Shown: positions 1-64,000 of the stretch, piece by piece | Layout of the letters: each line of letters opens with the position of its first letter | Position numbering within the stretch: the first letter of the stretch is position 1 | DNA from: Bacteroidales bacterium | GTDB lineage: Bacteria > Bacteroidota > Bacteroidia > Bacteroidales > UBA10428 | Direction: 5' to 3' | Assembly (NCBI GenBank): GCA_016929525.1 | Contig: JAFGIP010000009.1 | Location: forward strand, 31,886-95,885 | DNA length: 64,000 nucleotides | Program-made: the position numbers and the translations under genes | Notes under the pieces: model-generated | The model's database searches: none | Seen by the model: only the letters and a program-made list of their open reading frames with translations | What the model was told of the DNA's origin: nothing

Positions 1-318
1 TATGAGGTGGAACTAATGGCTCAGGATGGTGATGAAAATGCGAGGAAAGTTCAGGATGCAATGTCATATCAGATAGGGAAAGAGATTGGTTCTCTGGCTG
101 CTGTTCTTAGAGGTGAAGTCGATGCTATTATACTAACAGGAGGAATATCGCACAATCCAATGGTAGTTGAATATATAAAATCGATGGTGTCTTTTATTGC
201 CCCTGTTGTGATATATCCGGGCGAAGATGAAATGCATGCATTGGTTTGGAATGGTTTACTGGTACTGCGAGGCGCCCTGGAACCAAAGGAATATGATGAA
301 ACCAATATGGTTAAATAA
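1..318 (+). CDS. buk: Butyrate kinase, C-terminal part (5' end outside window)
   Basis: This is the last ~105 codons of an acetate/butyrate kinase family protein. The reading frame is open to the left edge, so the GTG at base 7 reported by the ORF track is internal. The fragment contains the glycine-rich ILTGGISHN segment and a GEDEMHAL segment, both typical of the C-terminal ASKHA-fold domain of butyrate kinases. The enzyme interconverts butyryl-phosphate and ADP with butyrate and ATP, the last step of one fermentative butyrate route. It could instead be branched-chain fatty-acid kinase of the same family. A phosphotransbutyrylase gene would be expected just upstream, outside the window. Confidence 0.85.
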   Translation, partial: YEVELMAQDGDENARKVQDAMSYQIGKEIGSLAAVLRGEVDAIILTGGISHNPMVVEYIKSMVSFIAPVVIYPGEDEMHALVWNGLLVLRGALEPKEYDETNMVK

Positions 319-339
319 TTACTATAATAATTATTAGCA

Positions 340-1041
340 TTAGGGAGTAGAAACAGAAACAGGTAAAATCTTCCCTCTGAAGAATTTATGTCCGTTAACC
401 GCAAAATTATAAACAAATTCAGCCATCTCGTCAGCAGACAGAGGTGCTTTATAACCAGGAAAAGCTTCATTAAGCATTTCTGTCTGAACAGCACCCAGAG
501 CCAGACAGTTTACATAAACATCAGTGTCTGCATATTCATGGGCCATGCATTCTGTGAAAGAGGCTATTGCTGCCTTTGTTGCACTGTAAATACTTAATCC
601 CGGAAATTTAACACTCCCCTGATATCCTCCCATACTTCCTATATTTACTACGTGCGTAATGCCCTTTGTACCTAATCTATCAGACAGATTTTTTAAAAGT
701 ATGACTGGTGCAATAAAATTAACACTTGTCATATCTACTATTTCATCCACAATTAATTCGCTAAATTTCTTATTAATGAGCAATCCGGCATTGTTAATAA
801 TAATATCCAAATGAGGAACATCAATATCCAGGTCTGAATTTTCAACAATCAATCTGGTAAAGTCATAAGGGATAATATTAATTTTTGCCTTTGAGTTTAT
901 TGCGACACAATCTTTGGCAAGCTTTTTTAATAATTTTTCCGATCGTGATAATAAAAATTGTTTGCAGCTATCCTGCCTTGCAAATTTAAGTGCAAGTTCC
1001 CTTCCTAATCCTTTGCTTGCTCCCGTTATTAAAATGTTCAT
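340..1041 (-). CDS. Short-chain dehydrogenase/reductase (SDR family)
   Basis: This 233-aa classical SDR is a Rossmann-fold NAD(P)-dependent oxidoreductase. The cofactor motif TGASKGLG is at residues 6-13 and NNAG at 83-86. The catalytic Ser lies in NIGS (136), with Tyr152 and Lys156 in YSATK. Length is normal and the family signature is complete, so it should be active, but the substrate cannot be told from sequence. It is convergent with the butyrate kinase gene with only ~20 bases between them, and its start lies about 55 bases from the divergent gene at 1098. Nothing links it specifically to either neighbour. Confidence 0.88.
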   Translation of the reverse strand: MNILITGASKGLGRELALKFARQDSCKQFLLSRSEKLLKKLAKDCVAINSKAKINIIPYDFTRLIVENSDLDIDVPHLDIIINNAGLLINKKFSELIVDEIVDMTSVNFIAPVILLKNLSDRLGTKGITHVVNIGSMGGYQGSVKFPGLSIYSATKAAIASFTECMAHEYADTDVYVNCLALGAVQTEMLNEAFPGYKAPLSADEMAEFVYNFAVNGHKFFRGKILPVSVSTP

Positions 1042-1097
1042 TTGATACAGAATTGATCTTATATTTGTAAAACTATTGCTATTTATTTAAATATTCC

Positions 1098-1694
1098 ATG
1101 AAGAACTATAAATATATATTGTTTCTCGTTTTGTGTGCTATAACAACTAACTTATTGGCACAATATGATTACCCTGGTGAAGAAAAAGAATATAAGAAAA
1201 GAGAAAGGGGAAAGTATTATAATTCAAATTTTGTATTTGGAGGAAATTTAGGCTTATCTTTCGGGACTATCACTTATGTGGAATTATCTCCATTTGTTGG
1301 CTATTATATAATCCCACGATTATTGGTTGGTCTGGGACCAAGGTACACATATTATAAAAATGGAGGTCTTGTAACTAACAGATATGGAGGTATGGTTTTC
1401 ACTCAGTTCACAGTTTTTAAAAATCTTAAGGAAAGCATTGGAATTAATCTAGGTGATATTTTTATTTATACTGAAAATGAGACTCTAAGCCTTGAACCAA
1501 TTTATGTAGACAGGGTAGCAAATATAGCTTGGAAAGGAGAAAGAAAATGGTATAATACTACACTCGTTGGAGGAGGAATGCGTATTCCTTTAGGTGAAAG
1601 GGGCGGAATCTCAATATTTGTTTTATTCGATGTTATTCAAAATCCGGAACATCATTACGAAAATCCAGTTATACGACTTTGGTTCGATTTTTAA
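1098..1694 (+). CDS. Secreted hypothetical protein, probable small outer-membrane beta-barrel
   Basis: The 198-aa product starts with a Lys-containing N-terminus and a hydrophobic stretch ending in LLAQ, a convincing Sec signal peptide of about 21 residues. The mature part begins with a charged segment (EEKEYKKRERGK). It continues with alternating aromatic and polar strands (GGNLGLSFGTITYVELSPFV, GYYIIPRLLVGLGPRYTYY) and ends in an aromatic residue (IRLWFDF), as expected for an outer-membrane barrel of 8 or so strands. No enzymatic motif is visible. A hairpin overlapping the stop codon separates it from the convergent gene. The protein family is not recognised. Confidence 0.7.
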   Translation: MKNYKYILFLVLCAITTNLLAQYDYPGEEKEYKKRERGKYYNSNFVFGGNLGLSFGTITYVELSPFVGYYIIPRLLVGLGPRYTYYKNGGLVTNRYGGMVFTQFTVFKNLKESIGINLGDIFIYTENETLSLEPIYVDRVANIAWKGERKWYNTTLVGGGMRIPLGERGGISIFVLFDVIQNPEHHYENPVIRLWFDF

Positions 1695-1696
1695 AA

Positions 1697-1720
1697 AAGC
1701 TGTCCTGATTAAGACAGCTT
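1697..1720 (-). terminator. Rho-independent terminator between convergent genes
   Basis: A perfect 8-bp inverted repeat, AAGCTGTC / GACAGCTT, has an 8-base loop. Read on the minus strand the stem runs into a tract of six T (the A-run at 1693-1698). It is therefore well placed to end transcription of the DUF6588-type gene at 1740-2819. On the plus strand it has no T-tract, so it is probably one-directional. Confidence 0.75.
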
Positions 1721-1739
1721 CCATAATACAATTTCATTT

Positions 1740-2819
1740 TTATCTGAAACTAACACCAACGCCGGCAGTAAAAGCGTTAAAGTTAGCCCTTGTGTAATCC
1801 CCATGTAATGTAAACACACCAAATTTCAGACGCATACCAATATTAAATCTTGGTTTCACTATCCCTCCATCCTGGTTCTTAACTTCCATACTAATCGGAT
1901 CGGGATCAGTTGTTTCAACTATCGGATCGGTACCTGATACCCCAAGCATCGGATATACTCCCTGCATTTTTAAAGTTGTTTTAGTTTGAGCAATACCAAC
2001 ACCTCCATAAAAAGTAATAATCGGTAAATCTGCTGAAACCAGCAGGTTCCCTGTAAAGCTGGCAGACTGAACAAACATGTTCTGGCCATTCCATGTTTCA
2101 TCAGGAAGTGTATTATAGTCACTTAATCCAATGTGAGATGGATTAACAGAAATACCAAGATTTGAAGTTATCCGGGTATATCCACCCATTAAAGATATGT
2201 TTAATACAGGAAGTTCTTTAAGGCCCGGAATCCATTGCGAAATGCTATGTTTTAAACCTACTCCCCACATAAAAATATCATTGTCATCTTTAATTTTTAT
2301 CTTCGGGAATAAACGTCCCATAATTTCTGTCTCCTTATATATTCCAATGCCTGCCTGAATCATGGGTGTTGGTACTCCAATAAGACCTACTCCCTGAGGC
2401 ATTTCAAATGCTTCCCCATTGTAATAAGGGTGATTATAATTCATTTGAGGACCCGGCTCTCCCTTCCCTGCGATTGTGGGAGACTCCGGGTCTGTTCCGT
2501 CAGCTCTGACCAAGGTAGTAAGTTCAAGTTCATCTACATTGAATGATTTAAACTCGTTTGGTATAGATGCATAAGTTGCAGAAATTGTAATATCGAAACC
2601 TCCCGGTTTATGCGCTTTGGCAGTATTATACCAACCACCGGTCAATGAAGCTCCAAAAGCATTCAACATTGGCGATACATATGCTTCTAACATTTTTTCG
2701 GCATCTTCCGGACCAGCAGCCATAAATGTACCCAGATCGCTTATCTGTGCAATAGTTTGAATATAAATACCAATATTTAAAATAATGGTAAAAATTAGTA
2801 GTCTTTTCAGATGTTTCAT
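1740..2819 (-). CDS. DUF6588-type outer-membrane protein
   Basis: The start at 2819 (MKHLKRLLIF...) gives a proper signal peptide with cleavage near IAQ. The upstream start in the ORF track adds seven unlikely residues. The mature ~340 residues begin with a segment, FMAAGPEDAEKMLEAYVSPM, that I associate with the DUF6588 family of Bacteroidota. It then has many amphipathic beta-strands with glycine and aromatic residues and ends in a strand with terminal Phe-Arg (AGVGVSFR), consistent with an outer-membrane barrel. Function is unknown. It is a single-gene unit ending at the terminator at 1697-1720. Confidence 0.7.
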   Translation of the reverse strand: MKHLKRLLIFTIILNIGIYIQTIAQISDLGTFMAAGPEDAEKMLEAYVSPMLNAFGASLTGGWYNTAKAHKPGGFDITISATYASIPNEFKSFNVDELELTTLVRADGTDPESPTIAGKGEPGPQMNYNHPYYNGEAFEMPQGVGLIGVPTPMIQAGIGIYKETEIMGRLFPKIKIKDDNDIFMWGVGLKHSISQWIPGLKELPVLNISLMGGYTRITSNLGISVNPSHIGLSDYNTLPDETWNGQNMFVQSASFTGNLLVSADLPIITFYGGVGIAQTKTTLKMQGVYPMLGVSGTDPIVETTDPDPISMEVKNQDGGIVKPRFNIGMRLKFGVFTLHGDYTRANFNAFTAGVGVSFR

Positions 2820-2962
2820 TTTATAGATATTTAGTTCCAAGTAAATTACAATATTTTAATATTACGATATCTTGCTTAATAGGTTTTCTTTTAACAGGTA
2901 ACTTTTGAAATATATAGACTTTTTGAATACTTTTTATTGAATTATAAAAACCAATAGAACTT

Positions 2963-2992
2963 TTTGTAGGTTAAAAAAACGTACTATATTTG
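2963..2992 (+). promoter_or_regulatory. Bacteroidota-type promoter for tRNA-Lys
   Basis: A TTTG at 2963-2966 (-33 element) and TATATTTG at 2985-2992 (-7 element, consensus TAnnTTTG) are separated by 18 bases. This matches the primary sigma-factor promoter known from Bacteroidota. Transcription would start near 2999, about 19 bases before the tRNA. Confidence 0.75.
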
Positions 2993-3017
2993 CCACTCGT
3001 TTTTTCAAGGCAAATCT

Positions 3018-3090
3018 GATTCTGTAGCTCAGCAGGTAGAGCACCTCCCTTTTAAGGAGGGGGTCCTGGGTTCGAGCCCCAGCAGAATCA
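3018..3090 (+). tRNA. tRNA-Lys (anticodon TTT)
   Basis: The full cloverleaf can be folded by eye. The acceptor stem is GATTCTG / CAGAATC (7 perfect pairs), with D-arm GCTC/GAGC and anticodon stem CCTCC/GGAGG. The loop CTTTTAA carries anticodon TTT at 3051-3053. The T-arm is CTGGG/CCCAG with loop TTCGAGC, and the discriminator is A at 3090. CCA is not encoded directly after it. Confidence 0.97.
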
Positions 3091-3097
3091 CACCATG

Positions 3098-3130
3098 GAC
3101 CGGAACTAGTTATTTTTCGGTCTTTTCTTT
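3098..3130 (+). terminator. Rho-independent terminator after tRNA-Lys
   Basis: GACCGGAA pairs with TTTCGGTC (one G-U pair) around a 9-base loop and is followed directly by TTTTCTTTTT. It starts 8 bases after the tRNA and would close this monocistronic tRNA unit. Confidence 0.75.
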
Positions 3131-3213
3131 TTAATTATACTTATACTTTCTATATTATTTTAAGTTATATTTCTTACAGAAATGTTTAATACCAGTTTAT
3201 AACTACAAAATAA

Positions 3214-3227
3214 ATGATATAAATCAT
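3214..3227. promoter_or_regulatory. Putative Crp/Fnr-type operator, site 1
   Basis: ATGAT-ATAA-ATCAT is a perfect inverted repeat with 4-base spacing, the geometry of Crp/Fnr-family sites (FNR consensus TTGAT-N4-ATCAA). Its centre is about 99 bases upstream of the ATG at 3320. It shares ATGAkATAAATCATCA with site 2 at 5232-5249. A possible promoter (TTG at 3261, TAGTTTAG at 3285) lies between it and the gene. Confidence 0.5.
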
Positions 3228-3319
3228 CAGTAATAAGAAATCCATATCACCACTATATTCTTGACTAAAAGGGGATGTTTGTATTAGTTTAGTCCCTGAA
3301 AACTTAATCTCATTCATTT

Positions 3320-3538
3320 ATGGAAGCATTAGTACAAACTCCTGTCCTGAAACTTGAAAAAGATATGTGCTTTTCAAGCGACGAACTGCAAAACCTCGGT
3401 ATATTCCCTACAAATCTGCAGTGTTTCACTTATTATCATTATGTACTATATCAAAAGGGTAATAAGCGAATTATTCTTAAACCTTTACCCCATAATCTTT
3501 ATAAAGTAATTCGCACGTACGATTTTATGCCAGCCTAA
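3320..3538 (+). CDS. Small hypothetical protein (72 aa)
   Basis: This 72-residue protein has no signal peptide or membrane segment. It contains paired aromatic residues (CFTYYHYVLYQKG) and a conserved-looking KRIILKPLPHNLYKVI stretch. I recognise no domain. It appears to be a true gene because it has its own operator-like palindrome upstream and a clean rho-independent terminator 23 bases after the stop, so it forms a monocistronic unit at the edge of the signalling island. If the Crp/Fnr prediction is right it would be regulated together with the chemotaxis-like genes. Confidence 0.55.
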   Translation: MEALVQTPVLKLEKDMCFSSDELQNLGIFPTNLQCFTYYHYVLYQKGNKRIILKPLPHNLYKVIRTYDFMPA

Positions 3539-3560
3539 AAAGCTTTCATTTATAAAAGAA

Positions 3561-3592
3561 AATAATCCAAATTACTTGGGTTATTTTTTTTT
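3561..3592 (+). terminator. Rho-independent terminator
   Basis: AATAATCC pairs with GGGTTATT (one G-U) around a 9-base loop and continues into a run of T. It ends the 72-aa gene. It also shows that the TTG start proposed at 3576 for the next ORF lies inside a terminator hairpin, so the ATG at 3603 is the better start. Confidence 0.75.
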
Positions 3593-3602
3593 ATATTCAT
3601 GT

Positions 3603-4067
3603 ATGAAAAAATACCAAAGTAAAACAGACAAATACAAAAGACTTTATAATCAGCTATCCTTACTTTTAGACAAAAGTCCGTCAGTTCAGGCACAAATGGC
3701 AACTGTTAATGCAATTCTGTATTATAAAATTGATTATATATTTTGGATCGGATTTTATATTATAAATAATAAAATCTTAACTGTTGGTCCGTATCAGGGC
3801 CCCCTTGCCTGTCAGATTTTAGACTATCCGAGTGGTGCTTGCTGGTATAGTATATTGAATAAAAAAATAGTAAATATACCAGATGTAAGTAAATTTCCAG
3901 GTCATATACCCTGCGATTCAAGATCGAAATCGGAACTCGTTATTCCATTGCTTGATAATAGTAATAATATATATGCAGTATTGGATATTGACAGTGATAA
4001 ATTAAATGCATTTGATATTGTCGATGAAAAAGGAATATCAGAAATTGTTAAATTAATTAGAAGTTAA
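3603..4067 (+). CDS. msrC: Free methionine-(R)-sulfoxide reductase (GAF domain)
   Basis: This 154-aa single GAF-domain protein reduces free methionine-R-sulfoxide in the cytoplasm using a cysteine relay. The family block is clear: GPYQGPLAC, then a PSGAC segment, then PDVSKFPGHIPCDSRSKSE. It places Cys70, Cys80 and Cys104 where the E. coli enzyme has Cys84, Cys94 and Cys118. The ATG at 3603 was chosen because the ORF-track TTG lies inside the preceding terminator. It is convergent with the response regulator gene at 4071 with only three bases between stops. A role in oxidative repair is established for the family and is not specific to this locus. Confidence 0.85.
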   Translation: MKKYQSKTDKYKRLYNQLSLLLDKSPSVQAQMATVNAILYYKIDYIFWIGFYIINNKILTVGPYQGPLACQILDYPSGACWYSILNKKIVNIPDVSKFPGHIPCDSRSKSELVIPLLDNSNNIYAVLDIDSDKLNAFDIVDEKGISEIVKLIRS

Positions 4068-4070
4068 AGC

Positions 4071-4460
4071 CTATTCTGTTTGAACTTTGGAAATAAAACT
4101 ATCAAGCAACTCTGTTATCTTTTTAACTGAATAAGGTTTTGTAAGTAACTGACTAAAGCCAACATCTTTATAATCATTAAAAAAAATCTTCGGGTTATGG
4201 GCTGTAAGTGCAACTACTGGAATATCGCATTTAGGTCTATTTAATTTTTCACGAATATGTCTTGTAGCTTCCAGTCCATTCATAACAGGCATTTCTATAT
4301 CCATTAAAACAATATCAACATCATTTTTTAAAAGTGCCTCAACTGCTTCCTTCCCATTTTCAACAGTAATAAATTCGTGTCCTAAGTCTTCAATTATCTC
4401 AGATAAAAGTAACCGGTTTGTGAAAATATCATCTGCTATTACTACAGTAAGTTTTGACAT
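4071..4460 (-). CDS. Single-domain response regulator
   Basis: The 129-aa protein is a lone receiver domain. It has the acidic pair in VVIADDIFTN, the phospho-acceptor Asp in VLMDIEMPVMNG, a Thr in ALTAH and the Lys in LTKPYS, so all five receiver positions are intact. It has no output domain. The gene follows the Crp/Fnr gene by 18 bases on the same strand and is probably co-transcribed with it. The sequence resembles the receivers found in hybrid kinases (the D-M-E-M-P-V-M-N-G type), which suggests it takes phosphate from a hybrid or His-containing partner. Confidence 0.9.
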   Translation of the reverse strand: MSKLTVVIADDIFTNRLLLSEIIEDLGHEFITVENGKEAVEALLKNDVDIVLMDIEMPVMNGLEATRHIREKLNRPKCDIPVVALTAHNPKIFFNDYKDVGFSQLLTKPYSVKKITELLDSFISKVQTE

Positions 4461-4478
4461 ATAAACTCTATTTAAGTA

Positions 4479-5162
4479 TTACCCTAAGTCACTAAGCGTT
4501 TTAACAATCTTCATACTGTTGATTTTCACCATCGAACCCTCAAGATCAATTATTTTATCATGTTTAAATTCTGCCAGAGTTCTTATAAAACTTTCTTTAG
4601 TAGTACCTGCTAGTTCAGCCAACTCTCTTCGTGTAAAAGGAAATTCAAAGCTTTCGCTCCCATATATCGTTTCTGCGAAATATAGTATCACATCGGCAAT
4701 TCTTCCAGGGAGTTGCTTATGCGACTGACTCATTAGTCTTTCAAATATAAAGAGCCCGTCATTAGCAATTTTACCAATAATCTTGGAAGAGAACGCCCCA
4801 TTCGATTTCAGAATGCTATTAAAAACGTTGATATCAACAAAGCATATCTCCGAAGGTTGTATGGCAGAAACCGAATATTGATGAGTATCACCGCCGTAAA
4901 TCGATAATAATCCTAAGAAATCCTCCGGTAAAGCTACTTTCAGAATAATATATTTACCATTGCGGCCTTCTTTAAAGATTTTAACCAGCCCTGATTTGAT
5001 ATACATTATATGCGAAGTCCTTGTATTTTGTCTGAAAATAATCTCTTTCTTATTGAAATTAACGACATTACTGTTATCGATAACATCCTGAAGCTCATTC
5101 TCTTCTAATAAATTCCCGAAAGGAATAACAGAATTTTGTTCAATCATTGGCGAGTCATCCAT
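4479..5162 (-). CDS. Crp/Fnr-family transcriptional regulator
   Basis: The 227-aa protein has an N-terminal cyclic-nucleotide-binding-like beta-roll (about residues 20-140). A long dimerisation helix follows, then a winged-helix HTH at about 165-215. The recognition helix region TTKESFIRTL has Glu190 and Arg194, aligning with the DNA-contacting Glu181 and Arg185 of E. coli CRP, which fits recognition of TGA/TCA half-sites. There is only one cysteine, so it cannot hold an FNR-type iron-sulfur cluster, and a cAMP-binding RxS motif is not evident. The effector is unknown. A matching palindrome lies about 70-87 bases upstream of its start, suggesting autoregulation. Confidence 0.9.
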   Translation of the reverse strand: MDDSPMIEQNSVIPFGNLLEENELQDVIDNSNVVNFNKKEIIFRQNTRTSHIMYIKSGLVKIFKEGRNGKYIILKVALPEDFLGLLSIYGGDTHQYSVSAIQPSEICFVDINVFNSILKSNGAFSSKIIGKIANDGLFIFERLMSQSHKQLPGRIADVILYFAETIYGSESFEFPFTRRELAELAGTTKESFIRTLAEFKHDKIIDLEGSMVKINSMKIVKTLSDLG

Positions 5163-5231
5163 GAAAAATTTTTTTCTGTGTATTATAAATATAATAATAA
5201 AAGTTCATGATTTGAAAAGATTTCAAAAAAA

Positions 5232-5249
5232 TGATGAGATAAATCATCA
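5232..5249. promoter_or_regulatory. Putative Crp/Fnr-type operator, site 2 (divergent promoter region)
   Basis: TGATGA-GATAAA-TCATCA is a perfect 6-bp inverted repeat, and within it ATGAG-ATAA-ATCAT differs from site 1 by one base. It lies in the 222-base region between the divergent Crp/Fnr gene (start 5162) and the receiver gene (start 5385), so it could control both. Confidence 0.55.
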
Positions 5250-5384
5250 AATTTATTTTCCATTCAGAATTTACTTTTTAAAATGTTCTATTTGCCTTAT
5301 ATTTAAGTATAGAATAACCAAATTATTATATTGCCAATATTGCATATTCAGTTATTTTTATTAGCTTTAGATAAAACTATAGAA

Positions 5385-5780
5385 ATGGATGAAAACAGAG
5401 ACTACAAAATTTTAGTTGTTGATGATTCTACAACTAATGTTGTATTACTCGAAGCGATACTGGATGAGAAGGGATATCAGATTGAAACGGCTTTAAATGC
5501 AAAAGAAGCTTACGCTATAATGGAAAGAGAATCACCCGACCTTATTCTGTTAGATTTGTTAATGCCTAAAATTAGTGGATTTGATTTTCTGGAAGAAATA
5601 AGAAAAAATGAAAAAACAAAAAAAACCCCGGTAATAGTAGTTTCAGCACTTACAGATGAGGAAAATGTCGACAGGATAATGAACATGGGCGCAATCGATT
5701 TTGTGAAGAAACCCATTGATTTGCAATACCTGGTAGAAAGAGTTGAACTTGTCCTGCATAAAGCATACGATGCGCAATAA
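5385..5780 (+). CDS. Single-domain response regulator
   Basis: A 131-aa receiver domain starts at ATG 5385 (MDENRDYKILVVDD). The 18 extra N-terminal residues in the ORF track are not receiver sequence. The acidic pair (VVDDSTTN), phospho-Asp (LILLDLLMPKISG), Ser (VSAL) and Lys (VKKPID) are all present. No output domain follows. It is divergent from the Crp/Fnr gene across operator site 2 and stands before a second receiver gene about 110 bases downstream. The partner kinase is not obvious; the kinase-like proteins later in the island are candidates. Confidence 0.9.
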   Translation: MDENRDYKILVVDDSTTNVVLLEAILDEKGYQIETALNAKEAYAIMERESPDLILLDLLMPKISGFDFLEEIRKNEKTKKTPVIVVSALTDEENVDRIMNMGAIDFVKKPIDLQYLVERVELVLHKAYDAQ

Positions 5781-5889
5781 ATTTATTCTTAACTCCTTTT
5801 ATAGTCTTTTCATCACTATTTCCTGATTATTGGTAAACATATAACAACCTTATATATTATTCAAACGTTAGTGTAATTAAAGCGCAGAC

Positions 5890-6291
5890 ATGAAAAGATT
5901 ATTATTGGTTGAGGATAATCGGCTGGAAAGAAAAATGCTTTTACATCTGCTTAAGGAAAATTTATATTCTTTTGCCAATATAGATGTAACCAATGATGGA
6001 ATAAGCGCTATTGAATATTTATCCCGTTCACATTACGATCTCATCATAACGGATCTGATCATGCCAAAAGTTGATGGCATCGAGTTAATCAGAAATGTCA
6101 AGAAAAAATATCCCGCTAGTAAAATAATTGCCATTTCAGGCAGTAAACCTTATTATTTACTCATGGCAAAAAAGTTAGGTATCGAAGCTGTATTTACCAA
6201 ACCTATTGATCAAGATCGATTTCTAAAAAAAATCTTCGAACTGTTCAATATTAATTCAAAAAGTAAAATTATAAGCGTTAAACAAATATAA
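5890..6291 (+). CDS. Single-domain response regulator
   Basis: This 133-aa receiver carries LLLVEDNR at the acidic site, the phospho-Asp in IITDLIMPKVDG, Ser in AISGS and Lys in FTKPID. The LMAKKLG helix before the Lys is the usual position for partner contact. The last ~15 residues (INSKSKIISVKQI) form a short tail rather than a domain. It is the third stand-alone receiver within 2.2 kb and precedes the 561-aa coiled-coil gene by about 140 bases, with operator site 3 in between. Confidence 0.9.
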   Translation: MKRLLLVEDNRLERKMLLHLLKENLYSFANIDVTNDGISAIEYLSRSHYDLIITDLIMPKVDGIELIRNVKKKYPASKIIAISGSKPYYLLMAKKLGIEAVFTKPIDQDRFLKKIFELFNINSKSKIISVKQI

Positions 6292-6309
6292 TTCTGCACT
6301 GGTTTTAAT

Positions 6310-6323
6310 ATGACATATATCAT
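6310..6323. promoter_or_regulatory. Putative Crp/Fnr-type operator, site 3
   Basis: ATGAC-ATAT-ATCAT keeps the 4-base spacing and the ATCAT half-site of sites 1 and 2, with one mismatch in the left half. Its centre is about 118 bases upstream of the GTG at 6435, at the head of the chemotaxis-like gene run. Confidence 0.4.
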
Positions 6324-6434
6324 CTGAATCCGGTAATAACAATCAGTTTTAATTTTTCTTTTAATGCCAGCTATCTAATAATTTTATTAAGCCCAGAATA
6401 TTATTAAATGGTCTTAATTAAATAGCTGCATCCA

Positions 6435-8120
6435 GTGCCAGTTAATCTTGTTAAATCGGGAACTGTTCTTAAAAAGCCTGTAATGGTGTTTACAGACATT
6501 AATAGTCGCATTAATTCTTTAATAGATTGCTCAGCAAAAGATTTCAACACTCTAAATGATAACTTTCAGAAGTATCATAAAAAAATAAACAATCTGATAA
6601 TCCAGCTGAATTCATCCTGCCATAGCTTTATAGATATTCCTGAAAACGTAATGACTGATTTTGAAGCACAGTTAAATGAAATCAGTGATATCTTAAAAAA
6701 GAGCTATGAATACATAACTGGAATTGATTATTCTTTGCTTAAACTTCAAAAGAGAATTGAACACATTTATTTGAAAGTAAACAATTTGAAACAAAATGTT
6801 AGCACGCTTAAACTTCTAACTACAAATATTCAGTTTGAACCTACCTATCGTAAACTATACCAGGAAATTATTATTAATCTAAATGATTTATCATCACGCA
6901 TTCATGATCTTGAAACAAAATTTCAAAAAATAGATATGCGTATAAAACCTTGCTCTGAAATAACTGAACAAATTAAGTTCCATCAAATCCCTCTTATTTC
7001 GCAAGTATTAGATCGATTAAAAACTTTGGTGCAGGGATACAAACATAGTCAAACAGAAATTAAAAACTATGAATCGGCACATGAACAGCTCACAACAAGG
7101 CACACTTCCAGCAGTTCAGCAATAATACCCAATTTAAAATTTCAGGATATAATCAAACAAAATATTGAACATGTGAAGGTTGCTCACGAGTCTATACAGA
7201 AACAGCTTTCCAATTTTTCTGAGAATGGCGCCATTAAAGGAATATCAGAAGAGATTAATGTTGAAATGTTGTTTAAAATCAGAGACATTGGAGCCTTACA
7301 GGCAATTCAACTGGTACACGCCAATAGTGAATATCAAAAGACTGTAGAAAATATTACCGAAAAATTTGGGGAGCTCGATGATACTTTACAGAAGACCAAA
7401 AACTTATTGTATTCACTATCGCCATATAATAAATCAGATAACAAATTTAGTACGGATAGTCTTAACAGGAGTTCAGTAAAATTCAACCTTGAGATTAATA
7501 CCTTCCTCGATCTGAACTCGAATCTAAATTTAAATTACACCGATTTGTCAAGAAAAGTCCGGGGTCTGATTTATTCAAAACAAAAAAATGATCATTTTAT
7601 TAAGAGTATCAGTTTACTTTTTGAAAGAATTAAACCACTTATAAACAACCAGAAAATAAATAAGAACAGTTCCTACATTGATCAAATAATTTTTTCGAAT
7701 AAACCCAAGTTAAAAGTTATAGATAAGTCTGACGTCGAAACCTATTTCTCAATGCATAAAAGGCTTGAAAATATTGCCGGAAATTTCATAGAAACAGTGA
7801 CGCAAAAGATTTCTAAATCGACATCTGAATTTATCTTAGAACCAAGACCCTGGAACGAATCTGATTTCCATAACAGTGAATTTATACTTGATCGGTTAAA
7901 ATACTATAAAGTTTTTGATAAAGAAATCGAAGAGATAATTGAAAATTTAAACCAACTTTTAAAACAAATTGATATTGGAAATCTGGAATCTGAAATTAGT
8001 ACGTTGAGTCTAGAGATACTTAAGAAGCTCTATACGATGGAGAGCGAAAGAATAATTCATGAATTATATACAGGTAATAAGTATCACAATCATAACAATA
8101 ACAATGTCGTACTATTTTAA
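6435..8120 (+). CDS. Coiled-coil signalling protein with CheZ-like DxxxQ motif
   Basis: This 561-aa soluble protein is largely helical, with no membrane segment or signal peptide. Around residues 234-247 it reads LKFQDIIKQNIEHV. This resembles the catalytic helix of CheZ (FQDLTGQ), with Asp238 and Gln242 spaced like the Asp-Gln pair that dephosphorylates CheY-P. A second conserved-looking block, ALQAIQLVHANSEYQKTV, lies at about 287-304. Similar FQD...Q...EH segments also occur in chemoreceptor-like proteins, but the MCP hairpin tip is absent here. The start is GTG 6435 or ATG 6483. A CheY gene follows 34 bases downstream, fitting a role as its phosphatase or scaffold. Function is inferred. 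Confidence 0.7.
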   Translation: MPVNLVKSGTVLKKPVMVFTDINSRINSLIDCSAKDFNTLNDNFQKYHKKINNLIIQLNSSCHSFIDIPENVMTDFEAQLNEISDILKKSYEYITGIDYSLLKLQKRIEHIYLKVNNLKQNVSTLKLLTTNIQFEPTYRKLYQEIIINLNDLSSRIHDLETKFQKIDMRIKPCSEITEQIKFHQIPLISQVLDRLKTLVQGYKHSQTEIKNYESAHEQLTTRHTSSSSAIIPNLKFQDIIKQNIEHVKVAHESIQKQLSNFSENGAIKGISEEINVEMLFKIRDIGALQAIQLVHANSEYQKTVENITEKFGELDDTLQKTKNLLYSLSPYNKSDNKFSTDSLNRSSVKFNLEINTFLDLNSNLNLNYTDLSRKVRGLIYSKQKNDHFIKSISLLFERIKPLINNQKINKNSSYIDQIIFSNKPKLKVIDKSDVETYFSMHKRLENIAGNFIETVTQKISKSTSEFILEPRPWNESDFHNSEFILDRLKYYKVFDKEIEEIIENLNQLLKQIDIGNLESEISTLSLEILKKLYTMESERIIHELYTGNKYHNHNNNNVVLF

Positions 8121-8154
8121 TACTGAATATTTCAAGTACTTAATATTTTTAAAA

Positions 8155-8520
8155 ATGGGGAAAAAAATTCTATTCGTCGATGATTCAGAAAGCATTCGCG
8201 AAATAGTAAACTTCACTCTCGAAAATGAAGGTTACGATGTCTTACTCAGCAATAACGGGGAAAATGCGCTGAAACATCTTAATGGTCAGGATATTAATTT
8301 AATTATTACAGACCTGCACATGCCTGAAATGAATGGCATTGAATTAATAATAGAGATTCGGAAGATGGAAGATTATCAGCATACGCCAATACTTTTTCTA
8401 ACCACCGAATCCCAGACAGAAAAAAAGATGGAAGCTAAAAATGCCGGTGCAACCGGATGGATAGTTAAGCCGTTTGTACCTGCTAAGCTATTAGCTGCCA
8501 TTAATAAAGTGATAAGATAA
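8155..8520 (+). CDS. cheY: CheY-type chemotaxis response regulator
   Basis: A 121-aa receiver starts at ATG 8155 (MGKKILFVDD). The ORF-track start adds 32 residues overlapping the previous gene. All receiver residues are present: the VDDS acidic pair, Asp in IITDLHMPEMNG, Thr in FLTTES and Lys in IVKPF. The TTES and GATGWIVKPF segments are typical of chemotaxis CheY proteins rather than receivers of hybrid kinases. The gene sits between the CheZ-like coiled-coil gene and cheW. What it acts on (a flagellar switch, gliding or another output) cannot be seen in this window. Confidence 0.9.
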   Translation: MGKKILFVDDSESIREIVNFTLENEGYDVLLSNNGENALKHLNGQDINLIITDLHMPEMNGIELIIEIRKMEDYQHTPILFLTTESQTEKKMEAKNAGATGWIVKPFVPAKLLAAINKVIR

Positions 8521-8539
8521 TAACTTAAAAACGAGACGT

Positions 8540-9058
8540 ATGAGCACAAAAACAAAAAACCAGATCAACTCATTTCTGTCATTCAGGATAGGTAGTGAAG
8601 TGTTTGCTGCGAATGTACGGAACGTGTTGAATATTCTTGAGATGACCAAAATAACGAAAGTACCCAAAGCATCTTCTTATATGAAAGGTGTAATAAACTT
8701 ACGTGGTAATGTTCTTCCCATAATTGACAGTCGTCTAAAATTTGGTCTCGAAGAAACAGAATATACAACAAACACATGTATAATTGTTTTAGAACTGCAC
8801 ATAGGTAATGATCCGATAACAGTTGGCGCAATTGTAGATTCTGTAAATGAAGTCCTTGAAATAGATGATGACAACATACTTCCTCCTCCAGGCATTGGAA
8901 CCAATTTTCGTTCAGACTTTCTGAAAGGTATGGCTAAGAAGGACGAAGGTTTTATAATGTTACTGGATGTTGAAAAAGTATTTGCAACTGATGAAGTGGT
9001 TGACATACAGAATATCACTGAAGAAATAAGCAAACAGACAACAGCAGAACAGTCGTAA
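8540..9058 (+). CDS. cheW: Chemotaxis coupling protein CheW
   Basis: The 172-aa protein is a full CheW domain. It has FLSFRIGSEVFAANVRNVLNI at the N-terminus, the highly conserved YMKGVINLRGNVLPIIDSR segment, and the second-subdomain motifs VDSVNEVLEI and FLKGMAKKDEGFIMLLDVEK. A short acidic tail follows. CheW links chemoreceptors to CheA kinase. Neither a CheA nor a classical chemoreceptor is encoded in this window, so its partners must lie elsewhere or be unconventional. It follows cheY by 19 bases and precedes cheR by 38, consistent with an operon. Confidence 0.95.
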   Translation: MSTKTKNQINSFLSFRIGSEVFAANVRNVLNILEMTKITKVPKASSYMKGVINLRGNVLPIIDSRLKFGLEETEYTTNTCIIVLELHIGNDPITVGAIVDSVNEVLEIDDDNILPPPGIGTNFRSDFLKGMAKKDEGFIMLLDVEKVFATDEVVDIQNITEEISKQTTAEQS

Positions 9059-9096
9059 TAATATTATAATATGGTATACTGAAGACATGTGAATTA

Positions 9097-9954
9097 ATGA
9101 ATAATCAGGGAAATCCAATTTCATATTTTCAGACTAAATTAAGTTCAAAAGATTTCGAAAAACTTAGCAGATTTATCATGTCGGAGTATGGTATCAAAAT
9201 GCCTCCCGAAAATAAAATTATGCTCCAGAGTCGTCTTCAAAAAAGACTTAAAGCTTTAAACATAAGCACATTTAATGAGTATGTCGACTATGTGTTTTCT
9301 CCTTTAGGGCAGAGTGAGGAAGTTATCCACATGATGGATGTTGTAAGTACTAATAAAACAGACTTTTTCCGCGAACCGGTTCATTTTGATTTCTTACTAA
9401 CAGATGCTCTCCCCGAGATAATCAATATTAAAAATATCAGAAATTTAAAAGTATGGTCAGCGGGTTGTTCATCTGGTGAAGAACCTTATACATTGGCAAT
9501 TGTATTGTCTGAGTTTAAAGAACATAATCCTGGTATTGATTTTTCGATAGATGCAACTGATATATCTACCCGTATGTTAACAGTTGCAGCTAACGCTGTA
9601 TATCAGGAAGCAAAAACTGCTGATTTACCTATGACAATAAAACATAAGTATTTTCTACGCAGCAAAAATCGCGATGAGAAAAAAGTAAGAGTAAAAAGTG
9701 AATTAAGATCGAAGGTGAAATTTTACAGGAAAAACTTATTATACGTTCCCTATTGCAATAATCCTGAATTTGATATTATCTTCTGCAGAAATGTACTTAT
9801 TTACTTCGACAGAAATAACCAGTACAGTATTCTTCAAAAACTCTGCATGCATATAAAATCCGGCGGATATCTTTTTCTGGGACATTCTGAGTCTATCACC
9901 GGTTTTGAATTGCCATTACAACATATAAAACCAACCATCTTTCAAAAACTTTAA
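9097..9954 (+). CDS. cheR: Chemotaxis protein methyltransferase CheR
   Basis: The 285-aa enzyme transfers methyl groups from S-adenosylmethionine to chemoreceptor glutamates. It has the N-terminal helical CheR domain (residues ~15-75) and a substrate segment, MMDVVSTNKTDFFREPVHF. The SAM-binding motif VWSAGCSSGEEPYTLAI and the C-terminal FDIIFCRNVLIYFD and GGYLFLGHSES motifs are also present. All key segments are intact and length is normal. This contrasts with its antagonist cheB and with cheD downstream, which are both damaged. Its methylation target is not visible in the window. Confidence 0.95.
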   Translation: MNNQGNPISYFQTKLSSKDFEKLSRFIMSEYGIKMPPENKIMLQSRLQKRLKALNISTFNEYVDYVFSPLGQSEEVIHMMDVVSTNKTDFFREPVHFDFLLTDALPEIINIKNIRNLKVWSAGCSSGEEPYTLAIVLSEFKEHNPGIDFSIDATDISTRMLTVAANAVYQEAKTADLPMTIKHKYFLRSKNRDEKKVRVKSELRSKVKFYRKNLLYVPYCNNPEFDIIFCRNVLIYFDRNNQYSILQKLCMHIKSGGYLFLGHSESITGFELPLQHIKPTIFQKL

Positions 9955-9963
9955 AAAAGTGAT

Positions 9964-10860
9964 ATGGAATTAAATAATATATCAGATAAGGAAATAATCC
10001 TGGAGTTGAAAAACCGGCTGCAGGAAAAAGCAATTTGTGAACAACAGGTTAAGGATCTGAATATTTCATTAAAAAAACTTAACCGTAAGCTAAAAGAATC
10101 AGAATCTATGAAAAGTCATTTCATTTCAAATATTAGAAATGAGATAATAAATCCCTTTACATCGATTCTGGCGATCGCTGAAAACATTCTTGACGTAGAA
10201 AAAGAAAACTGGAAAAAGGTTATACATATGGTTTCGTTAATTCATACGGAAGTATTTAATCTTGATTTCCAGCTGAGAAATATTTTTGCCGCTGCGGAAC
10301 TTGAAGCTGGAGAAAACGAGCCTGACATAACACTAGTAAATATTGATAAAACAATCCAACACGTTATCGATACCTTTAAATACGAAGCCAGAAGAAAACA
10401 CCTTAAAATTGAATATGTTTCAGCTAATAAAAATTCAAATACGAAAATGTATTTCAAGTCAGATGCTGAGAAAATCCAGATAATAATCAGCAACCTTATA
10501 AGCAACGCTATTAAATTCAGTTATAATGAAGGAATCATTCTGATTAAGGTTACAAAGCAAGAAAATAACTTAAGATTAACAGTAAAAGACGAAGGTCAGG
10601 GAATTTCAAAAACCAACGAGCAGATTATTTTTGACCGTTTTAAAAGAATAGATACCGGTATTAATTCGCTGAACAGAGGACACGGACTGGGATTATCTAT
10701 CATTAAAGCAATGATAGACTCACTGGATGGTAAAATTGAATTTTCAAGTCGGCTTGGTAAAGGCGCCACTTTCACAATCCAGCTGTATGAATCAGAAAAG
10801 GAAACATCAGGAATATCAAACGATGCCGACGAATTGTTCTTCAGAGAAGAAAAGTTTTAA
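9964..10860 (+). CDS. Histidine-kinase-like protein with Asn replacing the H-box His
   Basis: The 298-aa cytoplasmic protein has an N-terminal coiled coil (1-50), a HisKA-like dimerisation segment and a HATPase domain (~150-275). The H-box reads FISNIRNEIINPF, with Asn59 (codon AAT at 10138) where the phospho-accepting His should be. His52, exactly one heptad earlier, is the only nearby alternative. The ATP site looks intact: N-box ISNLISNAIKFS, G1 DEGQGIS, the RF..I F-box and G2 GHGLGLSI. It is therefore likely unable to autophosphorylate in the normal way but able to bind ATP, and may act in trans on a partner or as a phosphatase. It lies 9 bases after cheR. Confidence 0.9.
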   Translation: MELNNISDKEIILELKNRLQEKAICEQQVKDLNISLKKLNRKLKESESMKSHFISNIRNEIINPFTSILAIAENILDVEKENWKKVIHMVSLIHTEVFNLDFQLRNIFAAAELEAGENEPDITLVNIDKTIQHVIDTFKYEARRKHLKIEYVSANKNSNTKMYFKSDAEKIQIIISNLISNAIKFSYNEGIILIKVTKQENNLRLTVKDEGQGISKTNEQIIFDRFKRIDTGINSLNRGHGLGLSIIKAMIDSLDGKIEFSSRLGKGATFTIQLYESEKETSGISNDADELFFREEKF

Positions 10861-10874
10861 TAAACAACATTAAC

Positions 10875-11942
<1,068 letters not shown>

Positions 11943-12061
11943 CATATACTTCGTATTAATGACAATGCATGCATGATGTTTGTAACATTTAAGCCTAATA
12001 TTCAGAAATTTTCTTAATATTTGATTATATTTAATTTATTCAACGAATAGATATTGCCAGT

Positions 12062-14353
12062 ATGAAGTTTCTTAGCTTTAAAGAAGCAACAAATCAAGCT
12101 ACTTTTTTTAGTATTATACTTACAATTTGTCTGTTAACCATTGGTATCCTGCTTACATTTATGGCCGATATTACCAGTGCTATAACATTCACTTCAATTG
12201 GCTATGCAATAATATCAAGACCTGCATTATGGGTACTTATACTGTTAGTCTTTTTAATTCCACTTATAACCTATTTAATATACAATAACTTCGCAAAGAA
12301 ACTTTCAGAAATGCAGGAATCTCTTGAAAATGAAAGTTCAAAATCATATAAAATTAACAGTTTTGTTTCCGAACTGATTCAGGAAAATTTTGAAACAGAA
12401 TATAGTTTGGAGGGTGAAGATGACAAACTCGGAAAATCTCTTCTGGAGTTAAGAAATACTCTTAAATCGAATAGAGAAATACGGGAAAAAAGAAGAAAGG
12501 AAGACGAGATTAGAAACTGGACAGCAGAAGGCCTGGCAAATTTTGGAGAGATACTTAGAAGAGACAATGACAATCTGAATAACTTTTCATTCAATGTAAT
12601 AAAGAATCTTACTAATTACATAAATGCTATTCAGGGAGGATTTTATCTTCTGCAAAATGAAGATGACAAAAAAAACAGGTTCTTTAATTTAATTTCGTTT
12701 TACGCGTATGGCAGAAAAAAATTTGCCGATAACAGAATACCATGGGGTAAAGGAATTATAGGAACAAGTGGCCTTGAAAATAAAACAATTTACATTACTG
12801 ACCTCCCGGATACTTATGTAACTGTTACATCGGGTCTGGGGAAGGCAAATCCAAGGAATTTAATAGTGGCTCCGCTTATCGCAAACGAAGAGTTATTCGG
12901 AGTATTTGAAATAGCATCACTTAATAAACTTGATAAACATCAGATCTCATTTGTTGAAAAAGTAGCTGAAAGTACTGCGTCTATTCTGTCTTCTGTTAAA
13001 ATGAATATGCAAACAGCAAGGTTATTAGAAGAATCAAAGTCGCAGGCACAAGCACTGTCATCACAGGAAGAGGAAATGCGCCAGAATATGGAAGAATTAC
13101 AAGCTACTCAGGAAGAAGCAGCAAGGCAGGCTCAACGTTTCTTGAAGCTTGAAACTACTGTCAACCATACAATGCTTAGGGCAGAATACCATCTTAATGG
13201 CATACTGCTTTATGCAAACACCAAATTCCTGAATAAGCTTGAATATGAAGCAAATGCTGATGTTGAAGGTAAACATATTTCGATGTTCATATCAAAGAAA
13301 GACGAAGAATGGTTCCAGCGTATATGGAACAATCTTGTCAAGGGAGGAAGACACTTTGAAGGATATATGAAACATGTTACAAAAACCGGCAAGGATCTCT
13401 GGACAATGGCAACATATACCTGTATCAGAGATGAAGATGGTGAAGTAGAACAAATTTTATTTTTGGGTCTCGATACCACAGAACATAAAAAATTAAGTCT
13501 GAATCTCGAAGGTATTGTTGATGCTGTTAACCGTTCAAGTATAAGTATTGAATTCGATATTAACGGGAATATTAAAGAATACAACGAATCTTTCCTGTAT
13601 TTATTTAAATACTCTGAAAAAGAGATTAGCGGTTTGGCTATTTTCGATCTGATTGATACTTTAGAACTTGAACTCTTTAACAAGAAATGGGAAAACGTTG
13701 TGCGTGGCATGAATTTCCAGGGCGCATTCAAAGTAAAAACAAAATCGGGAGAAGAAAGATGGATACGCGGCGCATTTAGTGCTGTTTATAATATGTACTC
13801 TGAAGTAGAGAAGGTAATTTATATTGGTAACGACATTACCCGCGAGAAGTTAATGGAAATTGAATCGAAAAAACAAAATGAAATATTTAAAATCCAGGAG
13901 AAGCAGTTGCGGGAAACAGAAAAAGAATTAAGTAAAAAACTTAAAGAATCACGTCTGGAGATGAAAGAACAATTCAAGGAAATTGAAAGAATTAAAATCA
14001 GGAATGAAAGAACACTCGAAGGAGCACTTGACGCTATTATTACAACATCCAATGATAATAAAATCATTTTCTTTAACGAGGCTGCAGTTATACTGTTTGG
14101 TTATAATAAAGATGAAGTCATTGGCAAAGATGTCGGAATTCTGTTTTCAAATAAGACGATCGCTGAAAATGAATTTGTAAATAAATATACAGGGCCCGGA
14201 GATAAAAAAATCGTTGGACAACGAAAAGAAGTTAAGATCAAAACAAAAAAAGGAGATGAAATACCTGTTTTGATACTTCTGTCGAATGCGCAGGTTGAAA
14301 AGGAAAACACTTATACGGCTTTTATTCAAACAATTGAGGTTGAATTATTTTAA
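12062..14353 (+). CDS. Membrane GAF/PAS sensor protein without an output domain
   Basis: This 763-aa protein has two membrane helices (about 12-36 and 55-78) with a short loop. A linker leads to a GAF domain (~165-315, with WGKGIIGTSGL and NLIVAPLIANEELFGVFEIA). A coiled coil follows (EEEMRQNMEELQATQEE), then two PAS domains (~365-480 and ~490-600), a second coiled coil and a third PAS at the C-terminus (~655-760). No kinase, cyclase or chemoreceptor signalling domain follows. It could signal only through contact, probably with the hybrid kinase encoded 48 bases downstream. The EEMRQNMEELQATQEE type coiled coil is frequent in Bacteroidota sensory proteins. Ligands are not predictable. Confidence 0.85.
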   Translation: MKFLSFKEATNQATFFSIILTICLLTIGILLTFMADITSAITFTSIGYAIISRPALWVLILLVFLIPLITYLIYNNFAKKLSEMQESLENESSKSYKINSFVSELIQENFETEYSLEGEDDKLGKSLLELRNTLKSNREIREKRRKEDEIRNWTAEGLANFGEILRRDNDNLNNFSFNVIKNLTNYINAIQGGFYLLQNEDDKKNRFFNLISFYAYGRKKFADNRIPWGKGIIGTSGLENKTIYITDLPDTYVTVTSGLGKANPRNLIVAPLIANEELFGVFEIASLNKLDKHQISFVEKVAESTASILSSVKMNMQTARLLEESKSQAQALSSQEEEMRQNMEELQATQEEAARQAQRFLKLETTVNHTMLRAEYHLNGILLYANTKFLNKLEYEANADVEGKHISMFISKKDEEWFQRIWNNLVKGGRHFEGYMKHVTKTGKDLWTMATYTCIRDEDGEVEQILFLGLDTTEHKKLSLNLEGIVDAVNRSSISIEFDINGNIKEYNESFLYLFKYSEKEISGLAIFDLIDTLELELFNKKWENVVRGMNFQGAFKVKTKSGEERWIRGAFSAVYNMYSEVEKVIYIGNDITREKLMEIESKKQNEIFKIQEKQLRETEKELSKKLKESRLEMKEQFKEIERIKIRNERTLEGALDAIITTSNDNKIIFFNEAAVILFGYNKDEVIGKDVGILFSNKTIAENEFVNKYTGPGDKKIVGQRKEVKIKTKKGDEIPVLILLSNAQVEKENTYTAFIQTIEVELF

Positions 14354-14401
14354 AATATCTACCAGCTGGTTTCGCCGGCTATACTAATAGCTCAACTTTC
14401 T

Positions 14402-16090
14402 ATGTCAGTAAAAAGAAAAAATCATATCAGAAAGGATAATGAAAATAAGCTTGCTGAATTAGAAGAAGCTAACAGAAAACTTAATTCTGATATAAATGAA
14501 TTGAAAAAAGAGGTTGAGTTTTTAATAACCAAAAACATATTTAATGATCAGTTAAATGAACTATGTGATTTTTTATCATTGGGATATTTTATTTACAATA
14601 TTAATGATCAGGTTTTTATTAATAAATCATCCCTGGTTAAATTAATTGAGAGTTGTATCCCGGGTGAACCCGTTACTGTAAATTCAATTCTTAATATCGC
14701 ACACCCCGAAGATGCAGAATTTATTAAAGAAATTTTCAGCCCTCAAAATTTTCAGAAAAAATCAGTCAACGGGCAAATAAGGTTATTCCAAAAAATAAAA
14801 GAGTCAAGAGAGATAAGATATTTTAGTGTAAATGGCATCTATAGTTCCGGTAATAACATCACAACTGTATTTACCGGAATATTGCGAGATATTACGCGTG
14901 AAGTAAAACAAAGCAAGGATTATCAAAGAAGCATTGAAAAAGCATCGGAAGCCGATAGAATAAAAACAATGTTCCTTCTGAATATTTCACATAATATCAG
15001 AACGCCTATGAATTCAATTCTTGGGTTTGCAGAGCTGTTAAGCCTTACTGATCCGGGCCGGGAAAAAAGAAAAGAATATATAAAAGTCATTAAGAATCAA
15101 AGTAAAAGTCTGCTTCAGCTTATTGATGATGTAGCCGAATTAGCAAAATATGAAAGTGGTTCAATGACAGTGACAAAAACACCAGTAAACCTGAATCATC
15201 TTATTAATGAAGTAAGACTTGAACTTGAATCTTACCGTTCAATTAAAAACAGAGAACAAGTTAATATTGAAGTAAAGTATCGGGTTCCTGAAGGTTTGGA
15301 AATCTATACCGATGCCGGCAGATTACACCAGATCATTTCAAATCTGCTAAAACATTCTCTAAAATATACCAGTAATGGAACTGTTTCTGTTGGATATAAT
15401 TTACCCGCAGATAATAAGCTTGAGATATTTGTGAAAGATACAAGCCAGGGGATCAGTAAAGATGAAATAAAATTTCTTTTCGATCGATTTACACAAATCG
15501 AAAAGAACGACTTTAGCAGATATGAAGAAGATCCCGGTTTTGGTTTGACAATCGCAAGATCTGCAGTGAAACTTCTCGGAGGAAGGATTAATTTCGAAAC
15601 AAATGAAGATAATGGAATTTTTTTCACAGTAAGCTTACCATTTGAGGCTCCTCCAAAAATAAAACATGAAGAGATCGGGAAAGAAGTTGAAGGAGAAATA
15701 TCATTCCAGTCGAAATACAAATGGGGAAATAAACTAATTCTAATTGTTGAAGATGAAGAGGTAAACGGATTATTTCTTGAAGCAGTATTCCAGGAAACAG
15801 GTGCTCAGACAATTTATGCAAAGAATGGAAAAGAAGCAATCGATCTATGCAAATCTATTATTAAGATAAGCATGGTCCTGATGGACATTAAAATGCCCGT
15901 TATGAGTGGAATTAAAGCTACTCAGGAAATCCGGAAATTTAATAAAACTCTGCCGATAATTGCTCAAACAGCACTGGCATCGGAAGAAGATAAACATCAC
16001 TGCATGGTTGCAGGATGCAACGATACTATAACAAAACCTATTGATGTTGAGGAATTACTAAATCTGGTCAGTAAATATCTGTCTGTTTAA
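14402..16090 (+). CDS. Hybrid histidine kinase with degenerate ATP-binding boxes
   Basis: The 562-aa protein has an N-terminal coiled coil, a PAS-like domain (~50-165), HisKA with H-box FLLNISHNIRTPMNSI (His197), a HATPase domain (~300-415) and a C-terminal receiver (~445-560; LIVEDEEVNG, phospho-Asp495 in LMDIKMPVMSG, Lys in ITKPID). The ATP site departs from consensus. The essential N-box Asn is His318 (SNLLKHSLKYT) and the G1 box reads DTSQG with Ser for the first Gly. The G2 box PGFGLTIA is weak. It may therefore need another kinase to phosphorylate His197. The upstream kinase-like protein at 9964 has the opposite defect. It is the last gene of the island. Confidence 0.9.
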   Translation: MSVKRKNHIRKDNENKLAELEEANRKLNSDINELKKEVEFLITKNIFNDQLNELCDFLSLGYFIYNINDQVFINKSSLVKLIESCIPGEPVTVNSILNIAHPEDAEFIKEIFSPQNFQKKSVNGQIRLFQKIKESREIRYFSVNGIYSSGNNITTVFTGILRDITREVKQSKDYQRSIEKASEADRIKTMFLLNISHNIRTPMNSILGFAELLSLTDPGREKRKEYIKVIKNQSKSLLQLIDDVAELAKYESGSMTVTKTPVNLNHLINEVRLELESYRSIKNREQVNIEVKYRVPEGLEIYTDAGRLHQIISNLLKHSLKYTSNGTVSVGYNLPADNKLEIFVKDTSQGISKDEIKFLFDRFTQIEKNDFSRYEEDPGFGLTIARSAVKLLGGRINFETNEDNGIFFTVSLPFEAPPKIKHEEIGKEVEGEISFQSKYKWGNKLILIVEDEEVNGLFLEAVFQETGAQTIYAKNGKEAIDLCKSIIKISMVLMDIKMPVMSGIKATQEIRKFNKTLPIIAQTALASEEDKHHCMVAGCNDTITKPIDVEELLNLVSKYLSV

Positions 16091-16186
16091 TTTTTTTTCG
16101 TCTTAATTTACATTTATCGGAATTGAAGTGAATGATATTATTTTTGTATCGAGTGGTAGATAGTTATTTATTTTTAAATTTCTTTT

Positions 16187-16471
16187 ATGCCCGATATTAA
16201 AAAAAAACATAAAAATATTATTGTTAAAGGGCGGGTGCAGGGGGTAGGTTTCAGATTTTCAGCCCGAAATATGGCAATCTCTCTTGGTATAAAAGGTTAT
16301 GTCAGAAATTTATATGATGGAAATGTCCTTATTGAAGCTGAAGGTTCGGAAATACAGTTAAAACATTTCCTGGAATGGTGTTATAAAGGTCCCGGTTATG
16401 CAAGCGTAGAAGATATAGAAATTTCCGATGGTGAATTTAAAGATTACCTGTATTTTGATATCAAACACTGA
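16187..16471 (+). CDS. acyP: Acylphosphatase
   Basis: This 94-aa enzyme hydrolyses acyl phosphates such as acetyl- or carbamoyl-phosphate. The signature GRVQGVGFRFSARNMA contains the phosphate-binding loop and catalytic Arg, and GYVRNLYDGNV contains the catalytic Asn. Length is standard. Its last 11 bases overlap the 3' end of the convergent cstA gene. It stands alone on its strand and is probably housekeeping. No link to the preceding signalling island is evident. Confidence 0.95.
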   Translation: MPDIKKKHKNIIVKGRVQGVGFRFSARNMAISLGIKGYVRNLYDGNVLIEAEGSEIQLKHFLEWCYKGPGYASVEDIEISDGEFKDYLYFDIKH

Positions 16472-18215
16472 TTTTTTTCCATATTACTGAATGAACACAT
16501 GAAATAAGCAGCCAACATGATAAAAATAATATTATCACACTCATCGATACTAATAAATAATCCTCTGCTTGAAGAAATACTAGCAAATTTTCAAAAATAG
16601 ACCATAATGTCATTGTTAATACAAATAACATAGGTACTGCTGCAAGAAAATAATTTTTCCTTTTTCGATATAAATAAATACTTACAATAGCCAAACCTAA
16701 TGCTGCCAACAGTTGGTTCAACGTTCCAAAGAGCGGCCATAATAATAGTGCTCCTTTCCCTCCTGGTTTTAGAAATGTCATAGTTGCCGCAAGGGCAACA
16801 ACAAAAAAAGTTGCAATATACCTGTTTTTAAATGGTGCGAATGTTTTTTCTGTTCTGACTGATTTTGATAATTCCTGTAATGATAATCTCTGCATACGAG
16901 TTGCTGAGTCAAGTGTTGTATTGGCAAAACTCACAATAAAAACTGCAATCATTGGTCGGCCAATATTAGGAGGAATACCAATAGAACTAAACAAATTCGA
17001 TGCACCAATAATAAAAGACTCCAGCTTAGCCCCTATTCCACTATTGGTTGTCGACCATGAAGAATAATATCTGTAAAAGGCTTCTGTTCCAACCAATCTT
17101 CCATTATCACTGTCAACTCCCATTCCCAAACCTGCTGCTACACTAATCAACACCAGTACTGCAAGTAAACCTTCAGTCAACATAGCTCCATAACCAATCG
17201 GCAGAGTATCCGTTTCGTATTTAACCTGTTTTACCGTTGTACCGGAACTTGCAATTGAATGAAAACCGGATATAGCTCCACAGGCAATTATAATAAAAAG
17301 TATGGGCATCATGTCCGGCACATCACTTTCAGGGGCAAATGAAAGATTATTTATCGCCGGAGCAGATATCACAGGGTGGGCAACAAATACTGCAATTATT
17401 AACAGACCCAAAGCAACAAATAATTGATGGGAGTTTATATAATCACGGGGTTGTAATAGTTTCTGTACCGGCAGTGTCGAAGCAAAGAATACATATATAA
17501 AAAGAGCAATACACCAGGTAACAGTGATAGCGTCACTAACATTCCAGCCATATGCGGGCATATTCTGAAATAAGGGAAGCTTTGATAAATCAACCGGGAA
17601 ATAAACACCCAGAATAATTGTTCCATACATTAGCAATAAGGCAATTATCGAGTATAATAAATCGCTTCCCCCTTTTTTTATCTGCCAACCAAGCCAGACA
17701 GCAATTGGTAACTGGGCCCATACAGGAATTACGGACTCAGGGTATAGCACAAACAATGTTGCTACGATCAGAGCAAATACTGATAATACTATAAAAAGGA
17801 GAAATTGCATTATAAACTGGAACGCAATTCGCGATCCCGGGCCAACAATATCACCAGTCAGTTCACCTATAGATTTTCCCTCTTTACGAGCAGAAATAAC
17901 AAGGGTAGAGAAATCATGAACTGCACCCATAAAAACAGAACCAAAGAATACCCAAAGAAACGCCGGTAACCATCCCCAGATTATTCCTATTGCAGGACCA
18001 ACAATTGGACCCAGGCCAGCAATAGTTGTAAAATGATGTCCAAAAACTATATTTTTTTTTGTTGGAACAAAATCGATATTATCTTCGTATTTTTCAGAGG
18101 GCATTTTATTGCTTAAAGTAATTCCAAATATTCTTCTTGCAAGATATTTTCCGTAGGTATGGTAGGCAATTAAATAACCCGCAAAAACAATAATTACAAG
18201 AATAACTGAGTTCAT
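16461..18215 (-). CDS. cstA: Carbon starvation protein CstA-type transporter
   Basis: The 584-aa integral membrane protein has many hydrophobic helices (about 15) and CstA hallmarks. These are YLARRIFGI near the N-terminus, PTKKNIVFGHHFTTIAGLGPIVGPAIGIIWGW, GAISGFHSIASSGTT and the late FANTTLDSATRMQRL. CstA/BtsT proteins import pyruvate or peptides under carbon limitation. It is shorter than E. coli CstA (~700 aa), as is common in Bacteroidota. The gene is single, convergent with acyP and divergent from the universal stress protein gene. Confidence 0.92.
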   Translation of the reverse strand: MNSVILVIIVFAGYLIAYHTYGKYLARRIFGITLSNKMPSEKYEDNIDFVPTKKNIVFGHHFTTIAGLGPIVGPAIGIIWGWLPAFLWVFFGSVFMGAVHDFSTLVISARKEGKSIGELTGDIVGPGSRIAFQFIMQFLLFIVLSVFALIVATLFVLYPESVIPVWAQLPIAVWLGWQIKKGGSDLLYSIIALLLMYGTIILGVYFPVDLSKLPLFQNMPAYGWNVSDAITVTWCIALFIYVFFASTLPVQKLLQPRDYINSHQLFVALGLLIIAVFVAHPVISAPAINNLSFAPESDVPDMMPILFIIIACGAISGFHSIASSGTTVKQVKYETDTLPIGYGAMLTEGLLAVLVLISVAAGLGMGVDSDNGRLVGTEAFYRYYSSWSTTNSGIGAKLESFIIGASNLFSSIGIPPNIGRPMIAVFIVSFANTTLDSATRMQRLSLQELSKSVRTEKTFAPFKNRYIATFFVVALAATMTFLKPGGKGALLLWPLFGTLNQLLAALGLAIVSIYLYRKRKNYFLAAVPMLFVLTMTLWSIFENLLVFLQAEDYLLVSMSVIILFLSCWLLISCVHSVIWKKISV

Positions 18216-18311
18216 GTTAGAATATTTAAAGTGGAAAATAATTCATTTTAAGGCTTTTTTCAGAATTTTAGATAAAAATTCATTACTTTAATTGTAGAAA
18301 ATTTCAAAGTC

Positions 18312-19127
18312 ATGACCAATCCCCGACCGAGAATACTGGTACCCTACGACTTCTCAGAGTTATCCGATGCAGCTGTGAAGCATGCTGTTCAGTTTGCTAA
18401 GATAACAGAATCTTCCATTGTATTCCTTAATATTGTGCCTGATCTTGCACACGAATCAGAAGCCCTGAAGAGATTACAGGAGGTAGCTGGTGCTTTCATG
18501 AGTAAATATGGTGTCGATATAGAATGTAAAATAAGACCTGGAAGAGTGTCAACAGCAATAAGAACTTATGCTGAAACCATGGATGCGTTTCTTGTAATAA
18601 TGAAAACCCAGAGACCTAAAGGCAGAGAAAAATATATTGGTACAAGGACCGTTCGTTTAATGGCCGGTTCAAAAATACCGTTCTATGTAGTACAGGAACC
18701 CCCAAAACGACTTGGACTGCGTCATGTGGTCTTTCCTATAGATTTCCGTCGTGAGAATAAAGAAAAACTCTCGTGGATCAGTATACTTTCAAAATACTAT
18801 ACTTCAAAGATATACTTTGTAAAACCCAAAGGGAAAGATTATATAGTACGTAATAATCTGGAGTTTGCCAAAAGATTCCTAGAAGGGAAAAATATCTATT
18901 ACGAAATAAAAACCGTTGGACATAAATACAATACTGTGCAGGATACACTCGATTTTGCAAATGAAATTAAGGCAGAACTTATCATTATTATGCTTAGTAA
19001 AAACATAACCTTTGCTAAGGTTATGCTGGGACTTAAAGAACAAAAATATATTTCAAACGATTATAAAATTCCGGTGTTGTGTCTAAATCCACGTTCTGAT
19101 CTGAGAAAATATGAAGGCTGGTTTTAA
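18312..19127 (+). CDS. Universal stress protein (tandem UspA domains)
   Basis: The 271-aa protein has two UspA folds. The first begins RILVPYDFSELSDAAVKHAVQFA. The second is more divergent, starting HVVFPIDFRRENKEKLSW and ending with a segment, ELIIIMLSKNI, like the usual Usp C-terminal strand. The GxxGS/G-type ATP loop is not clearly present in either half. No signal peptide is present, so it is cytoplasmic. Its stop codon directly abuts the stop of batE on the other strand with no base between. Upstream it is divergent from cstA; a joint starvation response is possible but not shown. Confidence 0.88.
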   Translation: MTNPRPRILVPYDFSELSDAAVKHAVQFAKITESSIVFLNIVPDLAHESEALKRLQEVAGAFMSKYGVDIECKIRPGRVSTAIRTYAETMDAFLVIMKTQRPKGREKYIGTRTVRLMAGSKIPFYVVQEPPKRLGLRHVVFPIDFRRENKEKLSWISILSKYYTSKIYFVKPKGKDYIVRNNLEFAKRFLEGKNIYYEIKTVGHKYNTVQDTLDFANEIKAELIIIMLSKNITFAKVMLGLKEQKYISNDYKIPVLCLNPRSDLRKYEGWF

Positions 19128-19889
19128 TTAAATCGGTTCTACATCTTCTTTTAAAAGCCATCCCTGTTTACCATCGGAAAGTTTAATTTCATACCATTCA
19201 TCCAGTTCATCGACAATATATACCTTTGTACCTTCGTGAATAATGAACAGATTGGTACTTGACTGACTTGGTGAACTTTTTACTGTGATCGTCGATGATA
19301 TTGCTATACAACTATTTTCTTTAGCAAGTAACATTTTTGATTTATATGAACAATAAAATGTGCTTACTGATATTATTAAAAGGATGACACTAATATAAAA
19401 GGCGCTTTTCCTAAGATCTATTTTTACAGTAATGAAATAAACCAAAAGTAAAACTAGCATCAGTACAAATGCTGACAGACTAATAATTGACCACAGATTT
19501 GTATTTACCAATGAAATTAAGCTATTAACCCACCGGCGTATGACAAATTCGGGAATTTGATCTATCTCATCGATATTATACATTTTCACCTTATTTAGAT
19601 TATATGTAATGTCCTCATTGGAAGGGTCTAGAAGCAAAGCTCTTTCATAGTTCAGGATTGCCTTTGGATAGTTACGGATTTTATAGTAAGCGTTACCAAG
19701 GTTATAATATATTTCTGCCGATTCAAATCCCAGATTAATGATATGTTCGTATCCCGCTATCGCTTCATCAAAACTGTTATTACTATACATTGTATTAGCT
19801 GCTGTAAATAGCGAATCAACTGTATCACTTGCAAAAGCCCCTTGTAAGTTGAATGCGGCAATTAATATCAAAATGATGAGTTTCTTCAT
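19128..19889 (-). CDS. batE: BatE: TPR and SH3-like domain membrane protein
   Basis: The 253-aa product has a signal peptide (cleavage near AFAS) and two or so TPRs (residues ~25-100, e.g. AEIYYNLGNAYYKIRNYPKAI). Two membrane helices follow at about 130-155 and 165-185. The C-terminus is a bacterial SH3-like domain (TITVKSSPSQSS...HEGTKVYIVDELDEWYEIKLSDGKQGWL). This is the BatE architecture of the Bacteroidota aerotolerance operon. It is the last of nine genes, overlapping batD by one base (TAATG). Function of Bat proteins is only partly known; they form inner-membrane complexes linked to stress tolerance and envelope function. Confidence 0.88.
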   Translation of the reverse strand: MKKLIILILIAAFNLQGAFASDTVDSLFTAANTMYSNNSFDEAIAGYEHIINLGFESAEIYYNLGNAYYKIRNYPKAILNYERALLLDPSNEDITYNLNKVKMYNIDEIDQIPEFVIRRWVNSLISLVNTNLWSIISLSAFVLMLVLLLVYFITVKIDLRKSAFYISVILLIISVSTFYCSYKSKMLLAKENSCIAISSTITVKSSPSQSSTNLFIIHEGTKVYIVDELDEWYEIKLSDGKQGWLLKEDVEPI

Positions 19890-21736
19890 TATATCTTAAT
19901 TTTTTGGTCGAGTTTAGTTATGACCTTTTCAGCCCTTTTATACAGACCTGACATTTCCGCCTCAGGATTACCAGGTGCGAACCTCGCATATTCACAGATT
20001 TCAAGAATTGCAAAAAATTCGTCAGATATTTCAATATTCACTTTTTGGGTTTGCAACACTTCCAGTGAATGCCCTTTAGAAAGTTCCGAAATGGAAATGT
20101 TTAACTTATCTGACAGGAAGCCCCATAATGCCTTACTTAATTCATCATAAAACTCTTCTTTTTTATCCTGTTTTAAAAGTCGTTGTGCCATCTTTAGTTT
20201 TCGTGATGCCACTTTGTTTGCCTTGCGGTTTTTATATTTAACAACGTTGGCGCTTCTTTTTATCTGTTCCCTGCGAATAATTAAAACAACTATAAAAGCA
20301 GCAAAACTCAAAATATAGAGCGAAAAGAACCACTTGCTTCCAAAATAGAATCTGTCTTTGCGTTTTAATTTTGTTATTGTCTCAATATATCGAATATCAC
20401 TGCCAAGTAATTCTACTTCTTCCTTTGACAGATTGCTGATTTGAACAGATGTGCTATCCCCTTCCCCCTTTTCAACAATAATGTCAAATGAGCGTGTTGT
20501 GATGGTTTTGTAAGTTCTTGATAAAGGATCAAAATAGACAAGTGAAAATGGTGGAACCGTAAAATGCCCTGCATGTCTCGGAATTGCAGTATACTCTATC
20601 AGAACTTTACCCGTACGATTATCGTTGTTCTTATCCAGACGAACTTCTTTTACCGGGTCAAAAACTTCAAAAGCCGGCGGAAAGTCAGATCCAATACTTT
20701 CAATAAGTTTTATATTACCTCTTCCTGAAATGGCAACCCGGAAAATAATCGCATCATTAGTTTTAACATTGGTTTCTGATACAGAGGCACCAATCTCGAA
20801 ATGACCCACAGCACCGGAAAATCCCTCAGGCTGATTACCGGGAAGCTGTCTTATATTAAATGTCAAAGGTTTGCTTTTCAGATTAATTCTTTTTCTCTGA
20901 ACCGGAGATCCAAAAAATTCATCGAAAATACTTCTTGGAGTCCTGCTGCTCTGTTCCTGTACTTCCACCAATAAATTAAAAGGTTCAATTTTAATTTCAC
21001 CACTTTTCTGAGGATAGAGAATCACTTTACTCAAAACGCCGGAATAATATATATCATTCCCTACCTTTTCTCTTTCGAATGATGTTTGCGGTATTTCAAC
21101 ATTTTGCTGGTAAAAACCCACAAAATTCGGTCCTTTAAACTGCTGGTCAATGCCGGATATCTGTACTTTGGTATATAGTTTTACCCATGCAGTAATCTGC
21201 TCACCTATGTAAGCGGTTTTCTTATCAGCAACCAACTGTACAAAAATATCTTCACCATCGCTAATCGTACTTCCTGCAACCGTCTTATCCTGTTTTGAAC
21301 CCTGCGAGGATTGCGTGCCCGATCCCACAACTTCAATATTCAGAGAATTTGATTTGTATTCATCTCTCTTATATGTAGCAGTTGCATGTGCAATGGTATA
21401 GGTACCTGCATTGGGAGGAGCCTGCAAATAATATGTATATGTATAAGTGGAACTTCGGGTTGTTTTTCCGTTGATCATCTGAAAAGAAGTACTCTGACCT
21501 GTATGTGGACCACCTACATATCTGAATTCACCAAAATTGGGGGGAGTAAAATTGTCAATATCCTTATTGACTGTATAAGTAAGCTGAAATTGTTCTTCTG
21601 CTCTTAATACTTTTGGTGCACTTGCAGTAAATGAGATATCCTGTGTGTAGGCAATATTTAAAATCGCAGTCAGTATGATGATCAGGGTACTTATCCAAAA
21701 AATTTTATTCTTACTCATATTTACTGCAAGTTTCAT
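19889..21736 (-). CDS. batD: BatD/oxygen-tolerance family membrane protein
   Basis: The 615-aa protein has an N-terminal signal or anchor helix (ending AYTQ). It carries repeated beta-sandwich domains through residue ~440 with the BatD hallmark YIGEQITAWVKLYTK and the GxxNVKTNDAIIFRVAISGRGNIKL region. One membrane helix lies at ~470-490 (WFFSLYILSFAAFIVVLII), followed by a cytoplasmic helical tail rich in Lys and Glu. The large periplasmic part probably binds partner proteins. Start at 21736 is taken; MSKNK at 21718 is an alternative. It lies 10 bases after batC. Confidence 0.9.
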   Translation of the reverse strand: MKLAVNMSKNKIFWISTLIIILTAILNIAYTQDISFTASAPKVLRAEEQFQLTYTVNKDIDNFTPPNFGEFRYVGGPHTGQSTSFQMINGKTTRSSTYTYTYYLQAPPNAGTYTIAHATATYKRDEYKSNSLNIEVVGSGTQSSQGSKQDKTVAGSTISDGEDIFVQLVADKKTAYIGEQITAWVKLYTKVQISGIDQQFKGPNFVGFYQQNVEIPQTSFEREKVGNDIYYSGVLSKVILYPQKSGEIKIEPFNLLVEVQEQSSRTPRSIFDEFFGSPVQRKRINLKSKPLTFNIRQLPGNQPEGFSGAVGHFEIGASVSETNVKTNDAIIFRVAISGRGNIKLIESIGSDFPPAFEVFDPVKEVRLDKNNDNRTGKVLIEYTAIPRHAGHFTVPPFSLVYFDPLSRTYKTITTRSFDIIVEKGEGDSTSVQISNLSKEEVELLGSDIRYIETITKLKRKDRFYFGSKWFFSLYILSFAAFIVVLIIRREQIKRSANVVKYKNRKANKVASRKLKMAQRLLKQDKKEEFYDELSKALWGFLSDKLNISISELSKGHSLEVLQTQKVNIEISDEFFAILEICEYARFAPGNPEAEMSGLYKRAEKVITKLDQKIKI

Positions 21737-21746
21737 AGCTTTAATT

Positions 21747-22427
21747 TTACCATTCTTTTTCTACTGGTATTTTTCTCATCATTGCCTTTTGCTCCTGGAC
21801 TTTTTTCATTACATCCTTTTCATCCTGTTCCATTGCTTCAAGAAGTCTTTCAGCATCTTCTTTCGATATTTGTTGTTCTTTTCCGGTCTGTTGCTGTTGC
21901 TGTTGCTGTTGCTGATTTTGCTGTTGCTGTTGCTGATCCTGTTGTTGTTGTTGCTGATCCTGTTGTTGCTGTTGCTGATCCTGTTGTTGCTGTTGATTTT
22001 GTTGTTGGTTTAACATATTCTGTGCAAGGAACAAATTATGTTTTGCATCCCGATCTTTGGGGTTCAGGCGTAAGCTTTGTTTATAGGCCTCAATACTTCT
22101 TTCCAGTTTTTGAGATTTAAAGTATGAATTTCCTAAGTTATAGTAATAATCAGCAAGCTTTTCATTTTCTTCTTCTTTGCTGACTGCTGTTTCAAATTTT
22201 GTAATTGCAGGTTCATACTGATCCTGTTTATATAATGAATTGCCAAGATTATAAGTTGCATCTGTCGATTCGGGATTTTTATCCAGAGCTTTCCGATAAT
22301 GAAGTTCAGCTTCGGAATACCCTTCCTGTTTAAACTCCCTGTTTCCCCTTCTGATTTCCTTTTTTACATTCTGTGCATTCAAAAAAACAGAACATGAAAC
22401 CAATATGAATATAATTAATGTTCTCAT
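21747..22427 (-). CDS. batC: BatC: TPR protein with poly-Gln linker
   Basis: The 226-aa product has a signal peptide (FLNAQ) and three TPR units (about residues 25-140, e.g. DATYNLGNSLYKQDQYEPA and LADYYYNLGNSYFKSQKLE). A striking ~45-residue tract made almost entirely of Gln with regularly spaced Asp/Asn follows. A short charged C-terminus with an EDAERLLEAMEQDEKD helix ends it. This is the BatC layout. The start overlaps the batB stop by four bases (ATGA). The Gln tract is encoded by a CTG/TTG-type trinucleotide repeat (minus-strand CAG/CAA) and may vary in length. Confidence 0.88.
   Translation of the reverse strand: MRTLIIFILVSCSVFLNAQNVKKEIRRGNREFKQEGYSEAELHYRKALDKNPESTDATYNLGNSLYKQDQYEPAITKFETAVSKEEENEKLADYYYNLGNSYFKSQKLERSIEAYKQSLRLNPKDRDAKHNLFLAQNMLNQQQNQQQQQDQQQQQQDQQQQQQDQQQQQQNQQQQQQQQQTGKEQQISKEDAERLLEAMEQDEKDVMKKVQEQKAMMRKIPVEKEW
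21888..22010 (-). repeat. CAG/CAA trinucleotide repeat encoding poly-Gln in batC
   Basis: About 120 bases consist of CAG and CAA codons with GAT or AAT/AAC interruptions. They form roughly four near-identical 21-base units, each Q6 plus one Asp or Asn. The array lies wholly inside batC and stays in frame. Slippage would change linker length without breaking the frame. Confidence 0.9.
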
Positions 22428-23470
22428 GACGGCAAGTTCTTTCTGAAAATTGATAAATTGGCAAATTTTTGATTCTTCCTTTCCATAATTAAAAAATCGA
22501 TCAGCAGCAGAAGAAGAGCAAATGCTATAAAATAGTGAAACTGATCGTCGTATTCGGAATAAACCTTAGTTTCAATTTCCGATTTGTTCAGCTGATTAAG
22601 TTCGTTGTATAACTTATTTAAACCAACATTTCCTGTCGAAGCTGCATAAAATTCTCCGCCGCCATTATGTGCTATATCTTTCAACATTTTTGCATTAAGT
22701 CTGCTTATTACAGGGTTACCCTGTCTGTCCTGAAGGTATCCGGCCTGTGATGTTCTGCCTCCTGTAACAGGTATCAAAGCCCCTTTTGATGAGCCCATTC
22801 CTATTGTATAAACAAGAATTCCTTTTTCTGCTGCACGCTTTGCAGCTTCTGTCGCATCACCTTCATGATTTTCACCGTCTGAAATTATCACTATAACCTT
22901 ACTGGCTTCCTGATCCTGAGTAAATGATTTCATTCCCAGCTCAATTGCCGAACCAATGGCAGTACCCTGTTTTGATACAATTCCTGTACTTATGTTAGAA
23001 AGAAATATTTTTGCAGAAATATAATCGGTTGTTATTGGCAACTGAGTATATGCATCACCGGCAAAAACTATCATCCCAATCTTATCATCCTGCATCTTAT
23101 CAATCATAGAAGTAATAGCCTGCTTTGCACGTTCCAGCCTGTTTGGTTTAATATCTTCCGCCAGCATACTTCTTGAAACATCCAATGCAATAATAAGTTC
23201 TATACCTTCTCTTTTTACCTCCTCAAGCTTAGAACCAAATTGCGGTCGGGCTAATGCTATTATTATGGAAATTATTGCCATTAAGTACAAAATAAACTTA
23301 ATATTGTTTCTGCCGGGTGAACGCATTGGCATAAGAATATCGTAAAAACTCATATCCGTAAACCTGCGCATTGCTCTTTTTTTAAAAAAATGAAATACAA
23401 TATAAATTGCAATTAGCAGCGGAATAAGAAAAAGCAGATTAAGTAAATATGGATTTGCAAACCTGAACAT
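22424..23470 (-). CDS. batB: BatB: VWA-domain membrane protein
   Basis: The 348-aa protein has two N-terminal membrane helices (about 10-28 and 57-75), a von Willebrand factor A domain (~88-290) and a C-terminal membrane helix (~310-330). The MIDAS metal site is complete: DVSRSMLAED, the TxxDY segment and ISDGENHEG. VWA domains of this class face the periplasm and bind partners through a divalent metal. It pairs with BatA encoded just upstream, from which it is separated by 11 bases. Confidence 0.92.
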   Translation of the reverse strand: MFRFANPYLLNLLFLIPLLIAIYIVFHFFKKRAMRRFTDMSFYDILMPMRSPGRNNIKFILYLMAIISIIIALARPQFGSKLEEVKREGIELIIALDVSRSMLAEDIKPNRLERAKQAITSMIDKMQDDKIGMIVFAGDAYTQLPITTDYISAKIFLSNISTGIVSKQGTAIGSAIELGMKSFTQDQEASKVIVIISDGENHEGDATEAAKRAAEKGILVYTIGMGSSKGALIPVTGGRTSQAGYLQDRQGNPVISRLNAKMLKDIAHNGGGEFYAASTGNVGLNKLYNELNQLNKSEIETKVYSEYDDQFHYFIAFALLLLLIDFLIMERKNQKFANLSIFRKNLPS

Positions 23471-23481
23471 ACTTTTAAGTT

Positions 23482-24477
23482 TTAAGGTATTGACCGTAAA
23501 AGAGTTTTTCTGGTTATAAATTCAAATAGTAAAATACAAAATGCAACCAGTACAAAAGGCAGATATTCTTCCTCTTTACGACTAAACTCCTTAACATTGA
23601 TTTTTGATTTTTCAAGCTTATCAATTTCCTGATATATCTGTCGGAGTTTATCGTTATTTGCAGCCCTGTAATATTTGCCATCTGTTATATCTGCAATTTG
23701 TTGCAAAGTTTCTTCATCAATTTCTACCGGCATTTGTCGCGTAACTGTTCTGCCAAAGAAATCCTGAACAGGGTAAGGGGCTGTGCCCTGTGTTCCCACA
23801 CCGATTGTATATACACGTATTCCGAAAGTTTTTGCGAGTTCGGCAGCTGTTATCGGATCAATTACTCCCTGGTTGTTAACCCCGTCAGTAAGTAAAATAA
23901 TAACTTTGCTAATTGCTTCACTGTCTTTCAATCTTTTTACAGCATTTGCAAGACCAACACCAATAGCAGTGCCATCTTCAATAATCCCGCTTTGCAAATC
24001 CTTGAATAAATTAATAAGCACACTATGGTCAGTTGTGAGTGGGCACTGTGTAAAGCTTTCGCCGCTAAAAACAACCAGTCCTATCCGGTCATTACGGCGG
24101 CCTGAAATAAATTCAACAGCCACATCTTTTGATGCTCTCAACCTGTCGGGTTTAAGGTCCTGAGCCAACATACTACTGCTTACATCAAGAGCCAGTACAA
24201 TGTCTATCCCCTGTGTGCTAACATTTTCCCAATTATTTGACGACTGGGGTCTCGCAAGTGCAATTATAAGCAATGCCAGAGCAACTATTTTTAATGAAAA
24301 CATCACATGTGCCAATATGCTCTTATATGACGGAACCAATTGTTCTAAAGCTTTTGTGCTTGCTACCTGCACTGTTGCAACAGTATTTCTTCGTCGTAAT
24401 ATATACCATACAACCGGTGCTACCAATATTAACAGCAGTAAGAAAATTTTTGGATATGCAAACTCTATTTCACTCAT
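23482..24477 (-). CDS. batA: BatA: VWA-domain membrane protein
   Basis: The 331-aa product has N-terminal helices at ~10-25 and ~58-75. A VWA domain (~90-290) carries the MIDAS motifs DVSSSMLAQD, TTDHS and LTDGVNNQG, and a C-terminal helix lies at ~308-325. It shares its overall plan with BatB and is most likely its heteromeric partner. The segment CPLTTDHSVLINLFKDL is typical of BatA. It is preceded by the 322-aa BatD-like gene with a 5-base gap, in an unbroken minus-strand operon. Confidence 0.92.
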   Translation of the reverse strand: MSEIEFAYPKIFLLLLILVAPVVWYILRRRNTVATVQVASTKALEQLVPSYKSILAHVMFSLKIVALALLIIALARPQSSNNWENVSTQGIDIVLALDVSSSMLAQDLKPDRLRASKDVAVEFISGRRNDRIGLVVFSGESFTQCPLTTDHSVLINLFKDLQSGIIEDGTAIGVGLANAVKRLKDSEAISKVIILLTDGVNNQGVIDPITAAELAKTFGIRVYTIGVGTQGTAPYPVQDFFGRTVTRQMPVEIDEETLQQIADITDGKYYRAANNDKLRQIYQEIDKLEKSKINVKEFSRKEEEYLPFVLVAFCILLFEFITRKTLLRSIP

Positions 24478-24482
24478 AAATG

Positions 24483-25451
24483 CTATTCATTTTTAGCTTC
24501 TAAAGTGTCAACCCCCTTTGGTATTTCCTGTCTGTCTTTTGTTTTTTTAATAAAATCGAAGGCATTGTCAAGATGCCTGATATTCTCATCAGGGTCAGTC
24601 TCGCCTTTCGCAAATTTTACAAGGTCGGCAAGGCTCAGTAAATCTTCTAAAATATCATAGTTTATCCTTGCTGTCTCCAGTTCTCTGATTTGACTCAATA
24701 TTTCATCGGATGTTAGTTCCAGTGCAGGGATGTCAAATCTTTTTGATATGTACCATCGGATAACATATGTGATCCGAGTATAATATTCTTTTTGCTTTTG
24801 CTGCTGCCACAGCTTTTGGGCCTTTATCTTATCGAGCTCCCGTAATGCTGTAATATGGGGAGGTTCCTCAGGTTTAACCTGAATTGGTTCAGCGTCTTGT
24901 TTCTCTTTCTTTCCTAAATAATAAATAACAATAAGAATTATTGCTAATATTAATAATACCGGCAATGAATAAATTAGTATCTCGCCAACGGTTACCGGGG
25001 CTCTTCTGTTTGCCTTAATATCTCTTATTGTTCCCGTAGTATCAATAGCTACACCAAGCACTTCAAGGTATGTTGGCTCGGTTAAAATTGTATCTGTAAA
25101 ACCACTTAGTGGTACCAGGATTGGCTGAGGAGGTATATAATACAATCCTGTATCGAATGACGTAATTGTCAACTGCAAAGAAACAATATTCAATCCTTTT
25201 CCGGATTTTAAGGAATCGATAACCGGCGCACCGACAATTTCAATCCCATCTGTCAATGATTCTGTGTAAACCGGGAATCGCACCGGTTGCTGTTTATTTT
25301 TTTCAACTTCGTATTTTAATTTAATCTGATCGCCAATAGTAATCCTGTTTGTATCAATCGAAGTTTTAACAACCGGGATCTGTCCGAAACTACTATTATT
25401 AAATAACTGAAATGTCAATACTAAAATTACGAAATCAATTCTTCGAAACAT
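24483..25451 (-). CDS. BatD-like/DUF4381-type membrane protein of the bat operon
   Basis: The 322-aa protein has a signal peptide (SSFGQ). One periplasmic beta-sandwich resembles a single BatD domain (TIGDQIKLKYEVEKN, DTGLYYIPPQPILVP). A membrane helix lies at ~165-185 (YSLPVLLILAIILIVIYYLG). The ~130-residue cytoplasmic helical part has a YVIRWYISKRFDIPALELTSDE segment of the DUF4381 type. Genes like this are regularly found between the DUF58 gene and batA in Bacteroidota. A role in assembling the VWA complex is likely but not established. It lies 4 bases after the DUF58 gene. Confidence 0.75.
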   Translation of the reverse strand: MFRRIDFVILVLTFQLFNNSSFGQIPVVKTSIDTNRITIGDQIKLKYEVEKNKQQPVRFPVYTESLTDGIEIVGAPVIDSLKSGKGLNIVSLQLTITSFDTGLYYIPPQPILVPLSGFTDTILTEPTYLEVLGVAIDTTGTIRDIKANRRAPVTVGEILIYSLPVLLILAIILIVIYYLGKKEKQDAEPIQVKPEEPPHITALRELDKIKAQKLWQQQKQKEYYTRITYVIRWYISKRFDIPALELTSDEILSQIRELETARINYDILEDLLSLADLVKFAKGETDPDENIRHLDNAFDFIKKTKDRQEIPKGVDTLEAKNE

Positions 25452-25455
25452 AAAA

Positions 25456-26322
25456 TCAAGCTCTTTTCTTAAACAACTTCATTAGCGGTTTAACATAGTC
25501 TTCATGTGTTGCCAGTTCAGCATTATCAATACCATATTTCTTAAATAATTCCATTGTTTCTTTCGACTTATTTGTCCAATATTCAGCATATGCTTTTCTG
25601 ACAATCTTCAAACCCGAATCTACTTCAATCATCTTACCAGATTCTGCGTCCTTCATTCTTATAAGGCCTACATCTGGTAATTCAGTTTCTCTTATATCAA
25701 ATACTTTAAGTGCTATTAAATCGTGTTTTTTACTTCCTATTTTAAGTGCCTCTTCATAATTATCGTCTATAAAGTCGGAAATAAGAAATGCAGTACTTCT
25801 TTTCTTAATTGCATTAATAAGATATTCAAGAGCTATGCTGATATTAGTCCCTCTGCTTTGTGGTTCAAAATCTATAAGTTCCCGAATGATTCTTAAGATA
25901 TGTTGTCTTCCTTTTTTGGGAGGAATAAACTTTTCAATGTTATTAGAAAATAGTATTACACCAATTTTATCATTATTTGAAATCGCAGAAAAAGAAAGTA
26001 CAGCAGCAACTTCGGTGATAAGATTTTTCTTTAAACGGAAACTTGATGCAAATTCTCTTGATCCGCTTACATCAATTAAGAGCATAACAGTAAGCTCACG
26101 TTCTTCTTCAAATACCTTGACATAAGGGTGATTAAACCGTGCTGTTACATTCCAGTCGATATTACGAATGTCATCACCATACTGATATTCGCGAACTTCA
26201 CTGAATGCCATACCCTTCCCCTTAAAAGCACTATGATATTCACCTGAGAAAATCTGTTGTGATAATCCCCTTGTTTTTATTTCAATCCTGCGCACTCTTT
26301 TTAACAGATCCGTTGCTTCCAT
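25456..26322 (-). CDS. DUF58 domain protein of the MoxR/Bat operon
   Basis: The start at 26322 (MEATDLLKRVRRIEIKTRG) gives 288 aa and a one-base TAATG overlap with the upstream gene; the ORF-track start adds 13 residues from that gene. The DUF58 signature SEVREYQYGDDIRNIDWNVTAR is intact. It is followed by a VWA-like fold with DVSGSREF at the metal site and FLISDFIDD. DUF58 proteins are cytoplasmic or membrane-associated partners of MoxR AAA+ ATPases, encoded here two genes upstream. Confidence 0.92.
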   Translation of the reverse strand: MEATDLLKRVRRIEIKTRGLSQQIFSGEYHSAFKGKGMAFSEVREYQYGDDIRNIDWNVTARFNHPYVKVFEEERELTVMLLIDVSGSREFASSFRLKKNLITEVAAVLSFSAISNNDKIGVILFSNNIEKFIPPKKGRQHILRIIRELIDFEPQSRGTNISIALEYLINAIKKRSTAFLISDFIDDNYEEALKIGSKKHDLIALKVFDIRETELPDVGLIRMKDAESGKMIEVDSGLKIVRKAYAEYWTNKSKETMELFKKYGIDNAELATHEDYVKPLMKLFKKRA

Positions 26323-26747
26323 TAATTCCTTCTTTCTTGTGTGGTGACTGTAAAGAACCATTCACCCTCTTCCATACTTATATCGAATATCCGTTCATCC
26401 ATCTTATAACTCCATTTATTATTACCTTCTGAGTTGTATTTCTCATTCAGTTCAGCGAGAACATCATTAATATTTGAATAATCGCACATTTTCCTGATCA
26501 ATGTGCATTTCTCCACATCCGACAGAAAAAACAATATGGTTATTTCATTGATTTTATCTTCGTACTTTAAATATTTATAATGTGGGTTTATTACCCCTGT
26601 ATTCAGTTTAAAATTTTTGTGCGACACTTTCATTTCTGCAATAATCTCATCTTTATGCATACCAATAAAATTTTGTGATTTGCATGAGATACTGGCAACA
26701 GTTGCTAATATCAGAACAACTAATGTTATTTGCAGAAATTTTTTCAT
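26322..26747 (-). CDS. Secreted hypothetical protein in the bat operon
   Basis: This 141-aa protein begins with a hydrophobic N-terminus ending ASISCKSQ, which could be a lipoprotein signal (Cys ~23) or an ordinary signal peptide. The rest has no domain I recognise; a GMHKDEIIAEM segment and the pattern of alternating strands suggest a small alpha/beta fold. It sits between moxR (16-base gap) and the DUF58 gene (1-base overlap), so it is co-transcribed. It is not part of the canonical moxR-DUF58-bat set, which makes it a lineage-specific passenger or accessory subunit. Confidence 0.7.
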   Translation of the reverse strand: MKKFLQITLVVLILATVASISCKSQNFIGMHKDEIIAEMKVSHKNFKLNTGVINPHYKYLKYEDKINEITILFFLSDVEKCTLIRKMCDYSNINDVLAELNEKYNSEGNNKWSYKMDERIFDISMEEGEWFFTVTTQERRN

Positions 26748-26763
26748 TAGTTCTCTTTTTATA

Positions 26764-27762
26764 TTATGGTACTTCTACTTTATTCAATATTTCGGTAATT
26801 ATGTTTTCAGAAGTTATATTTTCTGCTTCTGCTTCATAAGTCAATCCTATCCTGTGACGCATTACATCGTAACATACTGCGCGCACATCTTCGGGAATAA
26901 CATAACCTCTTCTTTTAATGAATGCATAAGTTTTTGCAGCCTTTGCCAGATTGATACTGGCTCTTGGAGATGAACCATAACTGATCATGTTCTTAAACTC
27001 AGGAAGATTGTATTTATCCGCATATCTGGTAGAGAAAACAATATCGAGAATGTAATTCTCTATTTTCTCATCCATATATACTTCCTTTACTACCTCCCTT
27101 GCTTTCATTATATTTTCAGGTTTTAATACTTTATTTGCGGTTGGGAATTCGACCTCAAGGTTTTCCCGCATTATGCCAAGCTCTTCATTTTTTTGCGGAT
27201 AATCCAACACTATTTTTAGCATAAAACGATCCATTTGTGCCTCCGGTAACGGATATGTGCCTTCCTGCTCAATTGGGTTCTGTGTAGCCATTACCAGAAA
27301 TGGTTTTGGTAAATCAAATGTCTCACTCCCTATTGTAACATGTTTTTCCTGCATAGCTTCAAGTAAAGCACTTTGTACTTTTGCCGGTGAACGGTTAATC
27401 TCATCGGCGAGGATGAAGTTGGCAAATATTGGCCCCTTCTTAACCTGGAATTCTTCTTTTTTCTGGCTGTAAATCATTGTACCTATTAAATCAGCAGGCA
27501 GCAGATCAGGAGTAAACTGTATTCTGCTGAACTTAGCTTCAATTGTAGTGGCCAGCGTATTTATTGCTAACGTTTTGGCTAGACCAGGAACTCCTTCAAG
27601 TAGAATGTGACCATCGGATAGTAATCCTACAAGCAACCCTTCCAATAAGTGTTTCTGGCCTATAATTACTTTGCTCATTTCCAGATTTATTAAATCTACA
27701 AATGAACTTTCCTGCTTGATTTTTTCATTCAGTTCCTGGATATTAACATTCATTTGACTCAT
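26764..27762 (-). CDS. moxR: MoxR-family AAA+ ATPase
   Basis: The 332-aa ATPase carries Walker A GVPGLAKT, Walker B FILADEINRSP, sensor 1 ATQNP and the QEGTYPLPEAQMDRFM region. The C-terminal lid contains sensor 2 SPRASINLAKAAKTYA. MoxR proteins act with VWA-domain partners as chaperone-like remodelling machines. It is the first gene of the nine-gene minus-strand operon running to batE. The start may be MSQMN or MNVNIQ three codons in. The 187-base gap to the divergent truA should hold its promoter; no clear -33/-7 pair is seen there. Confidence 0.95.
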   Translation of the reverse strand: MSQMNVNIQELNEKIKQESSFVDLINLEMSKVIIGQKHLLEGLLVGLLSDGHILLEGVPGLAKTLAINTLATTIEAKFSRIQFTPDLLPADLIGTMIYSQKKEEFQVKKGPIFANFILADEINRSPAKVQSALLEAMQEKHVTIGSETFDLPKPFLVMATQNPIEQEGTYPLPEAQMDRFMLKIVLDYPQKNEELGIMRENLEVEFPTANKVLKPENIMKAREVVKEVYMDEKIENYILDIVFSTRYADKYNLPEFKNMISYGSSPRASINLAKAAKTYAFIKRRGYVIPEDVRAVCYDVMRHRIGLTYEAEAENITSENIITEILNKVEVP

Positions 27763-27949
27763 ATCTGACTATTTTTCACTATTTTTTACCAGAGAGCGAA
27801 AGTAACAATTTTTAAAAAAGGTGACTTTGTTCAGAAAATTAAAAAAATTTAAATGTCTGATATATTGCGAATTAGGTTCTGTTAAAAAATGTTAAGTGGA
27901 AATATAGAGTCAAAATGAGTATTTTCGGGAAAATAGTATTTAACGTATT

Positions 27950-28687
27950 ATGCAAAGGTATTTCATTGAATTACAGTACGATGGAAGTAATTACCATGGA
28001 TGGCAGATACAACCCAATGCACCTACAGTTCAACAGGAGCTGAACGAAAAGCTTTCTGTTCTTTTAAATAAAAAAATTGAAACAATCGGAGCCGGCAGAA
28101 CAGATACCGGTGTTCATGCCAGGCATTTTGTGGCACATTTCGATCTAAATAAACCTATTCATACAGATATTCAAAAGTTTATCCATAAGCTTAACTGTTT
28201 TCTTGCAGAAGATATTAAAGTTAATAATATTATACCTGTCGATAGCAAAGCACATGCACGTTTCGATGCTGTTTCAAGAACTTACAGTTATTACATAGCA
28301 ACAGGTAAAACTGTTTTTAATAAAAACTACGTATGGCAAATTTATCAACCGCTTAATTTAAGCAAGATGAATCTTGGGGCTAAAAAGCTTATGGAATATC
28401 ATGATTTTACAAGCTTCAGTAAATTGCACTCTGATGTTAAATCCTATATATGCGATATATATTCATCAAAATGGAAGTTTGAGAATGATTTAATGGTATA
28501 TAATATTACAGCTAACCGCTTTTTGAGAAATATGGTGAGAGCGATTGTAGGAACGCTTGTTTTACTTGGTCGCAATAAAATAGATATTGAACAATTTTGT
28601 AAAATCATAGAAAGTAAAGACCGTTCGTTAGCCGGAGAATCGGCACCGGCAAATGCTCTTTTTCTGGAGCATATTCAGTATTCATAA
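27950..28687 (+). CDS. truA: tRNA pseudouridine(38-40) synthase TruA
   Basis: The 245-aa enzyme isomerises uridine to pseudouridine at positions 38-40 of the tRNA anticodon arm. The motif GAGRTDTGVHA contains catalytic Asp52, and QYDGSNYHGWQ near the N-terminus and ANRFLRNMVRAIVGTL near the C-terminus are the other family blocks. Length matches bacterial TruA. It is a single-gene unit divergent from moxR. Confidence 0.97.
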   Translation: MQRYFIELQYDGSNYHGWQIQPNAPTVQQELNEKLSVLLNKKIETIGAGRTDTGVHARHFVAHFDLNKPIHTDIQKFIHKLNCFLAEDIKVNNIIPVDSKAHARFDAVSRTYSYYIATGKTVFNKNYVWQIYQPLNLSKMNLGAKKLMEYHDFTSFSKLHSDVKSYICDIYSSKWKFENDLMVYNITANRFLRNMVRAIVGTLVLLGRNKIDIEQFCKIIESKDRSLAGESAPANALFLEHIQYS

Positions 28688-28792
28688 GCCTTTTGGAATA
28701 AAATCTGTTTATATCTTTTTATAACAAAGTGGTAACAAATAGCTATATTAAACGTTAAATACTTCGGGATATAAGCCTTAAAACAGCTACTA

Positions 28793-29302
28793 ATGAGAAG
28801 GTTAATTACATTGATTTTATTTGTGTCAGTTTGTTTGGGAGCAAAAGCACAGACAGGTATACCAAGGGCGCAGGCTATGTTTATCTATAATTTTTCACGC
28901 CTGATAGAATGGCCGGCAAATTATAAAACAGGACCGTTTGTAATTGGTGTTGTGGGGTCTACACCTACACTAGCAGAAATTGAAACTTATGCTTTAGGCA
29001 AAAATGTTGGCAGTCAGCCCATAGCTATTAAAAAATTTAATTCCCCTTCAGAAATATCTACATGCCATATTTTATTTGTACCCTTTAGTAAAACAAAACT
29101 TTTATCTGAAATAATTCCGGCTGTTCAGGATAAGAGCACTTTGATAATTACCGAAAAGAATGGTGCAATCGACGAAGGAGCATCAATTAATTTTGTAATA
29201 ATAGGTGACAAACTTAAGTTTGAAATAAAACCTTCCAATCTTACCAGGGTTAATATTAAAGTAAGTTCTAAACTTAGTGAAATGGCCTTTAAGGTTTACT
29301 AA
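28793..29302 (+). CDS. YfiR-family (DUF4154) periplasmic protein
   Basis: The 169-aa protein has a signal peptide (cleavage near AKAQ). It then has the YfiR/DUF4154 fold: AMFIYNFSRLIEWPANYKTGPFVIGVVG, a central FVPFSKTK strand and the C-terminal NFVIIGDKLKFEIKPSN. In Pseudomonas YfiR is a periplasmic repressor of the YfiN diguanylate cyclase, but in Bacteroidota it usually stands alone, as here with no GGDEF gene nearby. The cysteine pair that regulates P. aeruginosa YfiR is absent. Its stop abuts the convergent aroE stop. Confidence 0.85.
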   Translation: MRRLITLILFVSVCLGAKAQTGIPRAQAMFIYNFSRLIEWPANYKTGPFVIGVVGSTPTLAEIETYALGKNVGSQPIAIKKFNSPSEISTCHILFVPFSKTKLLSEIIPAVQDKSTLIITEKNGAIDEGASINFVIIGDKLKFEIKPSNLTRVNIKVSSKLSEMAFKVY

Positions 29303-30049
29303 TTAAGTATTCCATATCTCCCATGCCTTATCAGCCTGTAGTTTTAACATTGGCAGTCCGTTAAGTACTGTTGCATCTTGCTTTTCCCCTTTTTTCAAAA
29401 AAAGAGTTTTTTCCGGATTATAAATCAAATCGTATAAAATATGGTTTCTGGTTAATGCTCCATAAGGAATATCCGGACACCGGGCTGTATTTGGGTACAT
29501 ACCTAAAGGGGATGTGTTAATAATAATATGAAACTGTTTAATGACAGATTCATCCAAATCTTCATAGGAATAAAAATCTTTCGATTTTGGAACACGAGAA
29601 ACATACTTATATTTTATGTTATGCTTCTTCAGAATATATGCAACAGCTTTTGATGCTCCCCCGGTTCCCAGAATTAAGGCCGTTCTATGATATTCCCGCA
29701 TAACTTTTAAAAGTGGTTGCTCAAATCCAAAAGCATCGGTATTAAATCCCTTTAATCTGTATTCATTTCCACTACGAACTATTTTTATTGTATTAATTGC
29801 GCCTATTTCCTGTGCCTCATGGTCAATCTCATCTAAATATTGAAATACTTTTTCCTTATAAGGTATAGTAACATTCAAACCAAAAAGATACTGCTGTTCT
29901 TTCAGAATATTTGGAAGTTGCGAAATATCTTCTATCGGATAGTTGTCGTAACTGCAGTCAGCAATTTTCTCATCTCTGAATTTTTCAGTAAAGAAAGCTT
30001 TCGAGAAGCTATGACCAAGAGGGTATCCTATAAGACCAAATTTTCGCAT
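29303..30049 (-). CDS. aroE: Shikimate dehydrogenase
   Basis: The 248-aa enzyme reduces 3-dehydroshikimate to shikimate with NADPH in aromatic amino-acid synthesis. It contains GYPLGHSFSKAF (shikimate site), NVTIPYK with the catalytic Lys, and the NADP loop LGTGGASKA. NTSPLGMYP and the late GLPMLKLQADKAWEIW are also present. It overlaps the upstream DUF368 gene by one base (TAATG), so the two form an operon. Length is slightly short of the ~270 aa usual but all motifs are present. Confidence 0.95.
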   Translation of the reverse strand: MRKFGLIGYPLGHSFSKAFFTEKFRDEKIADCSYDNYPIEDISQLPNILKEQQYLFGLNVTIPYKEKVFQYLDEIDHEAQEIGAINTIKIVRSGNEYRLKGFNTDAFGFEQPLLKVMREYHRTALILGTGGASKAVAYILKKHNIKYKYVSRVPKSKDFYSYEDLDESVIKQFHIIINTSPLGMYPNTARCPDIPYGALTRNHILYDLIYNPEKTLFLKKGEKQDATVLNGLPMLKLQADKAWEIWNT

Positions 30050-31020
30050 TATTCATCATTTTCAGATAACAGACCTGCATATTTTTCGATAGCCCAAATA
30101 ATTAAAATTCCTGCTAAAACAAGTAATACTGCAACAACTACTTCCCGGTTAAATGAATCAGGAAGATAACTCCTGTAACCCGCTATTACCTTTTCTCCAT
30201 TGCTTTTTGTTAAAATATTCCCGAAACCATCGTACTTATAAAGAGGCATTTTCCATGGCCAGAGTATTGCAAGCGAACCAAGTATGAAACCGGTAAGCAA
30301 TGCTATTGTCTGATCTCTGAATTTTTTATAAACCCATGACAGAATATGAGAAAACAATATTAATCCGACAACTGCACCAATACCCACTGGTATAATAATC
30401 TTAAGACTTTCAAGATCACCTTCCCGCAAACTGTTAACTGCATCGATCATTACCAGTTTGTAATTACCTAACAGGATAAGTACGAATGAACCTGACAGTC
30501 CGGGCAATATCATACTGCAAATTGCAATCACACCACATAGAATAAGATAACCGAAAGAACTATTCTCAGAAGCAGGCGATAACACCGATATTAAGATCGC
30601 TATCGCTGTTCCAACAAGAAATGTTGCGATTACAAAAACTGACCACCTTTTAATGGTTCTTCCTACAAAATATACCGATGCCAGTATCAACCCAAAAAAG
30701 AATGCCCATACGTAAACCGGGTAAAATTCAAATAAATAGTCGAGCAGAACTGCAAGAGAAAACACACTTACCAACGCACCACCAAACACGACAATCAGGA
30801 AAATAAGATTGGTATGTTTAATGAACTCTTTAAATTTTCCTGTAAACAATAATTTTATTGCCTTCAGATCGAAAGATTTAATTGAGTCTATCAGCTCTTC
30901 GAAAATATTTGTTATAAGTGCAATAGTTCCACCTGACACCCCGGGTATAACATTCGCCGCTCCCATACCAGCACCTTTGAGTACCAATGAGATATAATCC
31001 TTAAAGTTTCTTTTTTGCAT
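30049..31020 (-). CDS. DUF368 membrane protein (PopT-type undecaprenyl-phosphate translocase candidate)
   Basis: This 323-aa protein has about eight hydrophobic helices with the family's duplicated PGVSGGTIALI and ILPGLSGSFVLILLGNYK re-entrant motifs. Members of DUF368 have been shown in other bacteria to recycle the C55 lipid carrier across the membrane (PopT). The same role here is inferred from family membership. A cytoplasmic start MQKRNFKDYISLVLKGAGMGAANVIPG is typical. It precedes aroE with a one-base overlap and is divergent from the glycosylase-like gene at 31156. Confidence 0.9.
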   Translation of the reverse strand: MQKRNFKDYISLVLKGAGMGAANVIPGVSGGTIALITNIFEELIDSIKSFDLKAIKLLFTGKFKEFIKHTNLIFLIVVFGGALVSVFSLAVLLDYLFEFYPVYVWAFFFGLILASVYFVGRTIKRWSVFVIATFLVGTAIAILISVLSPASENSSFGYLILCGVIAICSMILPGLSGSFVLILLGNYKLVMIDAVNSLREGDLESLKIIIPVGIGAVVGLILFSHILSWVYKKFRDQTIALLTGFILGSLAILWPWKMPLYKYDGFGNILTKSNGEKVIAGYRSYLPDSFNREVVVAVLLVLAGILIIWAIEKYAGLLSENDE

Positions 31021-31090
31021 ATTTGAATTTTGCCGCTAAGATAATATTTCTGAATAAAGTTTAACTTCTAAATTCTGATGCACGTTTTCT

Positions 31091-31120
31091 TATTTTATAG
31101 TATTTTATAGTATTTTATCA
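31091..31120. repeat. Three tandem 10-bp AT-rich repeats
   Basis: TATTTTATAG occurs twice in direct tandem, followed by TATTTTATCA. The array lies in the 135-base divergent promoter region between DUF368 and the gene at 31156, on one helical turn spacing. It may be a curved-DNA or UP-like element or chance low complexity. Confidence 0.5.
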
Positions 31121-31155
31121 TTTTTATTCAAATTGTTACTTACATATCAAATAAT

Positions 31156-31830
31156 ATGATACCTACAATCGGTGATAAATTATTGCAGTTTTACATAAAT
31201 CTGAAACTGGAAGATATGATCGGAAGAGATATATCGGTGCTTAATCCGTTTGCTAATTTAAAAGTTCAGGATGTTAACATACTATTTTATAAAAAGTATT
31301 TCAATGATACTAAACCAAGAATATTACTGCTGGGTATTAATCCTGGCAGGTTTGGAGCAGGAATTACAGGTATACCATTTACCGATCCCATTCGTTTGGA
31401 AGACATACTTGACATTAAAAATAATTTCGTGAAAAAGCCGGAGTTATCTTCAGAATTCATTTATAAGATGATAGAAAAGTATGGTGGTGCTGAAGAATTT
31501 TATAAGAAATACATATTATCCGCAGTGTGCCCGCTGGGATTTGTAAAAAACGGCGTTAACATCAATTATTATGATGATAAAAAATTACAAAAAGCTGTCA
31601 CCCCTTTTATCATTGACACTTTAAAACAACAGATTCATATTTCCGCTAATGCAAATCTGTGTTTTATAATAGGAAAAGGAAAGAACCTGCAATTTCTGAC
31701 TAAACTGAATGAAGATCAGCACTTATTTAAAGAAATCAAAGTGCTTGAGCATCCTCGCTGGGTGATGCAGTATCGCAGAAAAAAGTTAGATTATTACATT
31801 GATAAATATCTAGATAACTTATCAGTGTAA
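31156..31830 (+). CDS. Uracil-DNA glycosylase-family protein (DUF4918/SMUG2-like)
   Basis: The 224-aa protein has the glycosylase-fold first motif LLLGINPGRFGAGITGIPFTDP, close to SMUG-type GMNPGPFGM, and a C-terminal second motif EHPRWVMQYRRKK, where SMUG enzymes have an HPSP loop. This pairing is characteristic of the DUF4918 subgroup of the uracil-DNA glycosylase superfamily in Bacteroidota. It would excise damaged bases from DNA, but its exact substrate is not established. It is a single gene. Confidence 0.82.
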   Translation: MIPTIGDKLLQFYINLKLEDMIGRDISVLNPFANLKVQDVNILFYKKYFNDTKPRILLLGINPGRFGAGITGIPFTDPIRLEDILDIKNNFVKKPELSSEFIYKMIEKYGGAEEFYKKYILSAVCPLGFVKNGVNINYYDDKKLQKAVTPFIIDTLKQQIHISANANLCFIIGKGKNLQFLTKLNEDQHLFKEIKVLEHPRWVMQYRRKKLDYYIDKYLDNLSV

Positions 31831-31870
31831 GGATTTATTTATATTGTAATGAACTTTAGTATTAAAAATA

Positions 31871-32545
31871 TCATCTTGCTATCCCGACTCCCAGGGTAAT
31901 ATATGGCACTCCGAGAGTTCTAACATATCCAACATCGTGAACACCGTCATATGGCTGGGCAATAAAGCCCATATCCGCTAAAAGAAAATAATCGGGTTTG
32001 AAATAATATTGAAATTCTGCATTATAGTTAATAACAACACCCTGCTCCCTCCCACCCTGACTGGATGAGAACGTTCTTCTGTATCCAAGATATAAACATG
32101 GTTTTAAAACCATATTCTCAGACAGCAATAATATCCCTTTTATAGAACCATTAATTTCCATCATTTTTATATCGTCAAGATTGATTACGTGTTCCCTGCC
32201 GTCCCAATATCCCAAATTTACTTCATTACCATCTGCTATGGATGATCCTTCAAAAAGGATATCCTTAATATTGAATTTGGCAATATTCAAATTCCCTCCT
32301 ATCGATAGATGTTCCTTCAAGCGATAATCGAACACGATCTTTATTAAAGGAGAAACAGCATTTTTAATGTCAACAGTTTCATCATCCGGGTAGTATGATT
32401 CGTATGATGCCTTTACATTACCAGGCAATATTGCGCCCCCGGACACTGAAATTTCATTTTTTGTACCAGAATCTTGCGCTCCGACAAATATGAATACGAA
32501 TATGCTTAAAATTAAGATCAGGGAACATTTTTGAATTTTTTTCAT
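31871..32545 (-). CDS. Secreted hypothetical protein, probable outer-membrane barrel
   Basis: The 224-aa product has a signal peptide (FVGAQ) and then repeated amphipathic strands. Examples are EISVSGGAILPGNVKASY, HLSIGGNLNIAKFNI, MVLKPCLYLGYRRTF, EFQYYFKPDYFLLADMGF and the final VPYITLGVGIAR. The pattern fits an 8-10-strand outer-membrane protein. I recognise no named family. It lies between the convergent glycosylase-like gene (40 bases) and the phosphosulfolactate synthase gene, with a 100-base gap that suggests its own promoter. Confidence 0.65.
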   Translation of the reverse strand: MKKIQKCSLILILSIFVFIFVGAQDSGTKNEISVSGGAILPGNVKASYESYYPDDETVDIKNAVSPLIKIVFDYRLKEHLSIGGNLNIAKFNIKDILFEGSSIADGNEVNLGYWDGREHVINLDDIKMMEINGSIKGILLLSENMVLKPCLYLGYRRTFSSSQGGREQGVVINYNAEFQYYFKPDYFLLADMGFIAQPYDGVHDVGYVRTLGVPYITLGVGIAR

Positions 32546-32645
32546 GAAAAGTATTAATAAGTTAGTTCAGTAATTAATACCCTTACTAATCTAACATCAC
32601 AAAATATCAGAGTCATAAATAAAAATCTGTCCTTATATTCCGGTT

Positions 32646-33467
32646 TTAAATCTGGAAATCAAAATAGGGTATATAATCGTATGGACTTTGCTTTTTGCCT
32701 TTTTCTTCTTTTGGCAACGAATCAAAAAAAGTATCTCCTCTAAGTCCAAGGCGAAGACATTCCAATGGTATTACTCCATTTGTGGCAATATTCCCGAGAT
32801 TTACATTGGCTCCATACAGTTTAATAAACCAAACCTGTTGTTTTCCGTTAGGTGCTTCCCATAATATGTCTGAAGGATTTATTTGCGAAGAAATAGTATT
32901 GATCAAAGCTTCGTTGGCTGAACCATCACTATTGTATATACCGATTGTACCACTCTCCCGTGCTTCGGCAATAACTTTGAGTGATCCGGCTTCAAGTTCG
33001 GTTTTCATCATGCTTACCCATTCATTGGCCGGTATGAAAACACCACGTTGTTTCGAACCGACTTCTGAAATAACAGTAACATCCTTCGATAACTTTCTGA
33101 TATATTCCAGCTTTTCATTGTGAGGCATGCTCATAGAGCCATCAGAAACTTCGGCAAGATCGAGTCCACAATCGGAAATAAATCGTTTGTAGTCATCGAA
33201 CATATTTCGAATAACAAAAACCTCGAAAAGTGTACCCCCAAAATACGGACGGATATTAGCCTCGCGATAAAGTTTAAGTTTTTCTTTTAACTTGTTTGTA
33301 ATAACAGAGGTTCCAAATCCAAATTTTACGTAATCGGTATATTCTCCGCTTGACTCAATAAAGCTTTCAACTTCTTTTAAACTCAAACCTTTGTCCATCA
33401 TCATAGTGAGTCCTTCGTTCCTTGGTTTCCCGGAGCGTTCGGGTATATATGGTAATTGAAAGTTCAT
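32646..33467 (-). CDS. Phosphosulfolactate synthase (ComA family)
   Basis: The 273-aa TIM-barrel protein matches ComA, which adds sulfite to phosphoenolpyruvate to give (2R)-phospho-3-sulfolactate. Visible family segments are KPRNEGLTMMMDKGLSL, YVKFGFGTSVI, PYFGGTLFEVF, EVSDGSMSMP, VISEVGSK and the late ILWEAPNGKQQVWFI. In methanogens this begins coenzyme M synthesis. Bacteroidota members are common but their product's fate is unclear. The gene follows the 471-aa TPR gene by 6 bases. No comB or comC neighbour is present. Confidence 0.9.
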   Translation of the reverse strand: MNFQLPYIPERSGKPRNEGLTMMMDKGLSLKEVESFIESSGEYTDYVKFGFGTSVITNKLKEKLKLYREANIRPYFGGTLFEVFVIRNMFDDYKRFISDCGLDLAEVSDGSMSMPHNEKLEYIRKLSKDVTVISEVGSKQRGVFIPANEWVSMMKTELEAGSLKVIAEARESGTIGIYNSDGSANEALINTISSQINPSDILWEAPNGKQQVWFIKLYGANVNLGNIATNGVIPLECLRLGLRGDTFFDSLPKEEKGKKQSPYDYIPYFDFQI

Positions 33468-33473
33468 TGGATG

Positions 33474-34889
33474 TTAACTTTGGTTTTTATATTTTTTTAT
33501 CAATTGGGATATTATTTTATTATCCGTCGTTTTAGGGTATCGTGAAAGTAACTCGCTGTGTTCATTGTAATTTATCGACAGTCCTTTTTCAAAATATTCA
33601 TACGCAAGCTGATCCTGTTTATTATATAAATAATAAACAGCCAGGTTGTAATTAATGGTAGATATATCTTTATTATATTGATATGCTTTGTTCAGTATAT
33701 TAATAGCCTCGGTCAGGTTATCCTCCATAAAAAGTATATCTGCATGCGACAGCCATGCTTCATAATCGTTTGGATCCAGTTCTACAGCCCGGTTATAAGA
33801 CTCTGCTGATTTTTCCAGAATATTTAGTTTTCTGTAAGCTTCACCGAGCATGAACCAATACTCAGGATTTTCCGGATCAATACCTTTTGCATGAATAAAA
33901 TACTTTAAGCTTAATGCATACTCGTCCATGTGAAAGAATCCCATGCCCATTCCAAACCAGGCATCTCCAAATGCACTATCCAGTTCTATTGATTTCCGGT
34001 AATAATGTATAGCGAGTTTATAATTCAGCAGTTTCTCGTAGCATTCACCTATGTAAGTATATACCTGAGCATTATCAGGTTCAATAAAAATAATTTCTTC
34101 GTATGTTTTAATTGCTTCTTCATAGTTTTCCTGCAAAACATGGGTATTGGCTTTACTAAAATAAGCCGAAACATAATCAGGGCTGATGGCTATAGCAAAA
34201 TCATATGCTTCAATTGCATCTTCATACTGTTCCAGACTGGAATAAACCATACCAAGGTTGAACCAGATATTTTCCGAATAAGGTTCGAGATCGATATACT
34301 TCTTGTAATAAACGACGCTTTTTTGAAGATCATCAATCCGTTCGTATACCATAGCCAGTTCATGCAGAGCCATAGTATTTTTCGGGTTGATTTCAATAAG
34401 AAGCTTTAAAAATTTAATGGCAAGTTTATATCTTCTTGTATTGATATATGAGTATGCGATTGAATATATAATATCTTCTTTACCTTCGTATGCATATTGT
34501 ATTGCTTTATTGAAAGCATAAGAAGCCTCTTCTTTTCTGCCAAGCACATTAAGTGCGATCCCTTTTAGTAAAAAGAATTCACTGTTATTTGACTCAACAC
34601 CTTCAATCTTACGCAGGAAATGCAGACCTTTTGAAGGTTTACCATTGTTAATATATATCTGAGCTAAACGAAGTTTAAGTGCTGTAGAATAAGGATGTTG
34701 TTTTAAGCCTTTCTCAATGGCTGTTTTAGCACTGTGAAAACTATGTTGATCGATGTAGAAATCAACTATGTTCTCAAATTCATACAAATCAAAGAAATAT
34801 GCTGAATTCTTTTTCAGCATTTCTTCAAACCTGTTTATAGATTCGTATATGCTTTCTTCCTCAAAAAATTGTTCCTGATTCTCATTCAT
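33474..34889 (-). CDS. Cytoplasmic TPR-repeat protein (471 aa)
   Basis: The product consists almost entirely of tetratricopeptide repeats, about 12 consecutive 34-residue units from residue ~40 to the end (for example ENIWFNLGMVYSSLEQYEDA, VQVYTYIGECYEKLLNYK-like units). There is no signal peptide, so it is probably a cytoplasmic scaffold. It is the first gene of a two-gene operon with the phosphosulfolactate synthase. The same type of TPR gene beside ComA-like and aroE genes occurs in Bacteroidales genomes as far as I recall. Its partner is unknown. Confidence 0.85.
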   Translation of the reverse strand: MNENQEQFFEEESIYESINRFEEMLKKNSAYFFDLYEFENIVDFYIDQHSFHSAKTAIEKGLKQHPYSTALKLRLAQIYINNGKPSKGLHFLRKIEGVESNNSEFFLLKGIALNVLGRKEEASYAFNKAIQYAYEGKEDIIYSIAYSYINTRRYKLAIKFLKLLIEINPKNTMALHELAMVYERIDDLQKSVVYYKKYIDLEPYSENIWFNLGMVYSSLEQYEDAIEAYDFAIAISPDYVSAYFSKANTHVLQENYEEAIKTYEEIIFIEPDNAQVYTYIGECYEKLLNYKLAIHYYRKSIELDSAFGDAWFGMGMGFFHMDEYALSLKYFIHAKGIDPENPEYWFMLGEAYRKLNILEKSAESYNRAVELDPNDYEAWLSHADILFMEDNLTEAINILNKAYQYNKDISTINYNLAVYYLYNKQDQLAYEYFEKGLSINYNEHSELLSRYPKTTDNKIISQLIKKYKNQS

Positions 34890-35017
34890 CTCAACTCTGA
34901 TAGTTATATCTAAATTAACAATAAATCTATTTCTCCCCCCCTTCAGATATCAACAGTTTTTCACCAATTATTGCCAAATAACAGTCATTATCAATGTGAT
35001 AGTACGGTTGATAACTA

Positions 35018-37492
35018 CTATTCCATTTTAACATTCCCTGTTATTCTATTAATGTGAATTTCAATTTCCCTTATTAGACTTGCTACTATATTATTTAGTT
35101 CTTTAAGACTTTCAGTATTGTTTTTGTTTCTGAGTTTACCCTGCAGCTCCTTCAGCTCTTTCATATATGCAGATACTTTGCGAATATGCTTGTTATAGCT
35201 ACCATAGCTTGCTGCTAATATTAATTCGCATTTAGATTTAAAATAAAGATCATTGATCTTAATAATGTCTTTGGCAGCTTCAGTTCCAAATTCCGAAACC
35301 AGAGCTCTGTATAGCGACAGGTCAGGATTATAATTATTCGGGTTCCAAAAAAAGTCAGAGGCAGTCTGCAACCTCACCCTGTCAAAAATATTTGATATGT
35401 TATATGCAATAATAGTTTTTTCAACATTTTTAAACACTTCAGGCAATACTTCATTATAATATGCATCAAACAAACAACCGGTTAAAAGCTTATATGGAGA
35501 TACCGAGTCATTTGCAAAGTATGACATTTCCCGGTCGCATGGATATAATGTGAGATCGATAAAAGCCGGTATCTGTCCATAGTAGTTTTTAAAACTTAAA
35601 AGATCACTTTCATCCAGTTGCCATGTCTGTAATCCATAGCCACTCCATAACAGGCATACATTCGATAAGTCTGCCTCCGAAGACCTGCAACCATAAGCCG
35701 ACACTTTGTTAATTTCCTGATTAGACGAATGAAATGGCAGAATCTCTGTTTCTATGTTTAGGTACATAGAGGTATTTACTATTCTTTTATAGTCAGGCTC
35801 ATTATAAGCCGAAAACTGAATATCGGAATAATATTGTTCCAAAGATTTTTCAATAGATATGCCACCAATAAATGAAGGATCCATCAGATAAGCAACACCA
35901 TCAATAAACTGACTGTAACGTATCAGCTTTGGTTTTGTTAATGCCATGTCAGTTTCTAGCCTGTCATTTTCTTCATAACTAAAATATAACCACTTTGAAA
36001 AAGCCCATGATCTTCTATCCCTTATAAATTGAAGTGTAGCATCGGAATCAGCAGGAAGATAGGCTTCGCTAAATCTCGTTTGATTTGTTGAATTCAGGAA
36101 GTTTAATGAGTAATCATCTAATTCTGTCAATAGTAAGGCCCGGTCTTCTTCTTCAGGATAATCGATGACATTAGCAGTATGAAACAATAAGCGTTTGTTA
36201 TCAAAAAGCTGTGTTGCTGCCTGAACCGCATAAAAATTAGCCAAAGGTGTTGTCCCGCGTAAAAAAACAGTTCCCGGTATATTATCAAGCGAATGAATAA
36301 AGAAACCCTGATCATGATCTTTAATGCTGTCTACCGGTAATTTCTCACTATACTTCTTAAAAAGACTTGTTCTGCCAACTGAAATGACAAAAATTTCTTT
36401 TTCCGGACCATCAATAATATTATTACTTATTAAGGCAGGTATTTCCGTGCTATCTAATCCTGCCAGTTCAATCAGATGCTTTCTCAAACGGGTTTCGAGT
36501 CTTTTAGCTGCCAGCAAAGTAATACGGTCAGAATTATCGGGAATCAGGATCATTGGAAATTTTTCTTTGTAGAAAGGTCTGTAATAAATATCGGATTCCA
36601 GCACCTCAACCGTCCTGGGTTGAGGTATAATAAGCTCGCTACGCGCAAAGGTAGTATCAAAATAAGGAGACAATCTTTCAAGGCAGGTAAAATTCAAGCT
36701 GTTATATTCATAATGGATATCATCGACCCACATGGTCCCGGTTCCTTTTAATCCAATAAATATCCTGACAAACTTAGTGTCGTCGGGCAAATCGCCATCG
36801 GGAAATGGAAAGATGTGCGACCTGCCCAGTATATGTATCCACCCTGTAGAATCAATCTCGGTATAATTAGAAAATGATGTTCCTTTAAATGACGTGTTTA
36901 CCTTAGTCTGGTAATGCTGAGAATACTGATCCCCACTTATTTCACGTTTTTCCCTGTCATAATAAACCAGCCTGATGTCGATTGCATCGTAAATCTTTGT
37001 ACCAAGCCTTGATTTAGGGTTTTTTATATTTTTCAGATTTACATATAAAGAAAAATGATAATTTCCCGGTATTACTTTGATATAATCAGAAAGAACACCT
37101 TCTCCTTCTTTATCTGTTTCATTAGCCTTATCACGATGTATTTTAATGCTGTGTGTACCAGAATGTACCTCATTTTTCTTTGAAGTATTTACAGCTGAAT
37201 CGGATTTAATCCATACCACATTTTTCCCGATAACATCCCAACCTACTAAAATGAGTGACTGGGTTAGAGAATCGAGTTGTTTTATTTTACCTTCCTCAAA
37301 GGATGGATTATATACCAAATTGCCAAGAATATGTTTCTGATATCGGGCTTTATAACTTACAGAAAGCGGATCGGAACTGGTCCATCTTTCATATACCTGT
37401 TCCTTATCGGTTGGTGTACAACCCAGACAAAGTATCATAATTATAATTATGATTATCAGACCTATGCCGGTAACTGAGCGTATAAACCTCAT
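35018..37492 (-). CDS. Large lipoprotein with CBM-like domain and GH84/GH20-like region, catalytic residues doubtful
   Basis: The 824-aa protein has a lipoprotein signal (IIIIIMILCLGC, Cys ~25). A carbohydrate-binding-like beta-sandwich follows at ~55-270 (NPSFEEG, VHSGTHSIKIH, IKVIPGNYHFSLYVN). A region at ~290-440 resembles the N-terminal alpha/beta domain of GH20/GH84 hexosaminidases (IIPQPRTVEVLES, FLRGTTPLANFYAVQAATQL). The rest is weakly GH84-like: VCLLWSGYGLQTW, then FFWNPNNYNPDLSLYRALVSEFG, as in GH84 C-termini. The paired catalytic Asp of GH84 is not evident; the best counterpart reads YLMDPSF. It may be a non-catalytic glycan-binding relative. It is transcribed alone. Confidence 0.65.
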   Translation of the reverse strand: MRFIRSVTGIGLIIIIIIMILCLGCTPTDKEQVYERWTSSDPLSVSYKARYQKHILGNLVYNPSFEEGKIKQLDSLTQSLILVGWDVIGKNVVWIKSDSAVNTSKKNEVHSGTHSIKIHRDKANETDKEGEGVLSDYIKVIPGNYHFSLYVNLKNIKNPKSRLGTKIYDAIDIRLVYYDREKREISGDQYSQHYQTKVNTSFKGTSFSNYTEIDSTGWIHILGRSHIFPFPDGDLPDDTKFVRIFIGLKGTGTMWVDDIHYEYNSLNFTCLERLSPYFDTTFARSELIIPQPRTVEVLESDIYYRPFYKEKFPMILIPDNSDRITLLAAKRLETRLRKHLIELAGLDSTEIPALISNNIIDGPEKEIFVISVGRTSLFKKYSEKLPVDSIKDHDQGFFIHSLDNIPGTVFLRGTTPLANFYAVQAATQLFDNKRLLFHTANVIDYPEEEDRALLLTELDDYSLNFLNSTNQTRFSEAYLPADSDATLQFIRDRRSWAFSKWLYFSYEENDRLETDMALTKPKLIRYSQFIDGVAYLMDPSFIGGISIEKSLEQYYSDIQFSAYNEPDYKRIVNTSMYLNIETEILPFHSSNQEINKVSAYGCRSSEADLSNVCLLWSGYGLQTWQLDESDLLSFKNYYGQIPAFIDLTLYPCDREMSYFANDSVSPYKLLTGCLFDAYYNEVLPEVFKNVEKTIIAYNISNIFDRVRLQTASDFFWNPNNYNPDLSLYRALVSEFGTEAAKDIIKINDLYFKSKCELILAASYGSYNKHIRKVSAYMKELKELQGKLRNKNNTESLKELNNIVASLIREIEIHINRITGNVKME

Positions 37493-37558
37493 ATAGCTAA
37501 TTTTTAAAAGGCATCTGAAATTACAAACTTTATGCCCGATTTTTCAGATATTTTTTCT

Positions 37559-38431
37559 TTAATATATTTCTTTTTTAGCAGCTAACAATGTATTTTTTAA
37601 TAGCGAAACCCTTGTCATTGGCCCAACACCTCCGGGAACCGGAGTAATAAAACTACATTTTTCGGCAACTTCGCTAAACATAACATCGCCCTTGAGTTTC
37701 CATCCCGATTTGGTTTCTTTTGACGGTATTCGTGTTGTACCAACGTCAATAACAACCGCACCCTCTTTAACCATATGGCCTTTAACAAATTCTGGCGAAC
37801 CCAGTGCAGCAACCAGGATATCTGCTTCAGCACATATCTTTTCCAGGTTTTTTGTCCTGCTGTGTGCAACGGTTACCGTAGCGTCAACTCCCTTTTGTGA
37901 AAGTAATATGCTCACAGGTCTTCCGACAATCTGGCTGCGTCCCACGACAACACAATTCCTCCCTGAAATTTCAATATTATATCTTCTTATCAGTTCCATT
38001 ATTCCATATGGTGTTGCAGAAACATACGCAGGTAATCCGATAACCGTGCGCCCGACATTTACAGGATGAAATCCATCAACATCTTTCTTTGGATCAATCG
38101 CCTCAATTACTTTTTGCTCAGAGATATGTTTGGGAAGCGGCAACTGAACTATAAAACCATCCAGCTCATTGTCATTATTCAGCTCAGTAATTTTCGAAAG
38201 TAATTCCTCTTCCGTAACATCATCTTCATACCTGATTAAAGAAGATCTGAAACCAACTGCTTCACAGTCTTTTATTTTATATGCAACATACGTTTCACTG
38301 CCTCCGTCGTGACCAACCAGTACTGCCGCCAAATGAGGAGGTCTTTTACCACTGGCCACGATTTTATCAACTTCGAGAGCAATCTCTTTTTTTATTTCTT
38401 CTGCTACTTTCTTACCATCAATTAGCTGCAT
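37559..38431 (-). CDS. folD: Bifunctional methylenetetrahydrofolate dehydrogenase/cyclohydrolase
   Basis: The 290-aa FolD converts 5,10-methylene-THF to 10-formyl-THF in one-carbon metabolism. The segment [16 protein letters not shown] contains the catalytic Lys. VQLPLPKHI, the cofactor segment [13 protein letters not shown] and the C-terminal [15 protein letters not shown] complete the signature. It lies downstream of ffh on the same strand with a ~130-base gap. Confidence 0.97.
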
Positions 38432-38560
38432 ATTTTCTGTTCTTTATGGAAATAATCAGGAATGTTAAATTATAAATATTTTTTCTCAAAGCTTATAATA
38501 TTATATGTCATAATGGAATAATACCTTATACTTTATCTAATCATTTTAAAATAATTCACA

Positions 38561-39898
38561 CTACTTTTTCACTCCCTGCATTGCATTCATCATCCGACCC
38601 ATATTTTTACCTCCGCTTTGCATCATTTTCATCATTTTTCTTGTTTCATCAAATTGTTTTAGCAATCTGTTTATATCCTGAACTGTGTTTCCACTTCCGG
38701 AGGCAATTCTTTTTTTCCGGCTTCCATTAAGAACAACGGGGTTTTCTCGTTCTTCAGGAGTCATAGATTGTATTATTGCCTCAATACCTTTAAAAGCATC
38801 ATCGTCAATATCAAGGTTTTTCATTGCCTTACCAACACCTGGGATCATTGACGCCAGATCTTTGATATTACCCATCTTTTTTATTTGCTGGATCTGCTTA
38901 ATAAAATCGTTAAAGTTAAACTGATTCTTGGCGATCTTCTTCTGGAGTTTTCTGGTTTCATCGACATCGAATTGTTCCTGTGCTTTTTCTACCAGTGACA
39001 CAATATCTCCCATTCCCAAAATACGGTCTGCCATACGTTCAGGATGAAACAACTCAATAGCTTCCATCTTCTCACCGGCACTAACAAATTTAATAGGCTT
39101 CTCAACTACCGATCGGATTGAAAGGGCTGCACCGCCTCGTGTATCACCATCGAGTTTGGTTAGCACAACCCCGTCGAAGTTGAGTCTGCTGTTGAATTCT
39201 TTCGCTGTGTTTACGGCATCCTGCCCTGTCATAGAATCTACAACAAAGAGAGTTTCAGTCGGACTTATATTTTTCTTTATCGATTCAATCTCTGCCATCA
39301 TCTGTTCATCAATAGCCAGGCGTCCTGCCGTATCCACAATAACCAGATCGAATCCCTTACTTTTTGCTTCCCTGATTCCTTCCCTTGCAATTTTCACCGG
39401 ATCCCGGTTCCCTTCCTCGGTATAGACAGTAACACCAATCTGTTCACCCAACACCTTCAGCTGATCAATTGCCGCTGGTCTGTACACGTCACCCGCGATT
39501 AGTATCGGATTTTTACCACGTTTCGATTTTAAATGCTGCGCAAGTTTTCCTGAAAACGTTGTTTTACCGGAACCTTGAAGTCCGGCGATAAGAATAACCG
39601 CAGGATTTCCCTTTATATCAATATCAACATTGCTTCCTCCCATCAGTGCAGCCAGCTCATCGTGGACTATCTTCACCATCATCTGAGCCGGTTTTACCGA
39701 AGTAAGAATTTTCTGCCCCAATGCTTTCTCTTTAATTGTATCGGTAAAAGTCTTAGCAATTTTAAAATTAACGTCGGCATCAAGTAAAGCACGGCGTACT
39801 TCCTTCAGGGTCTCAGATACGTTAATTTCTGTAATAACACCTTGACCTTTTAATATTTTAAACGATCTCTCAAGTTTTTCTGTTAGATTATCAAACAT
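38561..39898 (-). CDS. ffh: Signal recognition particle protein Ffh
   Basis: The 445-aa GTPase targets nascent membrane proteins together with 4.5S RNA and FtsY. It has the N domain, then G1 AGLQGSGKTTFSGKLA, DTAGR (G3), TKLDGDTRGGAALS (G4) and the Met-rich M domain that binds signal sequences. The M domain ends in MMKMMQSGGKNMGRMMNAM. Length and order are standard. A TATTTTTG -7-like element lies about 27 bases upstream of the start (CAAAAATA at 39925 on the plus strand), but no good -33 element is seen. Confidence 0.98.
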   Translation of the reverse strand: MFDNLTEKLERSFKILKGQGVITEINVSETLKEVRRALLDADVNFKIAKTFTDTIKEKALGQKILTSVKPAQMMVKIVHDELAALMGGSNVDIDIKGNPAVILIAGLQGSGKTTFSGKLAQHLKSKRGKNPILIAGDVYRPAAIDQLKVLGEQIGVTVYTEEGNRDPVKIAREGIREAKSKGFDLVIVDTAGRLAIDEQMMAEIESIKKNISPTETLFVVDSMTGQDAVNTAKEFNSRLNFDGVVLTKLDGDTRGGAALSIRSVVEKPIKFVSAGEKMEAIELFHPERMADRILGMGDIVSLVEKAQEQFDVDETRKLQKKIAKNQFNFNDFIKQIQQIKKMGNIKDLASMIPGVGKAMKNLDIDDDAFKGIEAIIQSMTPEERENPVVLNGSRKKRIASGSGNTVQDINRLLKQFDETRKMMKMMQSGGKNMGRMMNAMQGVKK

Positions 39899-39949
39899 CT
39901 CTAATATTCGTTTTTATCAGCTGGCAAAAATAAAGATTATATGTTAAAA

Positions 39950-41743
39950 TCACATGCGCTCCGGCACTTCTATACCCATAAGATTCATACCATTCTTAAT
40001 AACTTTTCCCACTGCTTCTGAAAGTGATATCCTGAAATTCCTCAATTCCAAGTTACTTTCTTTTATTATTGTATAGTCGTGGTAAAACTGATTGAATTCT
40101 TTCGTTATCTCATACATATAATTGGCAATTAATGCCGGACTGTAATTATCTGCAGCTTCTTTCACAATTTCAGGAAAGTCGTGGAGAATTTTCAGTAAAG
40201 ATTTTTCCTTGTCATTAATTTCTGTCATTACTGTATACTCTCGATATGATTCAATATTCATTTCTTTTGCTTTCCGCAGAACAGAGCAGATACGTGCATG
40301 TGTATATTGAATAAAAGGTCCGGTATTGCCATTGAAATCAATTGATTCCCTGGGATTAAACATCATATTCTTAACGGGGTCTACTTTTAAAATAAAATAT
40401 TTAAGCGCCCCTAAACCAATTATCCTGTATGTTTCTTCTTTCTCCTCAGAAGTAAGCCCTTCCAGCTTACCCAATTCATTGGCCATTTCTCTAGATGTAT
40501 CGATCATCTCATCCATCAGATCGTCTGCATCCACAACTGTACCTTCACGCGATTTCATTTTTCCATCAGGCAGTTCAACCATCCCATACGACATGTGATA
40601 AAGATTTTTTGCCCACGGGAAACCAAGTTTATCAAGAATTATTGCCAGTACTTTAAAATGATAATTCTGTTCATTACCCACAACATATACCATTTTATCG
40701 AAGGGATAATCATTTTGTCTCATCTGCGCAGTTCCAATATCCTGGGTCATATATACCGATGTACCATCGGAGCGAAGAAGAATTTTCTGATCAAGGCCGT
40801 CATTAGTAAGGTCTGCCCAAACAGAATTATCCTCGTGTTGAATAAATACCCCTTTTTTTAAACCTTCAAGCACGGTATCCCTCCCAACGGTATAAGTATC
40901 TGACTCATAGTATATCTTGTCAAATTCAACTCCAAGTCGTTTGTAAGTTACGTCAAAACCATCGTAGACCCATCCATTCATCATTTCCCATAGATGTATT
41001 ACTTCGGGATCTTTATCCTCCCACCTGCGCAGCATATCCTGAGCTTCCAGCAGCAGAGGAGCATTTTTAGCAGCATCTTCTTCTTTTTCACCTTTATTAA
41101 TTAGTGCGGTAATCTGATTTTTATATTCCTGGTCAAATTTTACATAATATTTACCAACCAGGTGATCACCCTTTATTTCTGAATTTTCGGGTGTTTCGCC
41201 TTTCCCCCATTTTTGCCAGGCAAGCATTGATTTGCATATATGTATTCCGCGATCATTTACAATATTTGTTTTTACTACCCTTTTACCCGATGCTTCAAGA
41301 ATTTTGCTAACCGACCATCCTAACAGATTATTCCTGATATGACCCAGATGCAAAGGTTTGTTTGTATTAGGCGAAGAATACTCTACCATATAAAGTTCAG
41401 AATTACCCTTACTTTCAACTTTCCCGTAATCCTGTTTAATACCATGATTCCTAAGAAAATCAACATAATAAGTACTGCTTACATCTATATTCAGGAAACC
41501 CTTGATTACATTAAACGATTTAACAATTACAATCTTTTTCTGTAAATACTCACCAAGCTCTTTCGCTGTACTTTCCGGCGACTTTTTTGAAATTCTGAGA
41601 AACGGAAAAACAACAACCGTAATGTCACCATCAAATTCTTTACGTGTTTTTTGGAGCTGAATCGATTTCAGGTCGGGGACTTCTCCATAAAGCTCATGCA
41701 CTGCATCCGACACTCCCCTGGTAATAATATAGTTTAAATCCAT
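39950..41743 (-). CDS. argS: Arginyl-tRNA synthetase
   Basis: The 597-aa class I synthetase charges tRNA-Arg. The N-terminal Add1 domain is followed by the HIGH-type motif SSPNTNKPLHLGHIRN, the VYVVGNEQNYHFK region and PDGKMKSREGTVVDADDL, the KMSKS counterpart. An anticodon-binding helical C-terminus follows, ending with the conserved MNLMGIEVPERM. Length matches bacterial ArgS. A clear promoter lies upstream, at 41788-41818. Confidence 0.98.
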   Translation of the reverse strand: MDLNYIITRGVSDAVHELYGEVPDLKSIQLQKTRKEFDGDITVVVFPFLRISKKSPESTAKELGEYLQKKIVIVKSFNVIKGFLNIDVSSTYYVDFLRNHGIKQDYGKVESKGNSELYMVEYSSPNTNKPLHLGHIRNNLLGWSVSKILEASGKRVVKTNIVNDRGIHICKSMLAWQKWGKGETPENSEIKGDHLVGKYYVKFDQEYKNQITALINKGEKEEDAAKNAPLLLEAQDMLRRWEDKDPEVIHLWEMMNGWVYDGFDVTYKRLGVEFDKIYYESDTYTVGRDTVLEGLKKGVFIQHEDNSVWADLTNDGLDQKILLRSDGTSVYMTQDIGTAQMRQNDYPFDKMVYVVGNEQNYHFKVLAIILDKLGFPWAKNLYHMSYGMVELPDGKMKSREGTVVDADDLMDEMIDTSREMANELGKLEGLTSEEKEETYRIIGLGALKYFILKVDPVKNMMFNPRESIDFNGNTGPFIQYTHARICSVLRKAKEMNIESYREYTVMTEINDKEKSLLKILHDFPEIVKEAADNYSPALIANYMYEITKEFNQFYHDYTIIKESNLELRNFRISLSEAVGKVIKNGMNLMGIEVPERM

Positions 41744-41787
41744 TGAAAGGATATATTTAAAATTGAAAACTTTTTAAAATGAGCCTA

Positions 41788-41818
41788 CAAAGATAATATT
41801 TGAATTGAACCTCTCAAT
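41788..41818 (-). promoter_or_regulatory. Bacteroidota-type promoter for argS
   Basis: On the minus strand, ATTG (41818-41815) is followed after 19 bases by TATCTTTG (41795-41788), a full TAnnTTTG -7 element with a TTG-type -33 element. The predicted start lies ~40 bases before the argS ATG. Confidence 0.65.
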
Positions 41819-41887
41819 ATTAACAGTCCCGATTTTAAAGGAGATATAGAAAGTCAATCAGATGAACAAGAACTGAATTTACCTTAA

Positions 41888-42796
41888 CTATTTAAACTCA
41901 CTTTTCAGTGAACATAAATAACCTAACTTGTAAAGGTCGAAAAGAATTAAATTGGGTTTGGTACTTAATAAGTTTTTACGCAATAAGTATTCATTCTTAG
42001 AATAAAAGTACCTGCATATTTTATCGAGATGAAGATCTTTAAGCTTCTTATAATATGAGAGCAAAGTAATATCGTGAACAAGCTTCTTTTCATTTCCGTT
42101 AATATTCATTATTCGCATAAGATTTTTTATTCCTTCCCTGGTCTTCCGAAGAAACTCTTCATTTGACTCAAGACCCAAATGAACTAAAGGATTGTCGATA
42201 TGCTTAATAGTAATATTGTTTTTTAATAAATCATACCCAAATAAGGTATCTTCGTGACCATATCCTCTGATCTTTTCATTAAAACGAACCTTAGCGAATG
42301 CTTCTCTGGAAATAAGAAAGTTATTTGTCATAAATGACCTGTTGGGTTCACTCGATCGCACTTCAACAGGTATTTGTTCTCTTTTTATTCCGTGTAACCA
42401 GTGTAGCCTATACTTTTCTTCTATAGGTTTGCTGTAATTATATATTCTTCCTCCATAAATCACACTATTTTTATCTTTTACCTGATTAACATACTTCCTG
42501 ATAAAATCAGGGTTCTTAATATACGAATCACAATCGAGGAAAAGAAAATTATTATACTTAGCCAGATCGGCGAGCTTATTTCTGATCTTTGATCTTCCGA
42601 TATTTGAAATTTCTTCGTGGTAAACCAAATATGGTAATGAGTTTACCGCAGAATTAATCTTTTTATACTTATTATTAGATGCATCGTCAACAATAATAAT
42701 CTCAAACGGAATCTGTGCATTGGTAGCTTGCTGATGCAAAGTTTTAACCAGATCAACTATATTGAAGTTATAAACGGGTATCAGTACTGAAATCAT
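41888..42796 (-). CDS. Family 2 glycosyltransferase
   Basis: This 302-aa GT-A fold protein begins MISVLIPVYNF. It carries EIIIVDDASNN for nucleotide binding and the DxD-like FLFLDCDSYI at residue ~95. A GYGHEDTLFGYDLL acceptor-site motif typical of GT2 enzymes with a galactosyltransferase-like C-terminus is also present. No membrane helix is evident. Donor and acceptor are not predictable. The gene is monocistronic and divergent from the thioredoxin-like gene; no polysaccharide cluster surrounds it. Confidence 0.9.
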   Translation of the reverse strand: MISVLIPVYNFNIVDLVKTLHQQATNAQIPFEIIIVDDASNNKYKKINSAVNSLPYLVYHEEISNIGRSKIRNKLADLAKYNNFLFLDCDSYIKNPDFIRKYVNQVKDKNSVIYGGRIYNYSKPIEEKYRLHWLHGIKREQIPVEVRSSEPNRSFMTNNFLISREAFAKVRFNEKIRGYGHEDTLFGYDLLKNNITIKHIDNPLVHLGLESNEEFLRKTREGIKNLMRIMNINGNEKKLVHDITLLSYYKKLKDLHLDKICRYFYSKNEYLLRKNLLSTKPNLILFDLYKLGYLCSLKSEFK

Positions 42797-42883
42797 CTGT
42801 TAATGATTTAGGGTATCATGAAAGTTTTGCAAAGTAAAACGTTATATTTTAATTAATATTGTTTGATATTGATTTTTTTTACG

Positions 42884-44314
42884 ATGGATTCATTTTTTCG
42901 TTTTATATTCCTTTGTCAGCTATTAGTTATAATCCTGCTAAATTCCTTCTGTACAGAGCCGGAGATAGTTAATATAAATATTAATGCAGGACCTTTTAAG
43001 GATCATTATATTACATTAGGTTATTACCATGGTATTAAAACCTATTTTAAGGACAGCATATATATTAATAATACAGGATATGCTGATTACAGAACGACTT
43101 TACACGACGGCCTCTATTTTATTGTTTTGCCCGATTCATCGGTACATGAAATAATGATTTCTGAAGCAAGTGAATATAGCGTTCAGGTGATGCAAGAGAG
43201 GTTAAAAAGCAGCATTATTATCTCAGGCAGTATTTCAGCTGAAGCCTATAATAACTATTTACATGAAGCAGAAAAAATTTATACTGAAATAGATTCATTG
43301 AAAAAGGCCGTCATTGAAAAAACAGTTAAGGGATCAGAGAAAAGCAGGATATTTAAAGAAGTTAAAATTCTTGAATCAAATGTTGATAAGCTCAAAAATA
43401 GATATGCATTAAAATACAAAGGAACACTTGCGGGGAATTATCTACAGTCGCAGATTTCGGTTGCAGTGCCGGGTTTTGAAGAATATCATGATAGTGAAAG
43501 TTATGATTCTATAAAATGGTTTTTAAGTCTGAACTATTATAAGGAGAACTATCTTAAAAACATTATCTGGGAAGATGAAAGATTAATTTATACCCCTGTT
43601 ATCGATCAGAAAACAAATATGTATCTGAACAGGATTGTCAGACAAAATACCATAGAAATAACACAGGCGATAGATAATATACTAAGTAACATCAAGAATC
43701 AGGAGATGAAAAAATATGTTTTAAAATTATTAACCGATAAATACTATTCGGATAAACATACGCCGCTTTCTGAGTATGCTTATATATACTTAATAAAAAA
43801 TTATTACTTCACTGGTTATGCACCTTGGATATCAAATGATGAGATGGAATTTTTAAATCAGGAATATAATAAAGTCAAACCAACGATCCTGCATGAAAAA
43901 GCCCCTGACTTTAAAATTTTTGAATCACTTTCTAATAAATCACAACTTGACAGTATAAATGCACATTACACCGTTATTATATTCTGGGATTTTAATTGCA
44001 GCTTTTGCAGGAAGGTTATAGAACAATTGAAAAAACTCAGCGTCAAGTATCAATATTTGGATATTGCATATGTAACCGTTTATACAGGAAATGAAACTGA
44101 TAAGTGGAAGCAGTATGCAAAAAGCACATTCCCGAGAAACTGGTTCAACACTTATCAGACCAGTGACCAAAGAATTGCTGATTGGTATAATATTTCATTA
44201 ACCCCAACATTATTCTTACTGAATAATAAAAAAGCGATTCAGGATAAAAATCTGACCGTTACCGAGCTAGATTCAATCTTTCTAAAAGAACTTCAGAAAA
44301 CTGATTTCAATTAA
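42884..44314 (+). CDS. Secreted thioredoxin-like (TlpA-type) protein with DUF4369/DUF5106-like N-terminus
   Basis: The ATG at 42884 is preferred over the upstream TTG of the ORF track, giving 476 aa. The N-terminus is a signal sequence (LCQLLVIILLNSFC) and the next ~120 residues look like the DUF4369-type beta domain common in Bacteroidota thioredoxins. A helical middle section follows. The C-terminal ~140 residues form a thioredoxin fold with VIIFWDFNCSFCRKVIEQL, so the redox motif is CSFC. TPTLFLLNNKKAI supplies the cis-Pro loop. It is likely a periplasmic disulfide reductase. The last four bases overlap the convergent small membrane gene. Confidence 0.82.
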   Translation: MDSFFRFIFLCQLLVIILLNSFCTEPEIVNININAGPFKDHYITLGYYHGIKTYFKDSIYINNTGYADYRTTLHDGLYFIVLPDSSVHEIMISEASEYSVQVMQERLKSSIIISGSISAEAYNNYLHEAEKIYTEIDSLKKAVIEKTVKGSEKSRIFKEVKILESNVDKLKNRYALKYKGTLAGNYLQSQISVAVPGFEEYHDSESYDSIKWFLSLNYYKENYLKNIIWEDERLIYTPVIDQKTNMYLNRIVRQNTIEITQAIDNILSNIKNQEMKKYVLKLLTDKYYSDKHTPLSEYAYIYLIKNYYFTGYAPWISNDEMEFLNQEYNKVKPTILHEKAPDFKIFESLSNKSQLDSINAHYTVIIFWDFNCSFCRKVIEQLKKLSVKYQYLDIAYVTVYTGNETDKWKQYAKSTFPRNWFNTYQTSDQRIADWYNISLTPTLFLLNNKKAIQDKNLTVTELDSIFLKELQKTDFN

Positions 44315-44553
44315 GGATTATTATCTTTCAACTTATTATTAGAATTAATCAGATCATCTTTAATAAGTACTGAAAAGATGAATAAGATAACTGCCGATGC
44401 TGCAAATACTACAAGTAAAGAATAAAGTACCTTAATCATGACCTGTTCAAGATCAATGATATCCCAAATACCGAGAATTGCTATAATGGTAAAAATCAGT
44501 ACTAAACTGATTAAAATATAGGATACTACCTTTTTTATTGAATTCATTATCAT
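44311..44553 (-). CDS. Small membrane protein (80 aa, two helices)
   Basis: The 80-aa product has two hydrophobic helices (about 10-32 and 42-65) with a short acidic connection (WDIIDLEQ) and a polar Asn/Lys-rich tail. I recognise no family. The two-helix plan resembles small inner-membrane proteins often found near envelope genes. It lies 60 bases downstream of the 1091-aa TPR gene on the same strand and may be co-transcribed with it. Confidence 0.55.
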   Translation of the reverse strand: MIMNSIKKVVSYILISLVLIFTIIAILGIWDIIDLEQVMIKVLYSLLVVFAASAVILFIFSVLIKDDLINSNNKLKDNNP

Positions 44554-44613
44554 GGTTTTTAAAAATTGTTAGTTAGACGTTCCAACAGTAATTAAGTTAC
44601 AAAGTAAAAATAA

Positions 44614-47600
44614 TTACATTTCAATTTTTTTGAAATATTCTCCTTCACGCACTTTTACCTGTGAATTGAAGTACTGTGAAGTAATCGGTGTCCCATTAAG
44701 CGTAAACTCTACTCCTCCCCAATTGAATTTAACCTGTCTGAACTCTCTTACTTCACTATCCCTTATCACTACATAACGATGCGTGGTTTTTGTCTTTTCT
44801 TTATGAACTTCTAAAGTTACACCCTCCGGATATTCTTTCCGCAGTTCATTCAGATACTTGTCTCTTTCACTGTCATTTTGAAAATTCAGATCAGCCAGCT
44901 TACCTGCTGCAGGAACTGTTGCAGCACCACCAACTGCTGTACCTCCGGCCGGAACCGTTACATTTCGTGAAGCTTCCTGTTGTGCAAGTATCCTTTCAAA
45001 TTCTGCAATTTTATTCAACTGTTCCTGCGGATAACTATCAGAGGGCTTCATTTCCAGTGCTTCCATATAGCTATTTTTTGCTGACTTATAATCTCGTTGA
45101 TTATATGCTTTATCGGCACTGCCAAGTATCGCATTGTATTTTTGCTCAAATGCAAGTTTTTCCTGTTTTTCTTTTTCCAAAGCAGCCAGCTGAGCATCAA
45201 TTTTACTAATCTGACTTTGCGGATATTGCTCATTGGCTTTCACAGATAATGCACGCTGATAATATGATTTTGCATCAATAAGGTCGTTCATCCCATAAAG
45301 TTTATCAGCCATTTTAATGGCTTCACTGTACTGAAATTCAATTGCCTTTTGCTCATTTTCTTTTTTAATTTGTTCAGCAATTAATGCATCAATCTTGGCA
45401 ATCTGCGATTTTGGATAAGCTTCAGTCGGTTTAATCGATAATGCCCGGTTATAAGTTTGCTTTGCCGATTCAAGTTGTTTGGCAGTAAATAAATTGTTTG
45501 CTTCCGTAAGCGTTCTTTCATATTGTTCATCTCTTAATTGTTGCTCCCGAAGTATTTGATCAATCTCGATAATTTTTTGTCTGGGATAAGTTTCAGCATT
45601 TTTTAACGCCAAAGCCTGTTGGTATATGGTTCTTGCATCGGCATAATTTTTTGTATTGAAAGCAGCATCGGCTCTTGAAATTGCCTCTCTGTACTGTTGC
45701 TCCCTGGCCTGCTGTTCCTGTAATGCTCTTTGTTCTTCTGCCACCATGTTATTAATTAATGTTATTTGCTGCTGAGGATACGTTTCAGCGGGCTTAAGAC
45801 CAAGCGCTCTTTGATAAGTTGCTTTTGCCTCAGGATTTCGTTTGAGCGCAAACAGATTATCAGCTTCCCGAATAATGCGGTTATATTGTTCAGTTTTAGC
45901 TACTTCTTCTGCTTCCAGTCGCTCATTTTCTCTGATAATACCATCAATTTCCCCAATTTTTTGTCTGGCATAGCTGTCAGCTGCATTTAATGATAAAGCC
46001 TGTTCATATAGTGTTTTTGCCTGTGAATATTCTTTTGAAGCAAACAGGGCATCGGCTTTTGATATCAATTGACGATGTTGCTCTTCTTTAGTCTTCTGAT
46101 CGAGTAATGCATTAATTTCGTTGATCTTGTTTCTTGGCAGCGTCTGATCGGGGAATATTTGAAGAGCACTTTGATATGCACTCTGTGCTTCTGTTAATTT
46201 ATTCGCTGCCAGTAAGGAGTTACCCTGTGCAATAAACTGGTCATATCTTTTTTTCTTATCCTTATCAGCTGCCTCTTTTTGTTTGTGCATTGCCAGCATT
46301 TGCTCTGCTTCGGCTATTTTATTAAGCAAAACCGGATCATTAGGTTTTTGAAGCATTGCCTGCTTATATGCTGAAATAGCCTGCTCATATGATTTAGCTA
46401 CTATAAAAGCATCACCATTATCAACAATTTCTTTGAAAGCTTTTTCCATCGCCTGTTGCTTTTCTGCTTCAGCAGCAAGAACCAGACTTTTTGCCCTGTT
46501 TAATCTTTGTTTTGCATAAGCATCATTTGGATTAAACTGTAATACTTGTTGATAAGCAACCTCGGCAGCAGCATAGTTACCAGCCTGAAATTGTTTATCT
46601 CCTTCATCGAGTGCTGCTTTGATTTTCTGCTGTATTTCTGCTTTTTGCGCCTGCATGTCTGCAAGTTTATCCGCACGGATCTGCTCATCAATTTCAGCCA
46701 TCTTTTCGCGGGGTAAACTTTCTGATGGTTTCAGCATCTGGGCCCTGCTAAAATGTTGCCTGGCAGTTTCATAATCCCTGATAACAAGAGCATTTTGCCC
46801 CATTGCCATAGCTTCTGAATATGATTTTTCATGTGCAGCATCAGCAAGTTCATGCTCTTTTTGTTTTTTTATAAGTGACTCAAGTTCTGTTATTTTTTGT
46901 TTTGGAAAGGCTGCAGTGGGGTTTATCAATAATGCCTGTTCGAAGAAACCTTTGGCAGCAATATAATTCTGAGCATTTAATGCTGCATTGGCTTTGGCAA
47001 TAAAGCCGTTATATTCCCGCTCCTTATCAAGTTCAGCCTGATGTGCCTGTTCATTTGCCCTGATAAAATCATCAATCTCTGCAATTTTCTCCCTGGGATA
47101 ATTGTTTTGAGGCATAGCTCGTAACGCTTCATTGAATTTAATACGTGCTGCCTCATATTGCTCTTCGCTAAGAAATTTGTCCGCTTCTGCAACTGTTCTG
47201 TCAAATATTTCCTGATTTTGTTTATTCTCCCCTATCTTTTCATTTATATCTTCAATTTTTTTCTTGCTATACCTGTCATTGGGGTATATGCTCAGTGCTT
47301 CCTCATATTTCTCTCTTGCCTCAGCAAGATTATTGGCCTGGTAAAGTTTATCTCCTTCGCTGCGTGCTTCCTGAAATTTCTCAGTTTCACAACGTTCAAT
47401 ATTCACTAATAATTGTTCAAGACGTCCCCTCATTTTCTGCGCATAAACCTCATCTGAAATGAAATCATTTTTATTGGTGCTAAATTTAATTCTGTCCACG
47501 GGATCATTTAAAGCTGAAGCATCAACTCCTTCGCACCCTATATATAAGGTCATGGCAAATTCAATGGTCCATTTTCCAATAACTTCATCTGGTAAATCGG

Positions 47601-47889
47601 TATTAAAAGCAATCTTTTTACCAAGATATCCTGCTTTCTCAAGTGTTATAAGATACTCGCTGTTAAGGTCAAGGTCGAAACGAAATTCTCCGTCAGCCCC
47701 TGTATGAAGCGTTCTGATTTCCTTTCCATCTTTGTAAAGTATCACTTTTGTGTTGGGTAACGGATTATAATTATATTCCGATGTCCCGATTATTCTTATT
47801 GAACGCTCCTGTGCATACAGGTTGTTTAGTAAAAAAATATAGATTATTAATGACAATGCTTTAACAAATGTGCTGGTTTGAACAGTCAT
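44614..47889 (-). CDS. Giant secreted TPR-array protein (1091 aa)
   Basis: A signal peptide (LNNLYAQ) is followed by a carboxypeptidase-regulatory-like beta domain (~28-110: TGADGEFRFDLDLNSEYLITLEKAGYLGKKIAF). About 13 tandem units of ~60-65 residues then run from ~165 to ~965. Each is one TPR (e.g. ADNLFALKRNPEAKATYQRAL) plus a linker helix with the recurring PxxKIxEIDxLI pattern. A hinge rich in Ala, Gly and Pro and a ~100-residue C-terminal domain (YPEGVTLEVHKEKTKTTHRYV, FNWGGVEFTLNG) end the protein. It is probably a periplasmic scaffold. I do not recognise a named family for the whole. Confidence 0.8.
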   Translation of the reverse strand: MTVQTSTFVKALSLIIYIFLLNNLYAQERSIRIIGTSEYNYNPLPNTKVILYKDGKEIRTLHTGADGEFRFDLDLNSEYLITLEKAGYLGKKIAFNTDLPDEVIGKWTIEFAMTLYIGCEGVDASALNDPVDRIKFSTNKNDFISDEVYAQKMRGRLEQLLVNIERCETEKFQEARSEGDKLYQANNLAEAREKYEEALSIYPNDRYSKKKIEDINEKIGENKQNQEIFDRTVAEADKFLSEEQYEAARIKFNEALRAMPQNNYPREKIAEIDDFIRANEQAHQAELDKEREYNGFIAKANAALNAQNYIAAKGFFEQALLINPTAAFPKQKITELESLIKKQKEHELADAAHEKSYSEAMAMGQNALVIRDYETARQHFSRAQMLKPSESLPREKMAEIDEQIRADKLADMQAQKAEIQQKIKAALDEGDKQFQAGNYAAAEVAYQQVLQFNPNDAYAKQRLNRAKSLVLAAEAEKQQAMEKAFKEIVDNGDAFIVAKSYEQAISAYKQAMLQKPNDPVLLNKIAEAEQMLAMHKQKEAADKDKKKRYDQFIAQGNSLLAANKLTEAQSAYQSALQIFPDQTLPRNKINEINALLDQKTKEEQHRQLISKADALFASKEYSQAKTLYEQALSLNAADSYARQKIGEIDGIIRENERLEAEEVAKTEQYNRIIREADNLFALKRNPEAKATYQRALGLKPAETYPQQQITLINNMVAEEQRALQEQQAREQQYREAISRADAAFNTKNYADARTIYQQALALKNAETYPRQKIIEIDQILREQQLRDEQYERTLTEANNLFTAKQLESAKQTYNRALSIKPTEAYPKSQIAKIDALIAEQIKKENEQKAIEFQYSEAIKMADKLYGMNDLIDAKSYYQRALSVKANEQYPQSQISKIDAQLAALEKEKQEKLAFEQKYNAILGSADKAYNQRDYKSAKNSYMEALEMKPSDSYPQEQLNKIAEFERILAQQEASRNVTVPAGGTAVGGAATVPAAGKLADLNFQNDSERDKYLNELRKEYPEGVTLEVHKEKTKTTHRYVVIRDSEVREFRQVKFNWGGVEFTLNGTPITSQYFNSQVKVREGEYFKKIEM

Positions 47890-47956
47890 AACTCTAAAAA
47901 ATTTATTCTTGTATTAAATTACAACAAAAGATATTAATCTCACAGAAAGTTTATAA

Positions 47957-50116
47957 CTAAAGCTTTATAAACTTCTTAACCACACTGTATTGAGATGTTT
48001 CTATTTTAACTATGTAAGTACCTCTGACAAGTCTTTTTAGTAATATCTTGTTATTCTTCTGCGGAGGATCAAGAATTACTGTATCAATTAATCGTCCATA
48101 AGTGTTATATAGCTTAATTTGAACAGTTTCTGCCGGTACTTCTTTAAAAAGAATCTGAAAATGATCTTCTACCGGATTTGGATACAAATGGATATCTTCA
48201 AACGGATATGGTACGGGACCGGAACCAGGCGGAGGATAATAATCAAGTAACAAAACAATTATTCCAAGTGAAATATCTCTGTATTCAACATTTAAGTCAA
48301 CAGGAATCCAACGATTTCCCAGTCGTTTAAACGCTGTATTTGTCTGTTTAGGTATGAATGTTCGTAAAGCAAAAGTATCACAAGGAATATCGTATGAAAT
48401 TTCATAACCTACTCTAAAATCCCTATTCACCTGAATAAGTGTATCAAGCCATATATTATTTTTCATTTCCGGTTCAAATTCATACAGGTAGAACTCTCTC
48501 TGAAAAGTGCAAACTTCCGGATCATCAACATTATCCCATATTTTTACTATCACTGATGACAACGGAAACAGATCAAATGCTCGGTCAATTTCCATTGATA
48601 TACCATATATGTATTTTGTTCCATCATTACTGAAGAACTCTGAGAATTCCTTATAACCGTCGGAACTGTGACCTGAAATATAACCCCACTCACCATTAGT
48701 CAGCAGAGAAGGAATTGTATCATTTAAGTTAAAATTTGAATACCCTGTTATTATTCCCTCATACGGATCAAATGAATCGAAAACCAAAACTCCCGATTCT
48801 AAAGGATCAAGCCAGTGCATAAGCTGATTTTCATAGGCGGAATAATCAGCCCAGCTATGACTAAACTTCTGATAATAGTCGTAAATAGGATTAGTGCATT
48901 CCGCACCTCCACCGGTTAATGTCCCAACAATCCTGTTATTACTGTCTAACATTGCAGAGCCGGATGATCCTGCACCTGTCGAACCCATTTCATAATCCGT
49001 AATCAACCAGTGTGTATTGTCATTGAACCCGCCATAAGATCCTGTTAATGCAAAATCTTCATCGAGTGCAATCTTTTTTACATCTCCCTCAGGGTGATGT
49101 ATAATATATGAAGATAATACTTCATTACCTGTAGCATCCCAACCTGCATAAAGTGGGTAAAAGTTAACCGAAGGCTTTTCCATTAATTCAACCAGTGTAA
49201 AGTCAAGATAATCTGTTCTGCTTAAAAACCGGCTACCTGTAACAGACTTAATTTCACCATCGGGACCTCCGCAATAGGGACTTTCATAATCGAAAAAAAA
49301 TATCGAACCTAACGCCTCAGACTGATCTTCGATACAATGACCTGCAGTTAATACCAGTGCCCTGCCATTTTCGCGGGTATTATTAATAAGGCTCCCGCTA
49401 CACCTTTTAATATAATTGTAACCGTAAGTTACTATGCGACAGGACGAGTGTTTATTTGACTGGATGTATGCATCGGATATACAATTGACATCAACCTCGC
49501 ATGGCCCTGACTGCCCAAACCATTCATCGTTAAAAGTTTTTTCAGGACTTTCATCTTTAAACCCGATATATACAGAATTAATTTTAAAATAATCTTCAAC
49601 AGGTATTCCATGTGATAACTGCATTTCGACAATAATACTGTCTCCTTTAACAGGGCGACACGCATATAATTCATCACTTTTAACATATCTCAGGGTAATT
49701 GCATCTGTAATATCAACACTATTTAAAGAAGAAACAACCACCTTTACTCCAGATTGTAAATTAACTTCATTAAGCAATACGGAGATTGATCTGGTTCCCG
49801 GAGCAGCAATACCTATTCTCCATATCTTCATGCCATTACTCAGTGTATCCCACCGTCCCGACTTTTCAGGTGTAATATTCACATCTTCCCTGTATCCTGA
49901 ATAATCAACTTTAAGATTTTTATCAAAACCATCAAAGTTTTGAAATTCACTAAATTCGCTTTTCGATTTAACATTAAAAAAGATGTAGGGTACTGTTCTG
50001 TTATTATCTAATATTAAACCCTTTAAGCTACCTGAGTTTTTTATCTGGGCGTTAAGCGGTGTAAATAGTAAATAAAAAAATATTATTAGATATGCCTGCG
50101 CAAAAGAATTTTCCAT
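47957..50116 (-). CDS. Secreted trypsin-like serine protease with T9SS sorting domain
   Basis: ATG at 50116 is chosen over the upstream TTG because it gives a clean signal peptide (FTPLNAQ). The ~719-aa protein has a pro-region and a chymotrypsin-like domain resembling lysyl endopeptidases. Catalytic His lies in VLTAGHCIED, Asp in YLDFTLVELM and Ser in GSTGAGSSGSAML. Beta domains follow. The end is a type A type IX secretion sorting tail (LYPNPVEDHFQILF ... VRGTYIVKIETSQYSVVKKFIKL). It should be exported to the cell surface or medium. It is a single-gene unit. Confidence 0.92.
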   Translation of the reverse strand: MENSFAQAYLIIFFYLLFTPLNAQIKNSGSLKGLILDNNRTVPYIFFNVKSKSEFSEFQNFDGFDKNLKVDYSGYREDVNITPEKSGRWDTLSNGMKIWRIGIAAPGTRSISVLLNEVNLQSGVKVVVSSLNSVDITDAITLRYVKSDELYACRPVKGDSIIVEMQLSHGIPVEDYFKINSVYIGFKDESPEKTFNDEWFGQSGPCEVDVNCISDAYIQSNKHSSCRIVTYGYNYIKRCSGSLINNTRENGRALVLTAGHCIEDQSEALGSIFFFDYESPYCGGPDGEIKSVTGSRFLSRTDYLDFTLVELMEKPSVNFYPLYAGWDATGNEVLSSYIIHHPEGDVKKIALDEDFALTGSYGGFNDNTHWLITDYEMGSTGAGSSGSAMLDSNNRIVGTLTGGGAECTNPIYDYYQKFSHSWADYSAYENQLMHWLDPLESGVLVFDSFDPYEGIITGYSNFNLNDTIPSLLTNGEWGYISGHSSDGYKEFSEFFSNDGTKYIYGISMEIDRAFDLFPLSSVIVKIWDNVDDPEVCTFQREFYLYEFEPEMKNNIWLDTLIQVNRDFRVGYEISYDIPCDTFALRTFIPKQTNTAFKRLGNRWIPVDLNVEYRDISLGIIVLLLDYYPPPGSGPVPYPFEDIHLYPNPVEDHFQILFKEVPAETVQIKLYNTYGRLIDTVILDPPQKNNKILLKRLVRGTYIVKIETSQYSVVKKFIKL

Positions 50117-50265
50117 GAGATCAATTCTGGTAATGTATTTCAAAAAGCATGATATCTTTATAATCTAATAGACGTAAGTGGATGATTTTGCGTTTGTATG
50201 TAAAATAAACCAATAATTCATGATTTATATTATATTTCAAGTCAATTTTATTAAGGTTGGTTAAT

Positions 50266-51243
50266 ATGTACATTTATAAAAGCTGTTGGTTTAATATTAT
50301 TGTCTTAATATTAGATATAGTATTATATTCAGAAGTTAATGCTACGGATCATATTAATAAAAGTTCAGGTTATCGTTTCCGAAATACCAATATCAATACA
50401 TTACTTTTTTCAACCGGATATACATCAAACAGCAGTTTATTAGGGCTTCTTCCGGAAAATATCAGTCAACCCTATTACTCAGGTATTTTTTCATTTTTCT
50501 CAAAGTATAAGTTCGATGTTTCCTTAATGCCTGTTGCAGCAATCAATTCGGATACAAGTTTATCGGCAACTGCTTACGAACTTGACTTTGTTGCAGGATA
50601 CATGTATACACCTTCAAAGAAGTGGTCCTTTTATCCATCATATACACACATTGGATATAGTAACAATATGCATGAGCTTCGATCAGTATTTTCTGATATC
50701 GCGCAACTTGATATTTATTACACAAAATCATTATATGCAGGAAGCCTTAGCACAGGCTATTTATTTGGTTCCGGCGGTATGTTGTTCATATCTTTTCAAA
50801 ATGCACTTGTTCTGGATAAAAAAAACTTTCTTTTCCGAAGATCATTGCTTTCGGTGAGTATTGAATTTGATATAAATGTAAGTGACAACAATTTTTATAA
50901 CGAATATGCTTATGAAAAAATGGATGAAGAAGGATTTATATCCTGGGTATGGGACAATTATCCGTTAAGCGGTTTAAATCCTGTAATAAGAATTGAAAGA
51001 GTCGGACTGGAAGAAGCTAAACTTCAAATTGCTAATATTCTTGAAGACAGCGGGGAAAACTTGTTTGGAAGTTCATATAAGATAACATCGATAGGTTTTA
51101 TGTTACCTCTCTATTACAGCCTGAGACAATTTATGATCAACTTTACCGCTTATTTTATAGTACCAACTTCCGAATCGATATTTTACGACCAATCGTCGCA
51201 AATATACTTTAATACAGGATTAACCTATTCATTTGGTTTATAG
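50266..51243 (+). CDS. Outer-membrane beta-barrel protein of unknown family
   Basis: ATG 50266 replaces the ORF-track TTG, giving 325 aa. A hydrophobic N-terminus (WFNIIVLILDIVLYSEVNA) is a plausible signal peptide. The rest alternates in the manner of an outer-membrane barrel (TNINTLLFSTGYTSNSSLLG, FYPSYTHIGYSN, YAGSLSTGYLFGSGGMLF) and ends with a strand finishing in Leu after Phe (IYFNTGLTYSFGL). PorP/SprF-like proteins look similar, but I cannot assign it. The gene lies divergent from the protease gene, and a link to T9SS is only positional. Confidence 0.65.
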   Translation: MYIYKSCWFNIIVLILDIVLYSEVNATDHINKSSGYRFRNTNINTLLFSTGYTSNSSLLGLLPENISQPYYSGIFSFFSKYKFDVSLMPVAAINSDTSLSATAYELDFVAGYMYTPSKKWSFYPSYTHIGYSNNMHELRSVFSDIAQLDIYYTKSLYAGSLSTGYLFGSGGMLFISFQNALVLDKKNFLFRRSLLSVSIEFDINVSDNNFYNEYAYEKMDEEGFISWVWDNYPLSGLNPVIRIERVGLEEAKLQIANILEDSGENLFGSSYKITSIGFMLPLYYSLRQFMINFTAYFIVPTSESIFYDQSSQIYFNTGLTYSFGL

Positions 51244-51258
51244 TAAATCACGGGATTA

Positions 51259-51987
51259 CTATATACCTCCGCAAAACTCCAAAACGTATTCTTTTGATTC
51301 AGTATCGCCCAGCGAAGCGGCTTTCTCCAGATCCTGACATGCATCACTTTCTGAACCAAGATAAAATCTGGTAAGTGCTCGGTTGAAAAAATAATCTGCT
51401 TCTGTATTATTTAATTCAATTGCTTTGGAATAGTCGTCAAGTGCTTCGTAATATTTTTCAAGCATAAAGAATGAATTAGCACGGTCGTAATAAAAAGAAG
51501 CCTCTGTTGAATCCGATTTTATGGCTGTGGTAAATTCTTCAACCGCATCTTCATACTCTTCAAGATTGAAATATGCGCTGCCCGAAACAGAAAAAGCCAT
51601 GGTTAATGTTGAATCGAGAGAAAGAGCAAGCTTCATATCTTTAATGGCTTTGATATAATTTTCCAGCTCATAATGAGCATTTCCCCTGTTAAAGACAGCA
51701 TCCTCATTTTTAGGATTAATCCTGACCGCTTTGTTATAATTCCTTACTGCTTTATTAAATTTATATAAAGCCATCTGAGTATTTGCTAAAAAGTAAAATA
51801 CCTTATCATTCTTTTTATCACTTTTCGATAATGATTTGAATATTTCCTCAGCTTCACCGTAGTCTCCGCTTTCATAATATTTTAGTCCTTCAGATATCTG
51901 GTTTTGCAAACTACTTTGAGCGGTGGAGATATGATATCCAAAAAGCAGTAAAAAAAACAGGTTTATGATTTTTTTCATGTTATTCAT
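51259..51987 (-). CDS. Secreted TPR protein
   Basis: The 242-aa product has a signal peptide (GYHISTAQ) and six or so TPRs covering almost all of the mature chain (EGLKYYESGDYGEAEEIFKSL, NEDAVFNRGNAHYELENYIKA and similar). It ends FCGGI. The number of repeats and the export signal suggest a periplasmic adaptor. It follows the small basic protein gene at 52005-52337 by 17 bases on the same strand, so the two are likely co-transcribed. Specific partners are unknown. Confidence 0.8.
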   Translation of the reverse strand: MNNMKKIINLFFLLLFGYHISTAQSSLQNQISEGLKYYESGDYGEAEEIFKSLSKSDKKNDKVFYFLANTQMALYKFNKAVRNYNKAVRINPKNEDAVFNRGNAHYELENYIKAIKDMKLALSLDSTLTMAFSVSGSAYFNLEEYEDAVEEFTTAIKSDSTEASFYYDRANSFFMLEKYYEALDDYSKAIELNNTEADYFFNRALTRFYLGSESDACQDLEKAASLGDTESKEYVLEFCGGI

Positions 51988-52004
51988 TTTTACCAGTGGA
52001 ATAA

Positions 52005-52337
52005 CTATCTGGGACCCTGATTATGTGGACCTGCAGAATGTCTTTGTTGTACCCTTCTGTGTTGAATACGCTGTTGCTGTATATGCATCCTTCTTTGCTG
52101 CTGTCGCATCATTCGACTCTGCATATTTTTATGGCTTCTGCTGATTATTCTTGCCTGCCGATGTGTCTGCACCATCGTTCTTTGGGTATTATCCCGAACA
52201 ATAACAACTTTATCACGGGTATTCGAACGTAAAACCATCTTCTCCGCAGGATCAGTTTTTGGCTTATCCTGTGCTTGTGTTATCTGGCCAGTTGTAATGA
52301 ACAGACCAATAATTAATAAATGTGAAATTCGCTTCAT
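52005..52337 (-). CDS. Small secreted Arg/Gln/His-rich protein
   Basis: This 110-aa protein has a signal peptide (GQITQAQ). A short acidic piece with KMVLRSNTRDKVVIVRDN follows, then a C-terminal half of low complexity and strong positive charge (RMMRQQQRRMHIQQQRIQHRR...). No cysteines are present and no fold is recognised. The basic tail could bind nucleic acid, lipopolysaccharide or peptidoglycan. It is the first gene of a pair with the secreted TPR gene. Confidence 0.6.
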   Translation of the reverse strand: MKRISHLLIIGLFITTGQITQAQDKPKTDPAEKMVLRSNTRDKVVIVRDNTQRTMVQTHRQARIISRSHKNMQSRMMRQQQRRMHIQQQRIQHRRVQQRHSAGPHNQGPR

Positions 52338-52507
52338 AGCTCTAAATTTTAATTCAGATTGCCTGTAATGTTAAAGTTATTCTGCAATTATCAGTTAATC
52401 TTCAACATTTTTCAGCCTTTGCTTCAATTTGATCAGTTAAAATACAAAAGGTTTAATATAGATACATAATTTTTTCATAGCAGTTTGACATAGATATTCT
52501 ATTTTAG

Positions 52508-54535
<2,028 letters not shown>

Positions 54536-54652
54536 TCTCCAAGGATCACTTTAATAATAATGTGCAATAATGAATTGTATAACTTCCAGAGTTGGTTTTT
54601 ATACCTTAAAAGCAAGTATGGTAAATCAAAGGTTTTTTCATAAACTTGCAGT

Positions 54653-55303
54653 ATGAATATAATTCAAAATACCAAAACATATTTTGGTGAACGTGCAATC
54701 CGGTCCTACCTTAAAACATCAGACAGACAAGTTTCGGCATGCAACCTTGTTTCAGCCAAAAGCATTGGTATTTTATTTAATGCAACTTACCAGGTTAGTT
54801 TCGAGATTGTTAAAGAAATGGTAAAGAATCTTTCTACTAAGAATAACTCAATTGATGTATTGGGTTATGTCGATAGTAAACAGCTTATCGATCATTACCT
54901 TTACAGAAAAGGATTTGATTTTTTCACACACAAACAATTAAACTGGTTTTACAAACCTGAAACAGAAAGTGTGAATAAGTTTATTAAAAAACCTTTTGAT
55001 ATCCTAATAAATCTGAGCCTCGACGAACCATACCCGATACAGTATATTCTTGCTACATCAAAAGCCAGGTTTAAAGTCGGGAAATATTCTGAAGAACAGC
55101 CTTACCTCGATTTAATGATCGACCTGGAAAAAGAAAAGGCCACTATGAACGATTTAAAAACAGAACTTGAAAAAGATCTGGCAAAAGTTAAATTGAAAAA
55201 TAAAGACGTAGAAAAAATAATAGATAAGAAGATCCAGACTGAAATGCAGATGAACTTTCTTATCAACCAGCTGATACATTATCTCTCCCTAATTAAAAAT
55301 TAA
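54653..55303 (+). CDS. DUF6913 family protein
   Basis: The 216-aa cytoplasmic protein has an N-terminal segment NTKTYFGERAIRSYLK and a central alpha/beta fold (IGILFNATYQVSFEIVKEMV, IDVLGYVDSK, DILINLSLDEPYPIQYILATSKARFKVG). A long charged C-terminal helix of ~60 residues follows. I associate this with the DUF6913 family of Bacteroidota, found beside dapA and ligA. Its function is unknown. The GKYSEEQPYLDLMID segment is a conserved-looking loop. It is only 6 bases upstream of dapA, so they are co-transcribed. Confidence 0.75.
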   Translation: MNIIQNTKTYFGERAIRSYLKTSDRQVSACNLVSAKSIGILFNATYQVSFEIVKEMVKNLSTKNNSIDVLGYVDSKQLIDHYLYRKGFDFFTHKQLNWFYKPETESVNKFIKKPFDILINLSLDEPYPIQYILATSKARFKVGKYSEEQPYLDLMIDLEKEKATMNDLKTELEKDLAKVKLKNKDVEKIIDKKIQTEMQMNFLINQLIHYLSLIKN

Positions 55304-55309
55304 TAAACG

Positions 55310-56191
55310 ATGACAGAAAAATTCACGGGTACCGGGGTTGCACTTGTAACTCCTTTCGATGCAAATAATAATATTGATTTTAAAGCATTAGAAAGAATTA
55401 TAAACCACGTGATTAATGAAGGTGTTGAATTTATCGTTGCTTTGGGGACCACCGGCGAAAACTCAACACTTGGTGATGAAGAAAAACCCGAAGTGGTAAA
55501 GCATGTTATTGATTTTACAAATAAAAGGGTACCTGTGGTAGTTGGTATAGGTGGTAACAATACAGCTTCTGTCGTTAAAAAGATAAATACATACAATCTC
55601 GATAATGTTGCAGGAATACTTACAGTTGCTCCTTATTATAATAAACCGACACAGCAAGGTCTTTACCAACATTTTTCTTCTATTGCCGTAATAAGTCCCC
55701 GACCGGTAATTTTATATAATGTACCCGGCAGAACTTCTTCAAATATTGAGGCTAAAACTGTTCTTCAGCTGGCAAGGGATCATTCCAATATAGTTGCCGT
55801 AAAAGAGGCTTCAGGTAACATGACCCAGATCATGCAGATTATTAAAAATAAACCTCCACATTTTGAAGTGTTATCCGGAGATGATGCCATGACACTGCCT
55901 ATGATTTACCTTGGAGCAAAAGGTGTAATATCGGTTGTGGCCAATTCACATCCAAAAATGTTCTCAGAAATGGTAAGGGCAGCGCTTGAAAACAACAGAA
56001 TTCTTGCAAATCAATTGCATTATAACCTGTTAGATTATTACACGGCATTATTTAGGGAAGGCAATCCTGCAGGAATTAAATCTGCATTAAGTATTATGAA
56101 GATGTGCAGAAAGGATGTTCGACTTCCGCTGGTGCAATCCAGTGAACAACTCGATAATGAAATAGCCCAGCTAATTAAGAAAATAGGTTAG
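55310..56191 (+). CDS. dapA: 4-hydroxy-tetrahydrodipicolinate synthase
   Basis: The 293-aa TIM-barrel aldolase condenses pyruvate with aspartate semialdehyde, the first step toward lysine and meso-diaminopimelate. The motif ALGTTGENSTLGDEEK, the catalytic Tyr in LYNVPGRTSSN and the Schiff-base Lys in VAVKEASGNMTQ are all present. Length is normal. It is convergent with the DEAD-box helicase gene, with 8 bases between stops. Confidence 0.97.
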   Translation: MTEKFTGTGVALVTPFDANNNIDFKALERIINHVINEGVEFIVALGTTGENSTLGDEEKPEVVKHVIDFTNKRVPVVVGIGGNNTASVVKKINTYNLDNVAGILTVAPYYNKPTQQGLYQHFSSIAVISPRPVILYNVPGRTSSNIEAKTVLQLARDHSNIVAVKEASGNMTQIMQIIKNKPPHFEVLSGDDAMTLPMIYLGAKGVISVVANSHPKMFSEMVRAALENNRILANQLHYNLLDYYTALFREGNPAGIKSALSIMKMCRKDVRLPLVQSSEQLDNEIAQLIKKIG

Positions 56192-56199
56192 TGAAATTA

Positions 56200-57450
56200 T
56201 CATTTTCTGTTTCTTTGGGGTGACCTGTTTCCATTGAATTTCTTTGATGGTTTTTTTTGATATTTCTTTCCCCGGTAACGAGATCTTTTAAACTTTGCTT
56301 TTGGGTTCCATAACGGTCCTTCGCCTAATCCTTCAGGCAATTGTAATTTCATCACATTGCTCTCAATAAGTTCTTCTATACGGTGAAAACTGAACATATC
56401 GTCTTCATTAATAATAGTAAGGGCAACACCGGTTTGATCTGCCCGTGCTGTGCGACCTACCCTGTGAACATAATCGGCCGCTTCTTTTGGTACATCAAAA
56501 TTTATGATCAGATTAATATCCTTAATATCAATACCACGGCTCAACACATCGGTAGCAACCAGGATGCGCGTCTGTCTGGATTTAAATCTTTGCAGCACCT
56601 CTTCCCTTTCCTTTTGTGTGAGGTCAGACGAAATACCTTCAACACCACCCTTCAGTTTTTTAAGTGAACGTACAATATCAAATACTTTTTTCTTTGTTGA
56701 ACTGAAAATAAGAATGCTGGCATACTCAGGTTTATCTCTTATAAGGGATTCTATAAGCGGTATCTTCTGATTGTCATGTGCCAGGTATGCAGCCTGCAAT
56801 ATACCGTCAGCGGGTTTGGCAATAGCAGTGCTTACCTCTACCGGTTCGGTAAGTATCTTGCCGGCAAGGGCTCTTATTCTTGGAGCCATGGTTGCACTAA
56901 ACATCAGGGTTTGTCTCTCTTTTGGTATATTTGATATAATACTCATGATATCATCGTGAAATCCGATATCAAGCATCCGATCTGCTTCATCAAGAATAAG
57001 GTGTTCAACAGCACTGAAATCGACATAACCCATTTTGATATGTGAAAGTAATTTTCCCGGTGTTGCTACAACAATATCGGCACCTTTGGTAAGCACCTGC
57101 TTTTCCTGGTCCCAGTTGCTTCCATCACCACCGCCATATATAGCTATCGAACTCACCGGAACAAAATAAGCAAATCCCTGTATCTGTTGATATATTTGAA
57201 TTGCAAGTTCCCTCGTAGGAACAATCACCAATGTATTAATCCCTTTCCTTTCCTCATCTTTAAGCTTATTCAACACAGGTAAAAGAAATGCAGCAGATTT
57301 ACCTGTACCTGTCTGTGCGCAGGCTATAAGGTCGTTACCGGCCAAAATTTCAGGGATTGTACTTATCTGTATCGGGGTTGCCTTCTCAAATCCCATGTAT
57401 GATATCGCTTCCATTAAGCGATCGTCAAGGCCAAATTCTTCAAAAAGCAT
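56200..57450 (-). CDS. DEAD-box RNA helicase (RhlE-like)
   Basis: The 416-aa ATP-dependent RNA helicase carries the Q motif (FEKATPIQISTIP), Walker A AQTGTGKS, PTRELA, DEADRMLDIGFH, SAT, then domain 2 with ATDVLSRGIDI and HRVGRTARADQTG. A short basic C-terminal tail (KRSRYRGKKYQKKPSKKFNGNR) is typical of RhlE-type enzymes that act in ribosome assembly or RNA turnover. The palindrome GCCAATTGGC at 57466-57475 lies in its upstream region, about 16 bases before the start, and may be regulatory. Confidence 0.95.
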   Translation of the reverse strand: MLFEEFGLDDRLMEAISYMGFEKATPIQISTIPEILAGNDLIACAQTGTGKSAAFLLPVLNKLKDEERKGINTLVIVPTRELAIQIYQQIQGFAYFVPVSSIAIYGGGDGSNWDQEKQVLTKGADIVVATPGKLLSHIKMGYVDFSAVEHLILDEADRMLDIGFHDDIMSIISNIPKERQTLMFSATMAPRIRALAGKILTEPVEVSTAIAKPADGILQAAYLAHDNQKIPLIESLIRDKPEYASILIFSSTKKKVFDIVRSLKKLKGGVEGISSDLTQKEREEVLQRFKSRQTRILVATDVLSRGIDIKDINLIINFDVPKEAADYVHRVGRTARADQTGVALTIINEDDMFSFHRIEELIESNVMKLQLPEGLGEGPLWNPKAKFKRSRYRGKKYQKKPSKKFNGNRSPQRNRK

Positions 57451-57548
57451 ATAAAGTTATAAATTGCCAATTGGCGAATGTAAGGAATATATCGACGTGA
57501 AAAAAAACGATTTACTGCTTAATACACATTTTGGTGATTATAGTATGA

Positions 57549-57671
57549 CTACAATCTGATATTCTGATAAAATATAGCCCCTGTAATATCGGCCTGGGCA
57601 TATATATTTTTAAAGATCACTCCTGCGAAACATACAGCCACTGCAAGAAAATAATTTATTTTAATTTTCAT
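57549..57671 (-). CDS. Possible 40-aa secreted peptide or signal-peptide remnant
   Basis: This ORF is too short for the track. The translation starts MKIKINYFLAVAVCFAGVIF and reads KNIYAQADIT at the expected signal-peptidase site, leaving a mature part of ~15 residues (ADITGAIFYQNIRL) before TAG. The signal peptide is very good by composition. It may be a tiny secreted peptide or the 5' remnant of a gene whose rest was lost. No promoter is identified. Confidence 0.4.
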   Translation of the reverse strand: MKIKINYFLAVAVCFAGVIFKNIYAQADITGAIFYQNIRL

Positions 57672-58106
57672 GGTCTGATATTTAATGATAATTCTAAATT
57701 AATGAAAAGATGCAGACAGATACTATTGGCCAGTATAAACCAGCAGTTTGTTGCTTATTTTCCTGTCATACCTTATTACTAAAAGCTTTATTAACTATAC
57801 TATTTATTTCTGAATTTGTAAGTAAGGGAATATCACATGTATAAAAAACGATAATTGAACTGCAGATCATAATTTACCGGTTATATCTCATATAACAAAT
57901 ATTGAAATTTTATTCAGGAGTTTTGATTAGATAAGTATTTTTTGTTACTTGCTAATCCAATTACTATCAGTTAACCCTGTTTAAATGATAAAAGATAACA
58001 ATTTGTTAGCTGTAAATGATTTTCAATACGGAACAATCGTTTATCAAACTTTCTATATAATTCATTATAAACATTAAATATTTACTTAACCTAACAATCT
58101 AAATCT
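57672..58106. other. Intergenic region with no recognisable feature
   Basis: About 435 AT-rich bases separate the small ORF from the gene at 58107. I find no ORF of note, tRNA, clear terminator or TAnnTTTG promoter pair, although the start of the gene at 58107 must be served from here. Confidence 0.5.
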
Positions 58107-58568
58107 ATGAAAAATCTATTCCTCCTTTCATTCATTATGTTCACAACCAGCGTTTTTGGACAAACCAAAGAAATTGAACCTACCAGCATTGTAAAACCCG
58201 AAATGGAAAATGAAGTTATTGATGATTCCGTTTTTGTCGGCCTAGAAGCATTCAATGATGAATCAGATGCAGTTATTTACATTTACAGAACAAGTTCAAT
58301 GGCCGGAGCTGCTGCCAAATGGGGTGTAATGGTAGATGATGTTCTCATGGCAAACTTAAAACAAAAAGAATATATTGCAGTACACGTAAATGCAAACGAC
58401 GAATTTCATTATTTCTCATCCCCTCATGGTATATTTAAATTTGTCAATTTTAAACCAAACAGGTACTACTACATTAAGCTCAAAGGATTTACCATGTTCA
58501 CCGGGTATTTTAACGCAGAGACATTAAGTGAATTTGAAATGTGTAAACCTACCAAACCATTACGGTAA
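58107..58568 (+). CDS. Secreted DUF2846-like protein
   Basis: The 153-aa product has a signal peptide (TTSVFGQ) and a ~100-residue domain beginning DAVIYIYRTSSMAGAAAKWGVMVDDVLMANL and containing YIAVHVNANDEFHYFSS and NRYYYIKLKG. This resembles DUF2846, a small beta-rich domain seen in periplasmic or lipoprotein-like proteins. No catalytic motif is present. It is a single gene, followed by a strong hairpin at 58642-58670. Confidence 0.7.
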   Translation: MKNLFLLSFIMFTTSVFGQTKEIEPTSIVKPEMENEVIDDSVFVGLEAFNDESDAVIYIYRTSSMAGAAAKWGVMVDDVLMANLKQKEYIAVHVNANDEFHYFSSPHGIFKFVNFKPNRYYYIKLKGFTMFTGYFNAETLSEFEMCKPTKPLR

Positions 58569-58641
58569 TAGAATTCTGTTTTTATCAGATTAAATTCAAA
58601 TATGAATTTTAAATCATCAATCTTATTCACAGAATAAAATT

Positions 58642-58670
58642 ATAATGCCTGGCTTACTGCCGGGCATTAT
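58642..58670 (+). terminator. Strong hairpin, probable terminator
   Basis: ATAATGCCTGGC pairs with GCCGGGCATTAT (12 pairs, one G-U) around a 5-base loop TTACT. It follows the gene at 58107-58568 by ~75 bases. The following T-tract is weak, so it could instead be an RNA-stabilising hairpin or a repetitive palindromic element. Confidence 0.55.
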
Positions 58671-58804
58671 GAATCTGTATTTAAAGTATAAAACAACACA
58701 CAGTGCCTTAATACAATAACTATAATGGCATTTTAATTTAATTGAGTCGATAGTTATTCAATTAATGAGTTTAGACAATAAAACAAACAATTAAACTTAT
58801 TTCA

Positions 58805-59416
58805 ATGAACACTTCAGAATTTAAATCTTACAAAGAATTTCATACTAAAATCCGGAATACTGTAATCCGTTTGTTCCTGCTGCTTTCAGTTGCAATTTTA
58901 TTTAGCAGTTGTGAAAAAAAAGATGAGGAAGAACGTAATAATAGTTCAGAACACGCACTTATTTCTATAACTGAAGGTGGGGAACTGGACTGGCACGTTC
59001 AGTTTTCGCAGGATATTTCTGAAATACAAATCGGAGTTTTGTACGAACTCACTTTCGATGCCCATGCCAGTAAAAATGTAAGAATTTATTGCGACCTGAA
59101 CCAGGCGGGAGGAGATTACAAAGGAATACTTCACTATTCCGGTATTGCACCTTTTTTTGAAATATCCACAACAGAAAATACCTTTTCAGTTTCAACTGTA
59201 AGTACTATTAATGATGACGGGGACGGTCATTCTGCAATACAGTTCAATTTAGGAGCGCTCGGGCCATATGATATTTATTTCGATAATATATCCGTAAAAG
59301 CCGATGGTGTGGAGCAAATAATTAACGGAGATTTCACCTCACCAATAACAACCGGGTGGAATGAATTATTTCTTGACGGCACTGCTGAAGCAACACTTTC
59401 AATTGTCACACCTTAA
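58805..59416 (+). CDS. Lipoprotein with CBM4_9-like carbohydrate-binding domain
   Basis: This 203-aa protein has an N-terminal region of ~20 polar residues, then a lipoprotein signal (LLLSVAILFSSC, Cys ~38) followed by an acidic spacer (EKKDEEERNNSS). The remaining ~150 residues form a jelly-roll like carbohydrate-binding modules: EIQIGVLYELTFDAHASKN, QFNLGALGPYDIYFDNISVKADG and a trailing NGDFTSPITTGWNE. No catalytic part exists. A preceding Asp residue is absent at the +2 position (Glu), so surface exposure is plausible but unproven. Confidence 0.7.
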   Translation: MNTSEFKSYKEFHTKIRNTVIRLFLLLSVAILFSSCEKKDEEERNNSSEHALISITEGGELDWHVQFSQDISEIQIGVLYELTFDAHASKNVRIYCDLNQAGGDYKGILHYSGIAPFFEISTTENTFSVSTVSTINDDGDGHSAIQFNLGALGPYDIYFDNISVKADGVEQIINGDFTSPITTGWNELFLDGTAEATLSIVTP

Positions 59417-59462
59417 TTTGTTACTAATAGCTCGAATATAAATCCATACAAATGCCCACACT

Positions 59463-61820
59463 ATGAAAAAACTATTAATTATTTATTTGCTTTTATTGCA
59501 CTATTTTATATCATTCGGTCAGCAGGAATTCACCAGTCCAGACGGTAAAAAGAATGTTGAGCTCAGGAATATATCAGGAGACCGATCGGTTGTATCAGTT
59601 AATTCTGTTCCTCACAGGTCATATCAAACAATAGTCGGTCAAAAGATTTACTTTTTTACGGATAGTAATAATGTAATGTATATTGCAAAATGTTACGACG
59701 GGGATTTTTGTGTTGTGACTGATGGCATTGAGGGCCCCCATTATAAAAGAATACCTGGTAATACAATAACCTTTAGTCCCGATAACAATCATTATGCATA
59801 TAAAGCTGTTGTCGATGAAAAGAAATCAAAGAAATTCTATGTCATAGATGGTAAAGAACAACCCAGTTACCACAATTTACTTTCTTCCGATATAACATTC
59901 AGCCCGGACAGCAAACATTGGGCTTATGGTGCATCTGATGATGACAGATGGTTTTATATTATTGACGGAGTAAAAGAACCGGATTATGACGGATTACTGA
60001 GTGAAGGATTTGTATTTAGCCCTGATAACAAACGTCTTGCTTATGGTGCGAAGGCTAATGACAGATGGTTTTATATTATTGATGGAGTAAAAGAACCGGA
60101 ATATGACGATTTAATGAGTAATCTGACATTTAGCCCGGACAGCAAACGGGTGGCATATGCCGCATCCTCTGACAATGAATGGTTTTTTGTTATTGATGGA
60201 ATTAAGCAACCTCATTATAATAAGATAGCTGAAAATGGTATAACATTTAGCCCTGATAGTAAACATTGGGCATATGCAGTAGTACAATTTAGTAGTTGCT
60301 TTTACATTCTGGACGGAGTTGAACAAAATCCTTATCCAATAATATATTCTTTCGAATTTAGCCCCGACAGCAAACACTGGAGATTTATGGCGCAAAGGTC
60401 ATCCAAATTTATTTATGTTGTCGATGGAAAAGAAACTACCGATAGTTATAATATTCTTTTCAGTGAAAAGAAATCAAACCTTTACTCAAATTCTGGCGAA
60501 AAGCAGGTAATTAATAACTATTCCAAAATCAATTTTGATGTAATCAATAATACCTGGACTTTCGATCCGATTAGAATTTGGTTGAATGATTCTTTAATAT
60601 TCAGGGAAGAAGTAGCTCTATATAGTTATCCTTCAATTAATTTATTAAAAGACGGAAACTTAAAATTAACAGCACAGCTGGGAGACCTCGGAAAAACGAA
60701 AGTAATATATAACCTGAATGCCGATTACAGGAAAGAATATAAGCTCGAGGTAAGATTTACAAATAAGAACAGGATTGGAACAATAAATAAATTAAATGAA
60801 TCAACATTAACAGAAAATCTGATCATTATACCTGCTACAAGCAATAAGGAAGATGAATTATCATTATTAGAGAATCATTCTGAAAACAACCTTGCAATAG
60901 CGACGGTTTCTACAACTGCAGGGGATATAGCATTACCGGCGCAAAGTAATGAAAGTAACTTGGCAAATAATGCAAGTTCCACCGTTACGGAAGAATTGAC
61001 TTTACCGGCATATGATTATGAACGTAATCTGCAATCTAAGTCAGATTCCATCCCTTTAGAAGATTTAACCATTAGTTCTATATCAAATGAAGAGGGTGCT
61101 GTTATAATTGATGAGTCAAAACAAACCGGGAGCTATGATGCAGGGCACAAAGATTTAATACTGAGAAAGAATGGTGAACAGGTATTTTGTAAAATCACTA
61201 AAGTAGATAGTACTAATATCTATTTCAAAATAATTACAAATAACAGGGAATTATCCACTAGTCTGAGCAAAGACCTTGTTGCAGAATATAAAACTAATGT
61301 TATTGCGAAAAAAGAAAAGACACAAAAGGAAGAAATCAATCTTAATTATAAAGGGAACCTGTTTTGTATTGGTTTTGATCCGTTAAATATTTTTCTGAAC
61401 GGACCAACCATTACTGGTGAGTTAACCCTGCAAAAGAAAGGCTCTGAGTTTGGCGTTGGAATCCTTTCAGGTTATCGTTTTGTCAGCATGGGTTGGGCTG
61501 CAAAAGAATTATTATGGGACGATCTGAAATCCTCATCACATACCATCCCTATAGCTTGCAGAATATATTATAACGCATGGGAGAAACTGGATGGTGCTTT
61601 TGTGGGACCTTACATGGAATTTGGTAAACTAATGTATCCTGATAGAGAAAATGAATTTATAAAAGCTTATGGGATTGAATGGGGTTATAAGAATATCTGG
61701 GATAACAAATTTACATTTGAATTATCAGTAATACAGGGCATACTTAAATATGGAACACCAGGCAATTGGCTGCAAATGTATTACCCTGCAGTATCATGTA
61801 AATTTGGGATTACTTTATGA
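59463..61820 (+). CDS. Secreted beta-propeller-like protein with C-terminal barrel, paralogue A
   Basis: A signal peptide (YFISFGQ) is followed by ~380 residues of repeats of ~45 aa built around TFSPDSKHWAYGA and WFYIIDGVKEPxYD, resembling WD40/TolB-like propeller blades. A middle spacer with short repeated pieces (ENNLAIATVS, ESNLANNASS, EELTLPA) follows. Then comes a domain DLILRKNGEQVFCKITKVDSTNIYF and a C-terminal ~150-residue outer-membrane-barrel-like segment ending KFGITL. The first ~100 bases are nearly identical to the start of the gene at 61990, showing duplication. Function is unknown. Confidence 0.75.
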   Translation: MKKLLIIYLLLLHYFISFGQQEFTSPDGKKNVELRNISGDRSVVSVNSVPHRSYQTIVGQKIYFFTDSNNVMYIAKCYDGDFCVVTDGIEGPHYKRIPGNTITFSPDNNHYAYKAVVDEKKSKKFYVIDGKEQPSYHNLLSSDITFSPDSKHWAYGASDDDRWFYIIDGVKEPDYDGLLSEGFVFSPDNKRLAYGAKANDRWFYIIDGVKEPEYDDLMSNLTFSPDSKRVAYAASSDNEWFFVIDGIKQPHYNKIAENGITFSPDSKHWAYAVVQFSSCFYILDGVEQNPYPIIYSFEFSPDSKHWRFMAQRSSKFIYVVDGKETTDSYNILFSEKKSNLYSNSGEKQVINNYSKINFDVINNTWTFDPIRIWLNDSLIFREEVALYSYPSINLLKDGNLKLTAQLGDLGKTKVIYNLNADYRKEYKLEVRFTNKNRIGTINKLNESTLTENLIIIPATSNKEDELSLLENHSENNLAIATVSTTAGDIALPAQSNESNLANNASSTVTEELTLPAYDYERNLQSKSDSIPLEDLTISSISNEEGAVIIDESKQTGSYDAGHKDLILRKNGEQVFCKITKVDSTNIYFKIITNNRELSTSLSKDLVAEYKTNVIAKKEKTQKEEINLNYKGNLFCIGFDPLNIFLNGPTITGELTLQKKGSEFGVGILSGYRFVSMGWAAKELLWDDLKSSSHTIPIACRIYYNAWEKLDGAFVGPYMEFGKLMYPDRENEFIKAYGIEWGYKNIWDNKFTFELSVIQGILKYGTPGNWLQMYYPAVSCKFGITL

Positions 61821-61989
61821 TTCCAGGGTATTCATAGAGATGTCAGTCTCTTAGTCAATATTATAATAACTAATTATACAGTGATTATGAAAAAGATTTG
61901 TTTTGTCAGAACCAACACATTAGGTATACGACAACTATATAATTTGTGAATACCAATCTAATTTAAATCTATACTAAATACCTCTCGCT

Positions 61990-63699
61990 ATGAAAAAAGT
62001 ATTAATTTTTAATTTGCTTTTACTGCAATGTTTTATATCATTCGGTCAGCAGGAATTCACAAGTCCCGATGGTAAAAAGAAGGTTAAAATTGAAAAAATA
62101 ACGGGAGACAGATACCGGGTATCTGTAAATTCAACTCCTCACAGATCTTATCAAAATATAGTTAATCAAAAAATATATTTTTTTACCGATAGTAACAGAG
62201 TAGCCTATATTGCAAAATGCCATGATGGTAAATTTTGCGTGGTGACTGACGGGGTTGAACAACCCCACTATAAAGAAATTACAGGCAATTCAATAATCAT
62301 TAGTCCCGATCGTAATCACTATGCATATATGGCACTTACAGACAGGGGATTAACAACAACGGAAATATGTTATGTGATTGACGGGAAAGAGCAACCACGT
62401 TATGATAATCTAAGTGCTTCAGGTATTGTCTTCAGTCCTGATAGCAAACATTGGGCTTATGGCGCAACAAATAATGACAAATGGTTCTATGTAATTGACG
62501 GAGTAAAAGGACCGGATTATGATGCTATCCTTAATTATGACTTTAGCCCGGACAGTAAACACTGGGTATATGGCGCTTCAGTCAATGACAAATGGTTTTA
62601 TACTTTTGATGGAATAAAACAACCCGTGTATGATGGAATAATGCAAATTGGCATTACTTTCAGTCCGGATAGCAGGCATTGGGCATATGGTGCAAAAAAT
62701 AATGATAAATGGTTCTATATCATTGATGGGGTAAAAGAACCTGAATATGACGGATTGATTAGTACAGGCATTGTTTATAGTCCGGATAGCAAACGCTGGG
62801 CTTATGCAGTATTAGAAGAAGATGAATGGTTTTATGTAATTGACGGGGAAGAACAGCCACATTATAAACAAATTACAGCAGAAGGTATAGTCTTTAGTTC
62901 AGATGGTAATCACTGGGCCTACGGTGCAGAAGTTGATGACGAATGGGTCTGTGTTCTGGACGGAAAAGAACCACCGCATCAGGGTTCTAATCTGTGCAGT
63001 TCATATAATTTACCATATTCATCTCCTTCAATAGAAATTAGCTATCTTGATATTGGATTTGTACGATATAATTCTATGTCAGGAAGTGATTTTGAGGGAG
63101 ATGATAACTTTAATTATACAGAAGATAACGGTGTGGTGATATTGCCGAAACTGGAAGATCAATATGGATTTAATATTGCTTATGGAGTCCAGTCAGTAAG
63201 TAGAAAATTTAGTACCGGAGGTGAATTCAGTTATACACATCTTTTCCCAAAAGCCACATGGAGTGATATAGATGTGAAAATTAAATATTATTACTTCATC
63301 GATTTTAATTTGAAATTTTCTTATTTGCCTATAAAAAGTTTGTCTCTTGATCTGTTACTGGGGCTTAACTTAATGACAAGAATGAAAATAGAAGATGGCT
63401 CTTTTACGTACAATGATAACGGTGATATAACAGATATGGGTGATGTGAAACTCAAAGGCGGAATTTTTAAAGGATTTCCTTACAATGCACTTTGCGGACT
63501 TGGGATTTCCTGTAAGGTAGCCCCTAAACTGGTAATCTCGGCAAATGCAAATGCCAGGTATATTGTATTTAAACGTGCCAGTGGTGTAATGGGGAAAAAT
63601 AAGGAATTAACCAGCTCTTTGTTTGAAGGAGGATTACTTGCTTGGGCCCATAATCCTTCCAACAATTTTCAAATTGCAGTCAGATTCTTATTAGATTAA
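61990..63699 (+). CDS. Secreted beta-propeller-like protein with different C-terminal barrel, paralogue B
   Basis: The 569-aa product shares the signal peptide and the same FSPDSKHWAYGA / WFYVIDGVK repeats as the upstream gene (about residues 20-335, roughly seven units). It diverges afterwards: residues ~350-569 form an unrelated barrel-like domain (PSIEISYLDIGFVRYNSMSG, FSTGGEFSYTHLFPKATW, SLDLLLGLNLMTRMK) ending in NNFQIAVRFLLD. The two genes lie head to tail 170 bases apart. This indicates a tandem duplication in which the propeller was kept and the C-terminal membrane part differs. Confidence 0.75.
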   Translation: MKKVLIFNLLLLQCFISFGQQEFTSPDGKKKVKIEKITGDRYRVSVNSTPHRSYQNIVNQKIYFFTDSNRVAYIAKCHDGKFCVVTDGVEQPHYKEITGNSIIISPDRNHYAYMALTDRGLTTTEICYVIDGKEQPRYDNLSASGIVFSPDSKHWAYGATNNDKWFYVIDGVKGPDYDAILNYDFSPDSKHWVYGASVNDKWFYTFDGIKQPVYDGIMQIGITFSPDSRHWAYGAKNNDKWFYIIDGVKEPEYDGLISTGIVYSPDSKRWAYAVLEEDEWFYVIDGEEQPHYKQITAEGIVFSSDGNHWAYGAEVDDEWVCVLDGKEPPHQGSNLCSSYNLPYSSPSIEISYLDIGFVRYNSMSGSDFEGDDNFNYTEDNGVVILPKLEDQYGFNIAYGVQSVSRKFSTGGEFSYTHLFPKATWSDIDVKIKYYYFIDFNLKFSYLPIKSLSLDLLLGLNLMTRMKIEDGSFTYNDNGDITDMGDVKLKGGIFKGFPYNALCGLGISCKVAPKLVISANANARYIVFKRASGVMGKNKELTSSLFEGGLLAWAHNPSNNFQIAVRFLLD

Positions 63700-63811
63700 A
63701 TAATGAAATACTTACAAGTATTCTAAAAGAGAAATAAATACCCTGACCTGGAAATATAATTTAAACGAACTAAAAGAGGTTGTCTTCTAAAAGTCAAAGA
63801 AAAGTAATATT

Positions 63812-63903
63812 GTCACAAAGACTCTAAATCTCCAAAATACACAAAGAACTTATTTTCAATGTATTAAATTTGTGAATATTTAGTGAATTTGAGTTTTCGT
63901 GGC
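63812..63903. repeat. Imperfect long inverted repeat
   Basis: The left arm, around GTCACAAAGACTCTAAATCT at 63812, and the reverse complement of the right arm (63864-63903, around GCCACGAAAACTCAAATTCA) match over ~35 bases with several mismatches, separated by a short spacer. This resembles a degenerate palindromic intergenic repeat. Confidence 0.55.
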
Positions 63904-63936
63904 TAATAATGGACTTTTGAGTTCGTATGTTTGAAA

Positions 63937-63990
63937 ATGAGCTTCGAAAAAAGTAAGTAAATTACTTATGCACCAATTCTCGAAGCTCAT
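63937..63990. repeat. Nested inverted repeats at the right edge
   Basis: ATGAGCTTCGA (63937-63947) and TCGAAGCTCAT (63980-63990) form a perfect 11-bp inverted repeat. Between them lies a second palindrome, TAAGTAAATTACTTA (63954-63968). Such nested repeats occur at element ends or as operators; which applies cannot be decided because the window stops here. Confidence 0.6.
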
Positions 63991-64000
63991 GAAAAAAAAG
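63968..64000 (+). CDS. Possible gene start running off the right edge
   Basis: An ATG at 63968 opens a frame MHQFSKLMKKK that continues to the end of the window. The inverted repeat directly in front of and across it could belong to a mobile element whose transposase begins here. Only 11 codons are visible, so this is speculative. Confidence 0.3.
   Translation, partial: MHQFSKLMKKK

Follow-up and report, generated by a model that had tools for sequence, protein, structure and literature searches.

A conserved palindromic operator and the predicted, signalling-rich regulon of a Crp/Fnr-family regulator in uncultured Bacteroidales

Crp/Fnr proteins are common in Bacteroidota, and few of them have a defined operator or regulon. 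The closest solved relative, by sequence, of the regulator considered here is CrpPg of Porphyromonas gingivalis (2GAU; E 1.4e-18), a Bacteroidales Crp/Fnr protein reported to bind its own promoter and no cyclic nucleotides, and to affect biofilm formation; fimbrial and redox genes are its reported targets (PMC12040651). On the signalling side, the SiaABC partner-switch pathway controls biofilm formation in Pseudomonas aeruginosa (PMC7647112). Our literature search returned no earlier description of the operator or regulon presented below, a weak negative, as most subscription papers lay outside the search. The present analysis provides a sharp, testable operator, a cross-genome target list and a signalling theme for one Crp/Fnr protein.

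The regulator locus and its three palindromes

The window (the whole stretch of 64,000 nucleotides analysed) comes from a 4.06 Mb draft genome that is 97.7% complete, and the relatives are uncultured Bacteroidales represented by metagenome-assembled genomes. The 227-aa regulator, encoded on the minus strand at 4479..5162, has an N-terminal cNMP-binding-type domain (PF00027, E 1.9e-17) and a C-terminal Crp-type helix-turn-helix (PF13545, E 1.8e-12). Downstream of it on the same strand lies RR_A (4071..4460, minus; PF00072, 6e-23), a stand-alone receiver that adjoins crp in most ortholog loci. Two more stand-alone receivers are divergent from crp on the plus strand: RR_B (5385..5780; PF00072, 1.2e-29), with counterparts of 53-88% identity in the corresponding position in most relatives, and, after it, RR_C (5890..6291; PF00072), conserved in closer relatives.

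An earlier note on this DNA had reported three Crp/Fnr-type palindromes, A (3214-3227), B (5234-5247) and C (6310-6323), and both their sequences and their coordinates were confirmed. The pattern ATGANATAWATCAT has four exact matches in the genome, three of them A, B and C, a count that is partly circular since the pattern was read off these very sites; for the same reason the probability of about 5e-6 that three of four random sites fall within 3.1 kb is a flattering figure. Matches with up to two mismatches are not enriched in the window (22 vs. 15.9 expected), so that the exact copies carry the case there. As the pattern was taken from the window sites, independent evidence was sought in footprinting and in a weight matrix from relatives. 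The matrix, trained solely on orthologous sites of other genomes with the window genome left out, ranks A (20.3), B (20.3) and C (10.6) as the top three positions of the window, followed by an intragenic one at 9.5. Markov-1 shuffles of the window reach a mean best score of 11.2, which makes A and B exceptional and leaves C alone near chance. The refined operator consensus is GRTGATWTAWATCAYC, frequently doubled at 23 bp.

Operator A (TAAATGATATAAATCATCAG; 3211..3230, no strand assigned, as for all operators and their copies) is centred 99 bp before the ATG of orf72, and a position 94-99 bp before this gene is kept in all 11 genomes where orf72 adjoins crp. A degenerate second copy (3234..3253), 23 bp downstream of A, retains the right half ATCACC, and this half-site is conserved across an alignment of 11 orf72 upstream regions. 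The element at 3261..3292 on the plus strand, with a TTG at 3261 and the -7-like TAGTTTAG at 3285-3292, is probably the core promoter of orf72; the -7-like element lies 63-64 bp from the centre of operator A in 11/11 genomes. Sigma-70 consensus promoters turned out to be equal in number to those in shuffled sequence and were not used, and the sole match of an Rfam search is a tRNA upstream of site A. The orf72 gene itself (3320..3538, plus) encodes a conserved 72-aa protein that is 65-85% identical in 10 relatives, every one of which has the regulator and site A. The protein has no Pfam or NCBIfam match, and a fold search with its model (pLDDT 82) gave no significant match; naming it was dropped on these grounds. 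It is followed by a 154-aa ORF (3603..4067, plus), a conserved neighbour of crp in relatives, which has no Pfam match and, by eye only, resembles a free-methionine sulfoxide reductase of the GAF type.

Operator B (ATGATGAGATAAATCATCAA; 5231..5250) occupies the divergent gap between crp and RR_B. The crp promoter has a -7-like element (TATATTTA; 5186..5193, minus), and its distance to the operator centre is 47-48 bp in all but one of the 12 family genomes with the site.

Operator C (AATATGACATATATCATCTG; 6307..6326), the weakest of the three, precedes the che run and has a degenerate second copy (CCGGTAATAACAATCAGTTT; 6330..6349) 23 bp downstream. Operators stand before the che run in eight relatives (nine genomes with this one), mostly as pairs 23 bp apart, and the copy at 6330..6349 matches the position of these pairs; in one relative, G008, the operator scores only 9.8. 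Site C is supported mainly by its conserved position, its score being near chance. Its predicted target, the first gene of the run (6435..8120, plus), encodes a 561-aa protein with no Pfam match above cut-off; relatives have homologs of 23-34% identity in the corresponding position. A CheY-like receiver, CheW, CheR and a histidine kinase follow (8155..10860, plus; PF00072, PF01584, PF01739, PF02518), and then an interrupted cheD region and a truncated cheB (10861..11942, plus). Set against the intact frames of the relative G005, cheD shows stops and changes of frame, and the 198-aa cheB is without some 175 residues, including the active-site serine region with the GASTGG stretch of G005; the match to the CheB_methylest profile does not begin until position 57. 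No protein of the window genome was found to have an MCP signalling domain, while most relatives searched have 6-17. The weakness of site C fits a che pathway in decay, although an assembly error is possible.

A purely chemotaxis regulon was considered and rejected: crp and sites A and B persist in G001, G009 and G012, whose clusters are missing most che genes, and the absence of MCP-domain proteins from the window genome also contradicts it. As a separate observation, CheA (G000:C64, L318:3880-6351) and CheW are encoded in the window genome (G000) despite the MCP absence.

Conservation of the operators and the candidate binder

Many relatives retain the gene order orf72 - 154-aa ORF - RR_A - crp - RR_B - RR_C - che run, although some related genomes have no che genes in the cluster, and operators occur in relatives at the same three places, namely upstream of orf72, between crp and the divergent receiver, and ahead of the che run. 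Orthologs of the regulator in related genomes are 57-82% identical to it, and its own promoter carries a palindromic operator of the TGA-N6-TCA type (site B and its counterparts), to which binding is predicted. Among 20 crp loci on which the matrix had not been trained, 15 have such a self-site (score of at least 14 within 400 bp upstream); these loci are related to one another and hence not fully independent. Only 0.2% of shuffled upstream regions reach this score, and one other such site occurs in the rest (236 kb) of the 20 loci. The self-site is still seen at crp orthologs as distant as 42-48% identity. Second copies at 23 bp are frequent upstream of orf72, the che run and an unlinked gene for a 68-aa protein; in the window they are degenerate.

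The pattern has exceptions. The self-site is absent despite an unchanged recognition helix in part of the genus g4, in G085 and G028, and at L166 and L175. In part of g4 the helix is kept, but the self-site and the operator of the unlinked 68-aa gene are both gone; this double loss could go back to one event within a clade and is thus weak as independent evidence. The g4 genomes retain the operator pattern at other places. G007 and G010 have strong sites, yet no ortholog of the regulator was found in them; in G007, where a conserved neighbour gene is also missing, this may reflect an assembly gap or a true loss. With part of g4 as the exception, operators upstream of orthologous targets (orf72, crp, the che run and the 68-aa gene) are conserved in the relatives that keep the regulator; the absence of such conservation would, according to the earlier note, have spoken against its proposal. 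Chance clustering is ruled out for A and B by the footprinting and the shuffles, and palindromes A, B and C are real and kept by evolution.

All 14 orthologs checked have K, E, I and R at the recognition-helix positions equivalent to CRP 180, 181, 184 and 185. This invariance bears out the proposal that the helix has the Glu and Arg expected for TGA/TCA half-sites, and the absence of a cysteine cluster was also correctly read: the regulator has one cysteine and some orthologs have none. Since the self-site recurs at orthologs and the K/E/I/R set is invariant, the link between the sites and the encoded Crp/Fnr protein is strong. Moreover, the self-site follows the ortholog group of the regulator. 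Among the Crp/Fnr paralogs, one in the window genome is preceded by the self-site TGTGATGTGTATCACA, and in a Cys-rich family from G005 and G009 the self-site is TATGATATATATCATA or close to it; the self-site flanks of two other Crp/Fnr families, TGTGAT and TATGAT, are unlike the GR of the regulator's group. Judging from the sequences, other Crp/Fnr proteins could possibly cross-bind, as the cores overlap despite the different flanks. The Cys-rich paralog (L102, L125) adjoins a divergent gene resembling FAD/NAD(P)-dependent oxidoreductases, the enzyme name being given by eye.

Operators elsewhere in the genome

The genome-wide set was obtained by degenerate pattern searches of the window genome and subsequent matrix scoring of sampled loci. 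Besides A and B, it comprises 20 intergenic sites scoring at least 15, in 18 regions elsewhere in the genome; this is a working count that leans upward, as 20 regions had been chosen for their likeness to the consensus. Position inside or outside genes was no criterion in choosing regions. Among the sampled sites scoring at least 15, 22 of 23 are intergenic vs. 35 of 151 scoring below 10 (Fisher p ~1e-11), a comparison in which the matrix itself favours intergenic DNA somewhat, since the promoter sites used to train it have AT-rich cores. Motif density, the other point on which the earlier note said that its proposal could fail, is not at background level, A and B also being far above shuffles. 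The note's remark that no comparably good copy was seen in other intergenic regions holds within the window and fails genome-wide, where strong intergenic sites occur elsewhere. The note's proposal of a local regulon of the encoded Crp/Fnr protein stands as regards conserved operators and a strong link to the regulator, and falls as regards its local extent.

Eight of the 18 regions front signalling genes, and about 10 front genes that are not obviously signalling. The unlinked signalling targets predicted in this way comprise a STAS-like-CheY-CheA operon (STAS assigned by eye, Pfam giving no match), a tandem pair of SiaC-like genes, two YfiR-like genes, and genes for a TPR-SpoIIE protein, for a receiver and for a PAS histidine kinase. 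Also among them is an acyltransferase whose matches to exosort_acyl and to autoinducer synthases are weak. The remaining regions front genes for small uncharacterised or secreted proteins, for a lipoprotein, for an ABC-ATPase protein or for a sugar transporter, or else no clear gene. Operators of the relatives front the same kinds of genes, that is, those for the 68-aa protein, SiaC, SpoIIE, MCPs, a PAS kinase and a STAS-like-CheA operon; the unlinked STAS-like-CheY-CheA operon, the SiaC pair and the SpoIIE, PAS-kinase and 68-aa genes have an operator both here and in relatives. Unlinked che genes and SiaC-like proteins are in this way tied to one regulator. We conclude that the operators around crp are the most closely packed portion of a regulon that spans the genome and abounds in signalling genes. 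The Crp/Fnr switch probably runs a signalling programme that extends beyond its neighbourhood.

Several further observations concern individual genes. The 68-aa protein (YNIKSLISSIYECQKKIIINRRFIRELESEG; L213, G000:C9:60932-61135), with orthologs L214-L232, is encoded in 22 of 23 family genomes, and its gene has a double operator upstream in most family genomes outside genus g4. A 66-aa protein (L101:2264-2464; homologs at L120 and L129) follows an operator in three genomes. Together with orf72, these small proteins gain a regulatory context. Operators at L123 (G007) and L343 (window genome) precede an acyltransferase of exosortase-associated/autoinducer-synthase kinship. The window also holds a 169-aa ORF (28793-29302) that is YfiR/DUF4154-like by eye; such proteins stand behind operators elsewhere in the genome.

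Predicted mechanism, alternatives and comparison with known systems

We consider it likely, on the sequence data, that the encoded Crp/Fnr protein is an autoregulated factor acting on GRTGATWTAWATCAYC, which would control its neighbourhood and about 18 promoters elsewhere, probably in the main by activation from upstream. A dimer of the protein would recognise the palindrome, the Glu and Arg of the recognition helix reading TGA and the Lys (Arg180 in E. coli CRP) plausibly reading the purine before it. It would control its own operon crp-RR_A and the divergent receivers, orf72 and the gene that follows it, the che run and some 18 further promoters, nearly half of them for signalling genes. The fixed spacing from operator to -7-like element (47-48 bp at crp, 63-64 bp at orf72) suggests that activation occurs most likely from upstream, in a class I-like manner, and a second dimer 23 bp away may often assist. 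If transcription begins about 12 bp beyond the first base of the -7-like element, the operator centres would lie near -60 at crp and near -76 at orf72. The regulator may be governed by some signal or by its own abundance; sensing of the cAMP or Fe-S type was rejected because the defining residues are absent from the protein. What the data show is the conservation of the operators, of their spacing and of the helix residues, together with the intergenic set across the genome; that the regulator is the binder, that it activates and that a signal or its abundance controls it are steps that we infer. The output might, at a guess, be a switch in lifestyle signalling. A bolder proposal, which we regard as unlikely, is that an effector-less Crp/Fnr subfamily tied to its two flanking stand-alone receivers could be the master switch of Che, partner-switch (SiaC, SpoIIE, STAS-like), YfiR and autoinducer-like signalling in uncultured Bacteroidales, receiver phosphorylation replacing the ligand.

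Other accounts of the sites have to be weighed against this mechanism. That they are chance AT-rich palindromes is barely credible: the lack of enrichment of weak matches in the window and the near-chance score of site C would agree with it, but the cross-genome conservation and the shuffle tests for A and B do not. Control of the gene neighbourhood only is very unlikely. The strong sites in 18 intergenic regions elsewhere, together with the recurrence in relatives of operators at the unlinked 68-aa, SiaC, CheA and PAS-kinase genes, outweigh the facts that three of the four exact pattern copies lie here and that no other position of the window exceeds 9.5.

Another Crp/Fnr paralog with an overlapping core might share the operators or be their main reader, in which case the target list would mix two regulators. 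Paralog self-sites do have the same TGAT-N4-ATCA core, G007 and G010 have sites without an ortholog, and g4 keeps the pattern at other places. However, the flanks differ (GR here vs. TA and TG in two paralog families), the self-site tracks the ortholog group and the G007 paralogs have no site in their own promoters, so we find this account quite improbable. It is possible, although we doubt it, that the sites are real and serve mainly as repressor operators, or for mutual exclusion at the divergent crp/RR_B promoters. Site B does lie between divergent genes and some unlinked operators are close to the start codon, for instance about 43 bp before a YfiR gene; at crp and orf72, in contrast, the operators are well upstream of the -7-like element and at a fixed distance from it, which activation fits better. 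Our preferred reading remains the autoregulated, probably activating factor with a genome-wide reach.

In comparison with CrpPg, the recognition helix is different (TVSNAIRTL against TKESFIRTL), so another operator is to be expected. The regulator shares with E. coli CRP the cNMP-binding fold, the Crp helix-turn-helix, the equivalents of Glu181 and Arg185 and the TGA-N6-TCA core. The CRP residues in contact with cAMP, E72, R82, S83, T127 and S128, are replaced by L, Q, Y, I and F, and the orthologs resemble the regulator at these positions. Arg180 of CRP is Lys in the regulator, and the operator flank is GR rather than the TG of CRP. With an NCBIfam CRP score of 45.7 vs. a cut-off of 266, the protein is not CRP proper. 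Nor is it FNR proper (44.7 vs. 228 for NCBIfam Fnr). It resembles E. coli FNR and FNR-type proteins in the TGAT-N4-ATCA core and in the Glu and Arg of the recognition helix, and differs from them in having no cysteine cluster, in the Ile at the G184/S212 position and in the flank, GR vs. TT. As for SiaABC, the likeness to that pathway consists in a tandem SiaC-like pair and a SpoIIE-type protein behind predicted operators in the window genome. The SiaC match is below the NCBIfam equivalog cut-off, and the SiaC-like and SpoIIE-type genes do not form one operon here.

Follow-up and report, generated by a model that had tools for sequence, protein, structure and literature searches.

What dephosphorylates CheY-P in Bacteroidales that possess complete che operons and 6 to 24 receptors but neither a flagellar switch nor CheZ? 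The question is raised by a gene lying next to cheY in a stretch of Bacteroidales DNA, the whole of which, 64,000 nucleotides long, is hereafter called the window. The gene, named below the DxxxQ gene after a motif in its product, occupies positions 6435–8120 of the forward strand, begins with GTG, and forms an uninterrupted frame of 561 codons; the opposite strand is dense in stops and holds no competing frame. We consider it moderately probable that the product and the rest of its unnamed family, helical proteins derived from chemoreceptors, are CheY-P phosphatases working like CheZ.

Genomic context and known CheY-P phosphatases

As the preliminary description stated, the gene directly precedes cheY: the CheY frame (MGKKILFVDD...) starts at 8155, 34 nt past the stop of the 561-aa protein, the listed cheY ORF start at 8059 being too early. 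CheY (8155–8520), the presumed substrate, is an intact receiver, 89% identical to the corresponding neighbor in the related genome G005. It is followed on the same strand by CheW (8540–9058; PF01584), CheR (9097–9954; PF01739 and PF03705), a histidine kinase of the che operon (9964–10860), a cheD pseudogene with several in-frame stops (10863–11340; relatives have an intact CheD, PF03975, in the same position), and a cheB (11346–11942) that lacks about 170 codons, deleted in frame and including the GASTGG catalytic region. Two single-domain response regulators are encoded upstream, also on the forward strand: rr1 (5331–5780), which adjoins the gene in many Bacteroidales loci, and rr2 (5890–6291), which adjoins it in the window's family.

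The gene order in relatives is rr1, DxxxQ gene, STAS, CheY, CheA, CheW, (MCP), CheR, histidine kinase, CheD, CheB, and a PAS/GAF protein, with the DxxxQ gene heading the che run (STAS-CheY-CheA-CheW-CheR-HK-CheD-CheB) in most loci; in rumen Bacteroidales it is placed apart from the che operon. In the window's genus, STAS and CheA are gone from between the DxxxQ gene and CheW. The sole CheA of the window's genome (G000; ~820 aa, L063 6074–9348, contig C64) is encoded elsewhere, together with a small STAS-like protein and a receiver, an arrangement with similar counterparts in G004, G005, and G008.

CheZ and FliM/N/Y were found in none of 60 related genomes, CheX in 2, and CheC in 1, and 16 of the 18 genomes with the DxxxQ gene have no CheZ, FliM/N/Y, CheX, or CheC. 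The models PF04509, PF13690, and PF01052 (CheC/CheX/FliY) do not match the 561-aa protein and are absent from its genome. The DxxxQ gene is not universally needed, because two MCP-rich genomes, G007 (10 MCPs) and G051 (21 MCPs), do without both it and any known phosphatase. Our literature search found no paper on a CheY-P phosphatase of Bacteroidota.

Conservation and exposure of the DxxxQ helix

The CheZ-like active helix pointed out in the preliminary description is present at residues 234–247 (LKFQDIIKQNIEHV; 7134–7175, forward strand), with Asp238 (codon 7146–7148) and Gln242 (codon 7158–7160) at the CheZ spacing. The bare pattern is not significant, since it occurs 3 times in the 561-aa protein, at residues 75, 238, and 315. 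Homologs were collected by whole-protein BLAST in the 60 related genomes with no use of the motif as a filter, which recovered the gene in 18 of them, mostly at 22%–35% identity, and conservation was counted in the 16 homologs whose alignments run the length of the protein. Q242 is kept in 16/16 and D238 in 15/16, while the DxxxQ at 75 and that at 315 are not conserved; thus, it is conservation, not the pattern itself, that lifts D238 and Q242 above chance. Both residues also persist farther out in the family, in three full-length members from distant Bacteroidota and 5/5 alphaproteobacterial members examined. A scan of GTDB contigs yielded 224 relatives, the best 80 of which are all from Bacteroidota; since DIx[RK]Q[KQN][IM][ED]H served as the seed of the scan, no D/Q statistics were drawn from these 80 loci.

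Loss of Asp or Gln in homologs had been named in the preliminary description as an outcome that would speak against the proposal, and the sole exception is a substitution of D238 by E in G018, a genome without CheA and MCPs, whose copy also deviates at more conserved columns than any other. Burial of the motif was the other such outcome. Here, a helical-wheel calculation places D238 158 degrees and Q242 162 degrees from the hydrophobic face, so that both, at about 160 degrees, are exposed. Residue −2 to the Asp is F or Y throughout Bacteroidales members and residue −1 is H, Q, or S, while residue −5 is mostly N in Bacteroidales members and A in two proteins introduced below, L048 and L050 (AxxFQ in CheZ).

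Predicted architecture and conserved blocks

No Pfam or NCBIfam model, both collections having been searched, names the 561-aa protein; Pfam ApoLp-III and NCBIfam CD1247 were rejected as its identity, their scores being far under the cut-off. The protein falls into a family, bearing no name so far, of helical proteins of roughly 550–620 residues found in Bacteroidota chemotaxis clusters and in some Alphaproteobacteria. AlphaFold predicts it to be all-helical (mean pLDDT 74.9), as is L121, an intact member from Perlabentimonas gracilis (80.6), in which D252 and Q256 are the counterparts of D238 and Q242. In the predicted fold of the 561-aa protein, a hairpin turn at 132–135 leads into a long helix reaching to 234, followed by the motif helix (236–264), a second hairpin set, and a disordered tail. 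Foldseek searches of the PDB with the two models returned coiled-coil noise only, and a PDB profile search for relatives was discarded, as it gave composition-driven coiled-coil matches only, with CheZ absent.

Further positions fixed among the 16 homologs are D36-F37, Q120, H246, Q289, N297, Y300, Y490-Y491, F494, Y533-T534, and H542. Conserved blocks, all on the forward strand, comprise NNLKQNVSTLKLLTT (residues 117–131, 6783–6827) at the tip of the first hairpin, next to the predicted turn; IRDIGALQAIQLVHANSEYQKTVENI (residues 282–307, 7278–7355), with Q289, N297, and Y300 invariant; and YYKVFDKEIEEII...LYTMESERIIH (residues 490–542, 7902–8060), which is common to alphaproteobacterial members (YTMxxERxxH). 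The protein ends in YHNHNNNNVVLF (residues 550–561, 8082–8117), where the acids of the family consensus, an acidic stretch plus [VIL]E[LFY]F, are lost. The family tail, of low AlphaFold confidence and hence presumably flexible, has three or more acids and the [VIL]E[LFY]F ending in 80/80 loci (the best 80 of the 224 GTDB relatives), and by its sequence resembles the CheY-binding end of CheZ.

Decay of the chemotaxis pathway in the window's genome

The window's genome (97.7% complete) has no MCP (PF00015), most near-complete members of its genus having 8–13, and chemotaxis in this organism appears to be lost. Its 561-aa protein has substitutions at five positions that are nearly invariant in the family, among them Q235K and K243N. 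The chemotaxis pathway of this genome is decaying, as several separate signs agree, an assembly artifact being possible, and the window copy is therefore probably under relaxed selection.

Three of the 18 gene-bearing genomes have no MCP, namely, G000, G018, and G022, the latter two also being without CheA. In G018 and G022 (L027 and L031), the che operon is down to rr1, rr2, the DxxxQ gene, cheR, and sensor proteins. The tails in all three are damaged: that of G000 has no acids, that of G018 reads EENTQPA, and G022 has a stop inside YTMSSE. The tail is kept in all other gene-bearing genomes, including G002 despite an internal stop just upstream. Damage in 3/3 MCP-less genomes versus 0/15 others gives 1/816 in a one-sided exact test, a value that treats the cases as more independent than they are; G018 and G022 come from a single genus, so that the link does not represent three independent events. 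The pattern fits a role of D238 and the tail in the CheA-CheY pathway, and general decay of any pathway protein would fit as well.

Distant relatives and an apparent chemoreceptor link

Three profile-found, full-length homologs from other Bacteroidota lineages (L046–L048) exceed the PF00015 cut-off, and in these proteins two receptor-tip-like stretches flank the motif helix (IQFHDITRQQIEHV). The block at 117–131 has its aligned counterpart in the MCP-tip-like element near the N terminus of such distant homologs (LKMLGISTKIESARLG / MTILTLNAKIEAAR), which also share YTMxSERxIH and a VELF/IELF end with the family. In Bacteroidales members the MCP tips are eroded and the Pfam score is nil; accordingly, a Pfam search found no PF00015 match in the 561-aa protein. 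Because distant full-length members carry recognizable MCP tips, the family looks receptor-derived with a CheZ-type active helix. Long helical hairpins are common to the family and to the MCP signaling domain of cytoplasmic chemoreceptors; unlike MCPs, the family has a CheZ-type helix between two hairpins, and a ligand-binding or HAMP domain was not found. In another Bacteroidota lineage, L049 and L051 encode a 450–460-aa protein with an MCP signaling domain, FQDVLRQKI, and an IELF end, which we report as a shorter, putative receptor-phosphatase-like fusion. Weak profile matches in other genomes (~20 bits, positions 310–515) were taken as coiled-coil noise and left uncounted.

The restriction to Bacteroidota implied by the preliminary description does not hold, as alphaproteobacterial members exist in che loci, among them WP_161915527.1 (Methylosinus), WP_304983968.1 (Agrobacterium leguminum), and WP_241949778.1 (Shinella). 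These proteins, unnamed or misnamed in public records, show ~20% identity, keep D and Q in a D..RQR.EH helix (LQIGDITRQRVEHV, IQIGDSVRQRAEHA, and LQVGDFTCQRLAHI), and have the YTMxxERxxH block, an acidic LF tail, and che neighbors. The Shinella copy (L158 4719–6443) adjoins STAS-CheY-CheA-CheW-MCP; its label, type VII secretion target, seems to stem from a weak helical match (PF10824).

An alternative is that the family, descended from a cytoplasmic chemoreceptor, has no catalytic role and organizes CheA/CheW/CheR arrays as a scaffold or adaptor, in which the DxxxQ helix would be structural or partner-binding. The PF00015 scores of L046–L048, the many conserved blocks outside the DxxxQ helix, and the retention of the gene next to cheR in G018 and G022 after the loss of cheA, cheW, and cheB are all in keeping with this alternative. 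Nevertheless, the MCP tips have been eroded in Bacteroidales, while D and Q stay fixed across phyla at the CheZ spacing, and we regard a scaffold as unlikely.

Relation to CheT and CheZ

The nearest concept to the family, compared by description, is CheT, which is much smaller than 561 aa. CheT of Sinorhizobium meliloti and Agrobacterium is a DXXXQ protein of the che operon that bears little homology to CheZ and serves as the phosphatase of one of two CheYs, and CheT systems also have the STAS protein CheS (PMC12654446). By that description, the likeness lies in a che-operon protein with a DXXXQ helix, little CheZ homology, and a STAS gene in the operon. In the che operons of Bacteroidales, CheY-CheA come after a STAS-domain protein (L024, L033, and most of L068–L147), like CheS of Alphaproteobacteria, and a shared origin of this operon type is possible.

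The discrimination of two CheYs by CheT (PMC12654446) raises the alternative that the family is a DxxxQ phosphatase for another response regulator, i.e., rr1/rr2 or a second CheY. Such a preference would agree with the position of rr1 (rr2 in the window's family) before the gene in many loci and with the persistence of rr1 and rr2 in G018 and G022, where the operon has lost cheY. However, the gene heads a co-oriented STAS-CheY-CheA run in most loci, many of which have no rr1, and we hold this reading to be less likely still than a scaffold role.

In CheZ itself, a four-helix bundle is followed by a linker and a CheY-binding helix at the C terminus, and a conserved AxxFQ immediately precedes the Asp of DxxxQ (PMC7750401). 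Points in common between the family and CheZ (PF04344) are the exposed helix bearing DxxxQ, F/Y at residue −2 to the Asp, a similar acidic-hydrophobic C-terminal tail, and the che operon. In the profile comparison with CheZ and MCP families that had been suggested, L046–L048 match PF00015. PF04344 has no match in the 561-aa protein or its genome, and E. coli CheZ was neither detected by direct comparison nor reached by the family profile, which does match L050, a non-proteobacterial CheZ of 224 aa above the PF04344 cut-off (E 2.3e-9), and two proteins like it, of 211–215 aa. The L050 match spans ~37 residues and vanishes when the active helix is masked, and hhalign of the family against the L050 group gives 60%–65% over 29–47 columns. 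Since the similarity is confined to the helix, the active helix, not the whole protein, is CheZ-like. When D and Q of L050 are changed to A, the match persists, albeit weaker (27 bits); the helix as a whole is therefore similar to that of L050. Common ancestry of the CheZ and family active helices is likely, not proven. Convergence on DxxxQ by a helix of unrelated function, which could account for a similarity of only ~37 residues in a pattern that is common in its bare form, is very unlikely given that the match outlasts the D/Q change and that the tail and operon position also agree.

The architecture is a different matter. CheZ, a protein of ~200 aa, dimerizes through its hairpins into a four-helix bundle, whereas the 561-aa protein, against about 214 aa for CheZ, is modeled with several long hairpins, and the family has two receptor-like ones; moreover, AlphaFold shows a single long helix (136–234) before the motif, without the hairpin turn located 40 residues before the Asp in CheZ. 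Because model and architecture tests fail, the family is not a CheZ member. The view that the protein is larger than CheZ and otherwise unlike it thus stands insofar as the similarity is limited to the active helix, and needs amending in that the remainder looks derived from MCP signaling hairpins.

Discussion

The phosphatase reading is supported by the D/Q conservation, the exposed face, the che-operon position, the tail, and the absence of CheZ and FliM/N/Y. Counted against it are the undetected E. coli CheZ, the helix-only similarity, the missing CheZ hairpin turn, the Foldseek noise, and the genomes G007 and G051 without the gene. Of the earlier suggestion of an undescribed CheY-P phosphatase or scaffold in Bacteroidota, we retain a candidate uncharacterized CheY-P phosphatase, with a conserved, exposed helix in a che operon that has no other known phosphatase, while its taxonomic limit is abandoned.

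In CheZ, the Gln orients a water molecule and the acidic residue bridges a CheY lysine (PMC3035606). By analogy, two receptor-like hairpins would flank a CheZ-type active helix, on which Gln242 would position the water that attacks the CheY phospho-aspartate and Asp238 would form a salt bridge with the conserved CheY lysine. The acidic, flexible tail with its [VIL]E[LFY]F end would hold on to CheY much like the CheZ C-terminal peptide; CheY binding, catalysis, and tethering by the family are all inferred. A bolder version, in which a double-hairpin, MCP-like phosphatase with a CheZ-type helix removes CheY-P in or beside the receptor array and replaces CheZ/CheC/CheX in a non-flagellated group, is conceivable, and we advance it tentatively.

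The family offers an annotation handle for proteins now called hypothetical, chemotaxis protein, or type VII secretion target. It would link MCP-like coiled coils to CheZ chemistry, and represents a candidate off-switch for the CheY signal in Bacteroidales without CheZ.
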